Below the pieces are notes generated by a model. The model was not told the DNA's origin. It did not search any database and saw only the letters and a list, made by a program, of their open reading frames with translations. Below are positions 1 through 64,000 of a stretch of 64,000 nt of DNA, one piece after another (position 1 is the first letter of the stretch; each line of letters begins with the position of its first letter). The translations under genes and the position numbers were made by a program. The stretch is from Schlesneria paludicola DSM 18645 (GTDB taxonomy: Bacteria; Planctomycetota; Planctomycetia; Planctomycetales; Planctomycetaceae), in the NCBI GenBank assembly GCA_945862235.1, contig CAMAYU010000002.1, positions 1 through 64,000 of the forward strand, written 5' to 3'.

Positions 1-552
1 CAGGTGAATCCCCTGTTCCTCGTCGAGCTCGTTATTCGCCCGAACAATACACGGTTCGCCGACGCGGCTCTTGAAGGTCGGACCCGGCCACATGCCGTCA
101 TACCCCATGATCGGCGTGTTGACACCGGCAATAATCTGTTGCACCCCGCGTTTCATGCACAAGTCGTAGAACTTCATCGGGAACAGTTCGTAGGCCGATC
201 GATCGAAACCGTTTCCGCCGAAATACTCGGGAGCGATTCCGTGGAAGACATCGCCCGGAACGAAGCCCGCAGGCGGAGTGCCCACGCTGAGCGGCTGCTT
301 GATGGGAGGGATCGGCAGGTTCTGAGTAAATGGCACGAACTTAAATGGCGTCGTCGGGCCATTGCCAGCGCCCAACTTTGCGGTCGCATCAGTTTCTCCG
401 CCCCCTCCGCCCTTGCCGCCCTTGGCCGCGATCGATTCGTGACTGCCGACTCCCACAAAAGCCGTTGCCGCCAGAGCTGATGCTCCAAGCCGAAGAGCGT
501 CTCTGCGCGACACGGGCCGCTTTTCATTTTCGTTCGATCCAGACCTAGCCAT
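1..552 (-). CDS. Multicopper oxidase, N-terminal part (runs off window)
   Basis: The frame is open from a start codon at 552 down to base 1, giving 184 residues with no stop, so the C-terminal part lies outside the window. Residues 15-35 form a twin-arginine export signal (SRRDALRLG followed by an Ala-rich hydrophobic stretch), so the protein should be folded and loaded with metal before export. A Gly/Lys-rich linker follows. Near residue 150 is YDGMWPGPTFKSRVGEP, which matches the first cupredoxin domain of multicopper oxidases, just before the first His ligands; the window ends at IHL. Bilirubin-oxidase/CotA-like enzymes and copper nitrite reductase-like proteins share this region, so the substrate cannot be told. 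Start choice: it is the only ATG that places the RR motif near the N-terminus. Confidence 0.8.
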   Translation of the reverse strand, partial: MARSGSNENEKRPVSRRDALRLGASALAATAFVGVGSHESIAAKGGKGGGGGETDATAKLGAGNGPTTPFKFVPFTQNLPIPPIKQPLSVGTPPAGFVPGDVFHGIAPEYFGGNGFDRSAYELFPMKFYDLCMKRGVQQIIAGVNTPIMGYDGMWPGPTFKSRVGEPCIVRANNELDEEQGIHL

Positions 553-610
553 GTTAAGACTCATTCCTTGCGATGTTTCTATATCACTCTTGTTTAAGTA
601 CGTCGTGGCC

Positions 611-706
611 CGACACACTGGGCGCCCGACAAACTGGGCGCCCGACACACTGGGCGCCCAACAAACTAGGCGCCCGACAAACTGGGCGCTCGACACACTG
701 GGCAAT
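611..706. repeat. Tandem 16-bp repeat, six units
   Basis: Six head-to-tail units of consensus CGACAMACTGGGCGCC start at 611, 627, 643, 659, 675 and 691; the last is partly degenerate. Each unit contains GGGCGCCC-type dyad symmetry across the junction. The array lies 60 bp upstream of the multicopper oxidase start, so it falls in its promoter/leader region. Nothing suggests CRISPR: there are no spacers. Confidence 0.9.
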
Positions 707-789
707 ATAAGAGGGGGGTGATCGAGAAACTCCATCATTTTCGAATGGTAATCACAAAAAATGGCGGGTCATTCCGTGTCAGGTTTTTA

Positions 790-854
790 TATGCCGCTTG
801 GCGCGATTATCTGTGTCACATTTCAATATGCGCGATGGCGCGAATATCTGTGTC
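790..854. repeat. Imperfect 28-bp direct repeat in long intergenic region
   Basis: Copies at 790-817 and 827-854 share TATGC, GGCGCGA and TATCTGTGTC with a few substitutions. The surrounding stretch 707-1160 shows no recognisable gene: the short open frames there have no family resemblance. The DNA is slightly more AT-rich than the neighbouring genes. Confidence 0.6.
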
Positions 855-1160
855 TGTGGCAAATTGGCAACGTCGGGGCAGGCGGCCTCGCACCACGCCG
901 GTTGCCCTAAACGATTTCCACGTATAGATTTCCGCCGTATTGCGATTAGGTGTGACCTTCAATCAACAGCGGCTGTTCTCGAACACAGGATGTGTTGAGA
1001 GACCACGGTTCCGATGAACGGTCCGACTTCACGGTCAACACCCACAGCGACGGCGACGGAAGCGGCGGCCGACGGATTATCACCCGTCAGCATGACACGA
1101 TGCGTTTGATGCCCGCACGGTGCAGCGCGGCCAGAGCGTGCTTTGCATTGGCTCTAGGGA

Positions 1161-1305
1161 GCGGGGCCGCAATCACTTCCCGAACTCAAACTTGTGTGGC
1201 TGGGGTCGGCGCTTCGCCGCCCCCAGATTGGGGGGGCATCCCGCTTCGCTGGGGGCCGCGACGCGCCGACCCCAGTCACACTCGGGAAGTGATTGCGGCC
1301 CCGTT
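1161..1305. repeat. Long inverted repeat upstream of ispD
   Basis: Outer arms are GGGGCCGCAATCACTTCCCGA (near 1163-1183) and its complement near 1282-1303. Inner arms TGGGGTCGGCGC (1201-1212) and GCGCCGACCCCA (1263-1274) extend the hairpin. It ends about 50 bp before the ispD start and could form a stem-loop of roughly 145 nt. It belongs to the palindromic repeat class that is abundant in this window. Confidence 0.8.
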
Positions 1306-1357
1306 CCTAAACAACGAAACCTCATCAACTCAAGTTGACCGACCACGAGGATGCACC

Positions 1358-2122
1358 ATGCCCAAGTTCGCTGTCATATTGCCTGCCGCTGGCAAGAGCA
1401 GTCGGTTTGCCGCTCAACAATCGAATCTGTTCGTGGCCGAGCAGTCGAAGAAAAAAGTCTTCGTCGAGTTGAAGGGGCGACCGGTCTGGGTTCGCACGGC
1501 CGACGCCTTCGTCAATCGCGACGACGTGGTCCAGACGATTCTTGTCGTCTCGCCCGAGGATATTGGATGGTTTAAGGAAAAGTTTCGCCCGAACCTCGCG
1601 TTCATGGAGATCGAGATCGTGGCGGGCGGAGCCGAGCGAGCCGATTCAGTCTGCAATGCTCTCGCGCGGGTTCGCGCCGACGTGGACTTCGTCGCCGTCC
1701 ACGATGCGGCTCGGCCGCTGATCGCCAAGGCGTGGATCGACCGCGTCTTCCGCGCGGCCGAACAGCACGGAGCCGCGTTACTCGCGACGCCCGTGACCAG
1801 CACGCTCAAGCGTGTCGATGCGAGCGGTCAAATCGAGGAGACCGTCTCACGAGCCAAGCTCTGGGCCGCTCAAACACCGCAGGTCTTTCGGCGACAACTG
1901 TTGCTCGATGCCTACGCGCAGCGCGGCACGTCGCAGCCGACCGACGAAGCACAACTCATCGAACAGTTCGGCCATGCAGTCCATGTCGTCGAAGGCTCGC
2001 CGCTAAACATCAAGCTCACCAACCACGACGACTTCCGCATGGCCGAGTTCCTGCTCGAGGCACTCCCCAAAGAGAAGCTCCCCAGCTTCCTGCATCCATT
2101 CGCTGATGAACGGTTTGAGTGA
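1358..2122 (+). CDS. ispD: 2-C-methyl-D-erythritol 4-phosphate cytidylyltransferase (IspD)
   Basis: This 254-residue protein transfers CMP from CTP to methylerythritol phosphate, the third step of the non-mevalonate isoprenoid pathway. The nucleotide-binding N-terminus ILPAAGKSSRF carries the family's AAGxGxR-type signature. VHDAARPL (central) and AQTPQVF plus TDEAQLIE (C-terminal third) are the other diagnostic IspD motifs, and NIKLTNHDDF closes the domain. Length fits single-domain IspD (about 230-250). The frame stays open upstream to 992, but those residues run through a palindromic repeat and resemble nothing, so the ATG at 1358 was chosen. It stands alone, convergent with the epimerase downstream. 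Confidence 0.93.
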   Translation: MPKFAVILPAAGKSSRFAAQQSNLFVAEQSKKKVFVELKGRPVWVRTADAFVNRDDVVQTILVVSPEDIGWFKEKFRPNLAFMEIEIVAGGAERADSVCNALARVRADVDFVAVHDAARPLIAKAWIDRVFRAAEQHGAALLATPVTSTLKRVDASGQIEETVSRAKLWAAQTPQVFRRQLLLDAYAQRGTSQPTDEAQLIEQFGHAVHVVEGSPLNIKLTNHDDFRMAEFLLEALPKEKLPSFLHPFADERFE

Positions 2123-2154
2123 CGCCGAGGGAGCGACATTGCGAGGCGGTTTGT

Positions 2155-3519
2155 TCACGTCCCCAGCAAGTGCCGCAGCGATCCTTCCAGCGTTGGAAAC
2201 TGGAATTGGTAGCCCGACTCGCTCAATCGGTTCGGCATCACGCGGGCGCTGCCGAGCAACAGGTCGTTGGCCATCTCACCCAACGCCAACCGCGCAGCCC
2301 ACCCGGGCATCGGTAGGATCGTCGGGCGACCGAGGACTCGGCCGAGCGTCTTCGTTAAGTCGTAGTTCGTGGCGGGATTCGGTGCCGTCGCATTGACGGG
2401 GCCAGACATCCGATCATTCATCAGGCAGTGATGGATCGAGCCGACCACGTCATCAATCGCGATCCAGCTCCAGAACTGGCGGCCGCTCCCCACGACTCCT
2501 CCTGCCCCGAACCTGAACGGAGTCAGCATTGCGGCCAAGCCCCCCCCCTTCGTGCTCAGGACCACGCCGATCCGCAGGTTGACGACGCGAATCCCCATCG
2601 CGCGCGCCGGTTCGGTCGCCGCTTCCCAGTCACGACAGAGATCAGCAAGAAAGCCCGTTCCCGCTTGGGCCGATTCGTTCAACAGGTCGGCTCCGCGATC
2701 GCCGTAGAAACCGATGGCCGAGGCGCAGACCAGCGTCTTCGGCGGGCGTTGCAACTGCGCGAGCGATTCACACAGCAACTTCGTCCCTTCGATCCGGCTG
2801 CTGCGCAGTCGGGCTTTGACCTTCTCGCTCCAGCGCGCACCCGCAATGTTCTCTCCCGCCAAATGCACGACGGCATCGAGTCCTTCGAGTCGCGCCTTGG
2901 GGAGGTCGCCACGCTCGGGCGTCCATGAGATATCGTTCGGCTCGGTCGGGTTTGATCGTGTGAGACGATAGACATCGTGACCGCCCGTGGTCAGAAACGG
3001 ACAGAGCACCGAACCGATCAGCCCCGTCGCACCCGTCACTAGTACTTTCATTGTCGGTCGTCCTTCATAAGGGGCCTGTGCCCGGATGTCGTTCATTGTG
3101 GTGGTGTGCTGATAGCGAAACGTCAGTTCCAGCTTGTGCCTCACAAACCGTCCGCCACAGCCGCGGCCCAATTTTCCCGGCGGCAGAACATACTCGATGT
3201 GATCTTGCAATTCGCACGACTGCGCGGTGAGCGGCGAGATTCTATGCGTGTGCTCGAAATCAGCAAACGGACCGCCGACCCGCACGTCCTGAAACCGCCG
3301 TCCCGGCACGAAACGCGATGCTCAGCGATCCAACGCTTCGTAAAGGGCCAATTCGCACTTGCCGCTCTACCCGCGCCCGGTCCTCAAACCCGCCCGTGTG
3401 AGACACCCGTTTGATCTGCTCCCACGGAGGGACGAGCCGCTGAAAAGCACCGGGCCGAGCGTGCCAATTGAAGCTTCGGCCGATGCAGGGAGAGCCACCC
3501 GACATTGGAAGATTTCCAT
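2155..3519 (-). pseudogene. SRPBCC-epimerase fusion (TIGR01777 family), three apparent frameshifts
   Basis: The C-terminal 300 residues, from MKVLVTGATGLIG onward, are an intact SDR-type sugar-nucleotide epimerase of the TIGR01777/YfcH family, with a Rossmann GATGLIG motif, VHLAGENIAG, the YGDRG active-site region and a C-terminal DUF1731-like part. Ahead of it is a polyketide-cyclase-like SRPBCC domain, but its pieces fall in three reading frames: MEIFQCRVALPASAEA, then FNWHARPGAFQRLVPPWE to QVRIGP, then KRWIAEHR, then FVPGRRFQDVRVGGPF. Each jump is a missing base at a coding-strand T run (plus-strand A runs at 3471-3472, 3342-3344 and 3311-3313). Adding one T at each restores a continuous fusion. 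Either the gene is decaying or the assembly has homopolymer errors. Start near 3519 (or 3531). Confidence 0.8.
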
Positions 3520-3580
3520 GAGAGAGAACATTCTTTGTGCGAATACCGAGGATCGTCATTGAAGCCTTGTACGGCCCAAA

Positions 3581-3682
3581 CAGCCTCGTTGAACCGCGCA
3601 GGCCACGTGCCGCGCGAATGCGGCAACACGGCCTCCAACGACGCTAAACGCGCGGGCCATTGCCCACGCGGTTAAACGAAGC
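3581..3682. repeat. Palindromic repeat, GTTTAACCGCG family
   Basis: CCTCGTTGAACCGCGCAGG near 3583 faces CCCACGCGGTTAAACGA near 3663-3679. Related, better-preserved copies lie at 9145-9183 and 58994-59096. It sits between the convergent-to-divergent pair of epimerase start and sigma factor stop, with the sigma gene ending at 3718. Confidence 0.65.
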
Positions 3683-3717
3683 AAACCTGTTTACAGGAGG
3701 CCGCGTGAAGTATGCCG

Positions 3718-4779
3718 TCACTCGATCCCACTCACTTGGGCGAACCCCTGCAACTTTTCCAGAGACGCGATCACGATCTGGCGGACTCGTTCTTTACTGA
3801 GGCCCATCAGGGTCGCGATGTCATGCAGGCTTTGTCCTTGAGGCTGGCCGTCGAGTCCGAACCGCGCGGCGACGACGAACCGCTCGCGTTCCGATAGTTG
3901 AGACAGCAGCCGTTGCACGGCTTCAACGTGGTGAGCCGCCTGCCGTTCGTCGTCTTCGGGATAAACGCGGTTATCGACGAGACGACTGGTCCAACGATCG
4001 TCTTCGCCGACCGCTGAGTCGAACCGCGATTGGCGTCGCTTCAAGAACCGGAACATTTGGTTGCGAACGGCCCACGTCGCATACGTGCTGAAGCGATTGC
4101 CGAGGCTGATGTCGAACAGTTCGACCGACCGAATCAGCGGCAGTGTCCCTTCGCTGATGAGTTCCGACATCTGGTCGATCGCGCCCGGTTGTTTCACCCC
4201 CGACAGCTTCTTTGACAGAGCCACCACGAGCCGCAGATTGCTCCGCACGATCTGGTTCCTCACGTCGTTTGCCTCACGCAGGCCGGACTCGATTCGTTCG
4301 ACGAGTGCCTCATCGGGGCGGTTCAAGCTCAACCGCCGACGGTTCTGTTCCGCGTGCCACTTCAGGAAGTTCATTCGCGAGAACAGATAAACCTCTTCCT
4401 CGATCGACAGCAGCGGCATCTCGACCATCGCCGAGACAAACGCCAAGCCGGGTTCGAGCTTGGTCGCGTGTTGAGTCTGGTCGAGTGAAGCCGGTCGCAA
4501 CGCGGCGAGCCTCGCGGTGGAATTGCCTTCGTGAAAGAGCGGGTGATCGACGAACGCAATCTCACGCTCGACCCAGTCTCGCACGCGAGCCAACAACTCC
4601 GGGGAGCGGCGTTGCCGTGACGGACATCGAGTCGGCTTCAACTCCGCTCCGGGAACGCCGAGAGGTCGAGTCACGATCATGGTTTTTGCGGTTCGAGGCG
4701 TCGCCTCTGGTTGATTCGCCCCTGTGCGAAGCGATGTGGTCAGTGTCCGATCAGCCCGACGGCAGGTCGTGGTCATCAT
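3718..4779 (-). CDS. Sigma-70 family RNA polymerase sigma factor
   Basis: 353 residues. Region 2 spans roughly residues 190-265: NQIVRSNLRLVVALSKK (2.1), a variant of the core-binding segment, LISEGTLPLIRSVELFD, then FSTYATWAVRNQMFRFLKRR (2.3-2.4). Region 4 is at about 290-350: LSERERFVVAARFGL, then a helix-turn-helix LHDIATLMGLSKERVRQI for -35 recognition. The linker between them is only about 30 residues, so a normal region 3 is missing. The first 100 residues are poorly conserved. GGGAG five bases before ATG at 4779 supports the long start; an internal Met near 4680 is the alternative. No anti-sigma gene is adjacent, so the regulon is unknown. It looks like a planctomycete-type alternative sigma factor. 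Confidence 0.85.
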   Translation of the reverse strand: MMTTTCRRADRTLTTSLRTGANQPEATPRTAKTMIVTRPLGVPGAELKPTRCPSRQRRSPELLARVRDWVEREIAFVDHPLFHEGNSTARLAALRPASLDQTQHATKLEPGLAFVSAMVEMPLLSIEEEVYLFSRMNFLKWHAEQNRRRLSLNRPDEALVERIESGLREANDVRNQIVRSNLRLVVALSKKLSGVKQPGAIDQMSELISEGTLPLIRSVELFDISLGNRFSTYATWAVRNQMFRFLKRRQSRFDSAVGEDDRWTSRLVDNRVYPEDDERQAAHHVEAVQRLLSQLSERERFVVAARFGLDGQPQGQSLHDIATLMGLSKERVRQIVIASLEKLQGFAQVSGIE

Positions 4780-4949
4780 GCTTGCTCCCGAGTAATCCGC
4801 CTCCGTGGCGGAAGTGCCAGTGTTGATCGAAGTGGAGACCGCAGAAGCCTGCTGGAGATTAACGGGCTCGCAGTCAGGACTTTTGGAAGTGAGGCCTCAA
4901 CCGACCATCGGGTAATTGGGTCAGATTGAATGGCACGCGTCCGATTTCA

Positions 4950-5044
4950 TTCGGAGCGGGGGGCGTGAGGCACCCTGGTACTTGGGCGTCAGCCCGCTAC
5001 CCAACCCGCGAAATGCCAAGGGGCTTACGCCGCCCCGCTCCGAA
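4950..5044. repeat. Inverted repeat between sigma factor and DUF1501 gene
   Basis: TTCGGAGCGGGGGGCGT (4950-4966) pairs with ACGCCGCCCCGCTCCGAA (near 5027-5044); internal GGCTTACGCC/GGGCGTCAGCCC pieces resemble the family at 14302 and 38409. The 450-bp gap 4780-5233 otherwise shows no gene. Confidence 0.65.
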
Positions 5045-5233
5045 AAGGCGAGAGGGCTTACGCCCGAGAATCACGTTGCTCGCACAGATGCCGCATCAAA
5101 CTGACCCGCCACGAACCATCGGTTGGTGTTGTTTCGTTTCTCACTCTCGATACCATCTCGGGCCGATAAGACTTTCCAGTCCAAACTCACGCGGAGGGAA
5201 ATCTCCGCTTGGTCACTAGCTGAGGGACAATCA

Positions 5234-6661
5234 ATGAACCGTCCAACGAACACCGCGTCTGATCCGACCGCCATGTTTTCTCGCCGCCAGATGTTGCAGG
5301 CGGCGGGAATCGGGGCCTTGCCGATGGGGATGCCCGGCATGGTCGCGGCGGGAGTCGATCCGCGACGCGGCCTCGGCAAGGGAGCCGCGAAAAAGTCGTG
5401 CATCTTTATTTTGTTGTGTGGTGGGCCGAGTCACATCGACACGTGGGATTTGAAGCCGGACGCCCCCGACACGATTCGCGGGCCGTACTCACCGATCGCG
5501 ACGGCGGTGCCGGGGATGAACATCAACGAGATGCACACTCGGCTGGCGAAGCTGACCGACCACATCACGCTGATCAGGTCGATGACGCATGTCGGCAACA
5601 TCAGCAACCACTTCGACGCGATGCACCATCTGCTGAGCGGTCAGGCGGAGGCCCCGCTCGACGCACCTTACATCGGATCGATCCTGTCGCGGGCACGTCC
5701 GGACGATCGCAGCATCGCGCCGTATGTCTGGCTGATCAAATGCGTCGGCGATCCCGTCTTCTGCGCGGTCAACATCGGGAACGGCGGGCATCTCGGCATG
5801 ATGCACAGCCCGTTGTTTGTCGGCTCCGCGACGAATCATCCGGCGATGGAGAAGTTCACGCCGCCGGATGAATTGATCGCCGCAGTCACGACCGGCCGAA
5901 TGCAAGATCGCCGCCGGTTGCTCAACGGACTCAGTCCTTCGGCGGACGATGTCGCACGGCACCGAGCGACCACCGACTGGCAGGAGCTTCACGGCCGAGC
6001 CTTCGATTTGACGAGCGGCTCGGAAGGACGCGAACCGTTTGAATTGCATCGCGAACCCCAAGCGGTGCGAGACCGCTACGGAATGCACCCGCTCGGACAG
6101 AACTTATTACTCGCGCGACGACTGATCGAGTCGGGCGTCGGCTTCGTCACGGTCAATGGCTGGACCGGCCCGTCTCCAAACGGCGGCGGCGGACCTCCCG
6201 CCTCAAGCTGGGACATGCACGGCGGCGAGATGGGCATGGGCAACGCCTTCGGCAGCGGATCGTACGGCATGGGCTGGTGTCTCCCTTGTCTTGACGAAGG
6301 TCTGTCCGCACTGCTGACCGATCTGCACGATCGCGGCATCCTAGAAAACACGATGGTGGTCGTCACCGGTGAGTTCGGTCGCACGCCGAACATCAACCAG
6401 AACGGCGCGGCCAACCCCGGTCGCCAACATTGGCCCGCCTGCTTCTCGACGATCGTCGCCGGCGGCGGCATTCGCGGCGGTCGAGTCTACGGTGAGACCG
6501 ACAAGCACGGTGCCTATGTGAAGGATCGCCCCGTTCGTCCCCAAGACCTCGGTGCCACGATCTTCCATTCGCTGGGCGTTCCGCTGGACATGCGACTCGG
6601 AAGAGATGGCTTCACCCGCCCGCTCTCGACCGGAGAACCGCTGCTCGATCTGTTCGGGTAA
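5234..6661 (+). CDS. DUF1501 secreted protein (sulfatase/alkaline phosphatase-fold)
   Basis: 475 residues. The N-terminus has a Tat-type signal, FSRRQMLQAAGIGALPMGMPG, at residues 15-35. DUF1501 hallmarks follow: CIFILLCGGPSHIDTWDLKPDAPD, then a metal-site-like TLIRSMTH and N-x-x-S-N-HFDAMHHLLSG, and the C-terminal VVVTGEFGRTPNIN with GRQHWPACFSTIVAGGGIRGG. The fold is related to alkaline phosphatase/sulfatase, but the reaction is unknown for the family. In planctomycetes these genes normally travel with DUF1549/DUF1553 genes; here they are 35 kb apart. Start: GAGGGA seven bases before ATG 5234, which also places the RR signal correctly; the frame is open upstream to 5123. Confidence 0.9.
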   Translation: MNRPTNTASDPTAMFSRRQMLQAAGIGALPMGMPGMVAAGVDPRRGLGKGAAKKSCIFILLCGGPSHIDTWDLKPDAPDTIRGPYSPIATAVPGMNINEMHTRLAKLTDHITLIRSMTHVGNISNHFDAMHHLLSGQAEAPLDAPYIGSILSRARPDDRSIAPYVWLIKCVGDPVFCAVNIGNGGHLGMMHSPLFVGSATNHPAMEKFTPPDELIAAVTTGRMQDRRRLLNGLSPSADDVARHRATTDWQELHGRAFDLTSGSEGREPFELHREPQAVRDRYGMHPLGQNLLLARRLIESGVGFVTVNGWTGPSPNGGGGPPASSWDMHGGEMGMGNAFGSGSYGMGWCLPCLDEGLSALLTDLHDRGILENTMVVVTGEFGRTPNINQNGAANPGRQHWPACFSTIVAGGGIRGGRVYGETDKHGAYVKDRPVRPQDLGATIFHSLGVPLDMRLGRDGFTRPLSTGEPLLDLFG

Positions 6662-6710
6662 TCCGGCGGACTCCGGTTGCGTGAGAGTGAGTGTGTGTTG
6701 AGGGATCGAC

Positions 6711-7424
6711 GTGCTTGAGTTGATGAACTTTCTGATGCCGACGCGATTGCTTCAGCCGCTGCTGAAGCCGATCGTCCGGTTGTTTCTGGGCTTCGTCGCC
6801 ATCCCGATTTTTCGGCTGTTTGTGCGCCGCGTCGTCAAGGTGCAGGAACTCGATGAGGAACTGGAGAAAGATCTCGAACAATGGTTTCGCGGGACGCTGC
6901 TGCTGTTGCTCGCGACGAAGAACATGGAGTCACTCGTCTTCAGTTGGGTGAGTCAAGAGGTTCGCGATCAACGCGATCTGTTGTTCATGGCGGGACGGCT
7001 ATTGTTGGCAATCGGCGTGATCGAAGGGATGCCAGACCAATCCTTGTTCGCGCTGATCTATCCCGGCCCGCAGGCTCCGAAAATCGAACGCGGCCGCGTG
7101 GTCTGGAGCCTCGTTCGCTATTTGCCTCAACTTCTGAAGGGCTTGGCCTGCCAACATCTCAACCGGTCGTCACCCGTCTTCGCGATACTCACCGTGATTT
7201 ATTCGGGTGAGATCGGCTGGATTTGCTATGGGATGGCGATCGGGCAATACCTGTTGATCGGCCTCGTGACCTCGAAGGACAAAGCGTTGAACGTCCTCCA
7301 AAAGTTCGACGAAGCCGTCGATCTCCAACGCCACCAACTGGAAGCCGAACTCGAACTCCACGCCGCCGCCCGACAATCCGCCGCCGCCAAATTGCACGAA
7401 CACGATCATCACGGTGGGATGTGA
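6711..7424 (+). CDS. Membrane protein of unknown function, His-rich tail
   Basis: 237 residues starting with GTG; AGGGA lies about six bases upstream, and ATG 6723 is an alternative. The N-terminus is hydrophobic (residues 10-40), followed by the charged helix VVKVQELDEELEKDLEQW. Further hydrophobic segments lie around residues 60-75, 95-115 and 160-190. After a coiled-coil-like Glu/Leu-rich stretch the protein ends in HEHDHHGGM, a possible metal-binding tail. I do not recognise the family. It begins 50 bp after the DUF1501 gene on the same strand and may be co-transcribed with it. Confidence 0.7.
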   Translation: MLELMNFLMPTRLLQPLLKPIVRLFLGFVAIPIFRLFVRRVVKVQELDEELEKDLEQWFRGTLLLLLATKNMESLVFSWVSQEVRDQRDLLFMAGRLLLAIGVIEGMPDQSLFALIYPGPQAPKIERGRVVWSLVRYLPQLLKGLACQHLNRSSPVFAILTVIYSGEIGWICYGMAIGQYLLIGLVTSKDKALNVLQKFDEAVDLQRHQLEAELELHAAARQSAAAKLHEHDHHGGM

Positions 7425-7449
7425 CGCGAGTGTCGAGATCTGACGGCCG

Positions 7450-7704
7450 GGCGCACACCACCCCGAAGCGTGAGCGAGGAATGGCGTTTCCGACAGAATT
7501 CGCAGCCGTAGTCCGGGCCCCTTGGTCCGGACGAGACCTCGCGCAGGCGAGCAACAGTATGCTCTGCAATCGCAGCGCATCGTCCGGACCAAGGGGGCCG
7601 GACTACGGCCTCAATTCGTCTGATTTCGACTTTTGTCGGAAACGTCAGGAATGGCTGGTCGGTCTCAGTCTCGTCCTCGCTCACGCTTCGGGTTAGTGTG
7701 CGTC
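7450..7704. repeat. Nested inverted repeat of about 255 bp
   Basis: Outer arms: CGCACACCACCCCGAAGCGTGAGCGAGGA-like DNA at 7453-7479 and its complement at 7676-7704. Middle: GGCGTTTCCGACA and TGTCGGAAACG-like. Inner: GCCGTAGTCCGG...TCCGGACGA (7505-7534) against the complement at 7579-7608. The whole gap between the two flanking genes is essentially one very large hairpin. The outer sequence (ACCCGAAGCGTGAGCGAGG) recurs at 17104, 29899 and 49287. Confidence 0.85.
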
Positions 7705-7759
7705 CGACGAATCCAGACACTCGCCGCATCCCTCATCACTGCATTCTTTGGAACACTTC

Positions 7760-9094
7760 ATGCCCCGTTTGACACGCTCGGTTTCCTTGATCATCGCAAT
7801 GCTGCTCGGCTGCGGCTCCGAAGTTCCCGGCACGAATCCTGTGAAGCCTCACACCGCAGCTCCCGCCGTTGCTTCCCCAGCCGCTGAGATGCAGAAGCCC
7901 GTCGAAGTTGCGAAGGCTGACAAAGCCGAGACGGCTCCAGCGACTTCCGTCCCCGCACTTGAAGAGCCAACCGCCGACGGGCACAACTGGCTGAAACGGG
8001 AAGAACTCGAAGCGGGTTGGGTGAGGCTCTTCGATGGGCGGACGCTCTTCGGGTGGAAGGCCAATAACGATGTCGCGTGGTCGGTGACGGACGGCGTGGT
8101 CTCGGCTGAGGCGGGTGAGTCGGGACTGCTCTGCACGACGAGTCGCTTCGCTGACTATGAGCTGCGCTGTGACTTCAAGCTCGCGACCGGAGGCAACAGC
8201 GGCGTTTTCTTGAGGACGCCGATGAAGCCGACCGATCCGGGAGTCGATTGCTATGAACTCAACATGTGCGACGAGCATCCGTCGGGTTTTCTCACGGGGA
8301 GTCTCGTCAAACGAGCCAAGCCGGAAACACCCGTCGTGAGCGGCGGCGAATGGCACTCGTACCACGTCCGTGTCGAAGGACCGAAGGTCGTTGTCCAGAT
8401 GGATGGCAAGCCGGTCCTCGACTTCACCGACGCGACCGACAAGCCGCTGAAGACCGGTCACATCGGCTTGCAGTTCCGCGAGGGGAAGATCGAGTTCCGC
8501 AACGTCTATCTTAAGCCACTCGGCACGCAGCCGCTGTTCGACGGTGAGTCGCTCAAGGGCTGGCGCGAAGTCCCCGGCGGTCAGAGCAAGTTCGTCGTGA
8601 AAGACGCCACGATCCACGTCACCGGCGGACGAGGTTTCCTCGAAACGGAAAGGACCGCGGGCAACTTCGTCTTCCAGTTTGAAGCGATCACCAACGGCGA
8701 CAAGCTCAACAGCGGAGTCTTCTTCCGCGCGATGGAAGGGACCGAGAAAGCTCCCTCACACGGCTACGAGTTCCAAATTCAAAGCGGCTTCAAGAACGGC
8801 GACCGGACTCAACCCGACGACCACGGCACGGGAGCGATCTTCAAACGAGTGTCGGCGCGGCGCGTGATCTCGAACGACCGCGCCTGGTTCACCGCGATGC
8901 TCGTCTCCGACGGACCTCACTTCACCTCGTGGATCGACGGCGTGCAGGTCATCGACTGGACCGACGACCGCAAACCGAACGACAACCCGCGCGAAGGCCA
9001 ACGCCTCAAGCCGGGCCACTTCAGCCTGCAAGGCCACGACCCGACGACCGACCTCGCGTTCCGAAACATCAAGCTGGTTGAGACGCCGGAATGA
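7760..9094 (+). CDS. Lipoprotein with two DUF1080 (3-keto-disaccharide hydrolase) domains
   Basis: 444 residues. Residues 1-20 form a lipoprotein signal with lipobox MLLGC, so the mature protein is lipid-anchored outside the inner membrane. Two concanavalin-like DUF1080 domains follow an Ala/Pro-rich linker. The first is GWVRLFDGRTLFGWKA...GNSGVFLRTP...YELNMCDEHPSG (about 85-255). The second is QPLFDGESLKGWREV...LNSGVFFRAMEG...GYEFQIQSG (about 258-444). The domain was named for 3-keto-disaccharide hydrolysis and is heavily expanded in planctomycetes. The duplication suggests carbohydrate binding or processing at the surface. The frame extends to a TTG at 7748; ATG 7760 gives the cleaner signal. 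Confidence 0.88.
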   Translation: MPRLTRSVSLIIAMLLGCGSEVPGTNPVKPHTAAPAVASPAAEMQKPVEVAKADKAETAPATSVPALEEPTADGHNWLKREELEAGWVRLFDGRTLFGWKANNDVAWSVTDGVVSAEAGESGLLCTTSRFADYELRCDFKLATGGNSGVFLRTPMKPTDPGVDCYELNMCDEHPSGFLTGSLVKRAKPETPVVSGGEWHSYHVRVEGPKVVVQMDGKPVLDFTDATDKPLKTGHIGLQFREGKIEFRNVYLKPLGTQPLFDGESLKGWREVPGGQSKFVVKDATIHVTGGRGFLETERTAGNFVFQFEAITNGDKLNSGVFFRAMEGTEKAPSHGYEFQIQSGFKNGDRTQPDDHGTGAIFKRVSARRVISNDRAWFTAMLVSDGPHFTSWIDGVQVIDWTDDRKPNDNPREGQRLKPGHFSLQGHDPTTDLAFRNIKLVETPE

Positions 9095-9144
9095 GTTCTC
9101 AACATTAGTGCCAAACATCTCACGCGGCCGTCAGTGAGATGTTT

Positions 9145-9183
9145 GTTTCGTTTAACCGCGTTGCCCACGCGGTTAAACGAAAC
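9145..9183. terminator. Perfect 16-bp palindrome, GTTTAACCGCG family
   Basis: GTTTCGTTTAACCGCG, a seven-base loop TTGCCCA, then CGCGGTTAAACGAAAC. It lies 50 bp after the DUF1080 gene stop. It has no trailing T run, so it may stop transcription weakly or protect the mRNA 3' end. It is a repeated element (also near 3660 and 59080). Confidence 0.6.
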
Positions 9184-9391
9184 GGTCTTGGCCGAGAATT
9201 TACAGAGCCTACCCAAGCCCTCATCACTCCCAACCCCCTCTACCCGCAAGGCTGTGGCGAGAGGTGAGTTTGCGGGTAGGTTTTTCAGATGGGCGAAGTT
9301 GATCGAGTGGCGAATGGCGGCGCGAGAACTTCACCCCTAGAATGCGGCCCCATTTTGAAACGAATCTCCCGTTGAGGACGCGTGTTCACTC

Positions 9392-10897
9392 ATGACTGCT
9401 GTTCTGAAAGAGGTGCCTCGCACGCCGATGGCCGCCACATCGAGCAACGACACACCCGCGAGGGTTTCCTCGTTGCTCAATCGCTTGCGAGAGGTCGTCG
9501 GTGACGAAGGGTTGCTCTGCAAACCCGAGCAACTGCTCGTCTATGAGTGTGATGGCTACGTCGTTGAGAAGAAGTGTCCCGACGTGGTCGTCTTTCCCAC
9601 CTCGACTGAACAGGTCGTGGCGATCGTCAAGCTGTGCCACGAGTTCGACGTTCCCTTCGTGCCGCGCGGGGCGGGGACGAGTCTCGCGGGGGGTTGCCTG
9701 CCCATCGGCGGTGGAGTGATGATCGCCCTCACCCGGATGAAGCAGATCATTGAGGTGAACTATCGCGACCGGTACGCCATCGTCGAACCGGGTCTCGTCA
9801 ACGTCCATCTGACGAACCATCTGAAGGGGAGCGGCTATCACTACGCTCCCGATCCGTCGAGCCAAGGAGCCTGCACGATCGGCGGTAACTTCGCGACCAA
9901 CTCGGGCGGGCCGCACACGCTGAAGTACGGCGTCACGGTGAACCACGTCCTCGGGGCTGAGGTCGTCATGCCCGATGGCAGCATCGCTCAGTTGGGCGGA
10001 GTGACGGAGGACTCGCCCGGTTACGATCTGACTGGCCTGTTCGTCGGCAACGAAGGGACGCTCGGCATCGCGACGAAGGTCATCGTTCGGCTGACGCGCG
10101 ATCCGGCGGCCTATCGCACGATGCTCGGCATCTTCGAGACCGTGTCCGATGCCACGAAGGCGATCAGCGAAATCATCGGAGCCGGCATCGTTCCCGCTGC
10201 TCTCGAAATGATGGATCAGGGGATCGTCAGTGCCGTCGAACAGGCGTTTCATTTCGGCTTCCCGCTCGATGCCGGAGCCGTCTTACTCATTGAGGTCGAT
10301 GGTCTCGAAGTCGCCGTCGATGAAGAGGCTCAGCGGATCAGCGCCCTCTGCACGCAAAGCGGTGCCCGCGAAGTGAGGCAGGCGAACACGCAGAAGGAAC
10401 GGCTGCTGCTCTGGAAGTGTCGCAAGCAGGCATTCGGCGCGATCGGCCGACTCAGTCCGAGCTACTGCACTCAGGACGGCGTTGTTCCACGCACCAAGCT
10501 GCCGGAGATTCTGGAGTTCATCATCGCGTGCGGGCAGCGACACGGTCTCCGCATCGTCAACGTCTTTCACGCGGGAGACGGCAACATCCACCCGATCCTG
10601 CTGTTCGACGAACGCGACACCGAACAGGTCAAACGAGTCCTCGAAGCGAGCGACGAGATCCTCGGCAAATGCATCGAACTCGGCGGCAGCGTGACCGGCG
10701 AACACGGCATCGGCGTCGAAAAGATCAGCTTCATGGACAAGTTGTTTGCTGCCGAAGACCTCGCTGTCATGGGCACCATCCGCGACTGCTTCAACCCCAC
10801 CGGAAGATGCAGCCCCGGCAAGATGCTCCCCACGTCAGCAGGCTGCGGCAACGAAGCGATGCCCCGCATCAAGCCCGGCCGACGGGCGGCGATGTGA
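9392..10897 (+). CDS. glcD: Glycolate oxidase subunit GlcD (FAD-linked)
   Basis: 501 residues. This flavoprotein subunit oxidises glycolate (or D-lactate) to the 2-oxo acid, passing electrons through the GlcE/GlcF partners to quinone. The PCMH-type FAD-binding domain contains PRGAGTSLAGG (about residue 90) and GGNFATNSGG (about 170). The C-terminal FAD-linked oxidase domain has VFHAGDGNIHP with the conserved His, then GSVTGEHGIGVEK near residue 430. Length matches GlcD (about 490-500). glcE begins 144 bp downstream and glcF at 12870, so the three form one transcription unit. No glcC-type regulator is adjacent. Confidence 0.93.
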   Translation: MTAVLKEVPRTPMAATSSNDTPARVSSLLNRLREVVGDEGLLCKPEQLLVYECDGYVVEKKCPDVVVFPTSTEQVVAIVKLCHEFDVPFVPRGAGTSLAGGCLPIGGGVMIALTRMKQIIEVNYRDRYAIVEPGLVNVHLTNHLKGSGYHYAPDPSSQGACTIGGNFATNSGGPHTLKYGVTVNHVLGAEVVMPDGSIAQLGGVTEDSPGYDLTGLFVGNEGTLGIATKVIVRLTRDPAAYRTMLGIFETVSDATKAISEIIGAGIVPAALEMMDQGIVSAVEQAFHFGFPLDAGAVLLIEVDGLEVAVDEEAQRISALCTQSGAREVRQANTQKERLLLWKCRKQAFGAIGRLSPSYCTQDGVVPRTKLPEILEFIIACGQRHGLRIVNVFHAGDGNIHPILLFDERDTEQVKRVLEASDEILGKCIELGGSVTGEHGIGVEKISFMDKLFAAEDLAVMGTIRDCFNPTGRCSPGKMLPTSAGCGNEAMPRIKPGRRAAM

Positions 10898-11041
10898 GAG
10901 TAAAAGCGAAAGACATTGGAACACTAATCCGCACTGATCTTCGCTAATGAGTAAGAGAATGTCTTTCTGGTTTTTGATTCGCGAGAATTAGTAGCGATCC
11001 GTGTTCCCAACTCCTCTGTATTCCAGTTTGAATGGTTTTGA

Positions 11042-12274
11042 ATGACGGCCGAATTTACACCGACGACTCAATCCGAACTCGCCCGCTTTGTGGCTGAGAA
11101 TGCGGTTGGCGATAAGCGGACGCTTTCTCCCGTGGGGGGGCGGACGGCGCTGCATTACGGCTTCAAGGCGGATGAGGCTCAGACGGTCATCGCGATGTCG
11201 GGGCTGGGCCGCGTCGTCGATTACCCGGCTCGAGACATGACGATCACCGTTGAGGCAGGGATGCGGATGGACGAGCTTCAAGCGACGCTCGCCTCCGAAC
11301 GACAGCGGCTTCCGATCGACATTGCTCAGGCGGGGCGAGCGACACTTGGCGGCGCGTTGGCGACGAACACGAGTGGCCCGCGCCGGTTCGGGCACGGAAC
11401 GTTTCGAGACTTCGTGATCGGCATCTCGGCGGTGGACGCGCACGGGCGAGCGTTCAAGGCGGGAGGCCGCGTCGTCAAGAATGTGGCGGGTTACGACATC
11501 TGCAAGCTGTTGGTTGGCTCACGCGGGACGCTGGCCATCATCACGCAGGTGACGTTGAAACTGAGGCCGCTGGCCGAGACATCGGCCTTGTTGTGGAGTT
11601 CGTTCGCGTCGCTCGCCGACATCGACCGTGCGCTCGAACGCTTGTTGATCTCCGATGCGCGGCCGGTTGCCGTCGAAGTGCTGAACCCGGCGGCGGCGAG
11701 TCTCATCGCGGCGTCATCCCGGTGTGAATTGACGGTCACAGCGCCGGTGCTGTGCCTCGGCGTGGAAGGCTCGAAACGCGAAGTCGATTGGCAGGTCGAG
11801 ACCCTGCGGCGCGAGGTGGCTCCGTTCGGCGTGACATCGAGCAACGTCGTCTCCGACCCCGAAGCGGCTGCGATGTGGCAGGCTCTCACCGAGTTCCAGA
11901 CCTGCGCCGACGACCCGCTCACGTTTCAAGCCAATGTCCGACCATCGCAATGCGTGGCGTTCCTCGAACGAGCGACGAAGCTCAACGTCGCGGTGCAGGC
12001 TCACGTCGCGAACGGCATCGTGATCGGGCAGCTCCCCGAGAGCGCGGCCACCGTAGACGAGACGACCACAATCCTGAACGAGCTTCGCCAGGCCGCTCGC
12101 TCATCAAACGGCAACCTGCACGTCCTGCACTGCGACCCCGAATGGCAACCGCTCCTCCCGATGTGCGGCGCCCCCGAACCGACGTGGCCGCTGATGAGGC
12201 AACTCAAACAGAAGCTCGACCCGCATGGGTTGCTCAATCCGGGGTTGTTCGTGGACGGGGTCGAGTCACGATAG
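11042..12274 (+). CDS. glcE: Glycolate oxidase subunit GlcE (FAD-binding)
   Basis: 410 residues, a second FAD-binding PCMH protein that pairs with GlcD. The FAD motif region reads SPVGGRTALHYG (about residue 30), then MTITVEAGMRMDELQ and ATLGGALATNTSGPRRFGHGT, followed by GRVVKNVAGYDICKLLVGSRGTL, which is diagnostic of GlcE. The C-terminal half is divergent, as in the family. The 144-bp gap after glcD contains a degenerate repeat with ATCCG/CGGAT pieces and no gene. The next gene, a small unknown, separates it from glcF. Confidence 0.92.
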   Translation: MTAEFTPTTQSELARFVAENAVGDKRTLSPVGGRTALHYGFKADEAQTVIAMSGLGRVVDYPARDMTITVEAGMRMDELQATLASERQRLPIDIAQAGRATLGGALATNTSGPRRFGHGTFRDFVIGISAVDAHGRAFKAGGRVVKNVAGYDICKLLVGSRGTLAIITQVTLKLRPLAETSALLWSSFASLADIDRALERLLISDARPVAVEVLNPAAASLIAASSRCELTVTAPVLCLGVEGSKREVDWQVETLRREVAPFGVTSSNVVSDPEAAAMWQALTEFQTCADDPLTFQANVRPSQCVAFLERATKLNVAVQAHVANGIVIGQLPESAATVDETTTILNELRQAARSSNGNLHVLHCDPEWQPLLPMCGAPEPTWPLMRQLKQKLDPHGLLNPGLFVDGVESR

Positions 12275-12343
12275 AATCCGCAATCTAGAAATTCGCCGGA
12301 CGCACAAGCAAGGCTATTGGCTGTTAGGCATTCAAGGAATCGT

Positions 12344-12796
12344 ATGGAACTAGACGACAAGCTGAAGCCACTGACTGGATTGCAATGCATTGACTTGCGT
12401 CTGATTGTTGGCGGCAGCTTGATTCTCTATTTGGGACATCGATCCTCCGAAACGAAACTTTCCGAATGGCGCATGCACATCGAGCCTGCATGGAGACTTG
12501 AACTTGCAGGCATACCTATCGTTGGGTCATTCGATACGCCCGAATCCATGGACGCGGCCAGTCCGATACTAGACCAACTGAACGAGATTCGGGGACGCCG
12601 CCTCGCTGACATTGCAGTCGGTGCGCCAATCCTCGATCTGTTATTAACATTTGACGGCAGCTACAAATTACGAACATTCGCTCACTCCACTCGCGATGGA
12701 GCGAACTGGGAAGTCCGACATCAATCAGGGCTGCGGATTGCAATGCGGGAAGGCTCCGTTTGCGAATGGTTTGAATACACAGAACAACCTGACTGA
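12344..12796 (+). CDS. Hypothetical protein inserted between glcE and glcF
   Basis: 150 residues, starting MELDDKLKPLTGLQCIDLRLI; AAGGA seven bases before ATG 12344 supports this start over the upstream in-frame codon. The composition is more AT-rich than its neighbours. The pattern of short beta-prone stretches (LILYLGH, WRLELAGIPIVGSFD, LTFDGSYKLRTF, EYTEQ) suggests a small all-beta or alpha/beta cytoplasmic protein, perhaps of the immunity/SUKH-like kind, but I do not recognise the family. It has no signal peptide and no membrane segment. Its place inside the glycolate oxidase genes suggests a later insertion, not a functional subunit. Confidence 0.65.
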   Translation: MELDDKLKPLTGLQCIDLRLIVGGSLILYLGHRSSETKLSEWRMHIEPAWRLELAGIPIVGSFDTPESMDAASPILDQLNEIRGRRLADIAVGAPILDLLLTFDGSYKLRTFAHSTRDGANWEVRHQSGLRIAMREGSVCEWFEYTEQPD

Positions 12797-12869
12797 GGCT
12801 CTGCATAACGAAGTCCCCTTACCCTAGCCATCTCTCCGCCTGCAATTATTCTGATGGCAGGATCGAGCG

Positions 12870-14291
12870 ATGGAACAAGATGCCGCAATGACCAACGCGA
12901 TGATCGAAACCGTCTCTCCACTTCAGTCTCTCGTACCGACCACGCCCGCGCCGCGAGTCGGCAGTGGGATCGACTACGAAAAGTTTCTCGACTGTGTTCA
13001 TTGCGGTCTCTGTACGGCGGCGTGTCCGACGTACTTGGAGACGGGCAACGAGAACAACTCGCCGCGCGGCCGCATCTATTTGATGAGGGCCGTGACCGAT
13101 GGACGGCTTGAGCTGACCGAGACTGTGACGCGGCATCTCGATCTGTGTCTTGATTGTCGCGCGTGCGAGACCGCGTGTCCGTCGGGAGTCCAATACGGGC
13201 GGCTGATCGAACCGTTTCGCGTCGAGATGCAGCAGCATGCGGCCAACGGGGGACTGACGACGACGGGCGCAGCGGCCAAGCCACGCAAGGCCGGTTGGTT
13301 CGAGAAGTACATCCTGTACGGAATGTTCCCGTACCCGAAGCGGCTGCGGTGGGCGTTGGCTCCCGCGAAGCTGATGCAGATGACGGGGATCGACAAGCTG
13401 GCCGAGCGGATCGGTTTGACGAAACTGTTGCCGGAAAAGCTCCGTCGGATGCAGAGGCTGCTGCCGCCGCTGGTCGCTCGCGAGGCTCAATTGCCCGAGT
13501 TCTTGCCAGCCATCGGGCCGAAGCGTGCTCGCGTGGCGCTGTTCACCGGGTGCGTGGCCGATGCGATGTTTCATCACGTCAATTGGGCGACGGCTCGCGT
13601 GTTGCAACAGAACGGGTGCGAGGTCGTCGTCCCGCGCAGTCAGGTCTGCTGCGGAGCCATTCACTATCACAGCGGCGCGGGCGAACCGGCTCTGCAACTG
13701 GCCCGCACGAATGCGGAGTCACTGCTGAGCGAAGACCTCGACGCAGTGATCATCAACGTCGCGGGCTGCGGTTCGATGTTGAAGGACTACGGACACATGG
13801 GCGAGGAGCTGGCCAAGGGCGACACCGTGTTGCGACAGACTCTCGAACGGTTCGCTCACAAGGTGAAAGACGTCTCCGAGTTTCTGGCGGCACTCGGCCC
13901 GATTGCTCCGAAGGGCGAGATCCCTCTGACCGCGACCTATCACGACGCCTGTCATCTCTGCCACGCGCAGAGGATTCGCGAACAGCCGCGCGACCTGCTG
14001 GCTCTCGTCCCCGGCTTGAAGCTCGTGCCGCTCGCTGAGTCCGAAATCTGCTGCGGAGCCGCTGGCAGCTACAACCTCACCGAGGGCGAGATGGCCGACC
14101 GTCTGGCCGACCGCAAGCTGAAGAACATCGTCGCGACGGGAGCCACCGCCGTCATCATGGGGAACGCGGGCTGCTCGCTTCAAATCCAAGCGGCTCTCCG
14201 TCAGGCCGAGAAGCCAATCTGGGTTGCTCACCCGATGGAAATCCTCGACCTGAGCTATCGCGGTATGAAGCCGCCGACTCTTGGGCGTTAG
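12870..14291 (+). CDS. glcF: Glycolate oxidase iron-sulfur subunit GlcF
   Basis: 473 residues. Two ferredoxin-type 4Fe-4S motifs lie near the N-terminus: CVHCGLCTAACP (about residue 41) and CLDCRACETACPSG (about 93). Two CCG (DUF3390/heterodisulfide reductase-like) domains follow, each with a Cys-Cys-Gly signature: VCCGAIHYHSG (about 255) and ICCGAAGSYNL (about 393). This is the electron-transfer subunit that connects the GlcD/GlcE flavins to the membrane quinone pool. Length is slightly above the E. coli protein (about 407) because of a longer N-terminus and a linker. It is the last gene of the glc group. Confidence 0.92.
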   Translation: MEQDAAMTNAMIETVSPLQSLVPTTPAPRVGSGIDYEKFLDCVHCGLCTAACPTYLETGNENNSPRGRIYLMRAVTDGRLELTETVTRHLDLCLDCRACETACPSGVQYGRLIEPFRVEMQQHAANGGLTTTGAAAKPRKAGWFEKYILYGMFPYPKRLRWALAPAKLMQMTGIDKLAERIGLTKLLPEKLRRMQRLLPPLVAREAQLPEFLPAIGPKRARVALFTGCVADAMFHHVNWATARVLQQNGCEVVVPRSQVCCGAIHYHSGAGEPALQLARTNAESLLSEDLDAVIINVAGCGSMLKDYGHMGEELAKGDTVLRQTLERFAHKVKDVSEFLAALGPIAPKGEIPLTATYHDACHLCHAQRIREQPRDLLALVPGLKLVPLAESEICCGAAGSYNLTEGEMADRLADRKLKNIVATGATAVIMGNAGCSLQIQAALRQAEKPIWVAHPMEILDLSYRGMKPPTLGR

Positions 14292-14301
14292 CTCTCTTGT
14301 T

Positions 14302-14463
14302 CCCTCTGAGCGAGACGGCGTCAGCCCAATGGCACTTACTTTAGATTTCTGTGAGCGGCATGGCGCTAGCCGCCGGTGTATTTTCAAATGAAAAACCGAC
14401 GGCTAGCGCCATGTCGCTCAGTAAAGTAAGTGCCATTGCGCTGACGCCGCCCCGCTCAGAGGG
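14302..14463. repeat. Compound 160-bp hairpin after glcF
   Basis: Outer arms: CCCTCTGAGCG...GGCGTCAGCCCAATGGCACTTACTTTA (14302-14343) against 14422-14463. Inner arms: GAGCGGCATGGCGCTAGCCGCCGGT (14353-14377) against 14395-14420. The inner module recurs near 38505-38575. It probably ends or stabilises the glc transcript. Confidence 0.8.
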
Positions 14464-14541
14464 CGAACGACGAACCGAATCATCCGAACGTAATGCGGGC
14501 TGACGCCCAAGACACACAAACTCTCAGAGCGGCTTCTTACC

Positions 14542-15207
14542 ATGCCTCTTCCCACGATCCGCGCCGTTTGCTTTGACCTCGACGGTCTGATGTTCAATAC
14601 CGAACACGTCTTCTACGAGTCCGCCGATGTGCTGCTGCAGCGACGCGGGCTGGCCATGTCGCGCGGGGCGATGGATGCGATGCTGGGGCGTCGGCCACTG
14701 GAGTCGTTTCAAGGACTGATCGACCATCTCGGGCTGACCGAAGGCCCGGCCGAACTGCTCGCCGAATCGCGGGTCATCTTCCACGAGTTGCTCGACACGA
14801 AGCTGCAACCGATGCCGGGACTGTTCGAGTTGTTGGAACTCGTCGAGTCGCTTGGTCTTCCCAAAGGAGTCGCCACGTCGTCGCCACGCGATTACCTCGA
14901 CGACATCTTCGGGCGGTTCAATCTGTCGCACCGCTTCCCGCTGCAACTGACCGCTGAAAGCGTGACGCATGGCAAACCGCACCCCGAGATTTACCTCAAA
15001 GCGGCCGAACAACTGGGCGTTCATCCGACCGAGATGCTCGTGTTGGAGGACACTCAAACGGGCACGCGCGCCGGTGCCGCAGCCGGTGCGTTCGTGGTCT
15101 CGGTTCCCCACGAACACACGGCCGGACACGACTTCTCGGTGTCGAGCTACGTCGCCACGGGACTGCACGATCCGTTCGTGCGACGTCTCGTGATGGGTGA
15201 TGTTTGA
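14542..15207 (+). CDS. HAD-superfamily hydrolase (phosphoglycolate phosphatase/phosphomutase-like)
   Basis: 221 residues. Motif I is CFDLDGLMFNTE (nucleophile Asp near residue 11, general acid Asp two later). Motif II is GVATSSPRDY, motif III the Lys of HGKPHPEIY, and motif IV LVLEDTQTGTRAGAAAG. The helical cap between motifs I and II makes it subclass I, like beta-phosphoglucomutases and phosphoglycolate phosphatases. Its position after the glycolate oxidase genes would suit phosphoglycolate dephosphorylation, but that is inference; the specificity cannot be read from sequence. The ABC-2 membrane gene begins 33 bp downstream. Confidence 0.82.
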   Translation: MPLPTIRAVCFDLDGLMFNTEHVFYESADVLLQRRGLAMSRGAMDAMLGRRPLESFQGLIDHLGLTEGPAELLAESRVIFHELLDTKLQPMPGLFELLELVESLGLPKGVATSSPRDYLDDIFGRFNLSHRFPLQLTAESVTHGKPHPEIYLKAAEQLGVHPTEMLVLEDTQTGTRAGAAAGAFVVSVPHEHTAGHDFSVSSYVATGLHDPFVRRLVMGDV

Positions 15208-15240
15208 GCCCGAGATGCCGATGCCAGAACGGAGACCCTT

Positions 15241-16017
15241 GTGAACTCAGCCCGCTCCACGGTTTCGGCCTGTCGCCACCTGTTCGCTCTGACATTGCGG
15301 CGGCAGTTCTTTTCGCGACAGACTTTGGCGAGCTTGGCCTTGGTCACGCTGTGCGTATTGATCGTGCTGGCGTGGTCGCGGCAATCGAATCCGACGAGCA
15401 AGAAGCTGGCGGAGCAAGTGCTGGTACCGACCTTCATCGCGTTCCTGATGCCGATCTTCGCGATCTGTTACGGCGCGTCGGGGGTCGGTGGTGAGCGGGA
15501 AGATCGGACGCTGGTGTATCTGTTGATCACGTCGCTGCCACGGCCGCTGGTCTACTTGATGAAGGGTCTTGCGGGCTTGAGTCTTGTCGCGGGATGGACG
15601 ACCGCGACGTTGTTCATCATGTGCCAGTTGGCGGGGGCATCGGGGCGAAACCTGTTTGCAGTCTTCCTTCCGGCGAGCCTGCTGGGTGGGTTGGCTTATG
15701 CCAGTCTGTTTCTGCTCGTCGGGGCGCTCTTTCGTCACGGCACGATCATCTCGCTGGTCTACTGGTTCTTCCTCGAAGTGCTGTTCGGGAACTTGCCGGG
15801 GATAGTGAAGCGGGTCTCGGTGGCGTTCTATGTGCGCTGCATGGTCTACGACGCGGGAGGCGATCTGAACCTCGGGCCGCTCGGCCGCGTCGCGCGAGAA
15901 ATGTTTCTGCCGGTCTCGGGAACAACGGCCACGATCACGTTGACGGCGGCGATCGCGGTGCTGCTGTTGGCGGGACTTGTCTCGTTTGAGCAGCGCGAAT
16001 ACCGCGACGCGAGTTGA
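15241..16017 (+). CDS. ABC-2 type transporter permease-like membrane protein
   Basis: 258 residues starting with GTG. Six hydrophobic segments (about 28-45, 60-78, 105-130, 145-165, 170-190 and 230-250) with a GVGGEREDRTL motif after the second match the ABC-2/NatB-type permease fold. No ATPase partner is next to it on either side, so the transported substrate and the energising subunit are unknown; the partner may be encoded elsewhere. It follows the HAD gene closely and is probably co-transcribed. Confidence 0.7.
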   Translation: MNSARSTVSACRHLFALTLRRQFFSRQTLASLALVTLCVLIVLAWSRQSNPTSKKLAEQVLVPTFIAFLMPIFAICYGASGVGGEREDRTLVYLLITSLPRPLVYLMKGLAGLSLVAGWTTATLFIMCQLAGASGRNLFAVFLPASLLGGLAYASLFLLVGALFRHGTIISLVYWFFLEVLFGNLPGIVKRVSVAFYVRCMVYDAGGDLNLGPLGRVAREMFLPVSGTTATITLTAAIAVLLLAGLVSFEQREYRDAS

Positions 16018-16087
16018 TGGCCGCAGTCGCAGGAGTTCTGTCGGTGATTAGGCAAGCGGCAGAAGTCGTCATACCGGTAATGGAAGC

Positions 16088-16278
16088 CTGACTCGCAAGT
16101 TTTGAAGTTGCGTTGTTTGAGCCAAATAGCGAACCAAGCCCCGTTGCGTGTCGCTCGGCGGGGGCCGGAGCCTCACTGTGTTGTCGTTTCTAGCTGTCAA
16201 TCATGGCTTCGACCGGCGCGAGGTCGGTGGGGAGCCTTCCAAGAATCGAAACAGCGCAACTTCAAAACTCGCAAGCGA
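16088..16278. repeat. Inverted repeat between ABC-2 gene and phoB
   Basis: CTCGCAAGTTTTGAAGTTGCG (from 16091) pairs with GCAACTTCAAAACTCGCAAGCG (near 16256-16278). The inner region holds no gene. The right side continues into CTTCGCTTGCGCGTC, related to the element at 50272. The convergent gap 16018-16360 is otherwise empty. Confidence 0.7.
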
Positions 16279-16360
16279 AGCTTGGGGTGTCGAGCATCCT
16301 TCGCTTGCGCGTCAGGCTTCGATGGGTACGCTTTGGATACGCATTTTCTTGCCGCTCGGA

Positions 16361-17059
16361 TTAGCCCGCGTTTGTTTCATTGCGAAATCGGTAGCCAATG
16401 CCGCGCACCGTTTCGATCAGCACGTCGAGCTTGCCGAGTTTTTGTCGGAGCGAGCGGACGTGAACGTCGATTGTTCGTTCGAGCGCGTTTGCATCTTCAC
16501 CACGACAGCGGTCCATCAGTTCGTTGCGGCCGAAAGGACGCCCTGGGGCGTGAGCCAAGGTCCACAGCAGCCGAAACTCCGTGGGCGTGAGTACGAGTTC
16601 TTTTCCGTCAGCCGAGGCGACGTGGTTCGAGCGGTCAATCGTGATGCCGTGGCATTCGATCGTGTCCCGCGATTGCTCACCACTGGGTGACCGTCGCAGC
16701 AACGCCTTGATGCGATGGACGAGCGGTTTGATTTTGAAGGGCTTCGTGACGTAATCGTCGGCCCCCATGTTGAAGCCGACGATTTCATCGACCTCTTCAC
16801 TGCGCGCGGTCAGCATCAGGATGCGAGTCGCCTGGGTGCGTGGAGAACTGCGGATTTGGCGGCAGACTTCCAGCCCGTCTATCAGCGGCAACATGAGATC
16901 CAGGATCACGATGTCCGGTAATTCGGCGGCGACGCGACGGAGGCCGTCCTGCCCGTCCGAAGCGACGCTGACGGCAAAGCCCTCTTTTTCCAAGCTGTAC
17001 GTCAGCACCTCTTGCAGAGAACGTTCGTCTTCAATGATCAGCAGCTTGGGCTTCGTCAT
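16361..17059 (-). CDS. phoB: Phosphate-type response regulator PhoB
   Basis: 232 residues. The receiver domain (about 1-118) has acidic residues in IIEDE, phosphoacceptor Asp in VILDLMLP (about residue 53), conserved Thr in MLTAR and Lys in VTKPFK. A C-terminal winged-helix (OmpR/PhoB) domain follows, with LTPTEFRLLWTLA and RTIDVHVRSLRQKLG as recognition helix and VRGIGYRF as wing. Position at the end of pstSCAB-phoU makes it the phosphate-starvation regulator. The frame is open to 17107, but MTKPKLLIIEDE at 17059 is the natural start. No histidine kinase gene (phoR) is next to it. Confidence 0.88.
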   Translation of the reverse strand: MTKPKLLIIEDERSLQEVLTYSLEKEGFAVSVASDGQDGLRRVAAELPDIVILDLMLPLIDGLEVCRQIRSSPRTQATRILMLTARSEEVDEIVGFNMGADDYVTKPFKIKPLVHRIKALLRRSPSGEQSRDTIECHGITIDRSNHVASADGKELVLTPTEFRLLWTLAHAPGRPFGRNELMDRCRGEDANALERTIDVHVRSLRQKLGKLDVLIETVRGIGYRFRNETNAG

Positions 17060-17103
17060 GGAATTCTTTCGATGAGGCTTGTGGCAAACTTGCTTGAGCC
17101 GCG

Positions 17104-17176
17104 CCAACCCGAAGCGTCAGCGAGGAGACCAAACGGATCGTCGTTGCTGTCGTCCTCACTCACGCTTCGGGTTGGT
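17104..17176. repeat. Palindromic repeat, ACCCGAAGCGT family
   Basis: CCAACCCGAAGCGTCAGCGAGGA (17104-17126) pairs with TCCTCACTCACGCTTCGGGTTGG (17153-17175) with two mismatches. It lies between phoU and phoB and could set different mRNA levels for the two. Confidence 0.8.
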
Positions 17177-17193
17177 GTTGTCGAAGTCTCTGG

Positions 17194-17901
17194 TCAGTGC
17201 GTCGCGACGCCATCTAAAACGGCATGAGATTCGAGTGGGAAGTCGCCGCGATTGCGGTGCCGGACGATTTCTCCTTGGACCAAATAGATCACGTCTTCGG
17301 CGATATTCGTGGCGTGGTCGGCGATGCGTTCGATCTGCCGCGAGGCCGAGAACATGTGAATGGCTGGCTCGATCAAGTCGGAACGACGCTGCATGAGACC
17401 GGTCAGTTCGTCGATGATCTCGCGGTTTAGCTTGTCGATCGCATCATCCTGAAGGCAGACCTCGCGGGCCATCCGGACATCGAGATGGACGTAGGCGTCG
17501 ATGCTGCGATGGAGCATGTCGAGTGCTTGTCGCGACATGTCCTTCAAATTGTCGGGCACGGCGATCTCGGGGCACTTCACGATTCCGCAGGCTCGCTCGG
17601 CGATGCTGCATCCAAGATCGGCGACTCGCTCCAACTCACCGCCAATCTTCAGGACAGACGTGATGCGGCGCAGGTCGATGGCCACCGGCTGATGCAGTGC
17701 GAGAAGTTTGAGGCACTCTTCTTCGATCTCGACATCCATGCGGTCGATCTCATCGTCCCGGCGAATGACCTCGCGGGCACGTTCGTAGTCGGGCTTGTGA
17801 AGGGCCTCAACGGCGGCGTGAATCATGTCCTCGACCCGGGCGCACATCGTCATCACCGACTTGTGCAGATGATCGAGGTCGCGGATCAGGTGGATCGACA
17901 T
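17194..17901 (-). CDS. phoU: Phosphate transport system regulator PhoU
   Basis: 235 residues, all-helical, made of two repeated three-helix bundles. Each has the family metal-site pattern E/DxxxD: IRRDDEIDRMDVEIEEECL in the first and CLQDDAIDKLNREIIDEL in the second. The GELERVADLGCSIAERA and RQIERIADHATNIAEDV segments are the paired PhoU signatures. It restrains Pho signalling when phosphate is plentiful and acts at the membrane with PstSCAB. It lies 118 bp downstream of pstB and upstream of phoB on the same strand. Confidence 0.92.
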   Translation of the reverse strand: MSIHLIRDLDHLHKSVMTMCARVEDMIHAAVEALHKPDYERAREVIRRDDEIDRMDVEIEEECLKLLALHQPVAIDLRRITSVLKIGGELERVADLGCSIAERACGIVKCPEIAVPDNLKDMSRQALDMLHRSIDAYVHLDVRMAREVCLQDDAIDKLNREIIDELTGLMQRRSDLIEPAIHMFSASRQIERIADHATNIAEDVIYLVQGEIVRHRNRGDFPLESHAVLDGVATH

Positions 17902-18019
17902 GAGGGGAACCTTGCGAGAGGAGTTGCAGTCGGTTGTGGGGACTCAAGGCTGCACGGTTTGGCAAACCGAAGTCGGGGGGAAGCGAAGACGGGCAAGTGA
18001 GACGCTTACCCTACGGCTG

Positions 18020-18862
18020 CTAGCCGAAACGGCCCGTGATGTAGTCTTCCGTTTCCTTCTGAATCGGATTCGTGAAGAGTTGCTTGGTCTGGCCGACTTC
18101 GACGAGTCGCCCCATGCAAAAGAAAGCGGTGACTTCGCTGATGCGGGCCGCTTGCTGCATGTTGTGCGTCACGATCACGATCGTGTAGTTCTGCTTGAGT
18201 TCAAAGATCAGGTCTTCGATGCGCGAGGTCGAAGCGGGGTCGAGTGCCGAGGCGGGTTCATCCATCAGCAAGACTTCGGGACTCGTCGCCAACGCCCGGG
18301 CGATGCAAAGTCGCTGTTGCTGTCCGCCCGAGAGCGCCATTGCCGAGTCGCGCAGCCGATCCTTGGCCTCGTTCCAGAGTGCGGCGCGTTGGAGCGACTG
18401 TTCGACGATCTCCGTTAGTTTTGCCTTGTCGGTCAATCCGGCGATGCGAGGCCCGAAGGCGACGTTGTCGAAGATCGACTTGGGGAACGGCGTCGATTTT
18501 TGGAAGACCATTCCAATTCGTTTGCGGAGCGACACCACGTCCACGTCTTTCGCGTAGATGTCCTCGCCGTCGAGCATCACTTTCCCCGAAACGCGCGTCC
18601 CTTCGATGATGTCATTCATGCGGTTGAGCGACCGCAGGTAGGTACTCTTGCCGCAGCCCGATGGCCCGATGAGTGCCGTCACGGCCCGCTCGTTGATCTT
18701 CAGCGAGACATCGCGCAATGCCTGGTTGAGCCCGTAGAAGAAGCCCATCTGGACTGTCTCGAGCTTGGGAGGACGCGCGCCGGGCGCAGCTCCCTGAGCG
18801 ACATCGGTCACGGGGGACGACGGCGGTTCGACGAACTGAGTGAACGCTTTCACGAGTGCCAT
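18020..18862 (-). CDS. pstB: Phosphate ABC transporter ATP-binding protein PstB
   Basis: 280 residues from the ATG at 18862; the frame runs on to 18922, but the extra residues are a hydrophobic stretch foreign to PstB. Walker A is GPSGCGKST, the Q-loop lies in [16 protein letters not shown], the ABC signature is [15 protein letters not shown], and Walker B is [12 protein letters not shown] with the switch His in VTHNMQQA. The QKSTPFP segment is specific for PstB. It powers phosphate import through PstA/PstC. A 35-residue N-terminal extension precedes the canonical domain. Confidence 0.92.
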
Positions 18863-19029
18863 GAGGAGTCCGAAAGTGAAAACCCGAAGCGAGAGAATCA
18901 ACCAACCGAACGCAGGAATCACACTTGGGTGACCGGCAACAAATCTCTGATTTCAATGTCGACGAGTCACTGCGTGACTCGAAGATTCCGGTCTCGGAGT
19001 GACCGGTCTACTCTCTTTTTTCACTCGCC

Positions 19030-20028
19030 TTACCATCGAATCTTCTTCTGAAACCGCTGACGAATGAAAATCGCGGTCCCGTTCATCAGGACGAGCACCA
19101 CGAGCAGCACGACGATTCCGGCTGCCGAGACATGCTCGAACCCACGACTGGAGTCGCTCACCCAACTGTAAATCTGTAGCGGGATCGCGGTGAATTGATC
19201 AAACGGAGCCTGAACCAACTTGCCGGGATGAGTCAGTGCGTCGGTGATTCCGGCGATGCGTCCCGGCACAACGCTGAGCTGTGCCGCCGCGCCGAGAACC
19301 AGCAAGGGCGCGGTCTCACCCAGCGCACGAGACAGCGCCAAGATCACGCCGGTCAGAATTCCAGGGAGAGCTGCGGGGAGAACTTGATGACGAACCGTCT
19401 GCCATTTCGTGGCTCCCAAGGCGAGAGACGCATGGCGGAGCGAAGCCGGAACGGCTCGAAGGGCTTCTTGAGCGGCGATGATGATGACCGGCAGGCTGAG
19501 CAGTGTCAGTGTGGCCGCGCCCGAGACGACGACTCGCCCGAGTGGCAACTCAAATGAGAACTCGACGAAGCCGAGCGAGCAGACGAATTTTTCCGGTCGA
19601 TCGCGTAGTCCAAACATCCTCACGAAGACCGTAAAGCCGAGGATGCCGTAGACGATCGAAGGGACACCCGCGAGGTTCGAGATGTTGAGCTGAATCAACT
19701 TTGTCAGTCGCGTCGGCCGTGCGTACTCTTCGAGATACACGGCCGCTCCCACACCGAGCGGCACCGCCATGATGGCCGTCAATCCGATCAGCCACAGGCT
19801 ACCGCACAAGCCCGCCACGATCCCGGCTTCCTCGGCAATGTACGAGTTTCCGCGTGTGAGAAACCCGAACGTGAGCCACCCCCACGCCTGCCTGCCGATC
19901 CCCAGCAACAGCACGGCGAGTAAGCCCATCGACAGCCATGTTGTGAGTCGGCAGAGCCATTCAAACGCCTGCCCGAGGCGGTGACGCAGCACCAGTTTTC
20001 GTTCGTAGAAATCGTCGTGCAAGTTCAT
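19030..20028 (-). CDS. pstA: Phosphate ABC transporter permease PstA
   Basis: 332 residues with six membrane segments. The BPD-transport loop is AAQEALRAVPASLRHASLALGATKWQTVRHQVLP, containing the EAA-type motif that docks on PstB. GVGAAVYLEEYA and NLAGVPSIVYGILG are PstA hallmarks. The start codon overlaps the pstC stop by four bases, implying translational coupling, and pstB follows on the same strand after 167 bp. Confidence 0.92.
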   Translation of the reverse strand: MNLHDDFYERKLVLRHRLGQAFEWLCRLTTWLSMGLLAVLLLGIGRQAWGWLTFGFLTRGNSYIAEEAGIVAGLCGSLWLIGLTAIMAVPLGVGAAVYLEEYARPTRLTKLIQLNISNLAGVPSIVYGILGFTVFVRMFGLRDRPEKFVCSLGFVEFSFELPLGRVVVSGAATLTLLSLPVIIIAAQEALRAVPASLRHASLALGATKWQTVRHQVLPAALPGILTGVILALSRALGETAPLLVLGAAAQLSVVPGRIAGITDALTHPGKLVQAPFDQFTAIPLQIYSWVSDSSRGFEHVSAAGIVVLLVVLVLMNGTAIFIRQRFQKKIRW

Positions 20029-21011
20029 TGGTACACCTCGCGATACCGGGCGAGAACCATCTGCGAGACCATGTTCATTCCCAGCGTGATGATGAACAGC
20101 ACGAGCGCGACCGCGTACAGGCTCTTCTCCAATGTCGAACCCGCCACGACCTCGCCCTGCATCACGTTCACGATGAAGATCGTCATCGTTTGAATGGCAT
20201 CGAGTGGGTTGAGCGTGAGCGCCGGTTGGCCCGTGCTGGCGATGGCCACGGCCATCGTCTCACCGATGCTACGCGACAGTGCGAGGAGAAACGACGCCAA
20301 GATTCCGGACAGCGCCGAGGGGACGACAATCTTGGCACTCACGTCGAACTTGGTGGAACCAAGAGCGTAACCGGCTTCCCGCAAACTGTTCGGGACCGCC
20401 CGCAGCACGTCTTCACTGAGCGACGCGACCATCGGGATGATCATGATCCCCACCACGATCCCGCCGGCCAGCGCGTTGAAGCCGCCCACCGACAATCCGA
20501 ACGTGTGCTTGAACACCGGCACGATGAAGAACGGCGTCAGCACTTTGAGTGCGAAGTAGCCGTAGACAATGGTCGGGATTCCCGCGAGCAGTTCGAGCAT
20601 CGGCTTGCAGAGCGACCGCGTGCGTGGCGTGGCGTATTCGCTGAGATAGATCGCGATCATCAGCCCCGCAGGCAAGCCGATCAGCCCCGAAATCCCCGTG
20701 ATGAGCAGAGTGCCGCACAGCAGCGGCAGAATGCCGTAGTGCCGCTGTTCTTCGGCGTATTGCGGCGTCCAGCGGGTTTCACTGAAGAACTCAACGAGGC
20801 CGATCTCTTGAAAGAACGACGTGTCGGGAGGGAGGGAGACAATCGCTTCTGTGACCAGCACGTAGATGATCGAAAGCGTCGTCACGATGGACAGCAAGGC
20901 GCAGCAGAACAGTCCTCCTTGGATGAACTGTTCGCGCGTGCGTTGCCACGAGAAGGTTCGTCGCAACGAGGGCGTTGATTGTTCGCGTCGAGCAGGACCG
21001 GCGCTAGCCAC
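20025..21011 (-). CDS. pstC: Phosphate ABC transporter permease PstC
   Basis: 328 residues; a soluble Arg-rich N-terminus of about 35 residues, then six membrane segments. PAGLMIAIYLSEYA and ELLAGIPTIVYGYFALKVLTPF are diagnostic for PstC, and the EAA loop is EDVLRAVPNSLREAGYALGSTKFDV. The large periplasmic loop after the first helix contains SETRWTPQYAEEQRHYGILP. It is the first of the two permease genes and overlaps pstA by four bases. Confidence 0.92.
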   Translation of the reverse strand: MASAGPARREQSTPSLRRTFSWQRTREQFIQGGLFCCALLSIVTTLSIIYVLVTEAIVSLPPDTSFFQEIGLVEFFSETRWTPQYAEEQRHYGILPLLCGTLLITGISGLIGLPAGLMIAIYLSEYATPRTRSLCKPMLELLAGIPTIVYGYFALKVLTPFFIVPVFKHTFGLSVGGFNALAGGIVVGIMIIPMVASLSEDVLRAVPNSLREAGYALGSTKFDVSAKIVVPSALSGILASFLLALSRSIGETMAVAIASTGQPALTLNPLDAIQTMTIFIVNVMQGEVVAGSTLEKSLYAVALVLFIITLGMNMVSQMVLARYREVYQ

Positions 21012-21190
21012 GGGTTGTCACCTGAAGGATTCGTCGAGAAGAGGTGCCGCCGAAAGGCGAATACGATCCTCTGCTCGTGACTGATGTCGCTATGTTCTCA
21101 CCCCTTCGGGCTGGCCCCGATGGAATCAGGTTTTTGCACTACTCGTTGGGCATCGTTTCGTTGGGCAACTCTGTATTGCCCCGTTCCTTC

Positions 21191-21266
21191 GTTTAACAGC
21201 GACCCTCTGGGGAACGCGTTGCTGGACATCTCCAGCAACGCGTTCCCCAGAGGGTCGCTGTTAAAC
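21191..21266. repeat. Perfect 36-bp inverted repeat between pstS and pstC
   Basis: Arms 21191-21226 and 21231-21266 are exact complements over 36 bases (GTTTAACAGCGACCCTCTGG...GTTGCTGGA) with a four-base loop CATC. It lies in the 406-bp gap between pstS and pstC, so the polycistronic RNA would carry an extremely stable hairpin there. This would let pstS accumulate above pstC, as is usual for a binding-protein gene. Confidence 0.9.
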
Positions 21267-21417
21267 TGGCAAATGTACCATCCTCATCCGCACGAGGTAC
21301 AACGTGGCGAACCCCGTACAAAGCCCCGCGAGCCACACCGTGACAAGCGGGGTGAGTTTTGAAACAACACGTCACATTCAATGGATGCGGGCAGATCGAA
21401 AATCTGCCGCACGATCA

Positions 21418-22470
21418 TCACTTGGATTCTGTCGCCTCAGCCGGCTTCAGAGCCGCTTCCAATCGCTCAGTCATGGCTTGGCGAGTCTCATCCGTCATCC
21501 GGACGAACCCTCGCTTGGACACGAGTGGCTGAGCCGCTTCCGAGACGAAGAACTTCAAAAAGTCAGCCACTTCCGTCCGCTTCATCGCCTCTTTGTTGGC
21601 GTACATGAAGAGGGGTCTCGACAGCGGAGCGTACTCGCCACTGAGAATCGTTTCGACTGTGGGCAGGACGGGAGCCGCCGCCGTTTCAGCGGCGTCCTTT
21701 GTCGGCGAGACGCCAATCACTTTGACTTTGTCTTTGTTCTCGACGCAGTAGCCGTAGGGAATGTATCCAAGGGCGAACTTATTGCCCGAGACACCGGAGA
21801 TCAGGATGTTGTCGTCCGAGGCAGGTGTGTAGTCGGTACGGGTGGAACCCTTCTTGCCGACGATGACTTCGGTGAAGTACTCAAACGTCCCCGAGTCGCT
21901 GTCGGCTCCGAACAACTGAATCGGCTGATCGGGCCATTGGGGATTGAGATCACTCCACTTCGAGACCATGCTGTCGGGCTGCCACAACTTCTTGAGTTCC
22001 GCGACGCTCAATCCCGTACACCAGTCGTTCTCGGGATGAACGGCGATCGACAAGCCGTCGATGGCGACGGTCAGTTCGAGCCACTCGATCCCCTTCTCTT
22101 TCAGTTCGTTGACTTCCTTCTCGGCAATCGGGCGCGAGGCATTCCAGATGTCGCTCTGCCGCAACGCAAACTTCTTGTAGCCGCCGCCCGTTCCCGAACG
22201 ACCGACGCTGACCTTGTGCTTCGTGCTCTTCTCGAACTCGACGGCGACCGCCTGAGAAATCAGGTAGACCGTGCTGGAGCCTTCGACGTTGACGAGTGCC
22301 TCTTCGGCTGCAGACTCAGTCCCGTTGACGCTGACGGGTGCCGCACCATTGACTGGTGCGGCTTTAACAACGGGTGCCGCAGGCTTCACGCAACCGTTGA
22401 GTCCCACCAAGCCGAACAGACTCACACCGACAATCATCCAAGCAAACCGAGACTGATTGACCACGAGCAT
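21418..22470 (-). CDS. pstS: Phosphate-binding protein PstS (lipoprotein)
   Basis: 350 residues. The signal ends in a lipobox LVGLNGC near residue 27, so the protein is membrane-anchored. After an Ala/Pro/Val linker the substrate-binding domain starts with VEGSSTVYLISQAVA (phosphate-binding Ser/Thr), then SVGRSGTGGGYKKF and the second-lobe signature SDSGTFEYFTEV. FALGYIPYGYC and LSRPLFMYANKEA complete the fold. It is the first gene of the pst group. I see no convincing Pho box in the 340 bp before it. Confidence 0.92.
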   Translation of the reverse strand: MLVVNQSRFAWMIVGVSLFGLVGLNGCVKPAAPVVKAAPVNGAAPVSVNGTESAAEEALVNVEGSSTVYLISQAVAVEFEKSTKHKVSVGRSGTGGGYKKFALRQSDIWNASRPIAEKEVNELKEKGIEWLELTVAIDGLSIAVHPENDWCTGLSVAELKKLWQPDSMVSKWSDLNPQWPDQPIQLFGADSDSGTFEYFTEVIVGKKGSTRTDYTPASDDNILISGVSGNKFALGYIPYGYCVENKDKVKVIGVSPTKDAAETAAAPVLPTVETILSGEYAPLSRPLFMYANKEAMKRTEVADFLKFFVSEAAQPLVSKRGFVRMTDETRQAMTERLEAALKPAEATESK

Positions 22471-22813
22471 CCGATGATCTCCAACGCAACTTGAGTTTGA
22501 TTCGATCGAGAATCGCAGGGGCCATCCACCCCCGCCTGAGCGTGGAATAGCTTAAGCGGCGAGAACGAAGTTTGCGACGAAGTACTCGTTAAGATTCGAT
22601 GAACATTGGCAGGGCTGGATTTGACGTGTGATCGAGGGCTGGCTGAGGTGGAATGAGACCGGGGGAGCGTCTACAAGCAGCCGCATTGCCCGTCTCGGAG
22701 CGAGGGAGTCCAGCGGCAACGCCATGAGGCTGGCATCGGCTGAAGGGCTAAAGTTGTCGCGACTCACGTTCCCCTGTCTCAAGAATCTATCTCGCATCCA
22801 GAGGACGCCATCA
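22471..22813. other. Divergent intergenic region pstS / PfkB kinase
   Basis: 343 bp between divergent genes that must hold both promoters. I find no clear Pho box, palindrome or small gene in it. An open frame on the plus strand runs from 22628 into the kinase, but its translation resembles no protein. Confidence 0.5.
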
Positions 22814-23686
22814 ATGATTGTCGCTGCCGGATTAACGCCTGCTTGGCAACAGATTCTCGTCTTTCGACAGCTTCAAGTCGGACACGTCAATCGCGCGCAC
22901 GAGGCGGTCTGGTGCGGATCGGGCAAAGTGCTGAACGTTGGAGCGGCGTTGCATCAGCTCGGAGCGGAGTCGCTCACGATCAGTCCGGTGGGCGGCGCGA
23001 CGGGTCAACAAATTCGAGATGACTTTGCGCGGCGCGGCATCCCCGCGCGGTGGGTTTCGACGAACGCGGCCACGCGCGTCTGCACGACGCTCCTCGATCA
23101 GGTCACCGGCGCGACGACGGAATTGGTCGAGAACTCGACCGCGTTGACGGAGTTCGAGCTGGCTCAGTACGCCGAGGCCTTCGCGGACGGAGTCCGTTCC
23201 GCCAGCCACGTCGTTCTCAGCGGATCGTTGCCGCAGGGGACGGCTCCGTCTTACTACCGTGATCTGCTGGAACGGACTTCCGCTCGGACACTGCTCGACA
23301 TCCGAGGCCGCGAGTTGATCGAGTGCCTGCCGCTGCGACCGTTCCTCGTGAAACCCAATCGAGAAGAATTGGCCACCACCGTGGGACGCCCGCTCACCAC
23401 CGACGACGACGTGGCCACCGCGATGGCCGAGGTGCGAGACCTCGGCGCGGAGTGGATTGTCGTCAGCAACGGCCCCGCGTCCTTGTTCGTCCTTGGCCCG
23501 AGCGGCCTGCATCGAATCGAGCCGCCGCAAGTGCAGGCCATCAACCCCATCGGCTGCGGCGATTCCCTCACAGCCGCCGTCGCAGCACAACTCGCACGGG
23601 GTGAAACTCCACTCGATGCAATCTCCTTCGGCGTGACCTATGCCGCTCACAAAGCCTCGCAACTGTTGCCCGTCGCAATCGTCTAA
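22814..23686 (+). CDS. PfkB-family carbohydrate kinase (1-phosphofructokinase/tagatose-6-P kinase type)
   Basis: 290 residues from ATG 22814. It opens IVAAGLTPAWQQILVF, the start seen in FruK/LacC-type kinases. The substrate loop is CGSGKVLNVGAALHQLG (normally GGKGxNVA; here GSGKVLNVG). The C-terminal ATP/anion-hole signature is NPIGCGDSLTAAVAAQLARG, with catalytic Asp in GCGDS. FLVKPNREEL is also family-typical. It phosphorylates a sugar phosphate in the cytoplasm, but fructose-1-P and tagatose-6-P activities cannot be separated. No PTS or transporter gene is adjacent. Confidence 0.82.
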   Translation: MIVAAGLTPAWQQILVFRQLQVGHVNRAHEAVWCGSGKVLNVGAALHQLGAESLTISPVGGATGQQIRDDFARRGIPARWVSTNAATRVCTTLLDQVTGATTELVENSTALTEFELAQYAEAFADGVRSASHVVLSGSLPQGTAPSYYRDLLERTSARTLLDIRGRELIECLPLRPFLVKPNREELATTVGRPLTTDDDVATAMAEVRDLGAEWIVVSNGPASLFVLGPSGLHRIEPPQVQAINPIGCGDSLTAAVAAQLARGETPLDAISFGVTYAAHKASQLLPVAIV

Positions 23687-23932
23687 AGCGACGGTCCCAC
23701 GGCAAGACGGACGGGCTTCTGCGAGTGCAACATCAACGTGAAGCCTGGGGGGAGCCACGTTCGCCATAGATAATTCGTGCGTAAGCCGGACATCAGTGGT
23801 TTGTGTCGCCGAATTCCTTTCGGCGGAGTTGTCTTCCAGCGACACGGCGGGGACACTGCCGCCGCGAATGGGACTGGTTTCCAACGTGGTTCGCCCGAGC
23901 TTCGCTTCGTTCTAAAGTCGATTGCCATCGCG

Positions 23933-24532
23933 ATGCTATTCATTCTCGATAACTACGATTCCTTCACTTACAACCTCGTGCAGCGGTTCGGTGAGATTGA
24001 TTCGCGCCTCGACGTGCGGGTCGCCCGCAACGACCAAGTCACGGTCGAGGAAATCGTAGCGCTCCAGCCGCGCGGGATTGTGGTCTCACCGGGGCCATGC
24101 ACGCCCCACGAAGCGGGCATCTCGATGGAGTTGATCCGCACGCTCGGGCCTACGATTCCGACGCTCGGTGTCTGCCTCGGTCATCAGTCGATGGGTGAGG
24201 TCTTTAATTCACCGGTCGTTCGCGCCGAACGGCTGATGCACGGCAAGGTCTCGCCGATTCATCACGATGGAAAAGGCGTATTCGCTGGGCTGGCGAACCC
24301 CTTCATCGCGACGCGCTATCACAGCCTGATTGTCCGCGAGGAAACACTCGGCCCCGACTTGGAAGTGACCGCGTGGGCCGACTTTCCCGACCACCCGCGC
24401 GAGATCATGGGCCTGCGTCACCGCCGTTTCCCGATCCACGGCGTTCAGTTTCATCCGGAAAGCTTTCTGACCGAGGGAGGCATTGAACTCTTGAAGAACT
24501 TCCTGCGCATCGCAGGTGAGTTGAACTCTTAG
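23933..24532 (+). CDS. Anthranilate/aminodeoxychorismate synthase glutamine amidotransferase
   Basis: 199 residues beginning MLFILDNYDSFTYNLVQ, the classic TrpG/PabA start. Oxyanion-loop SPGPCTPHEAGIS, nucleophile Cys in GVCLGHQSMGE, and catalytic His/Glu in HGVQFHPESFLTEGG are all present. It supplies ammonia from glutamine to chorismate-using synthases for tryptophan or folate. The large synthase subunit is not next to it, so TrpG and PabA cannot be separated; one subunit may serve both. The frame extends upstream to 23777, but the residues there are unlike the family. Confidence 0.9.
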   Translation: MLFILDNYDSFTYNLVQRFGEIDSRLDVRVARNDQVTVEEIVALQPRGIVVSPGPCTPHEAGISMELIRTLGPTIPTLGVCLGHQSMGEVFNSPVVRAERLMHGKVSPIHHDGKGVFAGLANPFIATRYHSLIVREETLGPDLEVTAWADFPDHPREIMGLRHRRFPIHGVQFHPESFLTEGGIELLKNFLRIAGELNS

Positions 24533-24550
24533 CGGCGGACGGAGTACGCT

Positions 24551-24937
24551 ATGGAGCTTGCGGCGGCTGAAGCACAACTCGGTGTCTTACTTCCGGTACG
24601 CCATCGGCAAGCGATGCTGGATCCCGCTGACCCGATCCACGAAGCGTATGACTTCCTAGTACTCGCATCGCCATTCGAGTTGTTGCGGTGGGTCGAGGTC
24701 AACGAGTCTCTGCACGCTCCAAACCAATGGAATTCTTGGCCCCGATTCGTGGTGGCGTTCGCATCCAACGGCTGCGGTGACTATTTCGCTTACGACACCC
24801 GCACGGAGCCCTACCGCGTTTACTACATTGGTCCCGAGTTCACCGTGTCCCAGGCCATCGCGACCTGTGAGGCAGAAGGCGTCGTGTTCTCGAACTTCGA
24901 TGACTGGTACAGTTACGCTGTCTCTCGCGATGCCTAA
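24551..24937 (+). CDS. SMI1/KNR4 (SUKH) domain protein
   Basis: 128 residues. It shows the SUKH pattern: an N-terminal helix LAAAEAQLGVLLPVRHRQAML, a strand block VEVNESL, then the signature VVAFASNGCGDYFAYDTRTEPYRVYYI and a closing helix DDWYSYAV. SUKH proteins often act as immunity proteins for secreted toxins, but many are housekeeping regulators. No toxin or polymorphic-toxin gene is nearby. It begins 18 bp after the amidotransferase stop and may be co-transcribed by chance. Confidence 0.75.
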   Translation: MELAAAEAQLGVLLPVRHRQAMLDPADPIHEAYDFLVLASPFELLRWVEVNESLHAPNQWNSWPRFVVAFASNGCGDYFAYDTRTEPYRVYYIGPEFTVSQAIATCEAEGVVFSNFDDWYSYAVSRDA

Positions 24938-25078
24938 CCGGTGCTGCGGGTGGCACCGGTCGCATCTGTGCTTTTGGTGACATGTGGTCACCTGACCGGC
25001 CGATGCAATTGAGGATCGTAGTTCGATGCTGTGCATCGTGATGGACGCGTTGAGATCATCCCGAAAGGACAGTTTGAC

Positions 25079-25948
25079 ATGGCCCGTCTGTTCGTCGCAA
25101 TGATCGTCATTGTCATCGCTGCGTTGGCGCAGGCCGCTGAGCCATATGTCTCGACCGGTTTCCTTCCGCTGCCGTCTGACATTCAGATCGGTGCGATGTC
25201 GGCCGTGGCCGTGGATGGTCCCGACCGAATCTATGTCCTCCATCGGGGTGAGCCGCCGCTGTTGGTGCTCGATGGTCAGCACAAGCTGATCTCCGGGCGA
25301 GGCAAAGGCGAATTCAAGACGCCTCACGGTTTGCGAATCGATGCGAAAGGCAACGTCTGGGTGACGGACAATGCCCGCCACGTCGTCTACCGGATGTCAC
25401 GCGAGGGACAGGTGACGCTGACGCTGGGGACGCTCGACAAGGGCGGAGCCGGGCCGACGAATCTGCGTTCGCCCGACGATCTGGTCTTCGACTCGAAGGG
25501 CTTGATCTACGTGGCCGATGCTGGCAACAAGCGGATCGCCAAGTTTGATGCCGAGGGAAAGTACGTCGCCGAATGGGGCAAGGGGGGCAAGGGACCGGGC
25601 CAGTTCTCGACGGCTCACGGGCTGGCGATCGACTCGAAGGACCGTATCTATGTCGCCGACCGCGGCAACAACCGCGTGCAAGTCTTCAACACGGAAGGCC
25701 AGTTTCAAGCGGAGTGGAAAGAGGCGGGCAACCCGTTCGGACTGCTCGTCACTCCCGAGGGATTGATCGTGGCGGATGGCGACGCGCATCGCCTCACGCT
25801 GCTCGACTTTGAAGGAAAGCTCATCGGCGCGTGGGGCAATCCCGAAACGCTGAAGCTTCCCCACCTGATGGCTCTCGGCCTGGATGGCACGCTCTACGTC
25901 ACCGAAGTGAATGGCAAACGGGTGCAGATGTTCAAACGGGCGAAGTGA
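25079..25948 (+). CDS. Secreted NHL-repeat (six-bladed beta-propeller) protein
   Basis: 289 residues. A cleavable signal peptide covers residues 1-20 (VAMIVIVIAALAQAAEP). The rest is a run of NHL repeats with the signature D-x-x-G-x-hydrophobic-x-V-A-D: IYVLHRGE, VWVTDNARH, IYVADAGNKRIAKFDAEGKY, IYVADRGNNRVQVFNTEGQF, GLIVADGDAHRLTLLDFEGK and LYVTEVNGKRVQMF. Six blades fit one propeller. Related proteins are lyases or protein/carbohydrate scaffolds, so no reaction is claimed. AAAGGA ten bases before ATG 25079 supports the start. Confidence 0.85.
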   Translation: MARLFVAMIVIVIAALAQAAEPYVSTGFLPLPSDIQIGAMSAVAVDGPDRIYVLHRGEPPLLVLDGQHKLISGRGKGEFKTPHGLRIDAKGNVWVTDNARHVVYRMSREGQVTLTLGTLDKGGAGPTNLRSPDDLVFDSKGLIYVADAGNKRIAKFDAEGKYVAEWGKGGKGPGQFSTAHGLAIDSKDRIYVADRGNNRVQVFNTEGQFQAEWKEAGNPFGLLVTPEGLIVADGDAHRLTLLDFEGKLIGAWGNPETLKLPHLMALGLDGTLYVTEVNGKRVQMFKRAK

Positions 25949-25986
25949 GTCGCTGCGTTGGAACGACGCGACCTTTGGTCGCAAAA

Positions 25987-26098
25987 TGTAGCCTTCATCG
26001 CTCCGCGTGAAGGAAGCCGAGTGTGATCCGGCCATGAATTGGTGTCGTCCGCGCCCCACTCCCAATCGGCTCTCTTCACGCGGAGCGACGAAGGCTAC
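25987..26098. repeat. Inverted repeat between NHL gene and hisS
   Basis: GTAGCCTTCATCGCTCCGCGTGAAGGAAGCCGA (from 25987) pairs with TCGGCTCTCTTCACGCGGAGCGACGAAGGCTAC (to 26098). It separates two convergent genes and could act as a two-way terminator. Confidence 0.8.
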
Positions 26099-26174
26099 TT
26101 TCAGACAATCCCAATGCGCGCGGTCCGACAACATTTCGGGATCGCGTTGCTCAAAGACATCTCCGCCTCGAGGT

Positions 26175-27701
26175 TCAACCTGCTTGGAGCGCGTCGCGAA
26201 TCGTTTGCGACAAGCGGCTTTCTTCGACCTTCTCGGCCGCTCCAGTCTTCAGGTTCTTCACCTGCCAGAGACCTTGTGCGAACTCATCCGAACCGGCGAT
26301 CAGGGCAAGGGCGAATCCTTTGCGATCGGCGTACTTGAGTTGCTTGCCGAGCTTTGTCGCCTCCGGATAGACCTCGACGTTGATCCCGTCCGCCCGCAGC
26401 ATCCGCCCGATGCGGAGATAATCTCCGAGCCGCGCGGCATCGAACTGTGTGACGAGGACCGGCGCGGGTGTCGCTTGCGTGCCGATCAGCTTCAGTTCTT
26501 CCATCGCCGCCAACAGCCTATCTAGGCCGAGGCTGGCTCCCACGCCCGGCAGCCGCTCTTTGGTGAAGAGGCCCGCGAGATTGTCATACCTGCCGCCCGA
26601 ACAGACGCTGCCGATTGACGGCAAGTCGCCGAGAAACGTCTCGAAGATCGTGCCGGTGTAGTAGTCGAGGCCCCGTGCGATCGAGACATCCAATTCCACG
26701 CGGTCCATCGGCAGGCCCGCGGTCGTCGCGGCGGAGAACAGTTCACGCAGACGGCTCACGCCGAGCATCCCGGTTTCATTTCCGGCGAGCATCGTCGTCA
26801 GTTGATCGAGCGTGATCTGCGGGTTGGCCAGTTCGAGAACTTGCCGGGCCTGAGCCTCCGTCGCGCCGACTCGCTCGACCATCTCGGCCACCACGGCATC
26901 GGCCCCGATCTTGGCGAGTTTGTCGAGCGACCGCAGCACACCGACGGTCTTGTCTTGCAGGCCGAGCTGACTCAACACGCCGTTCAAGATCAGCCGGTTG
27001 TTCACGCGGATCGTGAACCGCTCGAAGCCGAGCGCGACGAGGAGGTCGTGAATGACGAGCAGCGTCTCGATGTCGGAGGCGTTGGCGTCGGTGCCGATGG
27101 TGTCGAAGTCGCACTGGACGAACTCGCGATACCGACCGCGCTGGGTGTTCTCACCGCGCCAGACGGGAGCGATGTGATAACGCTTGAACGGCGTTCCAAT
27201 CTCAGCCAAGTGCTGCGCTGTAAAGCGTGCGAGCGGCACGGTCAGGTCGAACCGCATCGCCACGTCGCGGTCGCCGCTGTCCTTGAATTGGAAGAGTTGC
27301 TTGTCGGATTCCTCGCCCCCTTTGCCGGTCAAAATCTCGGCATACTCCAAGGCGGGAGTGTCGATCGGGCTGAAGCCATAGCTGCGGAAGACGCGCCGCG
27401 CGGTCTCCATCAGCCGCTCGCGCACGAGCATGGTTTCGGGCAGGTAATCGCGGAAGCCTTTGAGCGTGCGCGGAGTGATAAGTGGTGATGTCACGGGAGG
27501 TTGAGGGTCTATCGTTGAGAGTTGATGGTCTAAGGTTGAGAGTTGATGGTCTAACTTTGGGACTTGGTGGCCCATTGTCGGGACTTGGATGTCTATTGGT
27601 GAGACTTGGTGGTCCATCGGTAAGACCTTGAGGTCCATCGGCGGGACTTTGTGGTCCATTGGTGAGACTTTTAGGTCTATCGGCGGGACTTGGTGGTCCA
27701 T
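26175..27701 (-). CDS. hisS: Histidine-tRNA ligase with a heptad-repeat N-terminal extension
   Basis: The core, from PRTLKGFRDYLP, is a complete class II HisRS of about 430 residues: motif 1 region, motif 2 RYHIAPVWRGENTQRGRYREFVQCDFD, histidine motifs ARGLDYYTGTIFE and CSGGRYDNL, motif 3 GVGASLGLDRLL, and the anticodon-binding domain PVLVTQFDA to the C-terminus. It charges tRNA-His. Ahead of the core are ten exact heptads of the type (M/I/L)DHQVPP, encoded by a 21-bp tandem repeat, which are unknown in HisRS. No ribosome-binding site decides the start: ATG 27701 includes all heptads, GTG 27494 excludes them. The second would give a normal-length enzyme of 440 residues. Confidence 0.88.
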   Translation of the reverse strand: MDHQVPPIDLKVSPMDHKVPPMDLKVLPMDHQVSPIDIQVPTMGHQVPKLDHQLSTLDHQLSTIDPQPPVTSPLITPRTLKGFRDYLPETMLVRERLMETARRVFRSYGFSPIDTPALEYAEILTGKGGEESDKQLFQFKDSGDRDVAMRFDLTVPLARFTAQHLAEIGTPFKRYHIAPVWRGENTQRGRYREFVQCDFDTIGTDANASDIETLLVIHDLLVALGFERFTIRVNNRLILNGVLSQLGLQDKTVGVLRSLDKLAKIGADAVVAEMVERVGATEAQARQVLELANPQITLDQLTTMLAGNETGMLGVSRLRELFSAATTAGLPMDRVELDVSIARGLDYYTGTIFETFLGDLPSIGSVCSGGRYDNLAGLFTKERLPGVGASLGLDRLLAAMEELKLIGTQATPAPVLVTQFDAARLGDYLRIGRMLRADGINVEVYPEATKLGKQLKYADRKGFALALIAGSDEFAQGLWQVKNLKTGAAEKVEESRLSQTIRDALQAG

Positions 27702-27730
27702 TAGTCAGACTTTGAGGTCTATCGCCTAAA
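27495..27730. repeat. 21-bp tandem repeat at the 5' end of hisS
   Basis: About eleven units of a 21-bp sequence, such as GGGACTTGGTGGTCCATTGG on the plus strand, run from the hisS core to 27730, with units alternating between DHQV and DLKV codings. The last units (27500-27560) become GAGGGTTGATGGTCTA-like. Repeat phase is an exact multiple of three, so the frame stays open through all of it. Confidence 0.85.
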
Positions 27731-27920
27731 GTTAAGGGGCTGTTATCGAGTTTTGAGGGTCGAGGGTTGAGTATTGGGAGGCAAACATTGAGTGCGGTGG
27801 GGCGACGGGGCTTTGTTTTGCATCGTCGAGGCGATCAGATCAAACAAACATGATGCACGGCCGACGGCCCTTCTCCGTCCGATGGCTCTTCTCTGCCCCT
27901 CAGCCTTCAACCATCCACCC

Positions 27921-28361
27921 TCAACCGAGAATCGGCAGGCTCGGCAGGCGTACTTCGCCACGCTTCTTTCTGGGCTGCGGCTTCGGTGGCAGGATCGCTT
28001 CGGCGTACTCCCAGAGTTGCTCGGGAGCCTCGAAGAACTTGTCGTAGCAGCCCGTGTTGCCGTACTCGCAGTTATCGGTCGTGTAGTCACGACAAATCTG
28101 CGGACGAGTGAGATACGTGCCGCACATGTTGTCGGGCTGAAGGTGCTTGCAGTCGCCATGAACGCACAGGAACCACACGTCGTCATCGACGAAGATCGAG
28201 GTCGTGCCGTGCATGATGTACCACCGCATGTGGTCGAAATCTTCCCACGTCTTCGGCTTGTCGATGGGAAGTGCGAAGTACCGACAGCAGCGTGCCGTGC
28301 AGTAGCTGCACAGAACTTCTCCCGGCTTCAGGTCTTCTCGACGAATCTCGGCCTTGCGCAT
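27921..28361 (-). CDS. YkgJ-family cysteine cluster protein
   Basis: 146 residues with a zinc/iron-chelating pattern: CSYCTARCCRYFALP, then FLCVHGDCKHLQPDNMCGTYLTRPQICRDY and a closing NCEYGNTGCY. At least ten Cys are arranged as in the UPF0153/YkgJ family, proposed to bind a metal cluster. The tail (residues 125-146) is Pro/Lys/Arg-rich. The function is unknown; some members are thought to chelate Fe or Zn. It lies upstream of hisS on the same strand, separated by about 220 bp of repeat-rich DNA. Confidence 0.8.
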   Translation of the reverse strand: MRKAEIRREDLKPGEVLCSYCTARCCRYFALPIDKPKTWEDFDHMRWYIMHGTTSIFVDDDVWFLCVHGDCKHLQPDNMCGTYLTRPQICRDYTTDNCEYGNTGCYDKFFEAPEQLWEYAEAILPPKPQPRKKRGEVRLPSLPILG

Positions 28362-28640
28362 CCGCTCCCTCTCCTGCTCTTTCTGTCGTGACTTTCCAGC
28401 TCCAAGCCGCCTCCAAAATGGGAACTGGCTGGCGGGGCGAGAGTGTACCGGCGGGCTGTTTTGAACGGTATCGACTGAGCCGGGCTGCGTGACAGCGTCT
28501 GCCGCTCGTCACAACCGGCACGATCCGTTTGGCCAATGAAGACTGGTGTCGAGTCCGTCGAACGCGCGAGTTCGTTCAAGGTGTCGGCGCGGCGAGGCCG
28601 ATGGGGCGCTGGAGCGTCTGACCGGCTTCGTGTGGAAGCC

Positions 28641-28703
28641 GGGGTCAGGTGGTTCAAAGTTCATTTTTCGCGGCGAAAAATGAACTTTGAACCACCTGAC
28701 CCC
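28641..28703. repeat. Perfect 31-bp inverted repeat
   Basis: Arms 28641-28671 and 28673-28703 are exact complements (GGGGTCAGGTGGTTCAAAGT...TTCGC) around a single-base loop. It sits in the 426-bp gap between the divergent cysteine-cluster and ftsW genes; the rest of that gap (28362-28640) shows no gene. The motif looks like a REP element. Confidence 0.9.
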
Positions 28704-28787
28704 TGATCGTCCGGAAACCTCTCAGTTTGCGCCGCGTAGGGGCTCGTTCACTGGTGTTGGCTCGCGTTCGGATGGGACGGAGTTGAG

Positions 28788-29891
28788 ATGGATTTTCACC
28801 GGCAACTGTTCGTGTCGTTGACGCTGCTGTTAGTGGGCTTTGGCTTACTGATGGTTCACAGCGCCAGCGTCACGTCGTGGCCGACGGAGTTTGAACAGGT
28901 CCATCTCGCGCGGCATCTGATGTTTCTCGTGGTGGGGTTACTGGCCGCCGTCGTCGCTGCGTCACTTCCACCCGAGTTCTGGAAGCGGATCGCACCGTGG
29001 TTGTTCGCGCTCAGTCTCTTGTTGCTCGTGCTGGTGCTGGTCCCCGGCATTGGCGTGCGGGTGAAAGGGGCACAGCGCTGGATTCGGTTGCCGGGCGTGT
29101 CGGCTCAACCCTCTGAGCTGGCGAAAGTCGCGCTGCCGCTGATGCTGTGCTGGATTCTGGAACGAAACCGTCCGCAGTTGAATCGACTGCTGTCGGGGAC
29201 GCTTCCGTTCTTCATCCCCGTCGCACTCATGGTCCCGCTGGTTTTGATCGAACCCGATTTGGGGACGGCTCTATTTCTGATTGCGGGAGCGGGACTCGTC
29301 TTGTTTGCCGGAGGTTGGCCGATGCGCAACTTCGTGTTGGGGACGTTGACGGCGATCCCGGCGTCGCTGTTTCTGCTGGTGATGAAGCCGTACCAGCAGC
29401 GACGGATTGCGGGCTTTTTCGAAACCTGGGCCGACTTCGACGCCGCGCCTTATCAACTCAAACAGTCGCTCGTGTCGCTCGGCTCGGGCGGGCTGTTGGG
29501 GGTTGGTCTGGGACGCGGCTGGCAGAAGTTGAGCTTCCTCCCCGAAGCCAACACCGACTTCGTCTTCGCGGTGATTGGCGAAGAACTCGGGCTGCTGGGA
29601 ACCATGAGCCTGCTCACGCTGTGGTGCGGTTTGTACCTGACGGGGCTGCGCATGTTGAGCCGTCTCGAACCGAGCAGCTTCTCGTTCGTCGCGGGGTTCA
29701 CGCTGCTGACTCAAGTCTTCGGGCAAGCGATGCTCAACGTCGCGGTCGTCACGGCAATGGTCCCGCCCAAAGGGATCTCGCACCCGCTGATCAGCGCCGG
29801 CGGCAGTAATCTCGTGATGAGCCTGCTCGCACTGGGGATCGTCATCAGTCTGTCGCGCGATGAGCAAGTGGAACTGAAGCCGCAGGAGTGA
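28788..29891 (+). CDS. ftsW: FtsW/RodA/SpoVE-family cell-wall polymerase
   Basis: 367 residues with about ten membrane segments. The SEDS signature set is present: VKGAQRWIRLPGVSAQPSELAK (after the third segment), IEPDLGTALFLIAGAGL with the essential Asp of the EPDxG motif, the extracellular ANTDFVFAVIGEELGLLG, and PPKGISHPLISAGGSNLVMS near the end. These proteins polymerise glycan strands of peptidoglycan together with a class B PBP. FtsW is a better match than RodA because of the KGISHP pattern, but this is not certain. No division genes surround it. Confidence 0.85.
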   Translation: MDFHRQLFVSLTLLLVGFGLLMVHSASVTSWPTEFEQVHLARHLMFLVVGLLAAVVAASLPPEFWKRIAPWLFALSLLLLVLVLVPGIGVRVKGAQRWIRLPGVSAQPSELAKVALPLMLCWILERNRPQLNRLLSGTLPFFIPVALMVPLVLIEPDLGTALFLIAGAGLVLFAGGWPMRNFVLGTLTAIPASLFLLVMKPYQQRRIAGFFETWADFDAAPYQLKQSLVSLGSGGLLGVGLGRGWQKLSFLPEANTDFVFAVIGEELGLLGTMSLLTLWCGLYLTGLRMLSRLEPSSFSFVAGFTLLTQVFGQAMLNVAVVTAMVPPKGISHPLISAGGSNLVMSLLALGIVISLSRDEQVELKPQE

Positions 29892-29898
29892 CGGCCAT

Positions 29899-30136
29899 AC
29901 CAACCCGCAGCGTGAGCGAGGGCGGAGTCTGAGAGGCTGTCCGAGAACTGGGCTTGCCGCGACAGGTGAAGAACTATTGTCTTGGGTGCCACGGTCACGG
30001 CGATGCGTGGCCGTGGCTTCGCTACAACCCAAGCACGGCCACGCAAAGCCGTGACCGTGGTGCCCTGAAAGTAAGCCATTCTTTTCGGATCGCCTCTGCG
30101 TGACATCCGTCCTCGCTCACGCTGCGGGTTGGTATG
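29899..30136. repeat. Two nested palindromic repeats
   Basis: Outer arms ACCAACCCGCAGCGTGAGCGAGG (near 29900) and TCCTCGCTCACGCTGCGGGTTGGT (near 30112-30135) belong to the ACCCGAAGCGT family. Inner arms GGGTGCCACGGTCACGGC (29985-) and GCCGTGACCGTGGTGCCC (to about 30064) form a second hairpin. It lies between the convergent ftsW and permease genes. Confidence 0.8.
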
Positions 30137-30160
30137 CAGAGCAACCTCGATGCGTGCGTT

Positions 30161-31867
30161 TCAATGTTCAATGCGCGGGATGTTCCGGCCTTTGAAATAG
30201 GCTCCGAACGCGAAGAACGCGACCGCCATCAGCAGATAGCCGATGGCGACGTTCCAGGCCCGATAGACCAACGCGGTCTCGACCGATGGCGTTGAGAACA
30301 CGAACAGAAAATCGACGCCGTTGCCGCTCAGTTGATAGGCGTGCGTCAGGCCGATCGCGGCGCAGGCGGCTCCAATCAATGACCAGACTCCCGCCGTGGC
30401 GAACCGCCGGTCGATCAGAAACGCCGAGATCGCGGCGAGAATCATGCAGGTGAAAATGTAGCCTCGCTCCAATGAGATCAGTCCGTGCATCAAGAAGCCG
30501 TTCACCTCGACATTCGTGATGCCGCCCGTGGGTGTGCCGGTCGAACTGACACTCGTTAGTAACGCCTGCATCGTCTTGCCTCCGGCCACGAAGAACGCGC
30601 CATTCATGACGGTGCAGCCCCACGCCGCAATCGCCGGGAACAACCCGACTGCCACGGCGGGGGCATGTTCGCGAGAGACGGCCGAGAACGCTTGAGCGGT
30701 GATAATGATCCCGATCCACAGGACGATCGCGATGCCGGACTCCATCGGGACGAGGCTGTTCACCAGACTGACCGCCCCCGTCAGACACAGGGCCGTCACG
30801 ACGACACCGTTCAACGTCGAATAGCCAGCGCGGGCACCGAGTGCCTTCCAGCCGGGATGCCCGATGTAGATCGTCGTCGGAAAGCAGCTTCCAAACAGTG
30901 CGGCGCAGATCGTTCCCACGCCATTCGCGGCGAGTGATGAACAGGTCCCAAACTTGTCGCCGCCCGCTTCGGCGGACTCAATGTTTTGCAAGCTGCCAAT
31001 CAGATTGAACAGTCCCATTGGCACGATGACCGACAACATCCCCAGCCATTGCGACGGATCGGCGAGTCGCGCCAGAACGCGCGTCCCGGTAAACGTCGGC
31101 AAATAGAAGCCCAACTGGTCGAGTGACGCCGTGACCGCAGCCGGATTCATCGCGGACTCAGCCAGCCACGCGGGAGCATCGGGCCAGACGGCCGTCAGTC
31201 CGGTGAGCAACCACGCGACGCCCGTTCCCAGCGCGACCGACACGAACCCTCCCGGCAGATGAAACGGAAACGGAGCCTGAGCGAAGTACGTGATCAGCAC
31301 GATTGCCAGCGGCAGCATCGCGATGAGTGGCTTCTGAAAAATCTGCAAGGCGAACGTCATCGAGATGAACCCGACGGCGATTCCCGCCAGTGTGGAAAGG
31401 AGCGCGGCACGCGGTGTTCGGCGCCGAACGGATTCCGCAATGAAGGCTCCCGCGAATTCGATCAGTCCACTCCCGATGCAAGCGACAAGTCCGAGTTCCC
31501 ACGCCAGCGTCGCCGCTGCGTCGGGAGACAGTCCCTCACTGCGCGCCTTCGCAAATGCCGGTGCCATCACGAAGAAGACGTAGACCAACAGCGATGGCGT
31601 GTTGATCCCAAACGGCAGCGCGGTGACATCGCTCCGTCCTTCTTTCAACGCCAGCCGCCGCGCCTGCCACGCATAGAAGAGGTTGCCGATCAGGATGCTG
31701 ATCGCGGCTCCCGGCAGCACATGTTTGTAGAGGAGGTAGCTGCTGTCGCCGTTCATTCCGCACAGCCCCGAACAGAGCGTGAGGATCAAAAGCAGTTGGA
31801 TCAGGTTGTCCACGAACAACCCAAAGAACCCATCGAGATCACGTCGGACAAAGTAGGGGTAACTCAT
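30161..31867 (-). CDS. NCS2-like (xanthine/uracil-type) permease
   Basis: 568 residues from [13 protein letters not shown] at 31867; the frame extends 13 residues upstream without resemblance. At least twelve hydrophobic segments. The N-terminal [21 protein letters not shown] and the [17 protein letters not shown] segment match the NCS2/AzgA-related permease group found in planctomycetes, which includes nucleobase:cation symporters. Substrate is not certain; sulfate/anion carriers have a similar fold. A salvage role would fit the nucleoside genes 3 kb away, though that link is inference. Confidence 0.72.
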
Positions 31868-31909
31868 GGTACTTTCAGTGCTGGGAGGTGGCCGGGCGAA
31901 GCTCAACGA

Positions 31910-32596
31910 TTACCTGGGCGAGCGATTTCCCTGCTGTAGCGAAGCGATATTTTGGAGACACAACATCGCGAACAACATCACCGGAAACAGGTTCTCGGGA
32001 TCGACCGAAAACAGCCATGCGGCCATTCCGGCTGAGACTGGGATACTGATCTGAGCCGCCAGTCGCTGCGGGTCTCGCACACGTAATAGTTCCAAGATCG
32101 ACCGGCAGACGTGCCCTCCATCCAGCGGCAAGACGGGCAGCAAATTGATCAGCCCCCAATAGAGGTTGATCCACCTCAAATTGGAAAACACGAACCACAA
32201 GTAGGGCGAAGTTGCCAGCACTTGGATTGGGAAGAAGGCGTACCGCACTGCTTCGACCAGTGCGAACAGGCCGAAGCCCGCGAACGGCCCGGCCAGTGAG
32301 ACGGCCATTTCCCGCCAAGGCGTTCGTCGTGAGACTCGTTGAGAAAACGCCAAGCCACCGCCCCAATACAGCACGATTTCGGAAGGCCAATGCAACGCCT
32401 CGGCCACCAGTGCATGACCGAGTTCATGCACGAGAATCGACACGAACAGACAGATCATCCAGAGGAACACGAGGTCCAGATGATCGGGGTTCCACGACAG
32501 CAGCACACTCACCACCCAGAACGACGGATGGACTCGAATCGGAATCCGAAACGCCACCAGCCGCACATCGAACGGCGTCGGATCGAGTCCCAGCAT
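31910..32596 (-). CDS. Site-2 protease family membrane metallopeptidase (M50)
   Basis: 228 residues from MLGLDPTPFDVRL at 32596; the frame stays open to 32689 but with no family match. Zinc motif HELGHALVAEA (HExxH) lies in the first hydrophobic half, and the third ligand is in NLLPVLPLDGGH, the NxxPxxPLDGG signature of S2P. Four to five membrane segments. These enzymes cut membrane-anchored regulators within the lipid bilayer. It ends 43 bp upstream of the permease gene on the same strand; the retron-like RT diverges from it. Confidence 0.85.
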   Translation of the reverse strand: MLGLDPTPFDVRLVAFRIPIRVHPSFWVVSVLLSWNPDHLDLVFLWMICLFVSILVHELGHALVAEALHWPSEIVLYWGGGLAFSQRVSRRTPWREMAVSLAGPFAGFGLFALVEAVRYAFFPIQVLATSPYLWFVFSNLRWINLYWGLINLLPVLPLDGGHVCRSILELLRVRDPQRLAAQISIPVSAGMAAWLFSVDPENLFPVMLFAMLCLQNIASLQQGNRSPR

Positions 32597-32880
32597 GGCG
32601 GCCACTTTCAGCGTGAGATTCTGTGTTACGTGAGTCGCGTTCCAGCCACGCGACTCGGATCGTTTTTTGTGCGGACTGTAGCCGCACACGGCGAATGGTT
32701 GAAGCGACGGCGAAGATGCTCATGGCGCAGCGAACAATCGCATCGAAACCGCTACTGCTGATCTGATCTTCGTGCGGTTTTTTCGGAAGAAGAATGAACT
32801 CCCATATCAATCCCGCCTTTGCCCGCCCCGTGCCTGCGGCTAACATGCCGCCCGCTGGCCTGTGGGTCGCACAAGCTCGA

Positions 32881-33100
32881 TTCGTCCCCCTTCATTGGGC
32901 GTGACGAATGCTGCGGGGTTACCCCGCGGTCGCCGTGTTGTTCGAGATTCGTGGTGTGAATTGGCGTCGTCGGTGGACGGCACCGACGAGCCAATTCGCT
33001 ACGGGATCGGTTGTGCGGCCCACGGGCCGGCGTTGTTTTTGTCCTCGTCATTTCTGTCGTTCGATATTCCATTGGAACTGTCGCGAGGCCGGGCCTCGTG
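32881..33100 (+). ncRNA. Candidate retron-type ncRNA (msr-msd) upstream of the reverse transcriptase
   Basis: Five stem-loops sit in 220 bp directly before the RT gene. H1: TTCGTC/GACGAA (32881-32908). H2: GCGGGG-TTA-CCCCGC (32913-32927). H3, the longest: GAATTGGC(G)TCGTCGGTG-GACGG-CACCGACGAGCCAATTC (32958-32997), with a single bulged G at 32966. H4: CGGCCC-AC-GGGCCG (33016-33029). H5: CGAGGCC-G-GGCCTCG (33084-33098). This order of short hairpins followed by a long one resembles retron msr-msd RNAs, which lie just 5' of their RT. I could not find a clear a1/a2 terminal complement or a branching-G motif, so this is a proposal. Confidence 0.4.
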
Positions 33101-33161
33101 AAGTCGGCGAGGCTCCCGCGATTCTGCGGCGAGTTCCTCGCGTCTCTCGGGATGTGGCCTC

Positions 33162-34577
33162 ATGGGTTTCTTCGGTTGGTTGTTCCGCTGGCTCGGTTGG
33201 AGTGCGGAGCCGCGCGACGATGGGGCTGCTCAAGAGTCATCTCGCCCGAACGAGGAACGAACGCTCCATCGGCCGTCGGAATCATCCGCCGATCGTGTTT
33301 CACAACCACCGATGGAACGCGACTCGCAGTCGGTCGCCTCGCTCCCGCCGATTGTCTCGACTTCGGAGTCTGCGGTTCGGCCTCGCAGGAAGCTGCTCAA
33401 GCGCCCGAAGCTGACTGGCACGTGGCGCGACCAGTCGCGCCATGACGCTCGCAAAGCGCACGCGACGTTTGTGGAAGTGACCGGCGGGATTCCCTACCGC
33501 TACGCGCGATTTGGCTCCGGGACCGGTCGGTATCTCGACCTGAGTCAGGATGGCGATGACGCGCGTTTGCAGGCACGCGGACTCCCGGCATTCCGCACAC
33601 CCGAGCAATTGGCCGACTGGCTCGGCATCCCGCTTAAGAAGGTGGCATGGCTGGTTCATCGTTTCACCGCCGGGCGTCCGAACAATGTCGAACAAGCTCA
33701 CTACCACTTCCGCTGGCTCAAGAAGAAATCGGGCGGTTGGCGGTTGATTGAGTCACCCAAACAACTGCTGAAGCAGGCGCAAGTGAAGATTCTGCGCGAA
33801 ATTCTCGATCACATTCCAACCCACTCCGCGGCGCATGGGTTTGTCACCGGACGGTCAATTGTGACGAACGCCAAGCCACATGTCGGGCACGCGACGCTTG
33901 TGAAACTGGACCTGTCGAACTTCTACGCGACCGTCGGTTTCTCGCGCGTGGTCGCGTTGTTCCGTGCGGTCGGTTACTCGCGCGAAGCGGCCATCTGGCT
34001 GGGACTACTCACCACGTCGGCTATTCCCGGCAACATGGCCTTCCCCGGCCGCGATCCCTACGCCTTCGATCCGTATCTGCGACGCCACTTGCCCCAAGGC
34101 GCACCGACATCCCCTGCGCTGGCCAACTTGTCCGCGTATCGACTCGACCTGCGACTGGCCGGGTTGTCGAAGTCGTTCGGCGCGACATACACGCGGTACG
34201 CCGATGACCTCGCAATCTCGGGTTCGGCCGAGTTGGCGAGCGGTCTGCGCGTGTTGATCCCGCTCGTCCAGCAGATCATTCGCGGCGAGCGATTCCGCGT
34301 CAATAAGGCCAAACGCCGCGTGTTACGAGCACACCAGCGACAGTCCATCGCGGGAGTCGTCGTCAACGAGAAGCCCAACGTCGCGCGAGACCAGTTCGAT
34401 CGGCTCAAGGCGACGCTGACCAACTGCATGCGTCTCGGCCCGTCCACTCAAAACCACGATCAGGTCGAAGACTTCACCGCGCACCTGCGAGGCCGCATCG
34501 CCCATATCCAACAACTAAACCGCCCGCGTGGCGACAAACTGCTGACGCTCTTTGAACGCATCGACTGGCAACGTTAG
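33162..34577 (+). CDS. Retron-like reverse transcriptase
   Basis: 471 residues. Conserved RT blocks: HSAAHGFVTGRSIVTNAKPH (with the retron-type NAxxH at about 236-240), LVKLDLSNFYATV (first catalytic Asp at about 250), LPQGAPTSPALANL (about 310-323), TRYADDLAIS (catalytic YADD at 346-349), and IAGVVVNEKPNV (about 396-407), corresponding to the VTG-containing block of retron RTs but with AG. No maturase or endonuclease domain follows, so it is unlike group II intron proteins. The first 85 residues are special: a hydrophobic amphipathic start (MGFFGWLFRWLGW), then a Ser/Pro/Glu-rich linker. Retrons act as anti-phage systems, but no effector gene is adjacent. Best called retron-like, function unproven. 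Confidence 0.8.
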   Translation: MGFFGWLFRWLGWSAEPRDDGAAQESSRPNEERTLHRPSESSADRVSQPPMERDSQSVASLPPIVSTSESAVRPRRKLLKRPKLTGTWRDQSRHDARKAHATFVEVTGGIPYRYARFGSGTGRYLDLSQDGDDARLQARGLPAFRTPEQLADWLGIPLKKVAWLVHRFTAGRPNNVEQAHYHFRWLKKKSGGWRLIESPKQLLKQAQVKILREILDHIPTHSAAHGFVTGRSIVTNAKPHVGHATLVKLDLSNFYATVGFSRVVALFRAVGYSREAAIWLGLLTTSAIPGNMAFPGRDPYAFDPYLRRHLPQGAPTSPALANLSAYRLDLRLAGLSKSFGATYTRYADDLAISGSAELASGLRVLIPLVQQIIRGERFRVNKAKRRVLRAHQRQSIAGVVVNEKPNVARDQFDRLKATLTNCMRLGPSTQNHDQVEDFTAHLRGRIAHIQQLNRPRGDKLLTLFERIDWQR

Positions 34578-34595
34578 TCCTCAAACAAGCGAACC

Positions 34596-34830
34596 CCACC
34601 GGGCTTGCCCCGGTGGCTCGCGGGTTTTTGCACTACTCGCCGCGCCGCTTCGAGTGAATGAGTGAGTTAGGCGACCGGCAAGAGAAAGTTGCCCCGACAC
34701 TCCGTGGCGGGAACGGTTCGTGTCACGGAGTGACACGTCTACTTTGGGTAAATCAGGTCTTGCCGATCGTCTTAGTGCAAAGACCTGTTTCCACCGGGGC
34801 AAGCCCGGTGGGGCGCTTCTTTTTGGGTTC
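34596..34830. repeat. Palindromic repeat, ACCGGGCTTGCCCCGGTGG family
   Basis: GAACCCCACCGGGCTTGCCCCGGTGG...TTTTTGCACTAC (34591-34635) pairs with TAGTGCAAAGACCTGTTTCCACCGGGGCAAGCCCGGTGGGG (34774-34814). The same element is at 51114, 62408 and 63429. Each arm also folds on itself (ACCGGGCTTGCCCCGGT). Confidence 0.85.
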
Positions 34831-34870
34831 GCCCGACACATTTGTGATTTCTGCGCACAGTGAGATTCCC

Positions 34871-36088
34871 TTGGAACGCTGCATCAGTCTGTTTGGGTAC
34901 GTCGTGATTCTCGGACTGGCGTGGGCCATGAGTTCACACAAGAGGGTGATTCCGTGGCGAGTCATTCTGGGCGGCACGGCCCTGCAGTTTTTGTTTGCCT
35001 TCCTGACTCTGAAAACCGCGCCCGGGCTGTGGCTGTTCTCGCGAATTGGCGACTTCTTCACCGAGGTCCTCGACTTCGTTGATGTCGGGTCGAGCTTCGT
35101 CTTCGGCGAGGCATTTCGCGAACACTTCTTCGCGTTCAAAGTGCTGCCGACGATCGTCTTCTTCTCGTCGTTGATGTCGGTGCTGTACTACCTCGGCGTG
35201 ATGCAGGCGGTCGTGCGGGCGATGGCGTGGCTGATGCAGAAGTCGCTCGGGACATCGGCAGCCGAAACGCTGTCGGCGGCGGCCAACATTTTCGTCGGTC
35301 AGACCGAAGCTCCGCTGCTGGTCCGGCCGTACATCTCAACCATGACGAAATCGGAGCTGAACGCCGTCATGGTTGCCGGATTCGGAACGATCGCGGGCGG
35401 AGTCCTCGCCGCGTATGTCGGGATGGGGATTGATGCTGGCCATCTCGTCACCGCGTCGTTCATCGCTGCGCCCGCGTGTCTGCTGATCGCGAAGTTGATG
35501 GTGCCGGAGACCGAGGCTCCCCAGACGCTCGGTCAGGTCGCGGTTGATTTCCGCTCCCAAGACGCCAACGTGATTGATGCGGCTGCGGCAGGAGCGAGCG
35601 AAGGGGTGAAGCTGGCTCTCAACGTGGCGGCGATGATGATCGCGTTCCTCGCGCTCGTCGCAATGCTCGACAAAGGCGTCGTCCTGATGGGGCACCACCT
35701 GTTCGCCGCCGAATGGTCGATCAAGGGAGGACTCGGCTTTCTATTCGCGCCCATGGCGTGGCTGATGGGGATCGAATGGCGAGACTGCTTCAAGGCGGGA
35801 GAATTGCTCGGCATCAAGATGGCCCTGAACGAATTCGTCGCTTACGAAGAACTCGGCCGCTGGCTGAAGCCCGACTCGCCCGTGCAGCTTCAATCCCGCT
35901 CGGTCGTCATCCTGACCTACGCCCTGTGTGGCTTCTCGAACTTCGGCTCCATCGGCATCCAAATCGGCGGCCTCGGCGCAATGGTCCCGGAACGCCGCGG
36001 AGACCTCGCCCGCCTCGGCTTCAAAGCCATGCTGGGCGGCACACTGGCCACCTGCCTCACCGGCTGCGTCGCCGGTGCGCTGCTGTGA
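34871..36088 (+). CDS. Concentrative nucleoside transporter (NupC/CNT family)
   Basis: 405 residues from TTG 34871, chosen because the CNT N-terminus is ERCISLFGYVVILGLAWAMSS; ATG 34928 would cut the first helix, and the frame upstream to 34658 runs through a palindromic repeat. It has about ten membrane segments. GQTEAPLLVRPYISTMTKSELNAVMVAGFGTIAGGVLAAYVGMG is the CNT core, and GVLPTxVFFSS-like LPTIVFFSSLMSVLYYLG precedes it. GEFGSIGIQIGGLG-like SNFGSIGIQIGGLGAM ends it. It imports nucleosides with a cation gradient and forms a salvage group with the next two genes. Confidence 0.88.
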   Translation: MERCISLFGYVVILGLAWAMSSHKRVIPWRVILGGTALQFLFAFLTLKTAPGLWLFSRIGDFFTEVLDFVDVGSSFVFGEAFREHFFAFKVLPTIVFFSSLMSVLYYLGVMQAVVRAMAWLMQKSLGTSAAETLSAAANIFVGQTEAPLLVRPYISTMTKSELNAVMVAGFGTIAGGVLAAYVGMGIDAGHLVTASFIAAPACLLIAKLMVPETEAPQTLGQVAVDFRSQDANVIDAAAAGASEGVKLALNVAAMMIAFLALVAMLDKGVVLMGHHLFAAEWSIKGGLGFLFAPMAWLMGIEWRDCFKAGELLGIKMALNEFVAYEELGRWLKPDSPVQLQSRSVVILTYALCGFSNFGSIGIQIGGLGAMVPERRGDLARLGFKAMLGGTLATCLTGCVAGALL

Positions 36089-36129
36089 ATCCAACGTCGT
36101 CAGGCACCTCTTGGAAGAAGCCTGCCACG

Positions 36130-36519
36130 TCACAGTTTGAACCGTCCCGGCAGAAGCACCGCCAGTGACGTCTCGATCACGACGTGGGGTTGAGCGACAT
36201 CGACGATCAGGATGGGCAAGTCGTCACAGAACTCGGCGAGAACTTGGCGGCAGGCTCCGCAGGGAGTCGCTCCCCCGACAGTGGCCAGAGCGATGGCTTG
36301 GAACCGGCGATGTCCCTGTGCGACGGCAGCGAACACGGCGTTCCGTTCAGCGCAGATCGTCATCCCAAAGGATGCGTTCTCGACATTGCACCCCGTGACG
36401 ACTTGGCCGTCCTCCGTCAACAAGGCCGCTCCCACAAGGAACTTCGAGTACGGCGCATACGCTTGCTCGCGCACGGCAACGGTCTGCGCGAGCAGTTGCT
36501 GTCGAATCGCATCGGTCAT
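36130..36519 (-). CDS. cdd: Cytidine deaminase
   Basis: 129 residues. Active-site motif VENASFGMTICAERNAVFAAV (HAE/CAE zinc ligand and catalytic Glu) followed by PCGACRQVLAEF with the two further zinc Cys, which is typical of the tetrameric CDA family. It hydrolyses cytidine and deoxycytidine to uridine and deoxyuridine. Start: MTDAIRQQLLAQ at 36519 (the preceding ATG at 36522 is also possible). The C-terminus ends in ETSLAVLLPGRFKL. It lies convergent to the transporter and downstream of the phosphorylase. Confidence 0.92.
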   Translation of the reverse strand: MTDAIRQQLLAQTVAVREQAYAPYSKFLVGAALLTEDGQVVTGCNVENASFGMTICAERNAVFAAVAQGHRRFQAIALATVGGATPCGACRQVLAEFCDDLPILIVDVAQPHVVIETSLAVLLPGRFKL

Positions 36520-36569
36520 CATTGGTTGTCTCACTAGAACAGGTGGGGGTGTTGAGAGACTGTTGATCT

Positions 36570-38330
36570 TCAGTCCATTCTTTCCGAGATCAGTAGCGGG
36601 GCTGAGGCGGGCTCTTCGCGGATGTGGATGGCGTTGCGGATCATCGGTTTGACCGCGTTGCATTGAGACTCGGAGGCGAAGACTTTGACGAGCGGTTGGC
36701 CGAGTTCCACGCGGTCGCCGATGCGGACGAGCATCTCCAGGCCGACGCCGTGGTCGACGCGGTCGGTCATCACGCGACGGCCGCCGCCGAGTTCGATGAC
36801 GGCTAGGCCCAACGCTTCCGCGTTCATGCGTGAGATGAATCCGGAACGTGGTGAGATGATTTCCGATTGTGTTGTCGAACGGCGGCGGACAGCGTTGAGG
36901 TTCCCACCCTGTGCGGCGACCATTTCGACAAACTTGGCGAGGGCACGGCCCGATTGAAGGTGTTGCTCCAGCAGGCGTTTTGCGGAGGGGCGATCATTGA
37001 CGGTGTTGGTCGTCAGCAGCAGATCGGCCCCCAGTTCAATGGTCACTTCCCAGAGATCGCTCGGCCCCTGCCCCGCCAGCGTGGAGAGAGCCTCGTCCAC
37101 TTCCAGCGTGTTCCCCACCATCCGACCGAGCGGTTGATCCATGTTCGTGAGCAGGGCCGACGTTTTGACTCCCATCCGCTGTCCGATCTCGACCAGTGAC
37201 GCGGCCAGCTTCCGCGCCGACGACAGTGATTTCATGAAAGCCCCCGATCCGAACTTCACGTCCAGCACGAGAGCGTTCAAACCTTCGGCCAGTTTCTTCG
37301 ACATGATGCTCGCCGTGATGAGCGGGATCGACGCGACGGTCCCCGTGACATCGCGCAGGGCGTACAGCTTCTGATCGACCGGCGCGAGTTCGGGCGATGC
37401 TCCCGTGATCACACAGCCAACACGATTAGTGATGCTGCGAATCTCGTTCAGCGACAAGTTCGTGCGGAAGCCGGGGATCGCTTCGAGTTTGTCGAGCGTC
37501 CCGCCCGTCGCTCCAAGTCCTCGCCCCGAGATCATCGGTACGCGCAAGCCACAACACGCCAGCAGCGGAGCCAAGATGATCGAGGTCTTGTCACCCAATC
37601 CTCCGGTCGAATGCTTGTCCACGATGGGACCGAAGGCGAGCCGCCGCCGGACGGGCATCAGCTCGGAGATGTCCCCGAAGTCAGCGGTCTCGTTCGCCTC
37701 GGATTCCACTTCCAAACGAGAACCGTTGAACCACACACCATCAAGCACCTCTTTCTCTGGGAGTGTGTGGCCACCGAGAACCGGCGGCGCCAACAGGTCG
37801 GGAATTTCAGTCGTGTCGCGTCCGCCGAGTGCCCGTTCCGGCTGGCTGTCGATGCGGGTCGAGTCGTCCAACAGCAGTGTTGACTCGGCAGTCATTGGAC
37901 GCGTCACTGGTGGCGAGACACGCGGCGGAGCCATCGCGGGCGGGTCCAATTCGACGGTGTCCTTCCGTTGAGCGAGCGATGGGAGATTCAGCTCCTCGCC
38001 TTGTTTGGAAATACCCCTGGTTTGGATGACTACGGTGTCGTCTCCGTCGAAGTGTTGTTCGACCGGCTCACCACTGAGTTCGGCGATCTCCGCGTCAGAC
38101 AGCGATGGCGAACGCTGCCATTCGAGCTTCTTGCCAGATGCCAACATGCACGCGGTCAGCGCGGTGGTCTCGGCGTCGGTCATCCCTTGCAGATAGATCG
38201 CCATCGCCAGCGCGGACATCTGATAATCGGGAACCGTTCCCGCCGAGAAGCTGCCGATGAAGAACGCAATCTCATCCGCAGCCAACTCATGGCCATCCCG
38301 CTTGCGAGCAATGATTGTCACCGGATTCAT
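36570..38330 (-). CDS. Thymidine/pyrimidine-nucleoside phosphorylase with a 150-residue insertion
   Basis: 586 residues, about 150 more than normal DeoA/Pdp (about 430-440). The N-terminal helical domain (AADEIAFFIGSFSAGTVPDYQMSALAMAIYLQGM) and the phosphate-binding signature GPIVDKHSTGGLGDK are intact, but the latter begins at residue 234 instead of about 80. Between residues about 72 and 230 is a low-complexity, Pro/Ser/Thr/Glu-rich insert (with PPAMAPPRVSPPVTRPMTAE). The C-terminal domain is complete (SGRGLGATGGTLDKLE, ALVLDVKFGSGAFMK, the SRMNAEALGLAV hammerhead). It splits pyrimidine nucleosides with phosphate. The insert falls in the hinge between domains. Confidence 0.9.
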   Translation of the reverse strand: MNPVTIIARKRDGHELAADEIAFFIGSFSAGTVPDYQMSALAMAIYLQGMTDAETTALTACMLASGKKLEWQRSPSLSDAEIAELSGEPVEQHFDGDDTVVIQTRGISKQGEELNLPSLAQRKDTVELDPPAMAPPRVSPPVTRPMTAESTLLLDDSTRIDSQPERALGGRDTTEIPDLLAPPVLGGHTLPEKEVLDGVWFNGSRLEVESEANETADFGDISELMPVRRRLAFGPIVDKHSTGGLGDKTSIILAPLLACCGLRVPMISGRGLGATGGTLDKLEAIPGFRTNLSLNEIRSITNRVGCVITGASPELAPVDQKLYALRDVTGTVASIPLITASIMSKKLAEGLNALVLDVKFGSGAFMKSLSSARKLAASLVEIGQRMGVKTSALLTNMDQPLGRMVGNTLEVDEALSTLAGQGPSDLWEVTIELGADLLLTTNTVNDRPSAKRLLEQHLQSGRALAKFVEMVAAQGGNLNAVRRRSTTQSEIISPRSGFISRMNAEALGLAVIELGGGRRVMTDRVDHGVGLEMLVRIGDRVELGQPLVKVFASESQCNAVKPMIRNAIHIREEPASAPLLISERMD

Positions 38331-38408
38331 GTCACATTCCCTTCATTTTACCGCTGCGAGCATCTGGTTTGTTTTGTCGAGAGCACGCGTTCACCAAATC
38401 AATTTCAG

Positions 38409-38613
38409 GTGAGCCAGGTGCCGTCAGCCCCCGGACTTTTCGCCACAGAAGTCCGGGGGCTGACGCCTAATGGCACTCACGTTGTCATTCATCTCCGTGA
38501 GCGGTCCGGCGCTAGCCGCCGGTTCTTTGCTTGGAAACACAACTCCGTTTACCGGCGGCTAGCGCCTTGCCGCTCAAAGTGACTGCCATTGGGCTGACGC
38601 CACCCGGCTCACC
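38409..38613. repeat. Compound palindromic repeat
   Basis: GGTGAGCCAGGTGCCGTCAGCCCCCGGACTT (38409-) with GTCCGGGGGCTGACGCC, then the CGCTAGCCGCCGG/CCGGCGGCTAGCG module (38514-38570) and a closing GGCTGACGCCACCCGGCTCACC (to 38613). It combines the GAGCCGGGTGGCGTCAGCC family with the module at 14353. It fills the gap 38331-38652, where no gene is seen. Confidence 0.8.
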
Positions 38614-38652
38614 AAGACCGGCCCATTAACAACCGCGCGAGGCAGAATCGTT

Positions 38653-40317
38653 TCACTTCCCCTTCACCGGCGCGATGACGCGCGAGGCGTGCGTCTTGTT
38701 CGTATGTAGCGTGTTCTTCGCGACGACCGCGTTGGACGGGAAGTCGATTGTCAGCGGGTCGCCGGTGTTGGGGTTAGGTTCGTAGAACGGCGCACCGGTG
38801 CTGGCGACCGTGATGCGGATGCGATGTCCCTTGTTGAAGACTTGGCTCAGCCAGCCGACATCAAACGCGACCTTGTGGACTTGGCCCGCCTCCATGAAGA
38901 CTTCTTTATCGAACCCGTCGCGGTAGCGCGCGCGCCGCACGTAATCCATGATGAGCATCGAGCGACCGTCGGGATAAACGTCACTGACACGCACGATGAA
39001 GTCGGTGTCTTTGGCACTCGATGTGACGAACAACTCGGCCTGAACCTTCCCGGTCCACTCGACCGCTTCCGTCAGAACATCGGTCGTGAACGTGCGGACT
39101 TCGGCGTGCGACTCGAACTCGCGCGCATCTTTCGCACCGGGAAAGGCGACGGTCGGGATCGAGGCGGGCTTGAGCGGATCGGCCAGCCAACTGACAGTCG
39201 CATCGGCGGATGAGGGCGATGTCCCACTGAGCGACTTATCGGCGTTCAAGTACATCGGCGTCAGCTTCGCCTCGACCGGCCAGTCGGTTGCCGTCCGCCA
39301 TTCGTTCCCCGGCGCACCCTCTTCGCCCAACGCTCCCATCACGTAGTAACGGATTGTCGGTTCCTGGGTGACTCCGTTGTCGATCCCCTTCAGGTGGTGA
39401 TCGAACCACTTCAGCATGTGACCATCCATCGCGAACTTGGCATTCTCGGGATAGGTCATCTCGTTCGACTTGTTCGTCTCTTTGAAGCGACCATGCAGCC
39501 ACGGACCGATGAGCAGTTGCTGTGTCCCGCGCGACTTGGCTCCACCGCGATGCTGCCTGCCGACGTAGCTATCGACCGAGCCGACGCACATGAAGTCGAA
39601 CCAACTGCCGACCGTGAAGCAGGGAACGTTCATCTTGTCGAAGTGGCGTGAACAGTCCTCGTCCTGCCAGTATGCGTCGTAGCTCGGATGAGCGAACCAT
39701 TCGGCCATCAGCTCGCGGTTGTGTTCGGGGACGCGAGCGACCTTGTCCATCCCTTTGAACCGCTCGGGCCGCGTGACGCCGCCGATGCGATAGCCTTCGT
39801 GATAGAGACTCAAGCCCGTGTCGATCATGTACTGCGCGGCGAGGTGCGGCGGTTGTGTGACGGCGAGAAAATTCTGCGCGAATCCGGCCTGAGAACTGCC
39901 AAACGTCCCGACCTTCCCCGTGGACCAAGGCTGCGCCGCGAGCCACTCGACCAAGTCATAGCCGTCCTTCAACTCGCCCCACCCGAGGGCACGGTATCCG
40001 CGCCACGCGCCTTCCGATTTCTGCGAACCCCGAAAATTGGCGAGCACCGTCACGTAACCGCCCTGCGCCAACTTCGCGAACGATTTCTGAGTCCCCGGAT
40101 CGTTCCCGTTGGCATACCGCTGCTCGAGCAATACCGGCCAAGGCCCCTGCCCCGGCGGCGTGTAGATGAACGCCGACAGCTTCATCCCGTCGCGCATCGG
40201 AATCATCTCGTGCTTCTCGGTGACGCCACCCCAGTCGATGGGATCGGCCGCGCGAACAGAGTTCGCCAAGAACACCACGCACCAAACGACCACTGCCATG
40301 CGTCGCATCGTCACCAT
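38653..40317 (-). CDS. Secreted CocE/NonD-family hydrolase (X-Pro dipeptidyl-peptidase-like)
   Basis: 554 residues from ATG 40317 (AGGAG six bases upstream). A signal peptide covers about 1-24 (AVVVWCVVFLANSVRAAD). An alpha/beta-hydrolase domain begins at EMIPMRDGMKLSAFIYTP. The nucleophile lies in GTFGSSQAGFAQ (GxSxxG, Ser at about residue 145), the catalytic Asp in the GIGPWLHG neighbourhood, and the His in that loop. A C-terminal jelly-roll domain (WTGKVQAELFVTSSAKDTDFIVRVSDVYPDGRSM) is typical of CocE/PepX C-terminal domains. It hydrolyses an ester or amide outside the cell; substrate unknown. Confidence 0.87.
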   Translation of the reverse strand: MVTMRRMAVVVWCVVFLANSVRAADPIDWGGVTEKHEMIPMRDGMKLSAFIYTPPGQGPWPVLLEQRYANGNDPGTQKSFAKLAQGGYVTVLANFRGSQKSEGAWRGYRALGWGELKDGYDLVEWLAAQPWSTGKVGTFGSSQAGFAQNFLAVTQPPHLAAQYMIDTGLSLYHEGYRIGGVTRPERFKGMDKVARVPEHNRELMAEWFAHPSYDAYWQDEDCSRHFDKMNVPCFTVGSWFDFMCVGSVDSYVGRQHRGGAKSRGTQQLLIGPWLHGRFKETNKSNEMTYPENAKFAMDGHMLKWFDHHLKGIDNGVTQEPTIRYYVMGALGEEGAPGNEWRTATDWPVEAKLTPMYLNADKSLSGTSPSSADATVSWLADPLKPASIPTVAFPGAKDAREFESHAEVRTFTTDVLTEAVEWTGKVQAELFVTSSAKDTDFIVRVSDVYPDGRSMLIMDYVRRARYRDGFDKEVFMEAGQVHKVAFDVGWLSQVFNKGHRIRITVASTGAPFYEPNPNTGDPLTIDFPSNAVVAKNTLHTNKTHASRVIAPVKGK

Positions 40318-40483
40318 CACGGACTCCTTGAAGAAACACGGCCAACGGGACTCGCATCGGACGGGCCGGATGATAATCTGAGCCTCGCCCTCCGACGACT
40401 CACTTGACGATCAACCTCTCGATTCGGGGGCACCAAGAATTTGGTGCATCAATAGCGGTCGGAATTTTGCTGTGTGGTTTTTT

Positions 40484-40553
40484 GTGAGCCGGGTGCCCTA
40501 AGGCCCCGGATTGTTCGTTGAGGAAGTCCGGGGCCTTACGGCACCCGGCTCAC
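40484..40553. repeat. Palindromic repeat, GTGAGCCGGGTG family
   Basis: GTGAGCCGGGTGCCCTAAGGCCCCGGA (40484-40510) pairs with TCCGGGGCCTTACGGCACCCGGCTCAC (40527-40553), imperfect at one inner base. It lies 30 bp before the first DUF1549/DUF1553 gene and has sisters inside coding DNA at 46328 and between genes at 48005 and 60787. Confidence 0.85.
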
Positions 40554-40586
40554 CAGTTTCTGAAGGTTGTGGATGCGCCAGCCCCA

Positions 40587-43500
40587 ATGTTTTGTAAACG
40601 CTCGCTGCGGGAGACGACTTTGAATCGCACGACATTCCCGATCACCGTCGGCTCCCTGCTGTTCGGCATGTTCTCAGTACACGCCGCCGATGCGCCGCAG
40701 TTCGGCCGTGACGTTGCTCCGCTAATCCAGCGGCATTGCGTGAAATGTCATGGTCCGGCGAAGCAGGAGGGGAAGCTCAACGCCTCGTCGGTGAGCGGCT
40801 TGATTCGCGGAGGCGAAAGCGGTGCCGTACTCGTCCCGCATGATGTCGCTGCGAGTCTGCTCTGGAAACGCGTCTCATCCGATGAGATGCCACCCGATGC
40901 ACTGTTGTCGGCCGATGAGAAATCACTCCTCAAGCGATGGATCATCGCGGGGATGCCGGGCCTCGTTCGTGACGCGAGGCCCACCGACGGTGCGGAGCAT
41001 TGGGCGTTTCGCCCGCTTGTTGTCGCATCCTCTGAGGACAAAGAGACCAAGCCGAAGCGAGAAGGAAAAGAATCCCTCGCCCTCACCCCGCAAGGCCGGG
41101 GCGAGGGGACAAGAGGCACACTCGACTCGTATCTCGCCGCCGACCTTGCTCGTGACGGGCTGACGTTGTCGCCTGAGGCGGATCGCGCGACGCAGACCCG
41201 GCGCGTCAGTTTCGATCTGACGGGGTTGCCTCCGACTCCCGAGGCGATTGACGAATTCATCGCGGACAAACGTCCTGATGCTTACGAGCGGATGGTCGAT
41301 CGTTACCTCGCGTCGCCTCATTACGGCGAGCGACTCGGCAAGTTGTGGCTCGATGCGGCGGGCTATGCCGACTCGAATGGCTACTTCAGCGCCGACACCG
41401 ACCGGCCGCTGGCCTTTCGCTACCGCGACTACGTCATTCGTGCGATCAACAGCGACAAGCCGTTCGATCAGTTCGTGAGAGAGCAGCTCGCGGGTGATGA
41501 ACTCGCAAACATCACTGCACGAAACGGACAGACCGTCGCCTTCTCACCTCCCTCTTCTCCTTCAACCCTCGCCCCTCAACCCTCAACCGTTCTCGACCTG
41601 CTCGAAGCAACGCACTATCTGCGCAACGGCCAAGACGGGAGTGGCGAGAGCGATGGCAATCCGGATGAAGTGCAAGTCGATCGCTACACCGTGATCGAGA
41701 CCGCGATGCAGAACATCTCAACCGGGTTGCTCGGTCTGACGATCCAATGTGCGAAGTGTCACGACCACAAGTTCGAGCCGCTCACACAGCGGGACTATTA
41801 CAGTTTGCAGGCGGTTCTCATTCCGGCGTTTCCGCCTGACCAATGGGTCAAGCCGAACGACCGCTTTGTCTACGCGAGTCTGCCCGGCGAGGTCGAAGCA
41901 TGGCAGCAACGGCTCACTCAGGCCGAGACGACGGTCGCGCGGTTGCAGTCCGAGGTCACCGAGTGGGTCAAACAACATCGACCTCGCGGGACAATGCTCT
42001 TCGCGGACGGATTCGATGCGCCGCCCGAGACGCTGGGCGAACGCTGGTCGAACACGGCACCCGGTGACGACGCACCGGGTGGGACTGCGGCGGTGAATCT
42101 CAATTCGCGCGAGGCCCCCGGCGCAGTCGTCGTCGATGGCAAGCTGCAACTCATCGAAGGTGGTCCCAGCGGCGACAAATGGCTCTCGACGAAGTTGCCG
42201 TTCGACTGGACACCCGATGTCGTCGGAGCCTCGATCCAAGTGACGTTCGATCTGATCGACAACCGCATCGAGGGATCGAATGCCGCCGACCGGATCGGCT
42301 ACTTCATCGCGCTGCACGACTTCCACGACAACAGTCCGACGCCCGGCGGCAACATCCTGATCGATGGCCATCCGTCTTCAAGCACGGCCGTTCATCCCGA
42401 CTATCCCGGCGGCGACTCGACTCAAGCCGGAGTCATCGGCACGACCGGCTACCAGCCGGGGCGCAACTACGGAGTAAGAATCACCAACAACGGGGGCGGC
42501 AAGTTCGTGATGGAGCAGTTCGTCGATTGGCAGGTTGAGGAGAAGTCGATCACGTTCGCCGAGACCGATCTGCCCGCCGGCGGCTTCGGTTTCGAGTTCT
42601 GTTGCGGGCGGAGCTTCATCATCGACAACGTGGCCATCGAATCGTTTGCCTTGACCGACGGCAAGCACCCGCTGATCGAGTTCCTCGCCGAACTAAAGTC
42701 CAAACGCGAGCCGCTCGATGAAGCGTTGAAGACCAAGACTGCGCTCGCTGCGGCTCGCCCCGGCAAGATCGCGTGGACCACGGACCTCGTTGAACAGCCG
42801 CCGCAAACGCACGTCTTCATTCGCGGCAACTACCACACACCGGGCGAATCGGTTGAACCGGCGGGCTTCGCCATTCTTTCTCCCTCCCCTCGGCGGGGAG
42901 GGCTGGGAAGTGGGGTCGATGAACCATCGAATCGCAACCCGCAAGCAGCCACCCTCCCTAACTCGCTTCCCTCCAAGGTGGGGGGCGAGGAGACAACGCC
43001 GAAGGCAGAAGAGCCCCTCACCCTAGCCCTCTCCCCGCAAGGCCGGGGCGAGGGGACAGAGCCAGAAGCTTCGCGCAATATCGGTCGCCGTTCTGCCTTG
43101 GCGAAATGGATTACTCAGCCCGGCGCGCCCGCCTCATCGTTGCTGGCCCGAGTCCACGTGAACCGACTTTGGCAACATCACTTCGGGACCGGCATCGTCT
43201 CGACCCCCGACAACTTTGGCGTGAGTGGCTCGCCCCCGTCGCATCCGGAACTGCTCGACTGGCTCGCGACCGAGTTCATCCGCTCGGGTTGGAGTCCAAA
43301 GCGTGTGACGCGATGGATTGTGAACTCGGCCTCTTACAGGCAGAGCAGTCTCGCCGATGAACGCCGCTCACCGCTTGATCCCGATGCGCGGCGGTTGTCG
43401 CGGTTCCCCGTGCGTCGTCTCGATGCCGAGGCGATTCGTGACACGATGCTGTTCGCGAGCGGAGATCTTGATGACCGGCTGTTCGGACCGTACATCGCGA

Positions 43501-43982
43501 CGAGTCGTACGGGAGCAGGTGAGACCGTCGTCGCCGAAGACAAACCGGGGGCCAGACGCCGCTCGATCTACCTCCAACAAAAGCGGACACAGGTTCACAG
43601 TCTGCTCCAAGTCTTCGACGCGCCGAGCATCGTCTTTAACAGCACCCGCCGACCTCGTTCCACGATGCCGTTGCAGTCGCTGAGCCTGCTCAATTCCGAC
43701 TTCTCCGTCGCGCGAGCGCGCAGTCTGACAGCGAGGTTGGAATACGATCTGACCAGTGATTTGGAGCGGCTGACGCGTGCGTTCGTACTCACGCAAGGAC
43801 ACCCACCGACGGACGAACAAGCCTCGGCGGCGATGCTGTTCTTGGCCGAGCAGGCTGCGGAATACGCGCGCCCCGAAGGGGGTGACGGCACTCACCGTAG
43901 CCCGCGCGATGCGAGACAACGCGCGTGGCACGACCTCAGCCAGATGCTGCTGATTGGGAACGCGGCGCTGTATCTGGAATGA
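40587..43982 (+). CDS. DUF1549/DUF1553 (PSD1) secreted cytochrome c-type protein
   Basis: 1131 residues from ATG 40587; the frame upstream runs through a palindromic repeat. Domains: signal peptide (about 12-35), then the cytochrome-c-like domain QRHCVKCHGPAKQEGKL (CxxCH haem motif, about residue 55), DUF1549 (about 185-450, with GLPPTPEAIDEF, HYGERLGKLWLDAAGYADSNGY and QCAKCHDHKFEP), a concanavalin-like insert (about 490-690), then DUF1553 (from GRRSALAKWITQ to the end, with HVNRLWQHHFGTGIV and RLDAEAIRD). The family is predicted to be surface redox proteins of planctomycetes, often linked to sugar degradation. Three palindromic repeats are translated inside it (see repeats). Confidence 0.9.
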   Translation: MFCKRSLRETTLNRTTFPITVGSLLFGMFSVHAADAPQFGRDVAPLIQRHCVKCHGPAKQEGKLNASSVSGLIRGGESGAVLVPHDVAASLLWKRVSSDEMPPDALLSADEKSLLKRWIIAGMPGLVRDARPTDGAEHWAFRPLVVASSEDKETKPKREGKESLALTPQGRGEGTRGTLDSYLAADLARDGLTLSPEADRATQTRRVSFDLTGLPPTPEAIDEFIADKRPDAYERMVDRYLASPHYGERLGKLWLDAAGYADSNGYFSADTDRPLAFRYRDYVIRAINSDKPFDQFVREQLAGDELANITARNGQTVAFSPPSSPSTLAPQPSTVLDLLEATHYLRNGQDGSGESDGNPDEVQVDRYTVIETAMQNISTGLLGLTIQCAKCHDHKFEPLTQRDYYSLQAVLIPAFPPDQWVKPNDRFVYASLPGEVEAWQQRLTQAETTVARLQSEVTEWVKQHRPRGTMLFADGFDAPPETLGERWSNTAPGDDAPGGTAAVNLNSREAPGAVVVDGKLQLIEGGPSGDKWLSTKLPFDWTPDVVGASIQVTFDLIDNRIEGSNAADRIGYFIALHDFHDNSPTPGGNILIDGHPSSSTAVHPDYPGGDSTQAGVIGTTGYQPGRNYGVRITNNGGGKFVMEQFVDWQVEEKSITFAETDLPAGGFGFEFCCGRSFIIDNVAIESFALTDGKHPLIEFLAELKSKREPLDEALKTKTALAAARPGKIAWTTDLVEQPPQTHVFIRGNYHTPGESVEPAGFAILSPSPRRGGLGSGVDEPSNRNPQAATLPNSLPSKVGGEETTPKAEEPLTLALSPQGRGEGTEPEASRNIGRRSALAKWITQPGAPASSLLARVHVNRLWQHHFGTGIVSTPDNFGVSGSPPSHPELLDWLATEFIRSGWSPKRVTRWIVNSASYRQSSLADERRSPLDPDARRLSRFPVRRLDAEAIRDTMLFASGDLDDRLFGPYIATSRTGAGETVVAEDKPGARRRSIYLQQKRTQVHSLLQVFDAPSIVFNSTRRPRSTMPLQSLSLLNSDFSVARARSLTARLEYDLTSDLERLTRAFVLTQGHPPTDEQASAAMLFLAEQAAEYARPEGGDGTHRSPRDARQRAWHDLSQMLLIGNAALYLE
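41074..41110. repeat. Palindromic element translated in the DUF1549 gene
   Basis: CCCTCGCCCTCACCCCGCAAGGCCGGGGCGAGGG lies in frame, coding for LALTPQGRGEG just after the N-terminal domain. The same element occurs at 43014-43057 (also coding) and, on the opposite strand, at 57919-57962 and 59433-59477 (non-coding). Confidence 0.85.
43014..43057. repeat. Second copy of the palindromic element in the same gene
   Basis: CCCCTCACCCTAGCCCTCTCC then CCGCAAGGCCGGGGCGAGGGG codes in frame for PLTLALSPQGRGEG. It follows another repeat-like segment, 42884-43000 (CCCTCGGCGGGGAGGG and CCTCCAAGGTGGGGGGCGAGGAG), so about 55 residues here come from repeat DNA. Confidence 0.85.
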
Positions 43983-44011
43983 TGCGGCGGCGGCGGCGCG
44001 AGCCATTCCCG

Positions 44012-44076
44012 TAACACAGGCGGCTCGCCTGTGTTTTCCAACTCGAAGAATGCGAGCAGGCGAGCCGCCTGCTCGA
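44012..44076. repeat. Pair of small palindromes, CAGGCGGCTCGCCTG family
   Basis: AACACAGGCGGCTCGCCTGTGTTTT (44012-44036) folds on itself, and GAGCAGGCGAGCCGCCTGCTC (44054-44074) does the same. The two also pair with each other through GGCGGCTCGCC. The same pair is at 54369-54433. Confidence 0.8.
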
Positions 44077-44131
44077 CGTTTTCAACAGGCTGCTCAGAAC
44101 TCGGCCGGTAATTCAAACGGAATCAACGACC

Positions 44132-47100
44132 ATGCGGACGATCACTGCCATCGCCACGATGAACGCGACCCTCGTACTCGCGGCGCTGCTGTCGCGAACG
44201 GCCGTCGCCGCAGACGATGCCGGCTTGGAATTCTTCGAGAAACGAGTCCGCCCGCTGCTCATCACGCACTGCTACGAATGTCACTCGGCCGACGCAAAGA
44301 ATCTCGGCGGTGAGCTGCGATTGGACGATGCTGACAGCATCCGCCGTGGGGGTGAGACCGGAGCGGCCATCAACGCGACTACGCCCGATGCCAGCTTGCT
44401 CCTCAAGGCGATCCGGTACGACAACGATGATTTGAAGATGCCTCCCAAAGGACGATTGCCCGAGGCGGCGCTGGCCGATCTGACCGAGTGGGTTCGTCGC
44501 GGCGCACCGGCTCCTGTCGGAAAACCGGTCGCCCCGAAGGCCGGTGAAGCGTGGGAGCAAGTGTTCAAACAGAGGCTCAATTGGTGGAGTCTGCATCCGG
44601 TGCGAAAGCCTGCGGTTCCGCAGATCGCTCGGGCCGACTGGTCACAGCATCCGATCGACCAACACATCCTGAGTCGTCTCGAAGCGGCGGACCTCGTCCC
44701 TGCGAAGGGTGCCGAGCCGCGAACGCTCGCGCGGCGATTGAGTCTCGTTCTGACCGGTCTCCCACCGACGAGTGAGCAGCTCGCGGCATTCGAGAGTGCG
44801 AGCGCGAAGCCAGCCGCAGCCGCAGCCGTTGAGTCGCTCGTCGATTCGCTCTTGGCGTCACCTCATTTTGGCGAGCGCTGGGCGCGGCACTGGCAGGATG
44901 TCGTGCGGTTCTCCGAGACGCACGGCAACGAGTGGAACTATGAAGTCCATCATGCTTGGCGTTACCGCGACTACCTGATTCGCGCCTTCAACGACGACGT
45001 GCCGTATGACCAACTCATCCGCGAGCACATCGCGGGCGACTTGCTCGCAGAACCGCGTTGGAACCGGCGTGACAACTTTCGCGAGTCCCCCATCGGCACC
45101 GCCTTCTTCCGATTTGGCGAGGTCAATCACGACGATTGCAGTACGTTGAAGTCGATCGGCTACGACGTGGCCGACAATCAGCTCGACACGCTGACGAAGG
45201 CGTTCCAAGCAACAACGGTCGCCTGTGCGCGGTGCCACGATCATAAGCTCGATGCGATCTCGACCAAGGACTACCACGCGCTGCTCGGTGTGGTCCGCAG
45301 CTCGCGCTTGGTCGGTCACACGCTGGATGGACCAGAGGTGAACGACAAGCCGATCGGCGCGCTGCTCGATTTGAAATCGAAGTTGAGGACCGAGGCCGCG
45401 CGTCTCTGGCTGGAGCAACTTCCGGAGCTGCGCGAGTACCTCGTAGCAACTCTCGCGGGAACAGGCGGACGCCCCGCCGATGCGGCTCTGGTCGCGAAGC
45501 TCGATCCGCAGAAGCTCGCGAGGTGGAATGCGATCACGCAGGACAAACCGTTCCCGCTGGAAGACCCCTTCGAGCCGTGGCGCGTCATGGCGACGATGCC
45601 GCGCGACGATGCCGCGCGAGTCGCAGCCGAGTGGCAAGCACTCGCGACGCGCTACGCCACCGAAGACCGCACACGCACTGAGTTCAACAAAACGGCGTTC
45701 GAGACCTTCGCCGAATTCGGTCCGTGTGATGGTCCTGAACACCGTTCCGAATGGCAAATGGACGGTCACGCCTTGCGATTCATCCCGTGCAGCACCGGCT
45801 GGCCAGTCCTGACATCCGAGGGCGAGACGTTGCTCACCGCGATCCTGCCCGCCGGGCTGCACACTCACTTGGCGTCGGACAAACTGAACGGTGCGATTCG
45901 GTCACCACTCCTCACGGGGAAGAAGAAACATCTCAGTTTTCAAGTCGCTGGCCAGCGCAGCAGCGCGGTGCGGTTGGTCTCGAACAATTGCCAGTTGAAC
46001 TACGCCAACTATCGCGCGCTCACGTCGCCCGAGTTCAACTGGGTCACGTTCTCGCCGTCCGAAGACCGCGATTCGCTGCGCGTCTATGCCGAGTTGATGA
46101 CCATGTTTGACAACCCGAAGTTCCCCGATCAGCTCAGCGCACTCGGAGGCGATCCGGCCAACTACAAACTCCCGTATGAGCAGGCGGCCGAAAATCCCCG
46201 CTCGTACTTTGGGATCACACGTGCCGTCTGGCACGATGGCGGCGAAACGCCTCGCGCCGAGCTGAGTCCCCTGCGTCGGCTGTTCGCGATGGGGAATGAG
46301 GATGACGCCGTATTGAAGAGCGAATCAGGTGAGCCGGGTGGCGTCAGCCTGCGGACTCTTGGCGAGTCTCGAAGAGTCCGCGGGCTGACGCCACCCGGCA
46401 CACCCAAAACCGTGATCTCGTTCGACGACATCGCCGAGCGTTACATCGATTCGATCCGCCGCGCGATCCATGCGTGGGGCGACGACAAGGCGACGGACGA
46501 TGACGTAGCGTGGCTCAACACACTGCTCAAGCGAGGACTGCTGAACAACTCGACCACAATGTCGCCGCGCGTCGCCGAGTTGATCGCGGACTTTCGTCGC
46601 ACGGAGAACGAACTCGTTCGACCGCGCGTCTCACCCGGCGTGGCTGACTTCGGGCCGGGCTGTCAGCAACCGGTGCTGATTCGCGGCGATTGCTTCCGAC
46701 CGGGCGAGCCGGTGGCGCGACGCTACCTCGACGCGCTGTCTCCCGCGAACGACCACTTCCCCGCCGAAGGGAGCGGGCGGCTGGAACTCGCACAGCGAAT
46801 TGCCTCGCGCGACAACCCGCTCACCGCGCGCGTGATGGTCAATCGCGTGTGGCATCACGTGTTCGGGGCCGGGCTGGTGCGGACGGTCGATGACTTCGGG
46901 CATCTCGGCGAACTGCCGTCGCATCCCGAACTGCTCGATGAACTGGCCGGACGTTTCGTGGACGAAGGCTGGTCGGTCAAGAAGCTGATCCGGTTCATCG
47001 TCCTCTCACGCACCTTTCAATTGGCCAACGAACCGAGTCCGCTCGCCCGCGAGATCGATCCCGAAAACCGGTTGCTTCAGCATTACTCGTCGCGACGCTT

Positions 47101-47650
47101 GGAGGCCGAAGCCATTCGCGATGCGGTCCTCGCGACTTCGGGGCGGCTCGACCGAACGCAGTTCGGCCCGAGCATCCAGCCGTACCGCGAACAATCGAAC
47201 GCCGATCGCCGGTTGTTCGCCGGTCCACTCGATGGTCTCGGCCGACGGAGCGTCTACATCAAACAGAACCTGATGGAGTCGCCTCATTTTCTGGGAGCCT
47301 TCAATTTCCCCAGCGGCGAGGTGGCTGAAGGCCGTCGAGACGTGACGAACGTTCCAGCGCAGGCCCTCGCGCTGCTCAACGATCCATTCGTGTTGCAGCA
47401 AGCCGACGTTTGGGGACAGCGTTTGGTGAGTCGCACCGATCAGACTCTGTCCGCACGAATTGAGGCGATGTTCGTGACCGCCCTCGGTCGCCCGCCGCGC
47501 GCTGACGAACGGAGCCAGTTCGCGGAAGTCGTCGCCTCGTTGGCCGAACTGCATCAGGTTCCGAGCGACCAAGTGCTGACCAGCGCCGCCGTCTGGAAGG
47601 ACGCCGCGCACGCCGTCTTCAACCTGCGCGAGTTCATCTCGATTCCATGA
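44132..47650 (+). CDS. DUF1549/DUF1553 (PSD1) secreted cytochrome c-type protein, second copy
   Basis: 1172 residues. Signal peptide (about 1-26, TLVLAALLSRTAVAAD), then a haem-binding domain with LITHCYECHSADAKNLGGELRL (CxxCH, near residue 49), DUF1549 (LTGLPPTSEQL, HFGERWARHWQDVVRFSETHG, TVACARCHDHKLDA), a long middle region and DUF1553 (RLELAQRIASRDNPLTARVMVNRVWHHVFG to the end). It is a distant paralogue of the gene before it, arranged in tandem. A palindromic element is translated at about residues 730-760 (SGEPGGVSLRTLGE). No DUF1501 gene follows, although the two usually pair. Confidence 0.9.
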   Translation: MRTITAIATMNATLVLAALLSRTAVAADDAGLEFFEKRVRPLLITHCYECHSADAKNLGGELRLDDADSIRRGGETGAAINATTPDASLLLKAIRYDNDDLKMPPKGRLPEAALADLTEWVRRGAPAPVGKPVAPKAGEAWEQVFKQRLNWWSLHPVRKPAVPQIARADWSQHPIDQHILSRLEAADLVPAKGAEPRTLARRLSLVLTGLPPTSEQLAAFESASAKPAAAAAVESLVDSLLASPHFGERWARHWQDVVRFSETHGNEWNYEVHHAWRYRDYLIRAFNDDVPYDQLIREHIAGDLLAEPRWNRRDNFRESPIGTAFFRFGEVNHDDCSTLKSIGYDVADNQLDTLTKAFQATTVACARCHDHKLDAISTKDYHALLGVVRSSRLVGHTLDGPEVNDKPIGALLDLKSKLRTEAARLWLEQLPELREYLVATLAGTGGRPADAALVAKLDPQKLARWNAITQDKPFPLEDPFEPWRVMATMPRDDAARVAAEWQALATRYATEDRTRTEFNKTAFETFAEFGPCDGPEHRSEWQMDGHALRFIPCSTGWPVLTSEGETLLTAILPAGLHTHLASDKLNGAIRSPLLTGKKKHLSFQVAGQRSSAVRLVSNNCQLNYANYRALTSPEFNWVTFSPSEDRDSLRVYAELMTMFDNPKFPDQLSALGGDPANYKLPYEQAAENPRSYFGITRAVWHDGGETPRAELSPLRRLFAMGNEDDAVLKSESGEPGGVSLRTLGESRRVRGLTPPGTPKTVISFDDIAERYIDSIRRAIHAWGDDKATDDDVAWLNTLLKRGLLNNSTTMSPRVAELIADFRRTENELVRPRVSPGVADFGPGCQQPVLIRGDCFRPGEPVARRYLDALSPANDHFPAEGSGRLELAQRIASRDNPLTARVMVNRVWHHVFGAGLVRTVDDFGHLGELPSHPELLDELAGRFVDEGWSVKKLIRFIVLSRTFQLANEPSPLAREIDPENRLLQHYSSRRLEAEAIRDAVLATSGRLDRTQFGPSIQPYREQSNADRRLFAGPLDGLGRRSVYIKQNLMESPHFLGAFNFPSGEVAEGRRDVTNVPAQALALLNDPFVLQQADVWGQRLVSRTDQTLSARIEAMFVTALGRPPRADERSQFAEVVASLAELHQVPSDQVLTSAAVWKDAAHAVFNLREFISIP
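46328..46404. repeat. 33-bp inverted repeat translated inside the second DUF1549/DUF1553 gene
   Basis: Left arm 46328-46360 (GGTGAGCCGGGTGGCGTCAG...) and right arm 46372-46404 match as complements at 31 of 33 positions, with an 11-base loop. It is read in frame as GEPGGVSLRTLGESRRVRGL then TPPGTP. Non-coding sisters are at 48005 and 60787. Confidence 0.9.
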
Positions 47651-47654
47651 TGGA

Positions 47655-48122
47655 AGTCATTAGTCACTGGTAATTAGTCGCTTAGGGGAAATAGCCAGCG
47701 TTTCTGCTTCCCCCTAATGACGAATGACCAGAGACGAATGACTTCTCCAAGTGAACATCCTCTCCGCCCCAAAATCTGGAACTTGCCAGAAACGATTTGA
47801 CGACTGCCGAACCTGACCTATGTTCATTGGTGTCGGGGCAACCCGGCCAACAAACTGTTCGACGCGATCACTGAAACACAGCCGGTTCCGCACTGCGGGG
47901 CCGGATGTCCGAGCGCGGCAAGGAGGAGCTGGGAGCTTCGAGGGGACCTTGCCGTGCTTTCTTTTTTCTTTGGGAGGCGAGCCGAAAACTCAAGTTCGAG
48001 TCTTGGTGAGCCGGGTGGCGTCAGCCTCCGGACTCCTGTCGTGAAGAGTCCGGGGGCTGACGCCCATTGCCGCTCACGGAGTGCAAGACAAAGTGAGTGC
48101 CATTGGGCTGACGCCACCCGGC
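47655..48122. repeat. Two palindromic repeats in a 560-bp gap
   Basis: First: GAAGTCATTAGTCACTGG...CTTAGGGGAAA (from 47653) against CCCCCTAATGACGAATGACCAG...GACTTC (to 47755). Second: GGTGAGCCGGGTGGCGTCAGCCTCCGGACTC (48005-) against GAGTCCGGGGGCTGACGCC and, further on, GGGCTGACGCCACCCGGC (to about 48122). No gene is recognisable in 47651-48215. Confidence 0.8.
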
Positions 48123-48215
48123 GCATCAAGAATGTTTCCTCGACGACCGTGAAGGACGGACGAGCACCTCTAGGTTTCACGCCTCAGCCAGTACAGACGA
48201 CCTTTTTAAACCATC

Positions 48216-49280
48216 ATGCTCACGTTGACTCGCACACCGCTGATCCCGATCGGACTGCATCTTGGTCTGCGCACGGCGACCGTTGCGCAATTGACCGGTA
48301 CGGCGGATCGCCTCGAATTGCGCACGATCGCGCAGTGCCGATTGCCGTTCGTCGAAGCGGCCGCCCCACGCGAGTCCGAGCAGGCAATGGCCGATGTGCT
48401 GCGGAGAATGGTGATTGAGCATCGTCTCATCGGGCGGAAGGTTGTCGGCTGTCTAACTGCCGATGAGTTGTTCATCGAGACCGTTCGTTTGCCGCAGCTT
48501 CCTCACGATGAGATCGTCAAACAGATTCCCGCAGTGGCCGCCGAACGTCTGCCCTATCCGATGGCTGACGCGGAAGTGCGATACCTGCTGGCGGGCGAAG
48601 TGAAGCAGGACAACGTGTCGAAGCAGGAGGTGATCCTGATCGCCACGCCGCGCGAGGCCATTCACCGGCGGTTGCGTTTGCTCGAACACGCGGGACTGAA
48701 CCCGGTCGGTATCGACATCGAACCGTGTGCGTGGCTGCGATGCCTGCACCGCGCGAGTCATTCCACGGCAACCACACGCACGGCGTACCTGTTCTGCGGT
48801 GAGACGACTTCCACGGTGATGTTTACCGAGGGGTCGCGGCCGCTGTTCATGAAGTCCTTTTCCATCGGAGGGCGGGCGTTCGACACTGCCGTGGCACAAT
48901 CGTTGGATGGTGATCTGGAGACAGCGGCAAACATGCGTGCCGAAGTGTTTGCCGAGGACACACTGAACGGGGAAGACGACATTCACCGTGCGGTCATCGA
49001 TGCCCTGCGTCCCAGTTTCGACGCCTTGGTCTCCGAGTTTGAACTCTGTCTGCGCTACTACAAAGTCACATTCCGTGGACGACCGCTCGAGGGACTGGTT
49101 CTGTGTGGTAGTGAGTCTGCGCCGTGGTTTGCCGAATACCTCGGTGATCGCGTCGGCATGAAGAGCCACACCGTCAACCCGATCGAGGACCTGCACCTCG
49201 CGTCGGCAATGCCCCGTCTCATTGGAAATCCCGGTCGCTGGTCCACAGCACTTGGACTGGCCCTGAAACGAATTCCCTGA
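48216..49280 (+). CDS. pilM: Type IV pilus assembly ATPase-like protein PilM
   Basis: 354 residues with the actin-like (FtsA/PilM) fold: GLHLGLRTATVAQLTG at the N-terminus (phosphate 1 loop), GCLTADELFIETVRLPQLP, IATPREAIHRRLRLLEHAGLNPVGIDIEPCAWLR, and SFSIGGRAFDTAVAQSL. It sits on the cytoplasmic side and binds the N-terminus of PilN to start the alignment complex. Gene order PilM-PilN-PilO-x-secretin is the standard pilMNOPQ order. The predicted start follows a palindromic gap. Confidence 0.85.
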   Translation: MLTLTRTPLIPIGLHLGLRTATVAQLTGTADRLELRTIAQCRLPFVEAAAPRESEQAMADVLRRMVIEHRLIGRKVVGCLTADELFIETVRLPQLPHDEIVKQIPAVAAERLPYPMADAEVRYLLAGEVKQDNVSKQEVILIATPREAIHRRLRLLEHAGLNPVGIDIEPCAWLRCLHRASHSTATTRTAYLFCGETTSTVMFTEGSRPLFMKSFSIGGRAFDTAVAQSLDGDLETAANMRAEVFAEDTLNGEDDIHRAVIDALRPSFDALVSEFELCLRYYKVTFRGRPLEGLVLCGSESAPWFAEYLGDRVGMKSHTVNPIEDLHLASAMPRLIGNPGRWSTALGLALKRIP

Positions 49281-49375
49281 TCACACCAACCCGCCGCGTA
49301 AGCAAGGACACCAACCCGCAGCATGAGCGATGACTTGGAGCGTTCGACTCCTTGCTCACGCGGCAGGTTAGTGTT
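49281..49375. repeat. Palindromic repeat, ACCCGAAGCGT family (diverged)
   Basis: CACCAACCCGCCGCGTAAGCAAGGA (49283-49308), ACCAACCCGCAGCATGAGCGATGA (49310-) and TCCTTGCTCACGCGGCAGGTTAGTG (49349-49374). It lies between pilM and pilN. Confidence 0.75.
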
Positions 49376-49430
49376 CGGCTTGAAGCCCCTGACTTCCGTC
49401 GTTTGATGTTCCCCAACCCTGACCCCCGCC

Positions 49431-50174
49431 ATGTATGACATTGATTTCCTGCCTGCTGACTATGTTTGCATCCGCGAGACGCGGTCCAGCAACAACTGGC
49501 TGCGCGCACTGTGGGTCACGTTGGCGACGTTGGTGGCGGTGAGTTGGATCGCTCAGACATCCACGACTCGGCAACTCATCGCTCATCGGAATGAATTGCA
49601 TCTGCAGACTCAGGAACTCCGCACTCAGCTTGCATCGCGCGATGTCAGTATCCACGAAATGACTGTGGTCGAGAATCGGGAACGGCTACTCGACGCATTG
49701 CAATTCAACGCGTCTCCATCGCACTGGCTATCCGCGCTCAGCAGCGCGTTGCCGCCGCAGGTGGCACTGCGAGAAATCCGCTCGACGCAGGAGGACCTCG
49801 CGAATCCCGAGGCCCCGTCAACGACCTCCGGTAACTCGTCAACCGCTCACGTCGATGAGCAGTCTGACTCCGTCGAACGTGACTTGGAACGCTTGGCCCG
49901 CTTGGCGGAACGGCGTTCCGTGGTGATCTCGCTCCGCGGCGCGGCGACCGACGATGTGGCGGTGTCGAGTTATTTGAACGCCCTGCAACGGACCAATGTG
50001 TTTGATCACGTTCAACTGCTCTTCACAGACCAAGAACGCGCACGCGACGCAGTATCGCGGACGTTTGCGATTCGACTGCGAGTCCTGCCGATCTCGGCTC
50101 GGCTCGCCCGCCAACAAGCCGTTCCGGCAGTTGCTTCTCAACCCAGTGTCACTCAAGCCAGCCGTACAAAATAG
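49431..50174 (+). CDS. pilN: PilN-like pilus assembly protein
   Basis: 247 residues. Short cytoplasmic N-terminus DIDFLPADY (the PilN peptide that docks on PilM), one membrane helix (about 22-42, NNWLRALWVTLATLVAVSWI), then a coiled coil (RQLIAHRNELHLQTQELRTQLA) and a ferredoxin-like domain (SVVISLRGAATDDVAVSSYLNALQRTNVFDHVQLLFTD). An Ser/Asp-rich loop separates them. It forms the inner-membrane alignment complex with PilO. Confidence 0.78.
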   Translation: MYDIDFLPADYVCIRETRSSNNWLRALWVTLATLVAVSWIAQTSTTRQLIAHRNELHLQTQELRTQLASRDVSIHEMTVVENRERLLDALQFNASPSHWLSALSSALPPQVALREIRSTQEDLANPEAPSTTSGNSSTAHVDEQSDSVERDLERLARLAERRSVVISLRGAATDDVAVSSYLNALQRTNVFDHVQLLFTDQERARDAVSRTFAIRLRVLPISARLARQQAVPAVASQPSVTQASRTK

Positions 50175-50271
50175 TCGTGTTGCTCCGTGGCACGACAGAC
50201 CCGGCCACAGGAGTGTCGAGGCTAACCTTCATTACAAGCAGTCCCGACATTTTTAGAACCATGCGTAACGC

Positions 50272-50342
50272 ACTAGCCCGACGCGCAAGCAAGGGCTTCG
50301 CGTGAAATCCAAGTGAAGCCCTCGCTTGCGCGTCGGGCTAGT
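50272..50342. repeat. 28-bp inverted repeat between pilN and pilO
   Basis: ACTAGCCCGACGCGCAAGCaAGGGCTTC (50272-50299) pairs with GAAGCCCTCGCTTGCGCGTCGGGCTAGT (50315-50342), one mismatch. Related sequence occurs near 16290-16320. Confidence 0.85.
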
Positions 50343-50411
50343 CCGGCAATGGTGCGCAAGCCGGGCCACTCACTCCTGCTGTTCGATTCACACTTTTCAC
50401 CGAATCCCGCC

Positions 50412-51008
50412 ATGACCTTCTTCATCCGCCATGATCGACTGATTGGCTCACTTGGAACCGTGGTCGTGACACTCGGCTTCATTTTCGGGATCGTGCGACC
50501 ACAACAGTTAAAGGCCACGGCGATCGAGTCTGAGGTGACACAGTTGCAAGAGATTCTCTCGGCGCTGCCTCATCAAATTGCCGAGCGAGATCGGGTCCAA
50601 GAGCAACTCAATCACCGGCAAGAACGGACTCGCAGGCCGCACGATTTGGTTTCGTCACACGCCGCGGTGGCTGAGGTGCTTCAGGAAGTGGCGGAGTTGG
50701 CGCGGCAGTCCGAAGTCGTCATCACGCGATTGGAGTCGTTGCCACAGGAAGACTTCGCTTCGTATGCCGACCACCCTTTCTCACTGGCGTGCAAAGGTGA
50801 GTTTGGCGGCCTCGCCAAATTCCTTTCCGGATTGGAGACGCAGCCACGATTGGTGGCGTTCACTGCGCTGCGACTGGCACGCGATGCGGCCCCCCAAGAC
50901 CGGCAGGTTCTGACAAACATCCGCTTGAGCGTTTATTCGCGGCACTCAAATTCTGCCCCATCTACCGTGAATGCCAACAGCCCAGTGTTGCCGTCGTCCG
51001 ATAACTGA
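50412..51008 (+). CDS. pilO: PilO-like pilus assembly protein
   Basis: 198 residues from ATG 50412; the frame extends to 50313 through a repeat. One membrane helix near the N-terminus (about 10-28, IGSLGTVVVTLGFIFGIV), a coiled coil (ATAIESEVTQLQEILSAL...RDRVQEQLNHRQER) and a C-terminal ferredoxin-like domain (HPFSLACKGEFGGLAKFLSGLETQPRLVAFTALRL). That is the PilO/GspM layout. Partner of the preceding PilN-like protein. Confidence 0.75.
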   Translation: MTFFIRHDRLIGSLGTVVVTLGFIFGIVRPQQLKATAIESEVTQLQEILSALPHQIAERDRVQEQLNHRQERTRRPHDLVSSHAAVAEVLQEVAELARQSEVVITRLESLPQEDFASYADHPFSLACKGEFGGLAKFLSGLETQPRLVAFTALRLARDAAPQDRQVLTNIRLSVYSRHSNSAPSTVNANSPVLPSSDN

Positions 51009-51113
51009 TTCAACCGGCAAAGTCGGTCGAGGCAATTTTGTTCGCCTCAATGAGGTTCGGCGTTTCCAGCCGCTCGCGTTTCTCTTTCACGTTTGTCGAT
51101 TGTTCAACTTGAC

Positions 51114-51270
51114 CTCAAACAAGCGAACCCACCGGGCTTGTCCCGGTGGAAATAGGTTTTTGCACTCGTTGCTCAGTCACTCGTTGCTCAGTCACTCGAA
51201 TCGGCTCGGTGGGTAGTGCAAAAAACTGCGAGCCACCGGGGCAAGCCCGGTGGGGTCGCTTGTTTGTTTA
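51114..51270. repeat. Palindromic repeat, ACCGGGCTTGCCCCGGTGG family
   Basis: CAAACAAGCGAACCCACCGGGCTTGTCCCGGTGG (51116-51149) pairs with GAGCCACCGGGGCAAGCCCGGTGGGGTCGCTTGTTTG (51230-51266). Inside lies a 15-bp tandem pair, CTCGTTGCTCAGTCA twice (51166-51195). It fills most of the 300-bp gap 51009-51308. Confidence 0.85.
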
Positions 51271-51308
51271 CGGACTTGAGATCGCCCTGAATCACGGACC
51301 ACGTTGCC

Positions 51309-51965
51309 ATGCGAGATTTCACCACACGACTGCGGCTCAACCTGACCGCACGGGGAACGAAGGAGGGCGCGTTCGGAGTTCTCTTCCTGCTGGGTTGCTG
51401 TTTCTGGGTGCCGCCGCTGCTGCTGCGTGCGTCTTCGTCACGGCAGACGGCTCAAACAGAACCTTCAGGTGGAACCGCTCTCGACATCACTGCGAGCCCG
51501 ACCAGCGCGTCCCCGAATTCGATCCGCCTCGATGGAGACCGCTCTCCGTTTTGGAGGAGCTTGGCGGAGTCATTGGAAACGGATCCGCTGTTTCGTCCGG
51601 CCGACATGTCGCTCGTGACACGCGACCCTTTCACGCCGGTGGACGATGCGCTTCCGGTACAGATGCAGACTGAACTCGGTCAGTTGGATGTGGCGAATGC
51701 CAAGCCAGTCGCACTTGAACGCCTTGCAGCGTTGGACTTGGAACTCCAAAGCACGATGGTCGGTCGCACTCGCCGCGTGGCCATCATCAACGGACGGATG
51801 TACCACGCAGGCCAAGACGTGACGGTCCGAGGTCAGCGTTATCAACTCGCGTCCATCGAATCACAACATGTCGTGTTGACCACCGGCGATCAGAAGTTCG
51901 TGCTGACAATGCCACGCACACAGTTCCGCGACGCCTTGAGCCAAACCGAAGCAGCCCGCGAGTAG
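51309..51965 (+). CDS. Membrane-anchored accessory protein of the pilus/secretion locus
   Basis: 218 residues. An N-terminal basic stretch is followed by one membrane helix (about 22-45, GVLFLLGCCFWVPPLLLRA), an Ser/Pro/Thr-rich linker, then a C-terminal domain LELQSTMVGRTRRVAIINGRMYHAGQDVTVRGQRYQLASI. The last part resembles the GspB/GspC or PilP-type HR domain that binds the secretin. It stands in the pilP position, between pilO and the secretin gene, but its sequence is not a clear PilP. Confidence 0.6.
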   Translation: MRDFTTRLRLNLTARGTKEGAFGVLFLLGCCFWVPPLLLRASSSRQTAQTEPSGGTALDITASPTSASPNSIRLDGDRSPFWRSLAESLETDPLFRPADMSLVTRDPFTPVDDALPVQMQTELGQLDVANAKPVALERLAALDLELQSTMVGRTRRVAIINGRMYHAGQDVTVRGQRYQLASIESQHVVLTTGDQKFVLTMPRTQFRDALSQTEAARE

Positions 51966-52052
51966 GGTGTGTGAAGTCTTCGGAACGCACCAGCTTCAGC
52001 CAAGCCGGTCTTCAGCCAAGTCGGTGCGTTCCGAAGACTCCACGCACCCTAC
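51963..52052. repeat. 29-bp inverted repeat before the secretin gene
   Basis: TAGGGTGTGTGAAGTCTTCGGAACGCACC (51963-51991) pairs with GGTGCGTTCCGAAGACTCCACGCACCCTA (52023-52051), two mismatches. Its left arm begins at the stop codon of the preceding gene. Confidence 0.85.
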
Positions 52053-52108
52053 AACGACGGCCTCACGACCACGATTTGTCACGGCAACCACCCGGTCACG
52101 GATGACCC

Positions 52109-54355
52109 ATGAATCAACACTCCCCACTGTTCCGCGTCGCTTTCAACTCGCTCGCCCTGGCGATTGCGTTGCCGTTGCTGATCTTCTGCTTCGCGAATGT
52201 GAGGCACCGCCAACTTCAGGCGAAGGGGACTCGTTGGAGCCAGATCGCGAAGGTCAATGGAGCTGCGGCGCAGGCTGTGACAAAGCCGGCAACAACTCCA
52301 GTGATCACCGCATCGAAGTTCGTGCCGTCCACGAACGAACTCAGTCTCAATGACACTCCCGGCGTTTCGGTACGCGCGGTGAGCCACCTGCGAGACCTGA
52401 CTGGCTCTGTGACCGGAAGCACTCCCATTGAGATGCCGGTCGCGAAACCGAACGTACTCGTCACACAGAGCGAACCCAGCCAGACGACCGCTCCCGCGCC
52501 ACCCGTGGTCGACGTTCAACGCCGATTACATGTGGAGTTTCAATCTGCGAGCGACGCGGGCACTTCCAGCCAAACAGCATCCGAGCAGGTCGAATCGAAA
52601 CTGGCAGGAATGCAGCGTCGGCTCGACCAACTGGCTCAAGCGCAGGTCGATGGCAAACTGTCGGAATTGGATCGCGCGGCGATGTTGCTCGAAAAACTGG
52701 AACACGCACGGCCGAAGGCAGTCGTCAGCCAACTCGACTCTTCTGCGGACCTCATCCCAACACCGGTGCCTAGCGTCGAGCCACCAGCCCCACGCGCGAA
52801 CACGGCCGAGCCGAATGGCACCAACGGTCGCGAGGGCACGATCAAAGTCATTCAAAGCGAAAAGGGCGTTCACGGCGAAGGACGTCTCGCCGACGAGAAG
52901 TTCTCGCTGCAGGTTCACGATGCGGAACTCACGCAGGTGCTGGACATGCTGGCTCAACTGGCGGGCGTGAACATTCTGTCGAGTGCCGACGTGCAGGGCC
53001 GCGTGACACTCAACCTGCAAGACGTGACGGTCGAGCGCGCGTTGGAGGCGATTCTCAAATCGCGTGGCTTCGTTCACGAACGGGAGGTGGACTTCATCTA
53101 CGTTCGATCTGAGGCCGAAGTCGCTCGGATCAAGCTGCGAAATCGCCACGTCATGTCGAAGCTTTACCAGCCGATGTACATCAGCGCGAGTGAACTTAGC
53201 AAACTGCTGACTCCGCTGCTGACCAAGGAGATCGGCCAGCACTCCGTCACCAGTCCGGTTCCCGTCGGCAGCACTGCGGGCGATGAATTCTCCCAACGCG
53301 ACGCACTGCTCGTGCAAGACTATCCCGAGGTGATCGCGGCGATCGACCGAGTCATCATTGAGATGGATGTGCCTCCGTTGCAGGTACTCATTGAGGCCAA
53401 GATTCTGAGTGTCACACTGTCGGACACGATGGAGTACGGCGTCAACTTCACGTTGCTCAATTGCCGTCACCCTGGTGTTGGTGCGACACTCCCGACGGCC
53501 GATCGTGTCGGCCATACGTGCGGACTGAAACACGGCTTCGTTTCCGATGTCGCCGGTTTCATCAAGTCGCTCGAAAGCATCGGCGACACCAGTCTCGTGT
53601 CGGCTCCCTCGATTCGCGTCGTCAACAAGCAAAAGGCCGAGATGATCATCGGTGATCGCCTCAGCTACAAAACGCTTGCCTTCAACGGCGCACAGACGAT
53701 CGAAAACGTGCAGTTTCTCGACGCGGGCACGAAGTTGATGTTCCGGCCGTTCATCTCACCCGATGGCCTCGTTCGGATGGAGGTTCATCCGGAACGGAGT
53801 TCCGCCACGATCAATAAAGGAACGGGGCTACCCAGCCTTTCGACGACCGAAGTGATGACGAACATCATGGTGCGTGATGGCTGTACGGTGGTGATCGGTG
53901 GTCTGATCTCGGAAGAAGCGATGGAGTCGATCGACCGCGTGCCGCTGCTCAGCGCGATCCCCCTCGTCGGAGCCTCCTTCCGCAACAAGGCCGAGCGAAC
54001 CAAACGGACGGAACTGCTCGTCCTCCTCACGCCACACATCGTCACTGAACCCGAAGCGGCGATCGAAGGAGCGGCCTTGCAGGCGGAGACCGAAGACCGC
54101 GCGGCCCATTTCCGCGACAACCTGTCCCACGTCAACCGCCACAACCTGACACGCGGTCACTACGAGCGTGCTCAAGAGTATCTCGATCAGGGGAACCTGC
54201 TGAAGGCGCGACAGCAAATCGACGCCGCGTTGAAGCAGAACAAAGCCGACCTCGAATCGCTCCGACTGAAGGCTCAGATCGAACAGGCCACACACGAGCA
54301 ACACGGCACGTTATGGAAACGACCGGGGACGTTGAAGTTGAACAGCCGGAGGTAA
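52109..54355 (+). CDS. Secretin (PilQ/GspD-like outer-membrane pore)
   Basis: 748 residues. An N-terminal membrane helix (about 10-28) and a long coiled, Thr/Pro-rich linker precede an AMIN/STN-type secretin N-domain (FSLQVHDAELTQVLDMLAQLAGVNILSS, about 265-340). Further N-domains lead to the secretin core (VLIEAKILSVTLSDTMEYGVNF to LLVLLTPHIV, about 430-655), with SAPSIRVVNKQKAEMIIGDRLSYKT and MVRDGCTVVIGGLISEE. The tail (about 680-745) has TPR-like helices. It forms the outer-membrane gate of a type IV pilus or type II secretion system. The pilMNO context favours a pilus, although no ATPase gene is in the window. Confidence 0.87.
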   Translation: MNQHSPLFRVAFNSLALAIALPLLIFCFANVRHRQLQAKGTRWSQIAKVNGAAAQAVTKPATTPVITASKFVPSTNELSLNDTPGVSVRAVSHLRDLTGSVTGSTPIEMPVAKPNVLVTQSEPSQTTAPAPPVVDVQRRLHVEFQSASDAGTSSQTASEQVESKLAGMQRRLDQLAQAQVDGKLSELDRAAMLLEKLEHARPKAVVSQLDSSADLIPTPVPSVEPPAPRANTAEPNGTNGREGTIKVIQSEKGVHGEGRLADEKFSLQVHDAELTQVLDMLAQLAGVNILSSADVQGRVTLNLQDVTVERALEAILKSRGFVHEREVDFIYVRSEAEVARIKLRNRHVMSKLYQPMYISASELSKLLTPLLTKEIGQHSVTSPVPVGSTAGDEFSQRDALLVQDYPEVIAAIDRVIIEMDVPPLQVLIEAKILSVTLSDTMEYGVNFTLLNCRHPGVGATLPTADRVGHTCGLKHGFVSDVAGFIKSLESIGDTSLVSAPSIRVVNKQKAEMIIGDRLSYKTLAFNGAQTIENVQFLDAGTKLMFRPFISPDGLVRMEVHPERSSATINKGTGLPSLSTTEVMTNIMVRDGCTVVIGGLISEEAMESIDRVPLLSAIPLVGASFRNKAERTKRTELLVLLTPHIVTEPEAAIEGAALQAETEDRAAHFRDNLSHVNRHNLTRGHYERAQEYLDQGNLLKARQQIDAALKQNKADLESLRLKAQIEQATHEQHGTLWKRPGTLKLNSRR

Positions 54356-54368
54356 GTGTTCGTCGACA

Positions 54369-54433
54369 ACTTAGAGCAGGCGGCTCGCCTGCTCTAAGTT
54401 CCAATTAAAAAGCACAGGCGAGCCGCCTGTGCT
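54369..54433. repeat. Pair of small palindromes, CAGGCGGCTCGCCTG family
   Basis: AACTTAGAGCAGGCGGCTCGCCTGCTCTAAGTT (54369-54401) is a perfect self-palindrome, and AGCACAGGCGAGCCGCCTGTGCT (54411-54433) is another. They fill the gap between the secretin gene and murG and could end the pil transcript. Confidence 0.85.
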
Positions 54434-54469
54434 ACGGCTTTTTCAGCGGGCTGATAACATCGCGCGACC

Positions 54470-55585
54470 ATGACTCAACCACGGACATTCATCTTGGCGG
54501 GAGGCGGAACCGGCGGGCATCTGTTTCCCGGCGTCGCCCTCGCGCTGGAGTTGCAACGACGCGAACCGAATGCGCGACTGCTGTTCGTCGGTTCGGAACG
54601 AACGCTCGAACAGACGATCCTCAGTCGCCATCAGTTCGAGCGACGCTCATTGCCCGTTGAACCGCCGCGCGAAGTCGCACGTCATCCGTGGCGGTTCTTC
54701 ACTCGCAACTGGTCGGCGTGGCGCGCGGCGCGGCGGTTGATTCGTTCCGAGCAGCCTTGCGCGGTCATCGGCTTGGGAGGCTACGCGAGTACCCCGATCG
54801 TGTGGGAAGCATCACGCGCGGGAGTTCCTATCATTCTCTTGGAACAGAACGTGGTCCCCGGCCGAGCGACTCGTTGGCTCAGCCGCTTGGCCAGCGTTGT
54901 TTGCACCTCATTCGCCGAGACCTCCGCCCGCTTGCCACGCAGCGTGACGGTCGAACTCACCGGCACTCCCGTCCGGCGCGAGATTGTCGAGTCTGTGTCA
55001 TCCAACGCCGACAAAAAGGCCCCCACGCCACCCGCTCCGCGCGAGTTGCTCATTCTCGGTGGCAGCCAGGGAGCCGACTCGCTCAACGAGGCAGTTGTGG
55101 CGGCGCTGCATTTGATCGGTGAGGCCCGAACCGGCTGGCGCGTCGTGCATCAGACGGGACTGCGTCAGCTCGACGCGATGCGGATCGCTCATGCCGCGCT
55201 GTCGTCAGACGCTCTCGTGGAAGCGTTCTTTGATGATCTGCCCGCTCGCTATCGAACGGCATCCCTCGTCGTGTCACGGGCGGGGGCGACAACACTCGCG
55301 GAACTCGCGTGCTCCGGAATTCCGGCCATTCTGCTGCCATACCCACACGCCACCGATGACCACCAACGAGCGAACGCTCTCGCTCATACTGCATATGGGG
55401 CCTCCCACTGTGTCTCGCATCGATCATCCACAGTAGAAACTTCGTCTGCTCTGGCAGAATCGCTGATCCGCCTGATGTGTGACTCTCCATTGCGGCAACG
55501 GATGAGCCTCGCCGCAAGAGCCTCCGCCCACCCGTTGGCAACTGACGCGGTTGTAAATCGCGTTTTGTTGTTGGCAAGACGTTGA
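54470..55585 (+). CDS. murG: UDP-N-acetylglucosamine transferase MurG
   Basis: 371 residues. It adds GlcNAc to lipid I, making lipid II, on the cytoplasmic face of the membrane. The N-terminal Rossmann domain opens with LAGGGTGGHLFPGVALA (GGTGGH loop), then VIGLGGYASTPIVWEAS and ILLEQNVVPGRATRWLSR. The C-terminal domain has LILGGSQGADSLNEAV and VSRAGATTLAELACSGIPAILLPYPHATDDHQRANA, the UDP-GlcNAc site. Length is normal. It stands away from other wall genes; the stop is followed by a 308-bp gap with no gene. Confidence 0.93.
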   Translation: MTQPRTFILAGGGTGGHLFPGVALALELQRREPNARLLFVGSERTLEQTILSRHQFERRSLPVEPPREVARHPWRFFTRNWSAWRAARRLIRSEQPCAVIGLGGYASTPIVWEASRAGVPIILLEQNVVPGRATRWLSRLASVVCTSFAETSARLPRSVTVELTGTPVRREIVESVSSNADKKAPTPPAPRELLILGGSQGADSLNEAVVAALHLIGEARTGWRVVHQTGLRQLDAMRIAHAALSSDALVEAFFDDLPARYRTASLVVSRAGATTLAELACSGIPAILLPYPHATDDHQRANALAHTAYGASHCVSHRSSTVETSSALAESLIRLMCDSPLRQRMSLAARASAHPLATDAVVNRVLLLARR

Positions 55586-55893
55586 GGCCACAGGCGAACG
55601 GCGTTTCTCGCAACCGTCGAACACAGAACGGAAACATCGGCAAGCCGTCGCTTGTCGCGATGTTTCCGACACGAAAGCCGCTGTCCCGTCGAGCCGATCT
55701 CCTTGAAACGCAACGCTTGACAGCGATTCATACTGACTGGATGATGCCGCCCGCCCGATGTGTCGTTGAAAATCGGCCGCCATTTCACAGATCGCTCATT
55801 GATGTGCGGCGTGTTATGAGCGGTGGCTGTGGGCTAAAGCGACCGGTCAAAAACATTTCAGGGGCGAGGTTTACCTCGCAGGGGAAGGATGAC
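55586..55893. other. Intergenic region without a gene
   Basis: 308 bp between murG and the STAS gene. One frame is open from 55582 into the STAS gene, but its residues match nothing. I see no palindromic repeat here. AGGGGAAGGA near 55880 is the ribosome-binding site of the next gene. Confidence 0.6.
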
Positions 55894-56250
55894 ATGTCTA
55901 GTGGACAACGGCGGCTTGATATCGAAGAGATTGGCGGAGTTACCGTCGCCAAGTTCGTCGATAAGAAAATTCTCGACGAGACCAACATTCAAAACATTGG
56001 AAACCAGCTCTTTGCCCTCGTCGATGAAGACGGTCGCAAGAAGATCGTCCTCGATTTCAGCATCGTCGAGTACCTCTCCAGCGCGGCTCTCGGCAAGCTG
56101 ATCACGATGGACAAAAAGGTCAAGGCGGCCAAATCCAAGCTGCGTCTCTGCTGCATTCGCCCCGAAATCTACGAAGTCTTCGAAATCACCCGCCTCAACA
56201 AAATCTTCGATATCAAATCGACACAGGAAGAAGCGCTCGAAGGCATCTGA
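55894..56250 (+). CDS. STAS-domain anti-sigma factor antagonist (SpoIIAA/RsbV-like)
   Basis: 118 residues from ATG 55894 with a strong ribosome-binding site AGGGGAAGGA eight bases before it. STAS fold: GGVTVAKFVDKKILDETNIQNI, KIVLDFSIVEYLSSAALGKLITMDK, where the Ser in YLSSAALG is the usual phosphorylation site, and LCCIRPEIYEVFEITRLNKIFDI. Unphosphorylated it would bind an anti-sigma kinase; the gene for one, 75 bp downstream, is its likely partner. It probably belongs to a partner-switching pathway that controls an unknown sigma factor. Confidence 0.88.
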   Translation: MSSGQRRLDIEEIGGVTVAKFVDKKILDETNIQNIGNQLFALVDEDGRKKIVLDFSIVEYLSSAALGKLITMDKKVKAAKSKLRLCCIRPEIYEVFEITRLNKIFDIKSTQEEALEGI

Positions 56251-56324
56251 TCTCTCGACCGTTTTCTAGTTGCAGCCGCTTCACAGCGGCTGCCTTTCTT
56301 TCACACCGGTTGTAAATACTCGTC

Positions 56325-56741
56325 ATGCCGGTTCACGAACAATTCGAGGTCGTCATTCCCAGCGATACCGAGGCGGGACAGGCGGTGCAGGAACGCATCG
56401 TCTCCCGGCTCGAGAGCTTGGAGTATTCCGTGCGCGACGTGTTCGGCGTGCGCCTTGCGTTGGAAGAAGCATTGGTCAATGCGATCAAGCACGGCAACGG
56501 GCTGGACCCCGATAAGACTGTTCGAGTGAACTGCCTCATCGAAGACGATCTGCTCCGAGTTGAAATCGAGGATCAAGGTCCCGGTTTCAACATGGGCGAA
56601 GTTCCGGACCCGACCGCCGAAGAAAACTTGGAGCGCCCTTGCGGTCGTGGCATCATGCTCATCAAGTCGTTCATGACGAACGTCGAGTACAACGCGAAGG
56701 GAAATCGCGTTGTCTTGGAAAAGAAACGCTCTCCCGCATGA
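56325..56741 (+). CDS. Anti-sigma regulatory factor, GHKL ATPase (RsbW/SpoIIAB-like)
   Basis: 138 residues, a single HATPase_c_2 domain. The N-box is RLALEEALVNAIKHGNGLD (Asn for Mg2+), the G1 box is IEDQGPGFN, and the G2 box GRGIMLIKSFM. It would act as a serine kinase on the STAS protein encoded just upstream and sequester a sigma factor. The window's sigma-70 gene at 3718 is far away, so the target sigma is unknown. Confidence 0.88.
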   Translation: MPVHEQFEVVIPSDTEAGQAVQERIVSRLESLEYSVRDVFGVRLALEEALVNAIKHGNGLDPDKTVRVNCLIEDDLLRVEIEDQGPGFNMGEVPDPTAEENLERPCGRGIMLIKSFMTNVEYNAKGNRVVLEKKRSPA

Positions 56742-56838
56742 TGTCGTCTCTATCGAGATAGTGGTGTGCGGAATCTCCACGGGTCTCATGGTGGAACACG
56801 TCACGGTGAAGTGAGCGATTCCGATCTTCTTGATCTTG

Positions 56839-56897
56839 CCAAACAAACGAAAATGCCGAGCAGGTGCATCACCCGCTCGGCATTTTCGTTTGTTTGG
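56839..56897. terminator. Bidirectional terminator-like hairpin
   Basis: CCAAACAAACGAAAATGCCGAGC (56839-56861) and GCTCGGCATTTTCGTTTGTTTGG (56875-56897) are exact 23-bp complements around a 13-base loop. It lies between two convergent genes, the anti-sigma factor and the last gene of the microcompartment operon, and would end both. The A/T-rich outer half gives a T-rich tract on each strand. Confidence 0.85.
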
Positions 56898-56960
56898 ATG
56901 TTTGAGAGCGAGAAGAACTCTCGTGACTTTGATCACGAAGGGCGATTCGTCGCTGACAGA

Positions 56961-57884
56961 TCAGAGGACTTTCTCAATCGTCTCGCGCAGGACGGCTCCC
57001 GACTTTTGCAGGGCCATTTTTTCCTTGGGCCACAGGTCCACTTCGATCACGCCGAGGACGCCCTTGCGGCCGATGACTGTTGGGACAGAAATCGCGACAT
57101 CGCGTAGTCCGTAAGCTCCGGTTTGGAGAGACGAGACTGGCAGGATGCGGCGTTGATCGAGGGCGATGGCGTGGACGACATCGGCGATCGAGACACCGAC
57201 TGCGAAGCCGGCTCCACCCTTCTTCTTGATCACTTCGGCACCGCTGCCGCGCGTCTTCTTTTCGATGTCGGCGATGAGCTGCGAGTTCACACCCGGATAC
57301 TTTTCGAGCGGCATGCCGGCGATTTGAGCCGCCGACCAGATCGGCACCATGCTGTCTCCATGCTCGCCGTAGATCGTGACATCGACCTGAGTCGGCGGCA
57401 CATCCAGGCGTTGAGCCAGCAGGCTCCGCAGCCGCGTCGTATCGAGCACCGTGCCGAGGCCAATCACCTGCGACGCGGGCAGCCCGAGTTCCTTGATCGC
57501 CAGATACGTGAGGACATCGACCGGGTTCGAGACCACGAACACAATCGCGTCCTTGCGCAGGCCGCTCGACTTGAGTTCGCTCAGGATGCCTCGGAACAAG
57601 GTGACGTTACGGCCGATCAGATCGAGGCGACTCTCCTCCGGCTTGCGTCGCAGCCCGGCCGTGATCACCACGACATCGCTGTCCGCACACGACTTCATGT
57701 CGCCCGACGTGATCTTTTGATCGGCGAGCAAACTCGCCCCGTGCAACAGGTCCAGCGCCTGCCCTTCGCACGCTTCCTGGTTCACATCGACCAGATGAAT
57801 GTGCCGCACAATCTTGCCTGCTTGCAGAGCAAACCCGGCACACGACCCAACCAAACCGCCACCGCCGATGATGCTGACTTTCAT
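56961..57884 (-). CDS. Lactate/malate dehydrogenase of the microcompartment locus
   Basis: 307 residues from MKVSIIGGGGLVG at 57884; the open frame upstream is a palindromic repeat. Rossmann NAD motif IGGGGLVGSCAGFAL, with Asp in HLVDVN for NAD preference. The active-site His lies in IYGEHGDSMVPIWS, and Arg-171 equivalent in LDTTRLRSLLA. The substrate-specificity loop reads AGLRRKPEESRLDL: the position that is Gln in lactate dehydrogenases (AGAPQKPGETR) is Arg here, as in malate dehydrogenases. It is the last gene of the operon and may recycle NADH made by the aldehyde dehydrogenase. No encapsulation peptide is visible. Confidence 0.85.
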   Translation of the reverse strand: MKVSIIGGGGLVGSCAGFALQAGKIVRHIHLVDVNQEACEGQALDLLHGASLLADQKITSGDMKSCADSDVVVITAGLRRKPEESRLDLIGRNVTLFRGILSELKSSGLRKDAIVFVVSNPVDVLTYLAIKELGLPASQVIGLGTVLDTTRLRSLLAQRLDVPPTQVDVTIYGEHGDSMVPIWSAAQIAGMPLEKYPGVNSQLIADIEKKTRGSGAEVIKKKGGAGFAVGVSIADVVHAIALDQRRILPVSSLQTGAYGLRDVAISVPTVIGRKGVLGVIEVDLWPKEKMALQKSGAVLRETIEKVL

Positions 57885-57918
57885 GACTGCTGACTCTTTC
57901 TTGCTTGGCTCTTCTCTT

Positions 57919-58018
57919 GTCCCCTCGCCCCGGCTTTGCGGGGAGAGGGTTAGGGTGAGGGGTCTTGTCTGATCCATTGATGGTGGGCCGTCGCTCGGAG
58001 CGAGCTTGTCCCACCCTA
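57919..58018. repeat. Two palindromic repeats between aldolase and dehydrogenase genes
   Basis: GTCCCCTCGCCCCGGCTTTGCGGGGAGAGGGTTAGGGTGAGGGG (57919-57962) is the reverse of the coding copy at 43014. GGTGGGCCGTCGCTCGGAGCGAGCTTGTCCCACC (57980-58015) is a second one, related to 60339-60425. Confidence 0.8.
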
Positions 58019-58028
58019 CTAAGAGTTC

Positions 58029-58970
58029 TCACTTGCTCATCGCTGCAACGACTTGTTCTGTGATGAGTCTCACCAGCGTCTCCATGTCCGGTTCCGAGGC
58101 CGCAGCGTTCTTGACACCACTGAGGATCGGAGCGGCTCCGGTGATCGCGTTGCCGACACCTGCAGCGGCCTTCTGGCGTTCGAGGTAGCCCGCGTAGACC
58201 GGGGCTGGCTCGAACGCTTTCGATTGTGGCATGTTCTCTTTGTAACCGTCGCGGAACGCCGTGTTGCTGCACAGATCGCAGTCCTCGACGTGGAAGCGCG
58301 GGTCGTCGAAGCCGAGCTTCTTTTTCAGATCGAGCAGCTCGGTCGATTCACGTTCGTCGAGATAGGTGACTCGGCCGAGTTGTTTCGACAAGAGGAGAAT
58401 ACGGCAGTAGGCGTCGAGGATCTCGGTCTTCCAATATGCCTCTTCGATCGTCTTGCCGAACGTCACCGTGCCGTGGTTGGTGAGGATGATCGTGTTGGTT
58501 CCGTTCTTCAGGAACGGAACGACCGTGTTGGCGAAGGCGTGTCCGCCGGGAGTCTCATACGGCGCGATCGGTACCTCGCCCATGAAGACTTCGATCTCGG
58601 GGAGGATGCACTGTGGAATCGGTTCGCGAGCGACCGCGAAGGCCGTGGCATGTGGCGGATGGCAGTGAACGACCGCCTTCACGTCGGGGCGATGTTTCAT
58701 GATGGCGAGATGGAGCAGGACTTCGCTGGTTCGCTTCCGCTTGCCGGCGATCTGCGTCCCTTCCATGTCCACTGCACAGATGTCGTCGGGCGTCATGAAG
58801 CCCTTGCAGATCATGGTCGGTGAGCAAAGAACTTCGTTTTCTCCGACGCGGATCGAGATGTTGCCATCGTTCGCCGCCGCGAAGCCCTTGTTGTAGACGC
58901 GACGTCCAATCTCGCAGATGTCTTCTTTGAGCTTCCGATCATTGATCCCGGTGTTCCACTGGCTGGCCAT
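58029..58970 (-). CDS. Class II aldolase (fuculose/rhamnulose-1-phosphate type) with encapsulation peptide
   Basis: 313 residues from ATG 58970 (AAGGGA upstream). Class II aldolase/adducin fold: AAANDGNISIRVGENEVLCSPTM, the zinc site VVHCHPPHATAFA (HxH) and a third His in ILTNHGTVTFG, catalytic Glu in the GEVP region. It should split a 1-phosphate of a deoxy sugar into DHAP and lactaldehyde. The last 75 residues go beyond the catalytic domain: an Ala/Gly linker and then DMETLVRLITEQVVAAM, an amphipathic helix of the kind that packs enzymes into microcompartments. In the known planctomycete compartment the homologous aldolase starts the pathway. Confidence 0.9.
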   Translation of the reverse strand: MASQWNTGINDRKLKEDICEIGRRVYNKGFAAANDGNISIRVGENEVLCSPTMICKGFMTPDDICAVDMEGTQIAGKRKRTSEVLLHLAIMKHRPDVKAVVHCHPPHATAFAVAREPIPQCILPEIEVFMGEVPIAPYETPGGHAFANTVVPFLKNGTNTIILTNHGTVTFGKTIEEAYWKTEILDAYCRILLLSKQLGRVTYLDERESTELLDLKKKLGFDDPRFHVEDCDLCSNTAFRDGYKENMPQSKAFEPAPVYAGYLERQKAAAGVGNAITGAAPILSGVKNAAASEPDMETLVRLITEQVVAAMSK

Positions 58971-58993
58971 TGCTTGTTCCCTTGCGTTGCTTT

Positions 58994-59096
58994 TTCGTTT
59001 AACCGCGTGGCCAACGGCCCGCGTGCGATGGTCTATCAACTAGGGAACCAGTCTCGCCGTTCGTCGCGCGGGGCGTTGCCCACGCGGTTAAACGAG
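58994..59096. repeat. Palindromic repeat, GTTTAACCGCG family
   Basis: TTCGTTTAACCGCGTGGCC (58994-59012) pairs with GGCGTTGCCCACGCGGTTAAACGA (near 59072-59095). It lies between the vertex-protein and aldolase genes. Confidence 0.8.
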
Positions 59097-59112
59097 CGAT
59101 TACCTTTCCCGG

Positions 59113-59394
59113 CTACTCCACTTCAATGTTGTCCAAAATACAGGCGTTGTAGGCATCGAGCGGCTTGTAGTTGGGAGCGAACGGGTTGGCCGCTTCGCCT
59201 CCTTCACTGAAGCCGATCTTGGAGCCGGGCGACGCGCCCAACTCGTCGTACACGACGAGAGCCTCCTCTCGTCCTTTGTCATCTCCCTTGAGACCGGCGA
59301 CCGTCAGCGGCACAACGACGAGCCACGTGCCACCCGCGACCATCGCGTTGCACTTGGACAGCGTCACTTTGCCAATCACTTCGCCGACTCGCAT
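59113..59394 (-). CDS. BMC vertex protein (EutN/CcmL family), copy 1
   Basis: 93 residues of the pentamer-forming EutN/CcmL domain: starts MRVGEVIGKVTLSKCNAMVAGGTWLVVVPL, closes with a KPLDAYNACILDNIEVE strand. Such proteins cap the twelve corners of the shell. The insertion GDDKGREEALVVYDELGASPGSKIGFSEGGEA is in the loop that varies between vertex types. This window has three distinct vertex genes (also 60427 and 63082), which matches the unusual triple set of the planctomycete/verrucomicrobial compartment. Confidence 0.9.
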   Translation of the reverse strand: MRVGEVIGKVTLSKCNAMVAGGTWLVVVPLTVAGLKGDDKGREEALVVYDELGASPGSKIGFSEGGEAANPFAPNYKPLDAYNACILDNIEVE

Positions 59395-59432
59395 GGGTTG
59401 GTCTTCTCGTTCTTACTCTTACTCTTGGTTTT

Positions 59433-59477
59433 GTCCCCTCGCCCCGGCTCTGCGGGGAGAGGGCTAGGGTGAGGGGG
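59433..59477. repeat. Palindromic element, CCCCGCAAGGCCGGGG family
   Basis: GTCCCCTCGCCCCGGCTCTGCGGGGAGAGGGCTAGGGTGAGGGGG is the reverse of the coding copies at 41074 and 43014. It lies between genes of the microcompartment operon, before a 120-bp stretch to the gene at 59607. Confidence 0.8.
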
Positions 59478-59606
59478 CTTCTGTCTTCCGCTTTGTCTCT
59501 TCTCTGTCACGCCACCGATTTCGCGACCCGCAACCCACCTCATCACACCTCAGCCAAGGGACTCACGTCCCTCGTTCAGAAAGCGAAGAGGGCTGACGCC
59601 CAAGCA

Positions 59607-60326
59607 TCACCATCCCACTGGTACTTGCGGCTTCTTCGCCACACAGTCTCGCAGCAGGTTTCTCATTTCAATAAACGTCCGACCGGTCGGGTTGATGCAA
59701 ACGACGTTCGCACCGAGGTGCTGCATCGTCAGTTCGAGTTGCTTCCGATCCGAGACGACCGCCGCCCGAACCCGCTCATTCCGATTCGCCCGGCACGCGA
59801 TGATCTCGGCAAATTCGCTGAGGATCACCACGCCATCATGTTCCGCCTTGCTGATCGAACCGATCGCGAGTGTCGCCGCCTCGATCGCTTGTCCCACGAG
59901 TTCGATCTTCCAACCTTCCGGCTGCCGCTTCAGTCCGTCGTGCAGAGCCTTCACTGTCGGCGTGACCGACTGCACGATCAACTGCCACCGGGCGGCAAGT
60001 TTCGCCGTCGCACTTCCGCCCGCCGCCAGTTTGTCGATCCAGCTCCAATCCATTCGTTTCGTGTGCAGCCAGTCGCGAGCCGACGGCGTGAGGATCGAGC
60101 GTCGCCCAATCTTCAGCGGCTGTCCCACGCGAGCGGTCTCTTCCAACAGACCGGCCGTGATGACCGAAGCTGTCAGTTCGATGACCGCCGGTTTCTCAAA
60201 CACCGGTTTCACAACGGTCGTCGCCTTGGTTGTGGACTTCGGCGACTCAACCACAGGGCGCACCGAGGCCGGCTGAAGTTGAGCCAGCACGTTCGACACG
60301 ATCTGTTCGATGAGAGCCTGATCCAC
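59607..60326 (-). CDS. Microcompartment-associated protein with N-terminal encapsulation-like helix, two-domain, function unknown
   Basis: 239 residues from GTG 60326 (frame open to 60368). The N-terminus VDQALIEQIVSNVLAQLQ is an amphipathic helix like cargo-targeting peptides and like the one on the aldehyde dehydrogenase of this operon. A Ser/Thr/Lys/Pro linker follows. The first domain has VITAGLLEETARVGQPLKIGRRSILTPSARDWL, reminiscent of the start of EutT/PduO-type or cobalamin-related proteins. The second (GWKIELVGQAIEAATLAIGSISKAEHDGVVILSEFAEIIACRANRNERVRAAVVSDRKQ) resembles the RpiB/LacAB sugar-isomerase fold, with INPTGRTFIEMR near the end. The isomerase resemblance is my inference. 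Confidence 0.65.
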   Translation of the reverse strand: MDQALIEQIVSNVLAQLQPASVRPVVESPKSTTKATTVVKPVFEKPAVIELTASVITAGLLEETARVGQPLKIGRRSILTPSARDWLHTKRMDWSWIDKLAAGGSATAKLAARWQLIVQSVTPTVKALHDGLKRQPEGWKIELVGQAIEAATLAIGSISKAEHDGVVILSEFAEIIACRANRNERVRAAVVSDRKQLELTMQHLGANVVCINPTGRTFIEMRNLLRDCVAKKPQVPVGW

Positions 60327-60338
60327 GGTTGTCTCTTG

Positions 60339-60425
60339 GTAGGGTGGGACGAGTCTTCGACGGCCCACCGAATTCTTCGCTTACATCTTCGATGGTGGGC
60401 CGGCGCTACGCTGGTCCCACCCTAC
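60339..60425. repeat. Inverted repeat, GTAGGGTGGGAC family
   Basis: GTAGGGTGGGACGAGTCTTCGACGGCCCACC (60339-60369) pairs with GGTGGGCCGGCGCTACGCTGGTCCCACCCTAC (60394-60425). The related half-copy is at 57980-58018. It separates two operon genes. Confidence 0.8.
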
Positions 60426-60426
60426 G

Positions 60427-60681
60427 TCAGTCCACAATTCCCAACACATGCCACCGGGCCGGAGTCGTATCCGCTCCCACCATCTCTCGCGCCGTCTTGC
60501 CATCCGACGAAATGATGACCGTGTCTCCCTTGCCTCCACCCTGATTGTCGATCACCAATTGAGGCGACCCATCCGGCCCGCCTGTCGGATCGAGCGGCTG
60601 CACCAACAGCATCCGCCACCCGACGAGCGTCGGATGCTTCACTGTCGAGGTCGCTCGGCCAATCACTTTTGCGAACTGCAT
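60427..60681 (-). CDS. BMC vertex protein (EutN/CcmL family), copy 2
   Basis: 84 residues from MQFAKVIGRATSTVKHPTL at 60681 (frame open to 60699). EutN/CcmL domain: GWRMLLVQPLD, then GKGDTVIISSDGKTAREMVG and a final VLGIVD strand. The GGGKGDTVIISSDG loop is the conserved beta-turn of pentameric shell proteins. It differs in sequence from the other two copies. It lies between the aldehyde dehydrogenase and the gene with the encapsulation-like helix. Confidence 0.9.
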   Translation of the reverse strand: MQFAKVIGRATSTVKHPTLVGWRMLLVQPLDPTGGPDGSPQLVIDNQGGGKGDTVIISSDGKTAREMVGADTTPARWHVLGIVD

Positions 60682-60786
60682 GACTTCACCAGAAACCAAT
60701 CAGGATTTTTGAGTACAGATTTCACGGATCGGTACAGATCAGAGAAGAATTCGGTAGTTGACTTGTTCGACGAGAATCTGAATTCG

Positions 60787-60859
60787 CTGAGTCGGGTGGC
60801 GTAAGCCCCCGAATTCTTGGTTGCCATCAAGAGTCCGGGGGCTTACGCCACCCGGCTCA
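60787..60859. repeat. Palindromic repeat, GTGAGCCGGGTGG family
   Basis: CTGAGTCGGGTGGCGTAAGCCCCCGAA (60787-60813) pairs with TCCGGGGGCTTACGCCACCCGGCTCA (60833-60858). It is the same family as the translated element at 46328. It separates the aldehyde dehydrogenase and vertex genes, in a 262-bp gap. Confidence 0.85.
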
Positions 60860-60943
60860 CCAGTTCCTGATTAGCCTCCGCCTCAATTTGCCTGCGTCAT
60901 ATCTGTGCCCATCCGTGTTATCTGTGGTTGAAATCTTCTGCCT

Positions 60944-62365
60944 TCAGATCACTCGAAGATCATCGACCAACACACACCGTCGTTGTCTCGTGAACGTCAT
61001 CGGGTTCGTGACGCCTTCGCCTGTTGGTGTGGCGATACTGAAGCTGAGATAGCCTTCGCCACCGAGTCCGAGTCCTGCCATGCTTGGCCCGTTCTTGACG
61101 AACAGCGTCGTGTCCATGTCGCGGCCCATGCGGGTCATGTGGCGGACGTTGCGTGAGTGAATGAGGCTTGTGTGGCGGAAGCCGTGTTCAAATTCGAGGG
61201 CCAGTTCGACACCGTGAGCGAAGTTCTTGCAACGCACGAACGGGACGAACGGCATCATCTGTTCTTCGGGGACGAACGGGTTCGACGTGTCGGTCTCACC
61301 GAACAGCAGTTGTGTTCCCGCGGGGACGCGGACGCCGATCAATTCGGCCAGCTTCGAGGCATCGAGACCGACCAGTTCACGGTTGAGGTGATAATGATCG
61401 CCCGGCTTCGTCGGTGGAGTGAACGCCAACTTTGAGAGGGCGTCGATCTCGCGATCGTTCAGGCGGTAGGCCCCGTGACGTGGCATCGTGTCCATCAGTT
61501 GGTCGAAGATTGCCTCGACGGCGAAGACTTCCTTTTCGCCGATGCAGAGGAGGTTGTTGTCGTAAGCGGCCCCCTTCACGATCGAGGCGGCGGTGTTTTC
61601 GAGGCACGCCGTTTCATCAACGACCACGGGCGGGTTGCCCGGCCCGGCGACGATGGCCTTCTTGCGGCTTTCCATCGCGGCGCGAGCAACCGCAGGTCCA
61701 CCCGTCACGCAGAGCAGTTTGACTTGGCGATGCGAGAAGATTTCCGCAGCAGTCTCCAGCGTCGGCTTCTCGATGATCGTGATCAGGTTTTCGAGTCCGG
61801 TTGCTTTGAAGATCGCCTTGTTGAAGCGGCGAACTCCTTCGCAGGCGATGCGCGCACCGCTCGGATGCGGGTTCACGACGAGCGTGTTTCCACCCGCCAC
61901 CATGTTGATCACGTTTCCCGCCAGCGTCGGCAGCGAATGCGTGACGGGAGTGATCGCGCCAATCACGCCGAACGGCGCGTACTCGGTGATGCTCAGTCCG
62001 TGATCGCCGCTCACGGCATCGGTTCGCATGAACTCGACACCGGGGACGAGCTTGATGATCTTGAGCTTCTCGATCTTGTGATCGAGCCGTCCGATCTTCG
62101 TCTCTTGGAATTCGAGCGTGCCGAGTTCCTCTGCCTGCGTGTCGCAGATTTGGCGAACGCACTCGATGGCTTGTGACCGCGAGGCGAGTGGCGAGTCGCT
62201 CAGCTTCTTGAATCCGTCGTTCGCGGCAGCGATCGCCTGATTTGCCGATTGGAACACGCCCCAATCGCCGTCCCGCTGCGGAGCGGCCCCGTTTTTGGGA
62301 GCCTTCCCCAACTGGGCGAGCACTTCCTGAACAACCTGACGAATGGCTTCGGCATTGGCTTGCAT
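60944..62365 (-). CDS. CoA-acylating aldehyde dehydrogenase with encapsulation peptide
   Basis: 473 residues from [10 protein letters not shown] at 62365. The first 18 residues ([17 protein letters not shown]) form the amphipathic helix typical of cargo targeted to microcompartments; a short Pro/Gly linker follows. The catalytic Cys is residue 274 in [11 protein letters not shown]. Core motifs [24 protein letters not shown] and [15 protein letters not shown] match the PduP/EutE acylating dehydrogenases. It should oxidise lactaldehyde (or acetaldehyde/propionaldehyde) with NAD+ and CoA to the acyl-CoA inside the compartment. The phosphotransacylase for the next step is not in the window. Confidence 0.92.
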
Positions 62366-62407
62366 GATGAATGGTCTCGATGTTTGTTGGTTTGTTTTTG
62401 CTATCGC

Positions 62408-62588
62408 CCCACCGGACTTGCCCCGGTGGCTCGCGGGTCGTTGCACTACTTGATTACTGGCATTTCTCTTGCGGAGGAGCGGTCGCTCTGAAGAGGAATG
62501 GTCGTTCTGAAATGGTCGTTCTGAATCTGAAATGGTCGTTCTGAAGTAGTGCAGAAACCTGTTTCCACCGGGACAAGCCCGGTGGGGT
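62408..62588. repeat. Palindromic repeat, ACCGGGCTTGCCCCGGTGG family, with internal tandem repeat
   Basis: CCCCACCGGACTTGCCCCGGTGGCTCG...GCACTACTT (62407-62452) pairs with AGTAGTGCAGAAACCTGTTTCCACCGGGACAAGCCCGGTGGGG (62545-62587). The loop has three to four copies of GAAATGGTCGTTCT (62498-62545). It lies between the membrane-protein gene and the aldehyde dehydrogenase gene. Confidence 0.85.
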
Positions 62589-62608
62589 TGTGTTCTATTT
62601 GTTGAAGT

Positions 62609-63085
62609 TCAATCCAATTCCCGCTTCATCTCCTCGGCCCAACCTTCAAACTGTCCCTGCGACGGGAACGAGATCGCCATCACGGCGAGCAGGAACACGA
62701 CTGGACCGTAGGACCAGAACTGCTTCTCAACGATGTAGGCGACCAAATTGAAGAACGCGCCCGCTTCGAGTACGGCCATTCCAACAACCGTCTTGGTGAC
62801 GTAGAGGCTTGCCAGTTGAGGCATCAGGTCCGAATCGCTCGCTTCTTTCAATTTGGCTTTCGCGCCGTTGACGATGATGGTCGGCAGGATGAATCGCATC
62901 ACGACCATCATCGCGGCCGTGCCCGCTCCAATGAACGAGATCATTGGCGACTGAGCTGGTTGACCTTTGCCAATGAAGTACGCGACGCCAGCAAAGATCA
63001 CCACGCCTTGGATCAGCGCACCGGCAATGATCATCGCCGTACGCCCGACCGACGCGGGACGAATTGGTTGAGAAGCTTGAATCAT
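62609..63085 (-). CDS. Small four-helix membrane protein inside the microcompartment operon
   Basis: 158 residues. Hydrophobic segments lie at about 17-37 (AMIIAGALIQGVVIFAGVAYF), 48-70 (MISFIGAGTAAMMVVMRFILP), 95-118 (VTKTVVGMAVLEAGAFFNLVAYI) and 125-142. Short charged loops separate them, with KAKLKEASDSD between the second and third. I do not recognise a named family. It overlaps the upstream vertex-protein gene by four bases (ATGA), so the two are translationally coupled. Membrane location inside a shell operon suggests a role in locating or supplying the compartment, which is inference. Confidence 0.7.
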   Translation of the reverse strand: MIQASQPIRPASVGRTAMIIAGALIQGVVIFAGVAYFIGKGQPAQSPMISFIGAGTAAMMVVMRFILPTIIVNGAKAKLKEASDSDLMPQLASLYVTKTVVGMAVLEAGAFFNLVAYIVEKQFWSYGPVVFLLAVMAISFPSQGQFEGWAEEMKRELD

Positions 63086-63414
63086 TTCTTCCCTCCCGCC
63101 GCATCGCCTTTGGCGTCGAAGATCGACTTCGGCCCGAGATGAACTGAGTCCACGATGCCGATGATGGCGCAGTCGATGGGCAGCGGTTTCGTCTGCGGCG
63201 TGAAGCGGGCACTCGACCCCTGCACGATCATCACGACTTCGCCCTCACCCGCGCCGACCGTATCGACGCAGATAAACGTCCGGCCCGTCGAGACGAGACC
63301 CGACTGGTCCTTCTCGTTGACGCGCAGCGGTTCGACGACGAGCAGCTTCTGGCCGACCATCGCGTCCACCTTCTGCGTCGAAACCACACTGCCTGTCACA
63401 CGAGCGAGGAACAT
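63082..63414 (-). CDS. BMC vertex protein (EutN/CcmL family), copy 3
   Basis: 110 residues from MFLARVTGSVVSTQKVDAMVG at 63414; the frame extends seven residues further. EutN/CcmL domain: KLLVVEPLRV, CVDTVGAGEGEVVMIVQGSSARFTP and AIIGIVDSVHL, where AGEGE is the pentamer beta-turn. The tail (about 18 residues, DAKGDAAGGKK) is longer than in the other two copies and is charged and Gly/Ala-rich. It overlaps the membrane-protein gene by four bases and follows acetate kinase. Confidence 0.92.
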   Translation of the reverse strand: MFLARVTGSVVSTQKVDAMVGQKLLVVEPLRVNEKDQSGLVSTGRTFICVDTVGAGEGEVVMIVQGSSARFTPQTKPLPIDCAIIGIVDSVHLGPKSIFDAKGDAAGGKK

Positions 63415-63428
63415 CTGATTCACTCCAA

Positions 63429-63545
63429 ACGCCACCGGGCTTGTCCCGGTGGATTAAGGTTTTTGCACTACTCACGGCTCGTCGGCACGATTCGCTGTCG
63501 AGTAGTGCAGAAACCTGTGAACCACCGGGGCAAGCCCGGTGGGGT
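63429..63545. repeat. Palindromic repeat, ACCGGGCTTGCCCCGGTGG family
   Basis: ACGCCACCGGGCTTGTCCCGGTGG...TTTTTGCACTACTC (63430-63474) pairs with GAGTAGTGCAGAAACCTGTGAACCACCGGGGCAAGCCCGGTGGGG (63500-63544). It lies in the 146-bp gap between acetate kinase and the vertex protein. Confidence 0.85.
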
Positions 63546-63560
63546 TTCGGTCTATGTTGG

Positions 63561-64000
63561 TTATTTCAGTCCGACGGCTTCCGCCGTTTGTCTTGCAACA
63601 ACAATCTCTTCGTTCGTCGGGATCACCCAAATCTGCGTCTTGCTGCTTGCTGCTGAGATGCAGACTTCACCGCCTCGTGGCACCGAATTGTTCTTGGCTT
63701 CGTCGAGGACGATCCCCGCCCATTCCATATTCTTGCAGACGTTCGCTCGAATCTGTGGACCGTTCTCACCGATGCCGCCGCTGAAGACGATCGCATCGGC
63801 TCCGCCTAACACCGTGAGGTACGAACCGAGGTACTGCCGGATCGACGCGACGAACACGTCGAGCGCGAGTTGTGCTCGGGCATTTCCCTTCGCAGCAGCC
63901 TCTTCGACATCGCGGCAATCCTGGCTGACGCCGCTCAGTCCGAGCAGCCCCGCCTTGCTCGAAAGGTCTTCTAAAATTTGAGCCAGCGTCTTGCCGGTTT
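63561..64000 (-). CDS. ackA: Acetate kinase, C-terminal part (runs off window)
   Basis: The frame is open from base 64000 to the stop at 63561, giving about 146 C-terminal residues. Motifs: LLGLSGVSQDCRDVEEAA, LALDVFVASIRQYLGSY and ADAIVFSGGIGENGPQIRANVC, the ATP-binding signature of AckA/propionate kinases. The end KTQIWVIPTNEEIVVARQTAEAVGL is normal, so the C-terminus is complete. It makes ATP from acyl-phosphate and ADP at the end of the compartment pathway. The beginning of the operon, including hexameric shell genes and a phosphotransacylase, is probably beyond 64000. Confidence 0.88.
   Translation of the reverse strand, partial: TGKTLAQILEDLSSKAGLLGLSGVSQDCRDVEEAAAKGNARAQLALDVFVASIRQYLGSYLTVLGGADAIVFSGGIGENGPQIRANVCKNMEWAGIVLDEAKNNSVPRGGEVCISAASSKTQIWVIPTNEEIVVARQTAEAVGLK

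Follow-up and report, generated by a model that had tools for sequence, protein, structure and literature searches.

The palindromic segment translated within a DUF1549/DUF1553 gene of this window (the whole stretch of 64,000 nucleotides that was analysed) is very probably a non-autonomous mobile element, an inverted pair of REP hairpins (REPIN), which inserted into the linker of variable length that separates the DUF1549 and DUF1553 domains. It belongs to a dispersed repeat family, here called REPIN-A, whose copies form doublets with compensatory changes in the stem, and it is absent from homologues of the host protein. The case is real and recurrent; the phenomenon is known, and no description of this repeat family was found. 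Coordinates of the features are collected in Table 1.

Table 1. Palindromic repeat elements of the window and the genes that they enter or adjoin
Feature	Position	Strand	Remarks
REPIN-A copy	46328..46404	+	in frame in host gene; encodes GEPGGVSLRTLGESRRVRGLTPPGTP
Left arm, one REP hairpin unit	46328..46360	+	31/33 complementary to right arm
Right arm, inverted REP unit	46372..46404	+	fold and arm complementarity
Host gene, PSCyt1 + PSCyt2 (DUF1549) + PSD1 (DUF1553)	44132..47650	+	1172 aa
REPIN-A-type copy, intergenic	38408..38479	+	diverged; right half mosaic
REPIN-A copy	40483..40554	+	just upstream of probable start of neighbouring gene; compensatory stem changes
REPIN-A-type copy, intergenic	48005..48078	+	mosaic
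REPIN-A copy, intergenic	60786..60861	+	
REPIN-B, related subfamily (GCTAGC loop type)	14350..14422	+	nested between arms 14302-14343 and 14422-14463
Neighbouring PSCyt1-DUF1549-DUF1553 gene with F2 inserts	40518..43982	+	
F2 palindrome, in frame	41074..41111	+	reads SLALTPQGRGEGT
F2 palindrome, in frame	43014..43064	+	reads PLTLALSPQGRGEGT; 13 homologues lack the stretch

The element is a palindrome of 77 nt with two 33-nt arms, and the coordinates, frame and arm complementarity given in the sequence-only reading proved exact, as did its placing of the palindrome inside an open frame to which it adds about 25 residues. Pfam domain matches locate it between PSCyt2 and PSD1 in the host protein. 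Folded as single-stranded DNA it reaches -44.9 kcal/mol (z = -11.2 against shuffles), and it is matched at an E-value of about 4e-16 by a covariance model whose training copies included this one.

The expectation that the segment is an in-frame gain, and not a stretch carried by all orthologues, was borne out by alignment. Amongst the homologues compared (L031-L036 and L038-L048; L037 was not counted), all 17 that were usable across this region of the host gene, from the same genus, family or class, lack the segment, although an exact empty site is not showable in this gene because the loop length varies among homologues, the site of insertion being a linker of variable length. Additionally, 77 nt is not divisible by three, which requires a change in one or more flanking bases as well. 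Similar in-frame gains were established by alignment for two more hosts, an AMP-ligase with about 44 extra residues, of which about 25 are the element, and an FAD oxidoreductase with about 75, of which about 38 are the element; in each case 19 homologues lack the segment, and the presence in two hosts of residues beyond the element means that exact insertion borders are not fixable. For the remaining six in-frame cases the basis is an open frame and coding signal. The element could instead mark a chimeric assembly junction or a pseudogene, as might be suspected in a fragmented assembly (377 contigs, several ending at repeats; 97% complete), but such an artefact is extremely improbable, as the frame is open, the coding signal is strong on either side of the element (0.68 and 0.77), the protein is about 60% identical to its homologues over the full length with its domains intact, and the same pattern recurs in several other genes.

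The covariance model, built from 18 copies (alignment A1), recognised more than 70 distinct copies in the source genome, and an HMM search of 1.59 Mb of that genome gave 162 copies, a number not to be scaled to the genome because this DNA was chosen mostly around copies. The consensus consists of GGTGAGCCGGGYGGCGTCAGCCCCCGGACTCTT, a loop and then the inverted arm. Taken alone, each arm of the consensus forms an imperfect, doubly bulged hairpin (-10.9 and -10.6 kcal/mol, z about -3), and the arms occur as 110 doublets, all inverted, 69 singlets and 6 clusters, giving a singlet to doublet ratio of 0.63, below the value of 2 used to recognise REPINs. Two inverted REP units with a short spacer, each unit an imperfect hairpin, and a mainly extragenic location (9/147 copies in frame in genes) are likewise features of REPINs. 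In the stem, 7 pairs were found to be changed on both sides, with a covariation score above that of 500/500 shuffles. Element lengths concentrate at 71-72 and 77-78, and the adjoining base is mostly T. The architecture is that of a REPIN except that GT[AG]G is absent from the hairpin foot, the consensus starting with GGTGAG. The target site duplication of a classical MITE was not seen above shuffled expectation in 68 copies.

The other copies in the window are real, including the diverged ones reported in the sequence-only reading at 38409 and 40484. Those at 48005 and 60787 had been called near-identical and non-coding; they too are genuine, but the term is too strong, as over 37 nt their left arms share 92% and 76% identity, respectively, with that of the 46328 copy, and the right half of the 48005 copy differs from it. 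Nested or mosaic combinations of REPIN subfamilies were observed at 14302-14463, 38408-38617 and 48005-48131, as though one subfamily had inserted into, or recombined with, another. Besides these, a perfect 36-bp inverted repeat with a 4-nt loop at 21191-21266 lies outside the REPIN-A, REPIN-B and F2 families as well as the CCACCGGGGCAAGCCCGGTGG and L063-like families mentioned below, and tandem repeats are present at 27485-27722 (21-bp period) and 592-719 (16-bp period).

REPIN-A is strongly depleted from genes overall. On counting the motif in coding and intergenic parts of the 1.59 Mb, with in-gene calls made by a purpose-made hexamer coding score, the in-frame share of 9/147 contrasts with random 75-nt windows, 54% of which were called in-gene (p about 1e-35); a cruder gene call, under which 80% of the DNA is coding, placed 15/162 copies inside genes. 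At least 8 further in-frame copies are thus present in the source genome besides the one at 46328-46404, and the hosts of all the in-frame copies comprise DUF1549/DUF1553 proteins, the AMP-ligase, a FabA-domain protein, a DUF7133 cytochrome protein, the FAD oxidoreductase, an HTTM protein and an O-antigen ligase-like protein, the inserts lying mostly between or outside the matched Pfam domains. The FabA-domain protein (L131, 2-4135), a probable polyunsaturated fatty acid synthase, contains within a single frame two copies of REPIN-A as well as inserts of F2 type.

All nine in-frame copies share one register. This bias is weak (p = 0.05) because that register is also the likeliest to be open: it is open in 70% of intergenic copies, as compared with 27% and 3% for the other two. 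Selection on the peptide register was considered and rejected, as the register is usually open anyway and is not kept in other species: of 105 copies in other Planctomycetaceae assemblies, 3 are read in frame within genes, and 2 of these use a different register. These observations bear on whether the added Gly/Pro/Arg-rich linker peptide has been co-opted, with selection favouring it for some function, for example flexibility or interaction at the surface. The frame is kept open in several copies and the inserts lie in inter-domain linkers, as co-option would predict; however, in-gene and intergenic copies do not differ in palindrome quality or model score, register use tracks which frame is open, the host proteins are unrelated to one another and the homologues do without the segment. 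On this evidence a function of the added peptide is unlikely, and co-option is quite improbable. The hairpin might alternatively be kept for a role in nucleic acid, such as stabilising mRNA, pausing ribosomes between domains or serving as a site for protein binding, its translation being incidental. The very stable fold and the compensatory stem changes would suit such a role, which nevertheless appears quite unlikely given that copies are strongly depleted in genes, that the intergenic ones do not clearly favour convergent gene pairs and that compensatory changes are likewise expected from the copying of an active palindrome.

On the preferred reading, a REP doublet in a tolerant linker, the element would have been copied by a Y1 HuH single-strand transposase belonging to a clade seen in relatives. 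An in-gene copy may survive where one palindrome frame happens to be open and the linker tolerates extra residues, and selection would remove most other insertions into genes. A RAYT is the probable mobiliser of the doublet. Among the six Y1 genes of the source genome none is flanked by the element (they have other REP types or none), and no convincing match came from the first 35 Y1 loci compared in this genome and its relatives. In the relative G004, a 188-aa Y1 transposase (L379) has palindromes of REPIN-A type on both sides. Close homologues of L379 (E below 1e-30) occur in 12/59 genomes searched, and the element is found in 9 of these 12 as against 11 of the 47 others (p = 0.0015). Similarly, the REP core lies near 7/15 genes of the L379 clade and near 5/88 other Y1 genes (p = 0.0002), an association that is partly ascertained on L379, as this locus was found by screening and is therefore counted in the clade. 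A close member of the clade was not found in the source genome, where the best L379 homologue is 36% identical and has other flanks; the copies there look orphaned, or the transposase gene lies in the unassembled part. Covariance-model matches were obtained in 20/59 relatives, and the exact half-consensus matches are in Planctomycetaceae assemblies, including, among the matches listed, Schlesneria- and Planctomicrobium-labelled ones.

A second palindrome family, F2 (CCCTCTCCCCGCAAGGCCGGGGCGAGGGG), behaves differently with respect to genes: 28/58 copies are in frame within genes, not different from random placement. F2 inserts in the window lie at 41074-41111 and 42873-43064, and the family is read in frame as PLTLALSPQSRGEGT, PHPNPLPAKPGRGDK and in other frames with no gene avoidance, which is possibly more striking than the case of REPIN-A. 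Other repeats were also noted. Copies of the palindrome family CCACCGGGGCAAGCCCGGTGG lie at 34592-34662, 51116-51266, 62407-62588 and 63428-63546, and 0/50 copies of this family are in frame in genes; short repeats at 7672-7701, 17151-17180 and 30108-30137 resemble the REP flanking the source genome's Y1 transposase L063, with 0/50 copies in genes. The open-frame count of the families' partial consensus was examined as a cause of the differences in gene occupancy and did not explain them. With in-frame rates of 28/58 for F2, 9/147 for REPIN-A and 0/100 for two other families, it is tempting, but tentative, to suppose that several unrelated palindrome families (REPIN-A, REPIN-B, F2) of this planctomycete lineage steadily add in-frame segments to inter-domain linkers at rates set by the repeat sequence, and that linker growth in the large DUF1549/DUF1553 paralogues is partly repeat-driven. 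Beyond the reduced genomes of rickettsiae, in which the idea of such segments arose, this gene-rich bacterium with its large genome offers a setting where repeat-derived protein segments can be counted for each family and compared between families.

The likeness to Rickettsia palindromic elements (RPEs) drawn in the sequence-only reading holds for behaviour, namely a palindrome that is dispersed and is retained in frame as a peptide segment that homologues lack, here in at least 8 other genes as well, but not for kinship. REPIN-A differs in sequence, stem, loop, size and end motif, and its host is free-living with a large genome; the CGTC tag at one end, an RPE trait according to PMC3733652, is absent from REPIN-A, which ends in GGTGAG / CTCACC. 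Nearly half of the R. conorii RPEs are in genes according to a review of these elements (PMC10969869), as against 6% of REPIN-A copies. The further remark that no established planctomycete equivalent exists does not stand as regards REPs in general, since PMC3733652 (Di Nocera 2013) reports REP families from Planctomycetes, R. baltica among them, together with translated REPs inside genes of several other bacteria, with most cases in Opitutus terrae and R. conorii. PMC6006769 also deals with planctomycete REPs. No description of REPIN-A, or of in-frame copies of it in planctomycete genes, was found in the literature, and the intragenic REPs listed in PMC3733652 may include planctomycete entries. 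The GTAG/CGTC intragenic REPs treated there resemble REPIN-A in being in-frame palindromes of 20-30 residues in unrelated genes, explained by tolerance in loops or linkers, and the paper suggests that such REPs are neutral in loops; unlike them, REPIN-A has neither tag at its ends and a planctomycete host, and F2 avoids genes not at all.

Amongst TnpA-Y1 transposases (PMC6006769), subclass 2.4 includes REPs inserted in tnpA genes with the frame unbroken, and class 3 is mainly planctomycete with atypical REPs; the tyrosine motif of the L379 type, YIRNQ, is not clearly the class 3 signature. The association found here also ties an untagged REP type to a specific transposase clade, a link that is biochemically testable. 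As compared with REPINs and RAYTs (Bertels and Rainey 2011, PMC3116915), REPIN-A lacks the GT[AG]G foot and a cognate transposase found in the source genome, and a minority of its copies lie in genes and are read in frame. It shares with them the two inverted REP hairpins with a short spacer, a length of about 71-78 nt, the high copy number, the compensatory changes, the excess of doublets over singlets and, in relatives, the link to a Y1 transposase.
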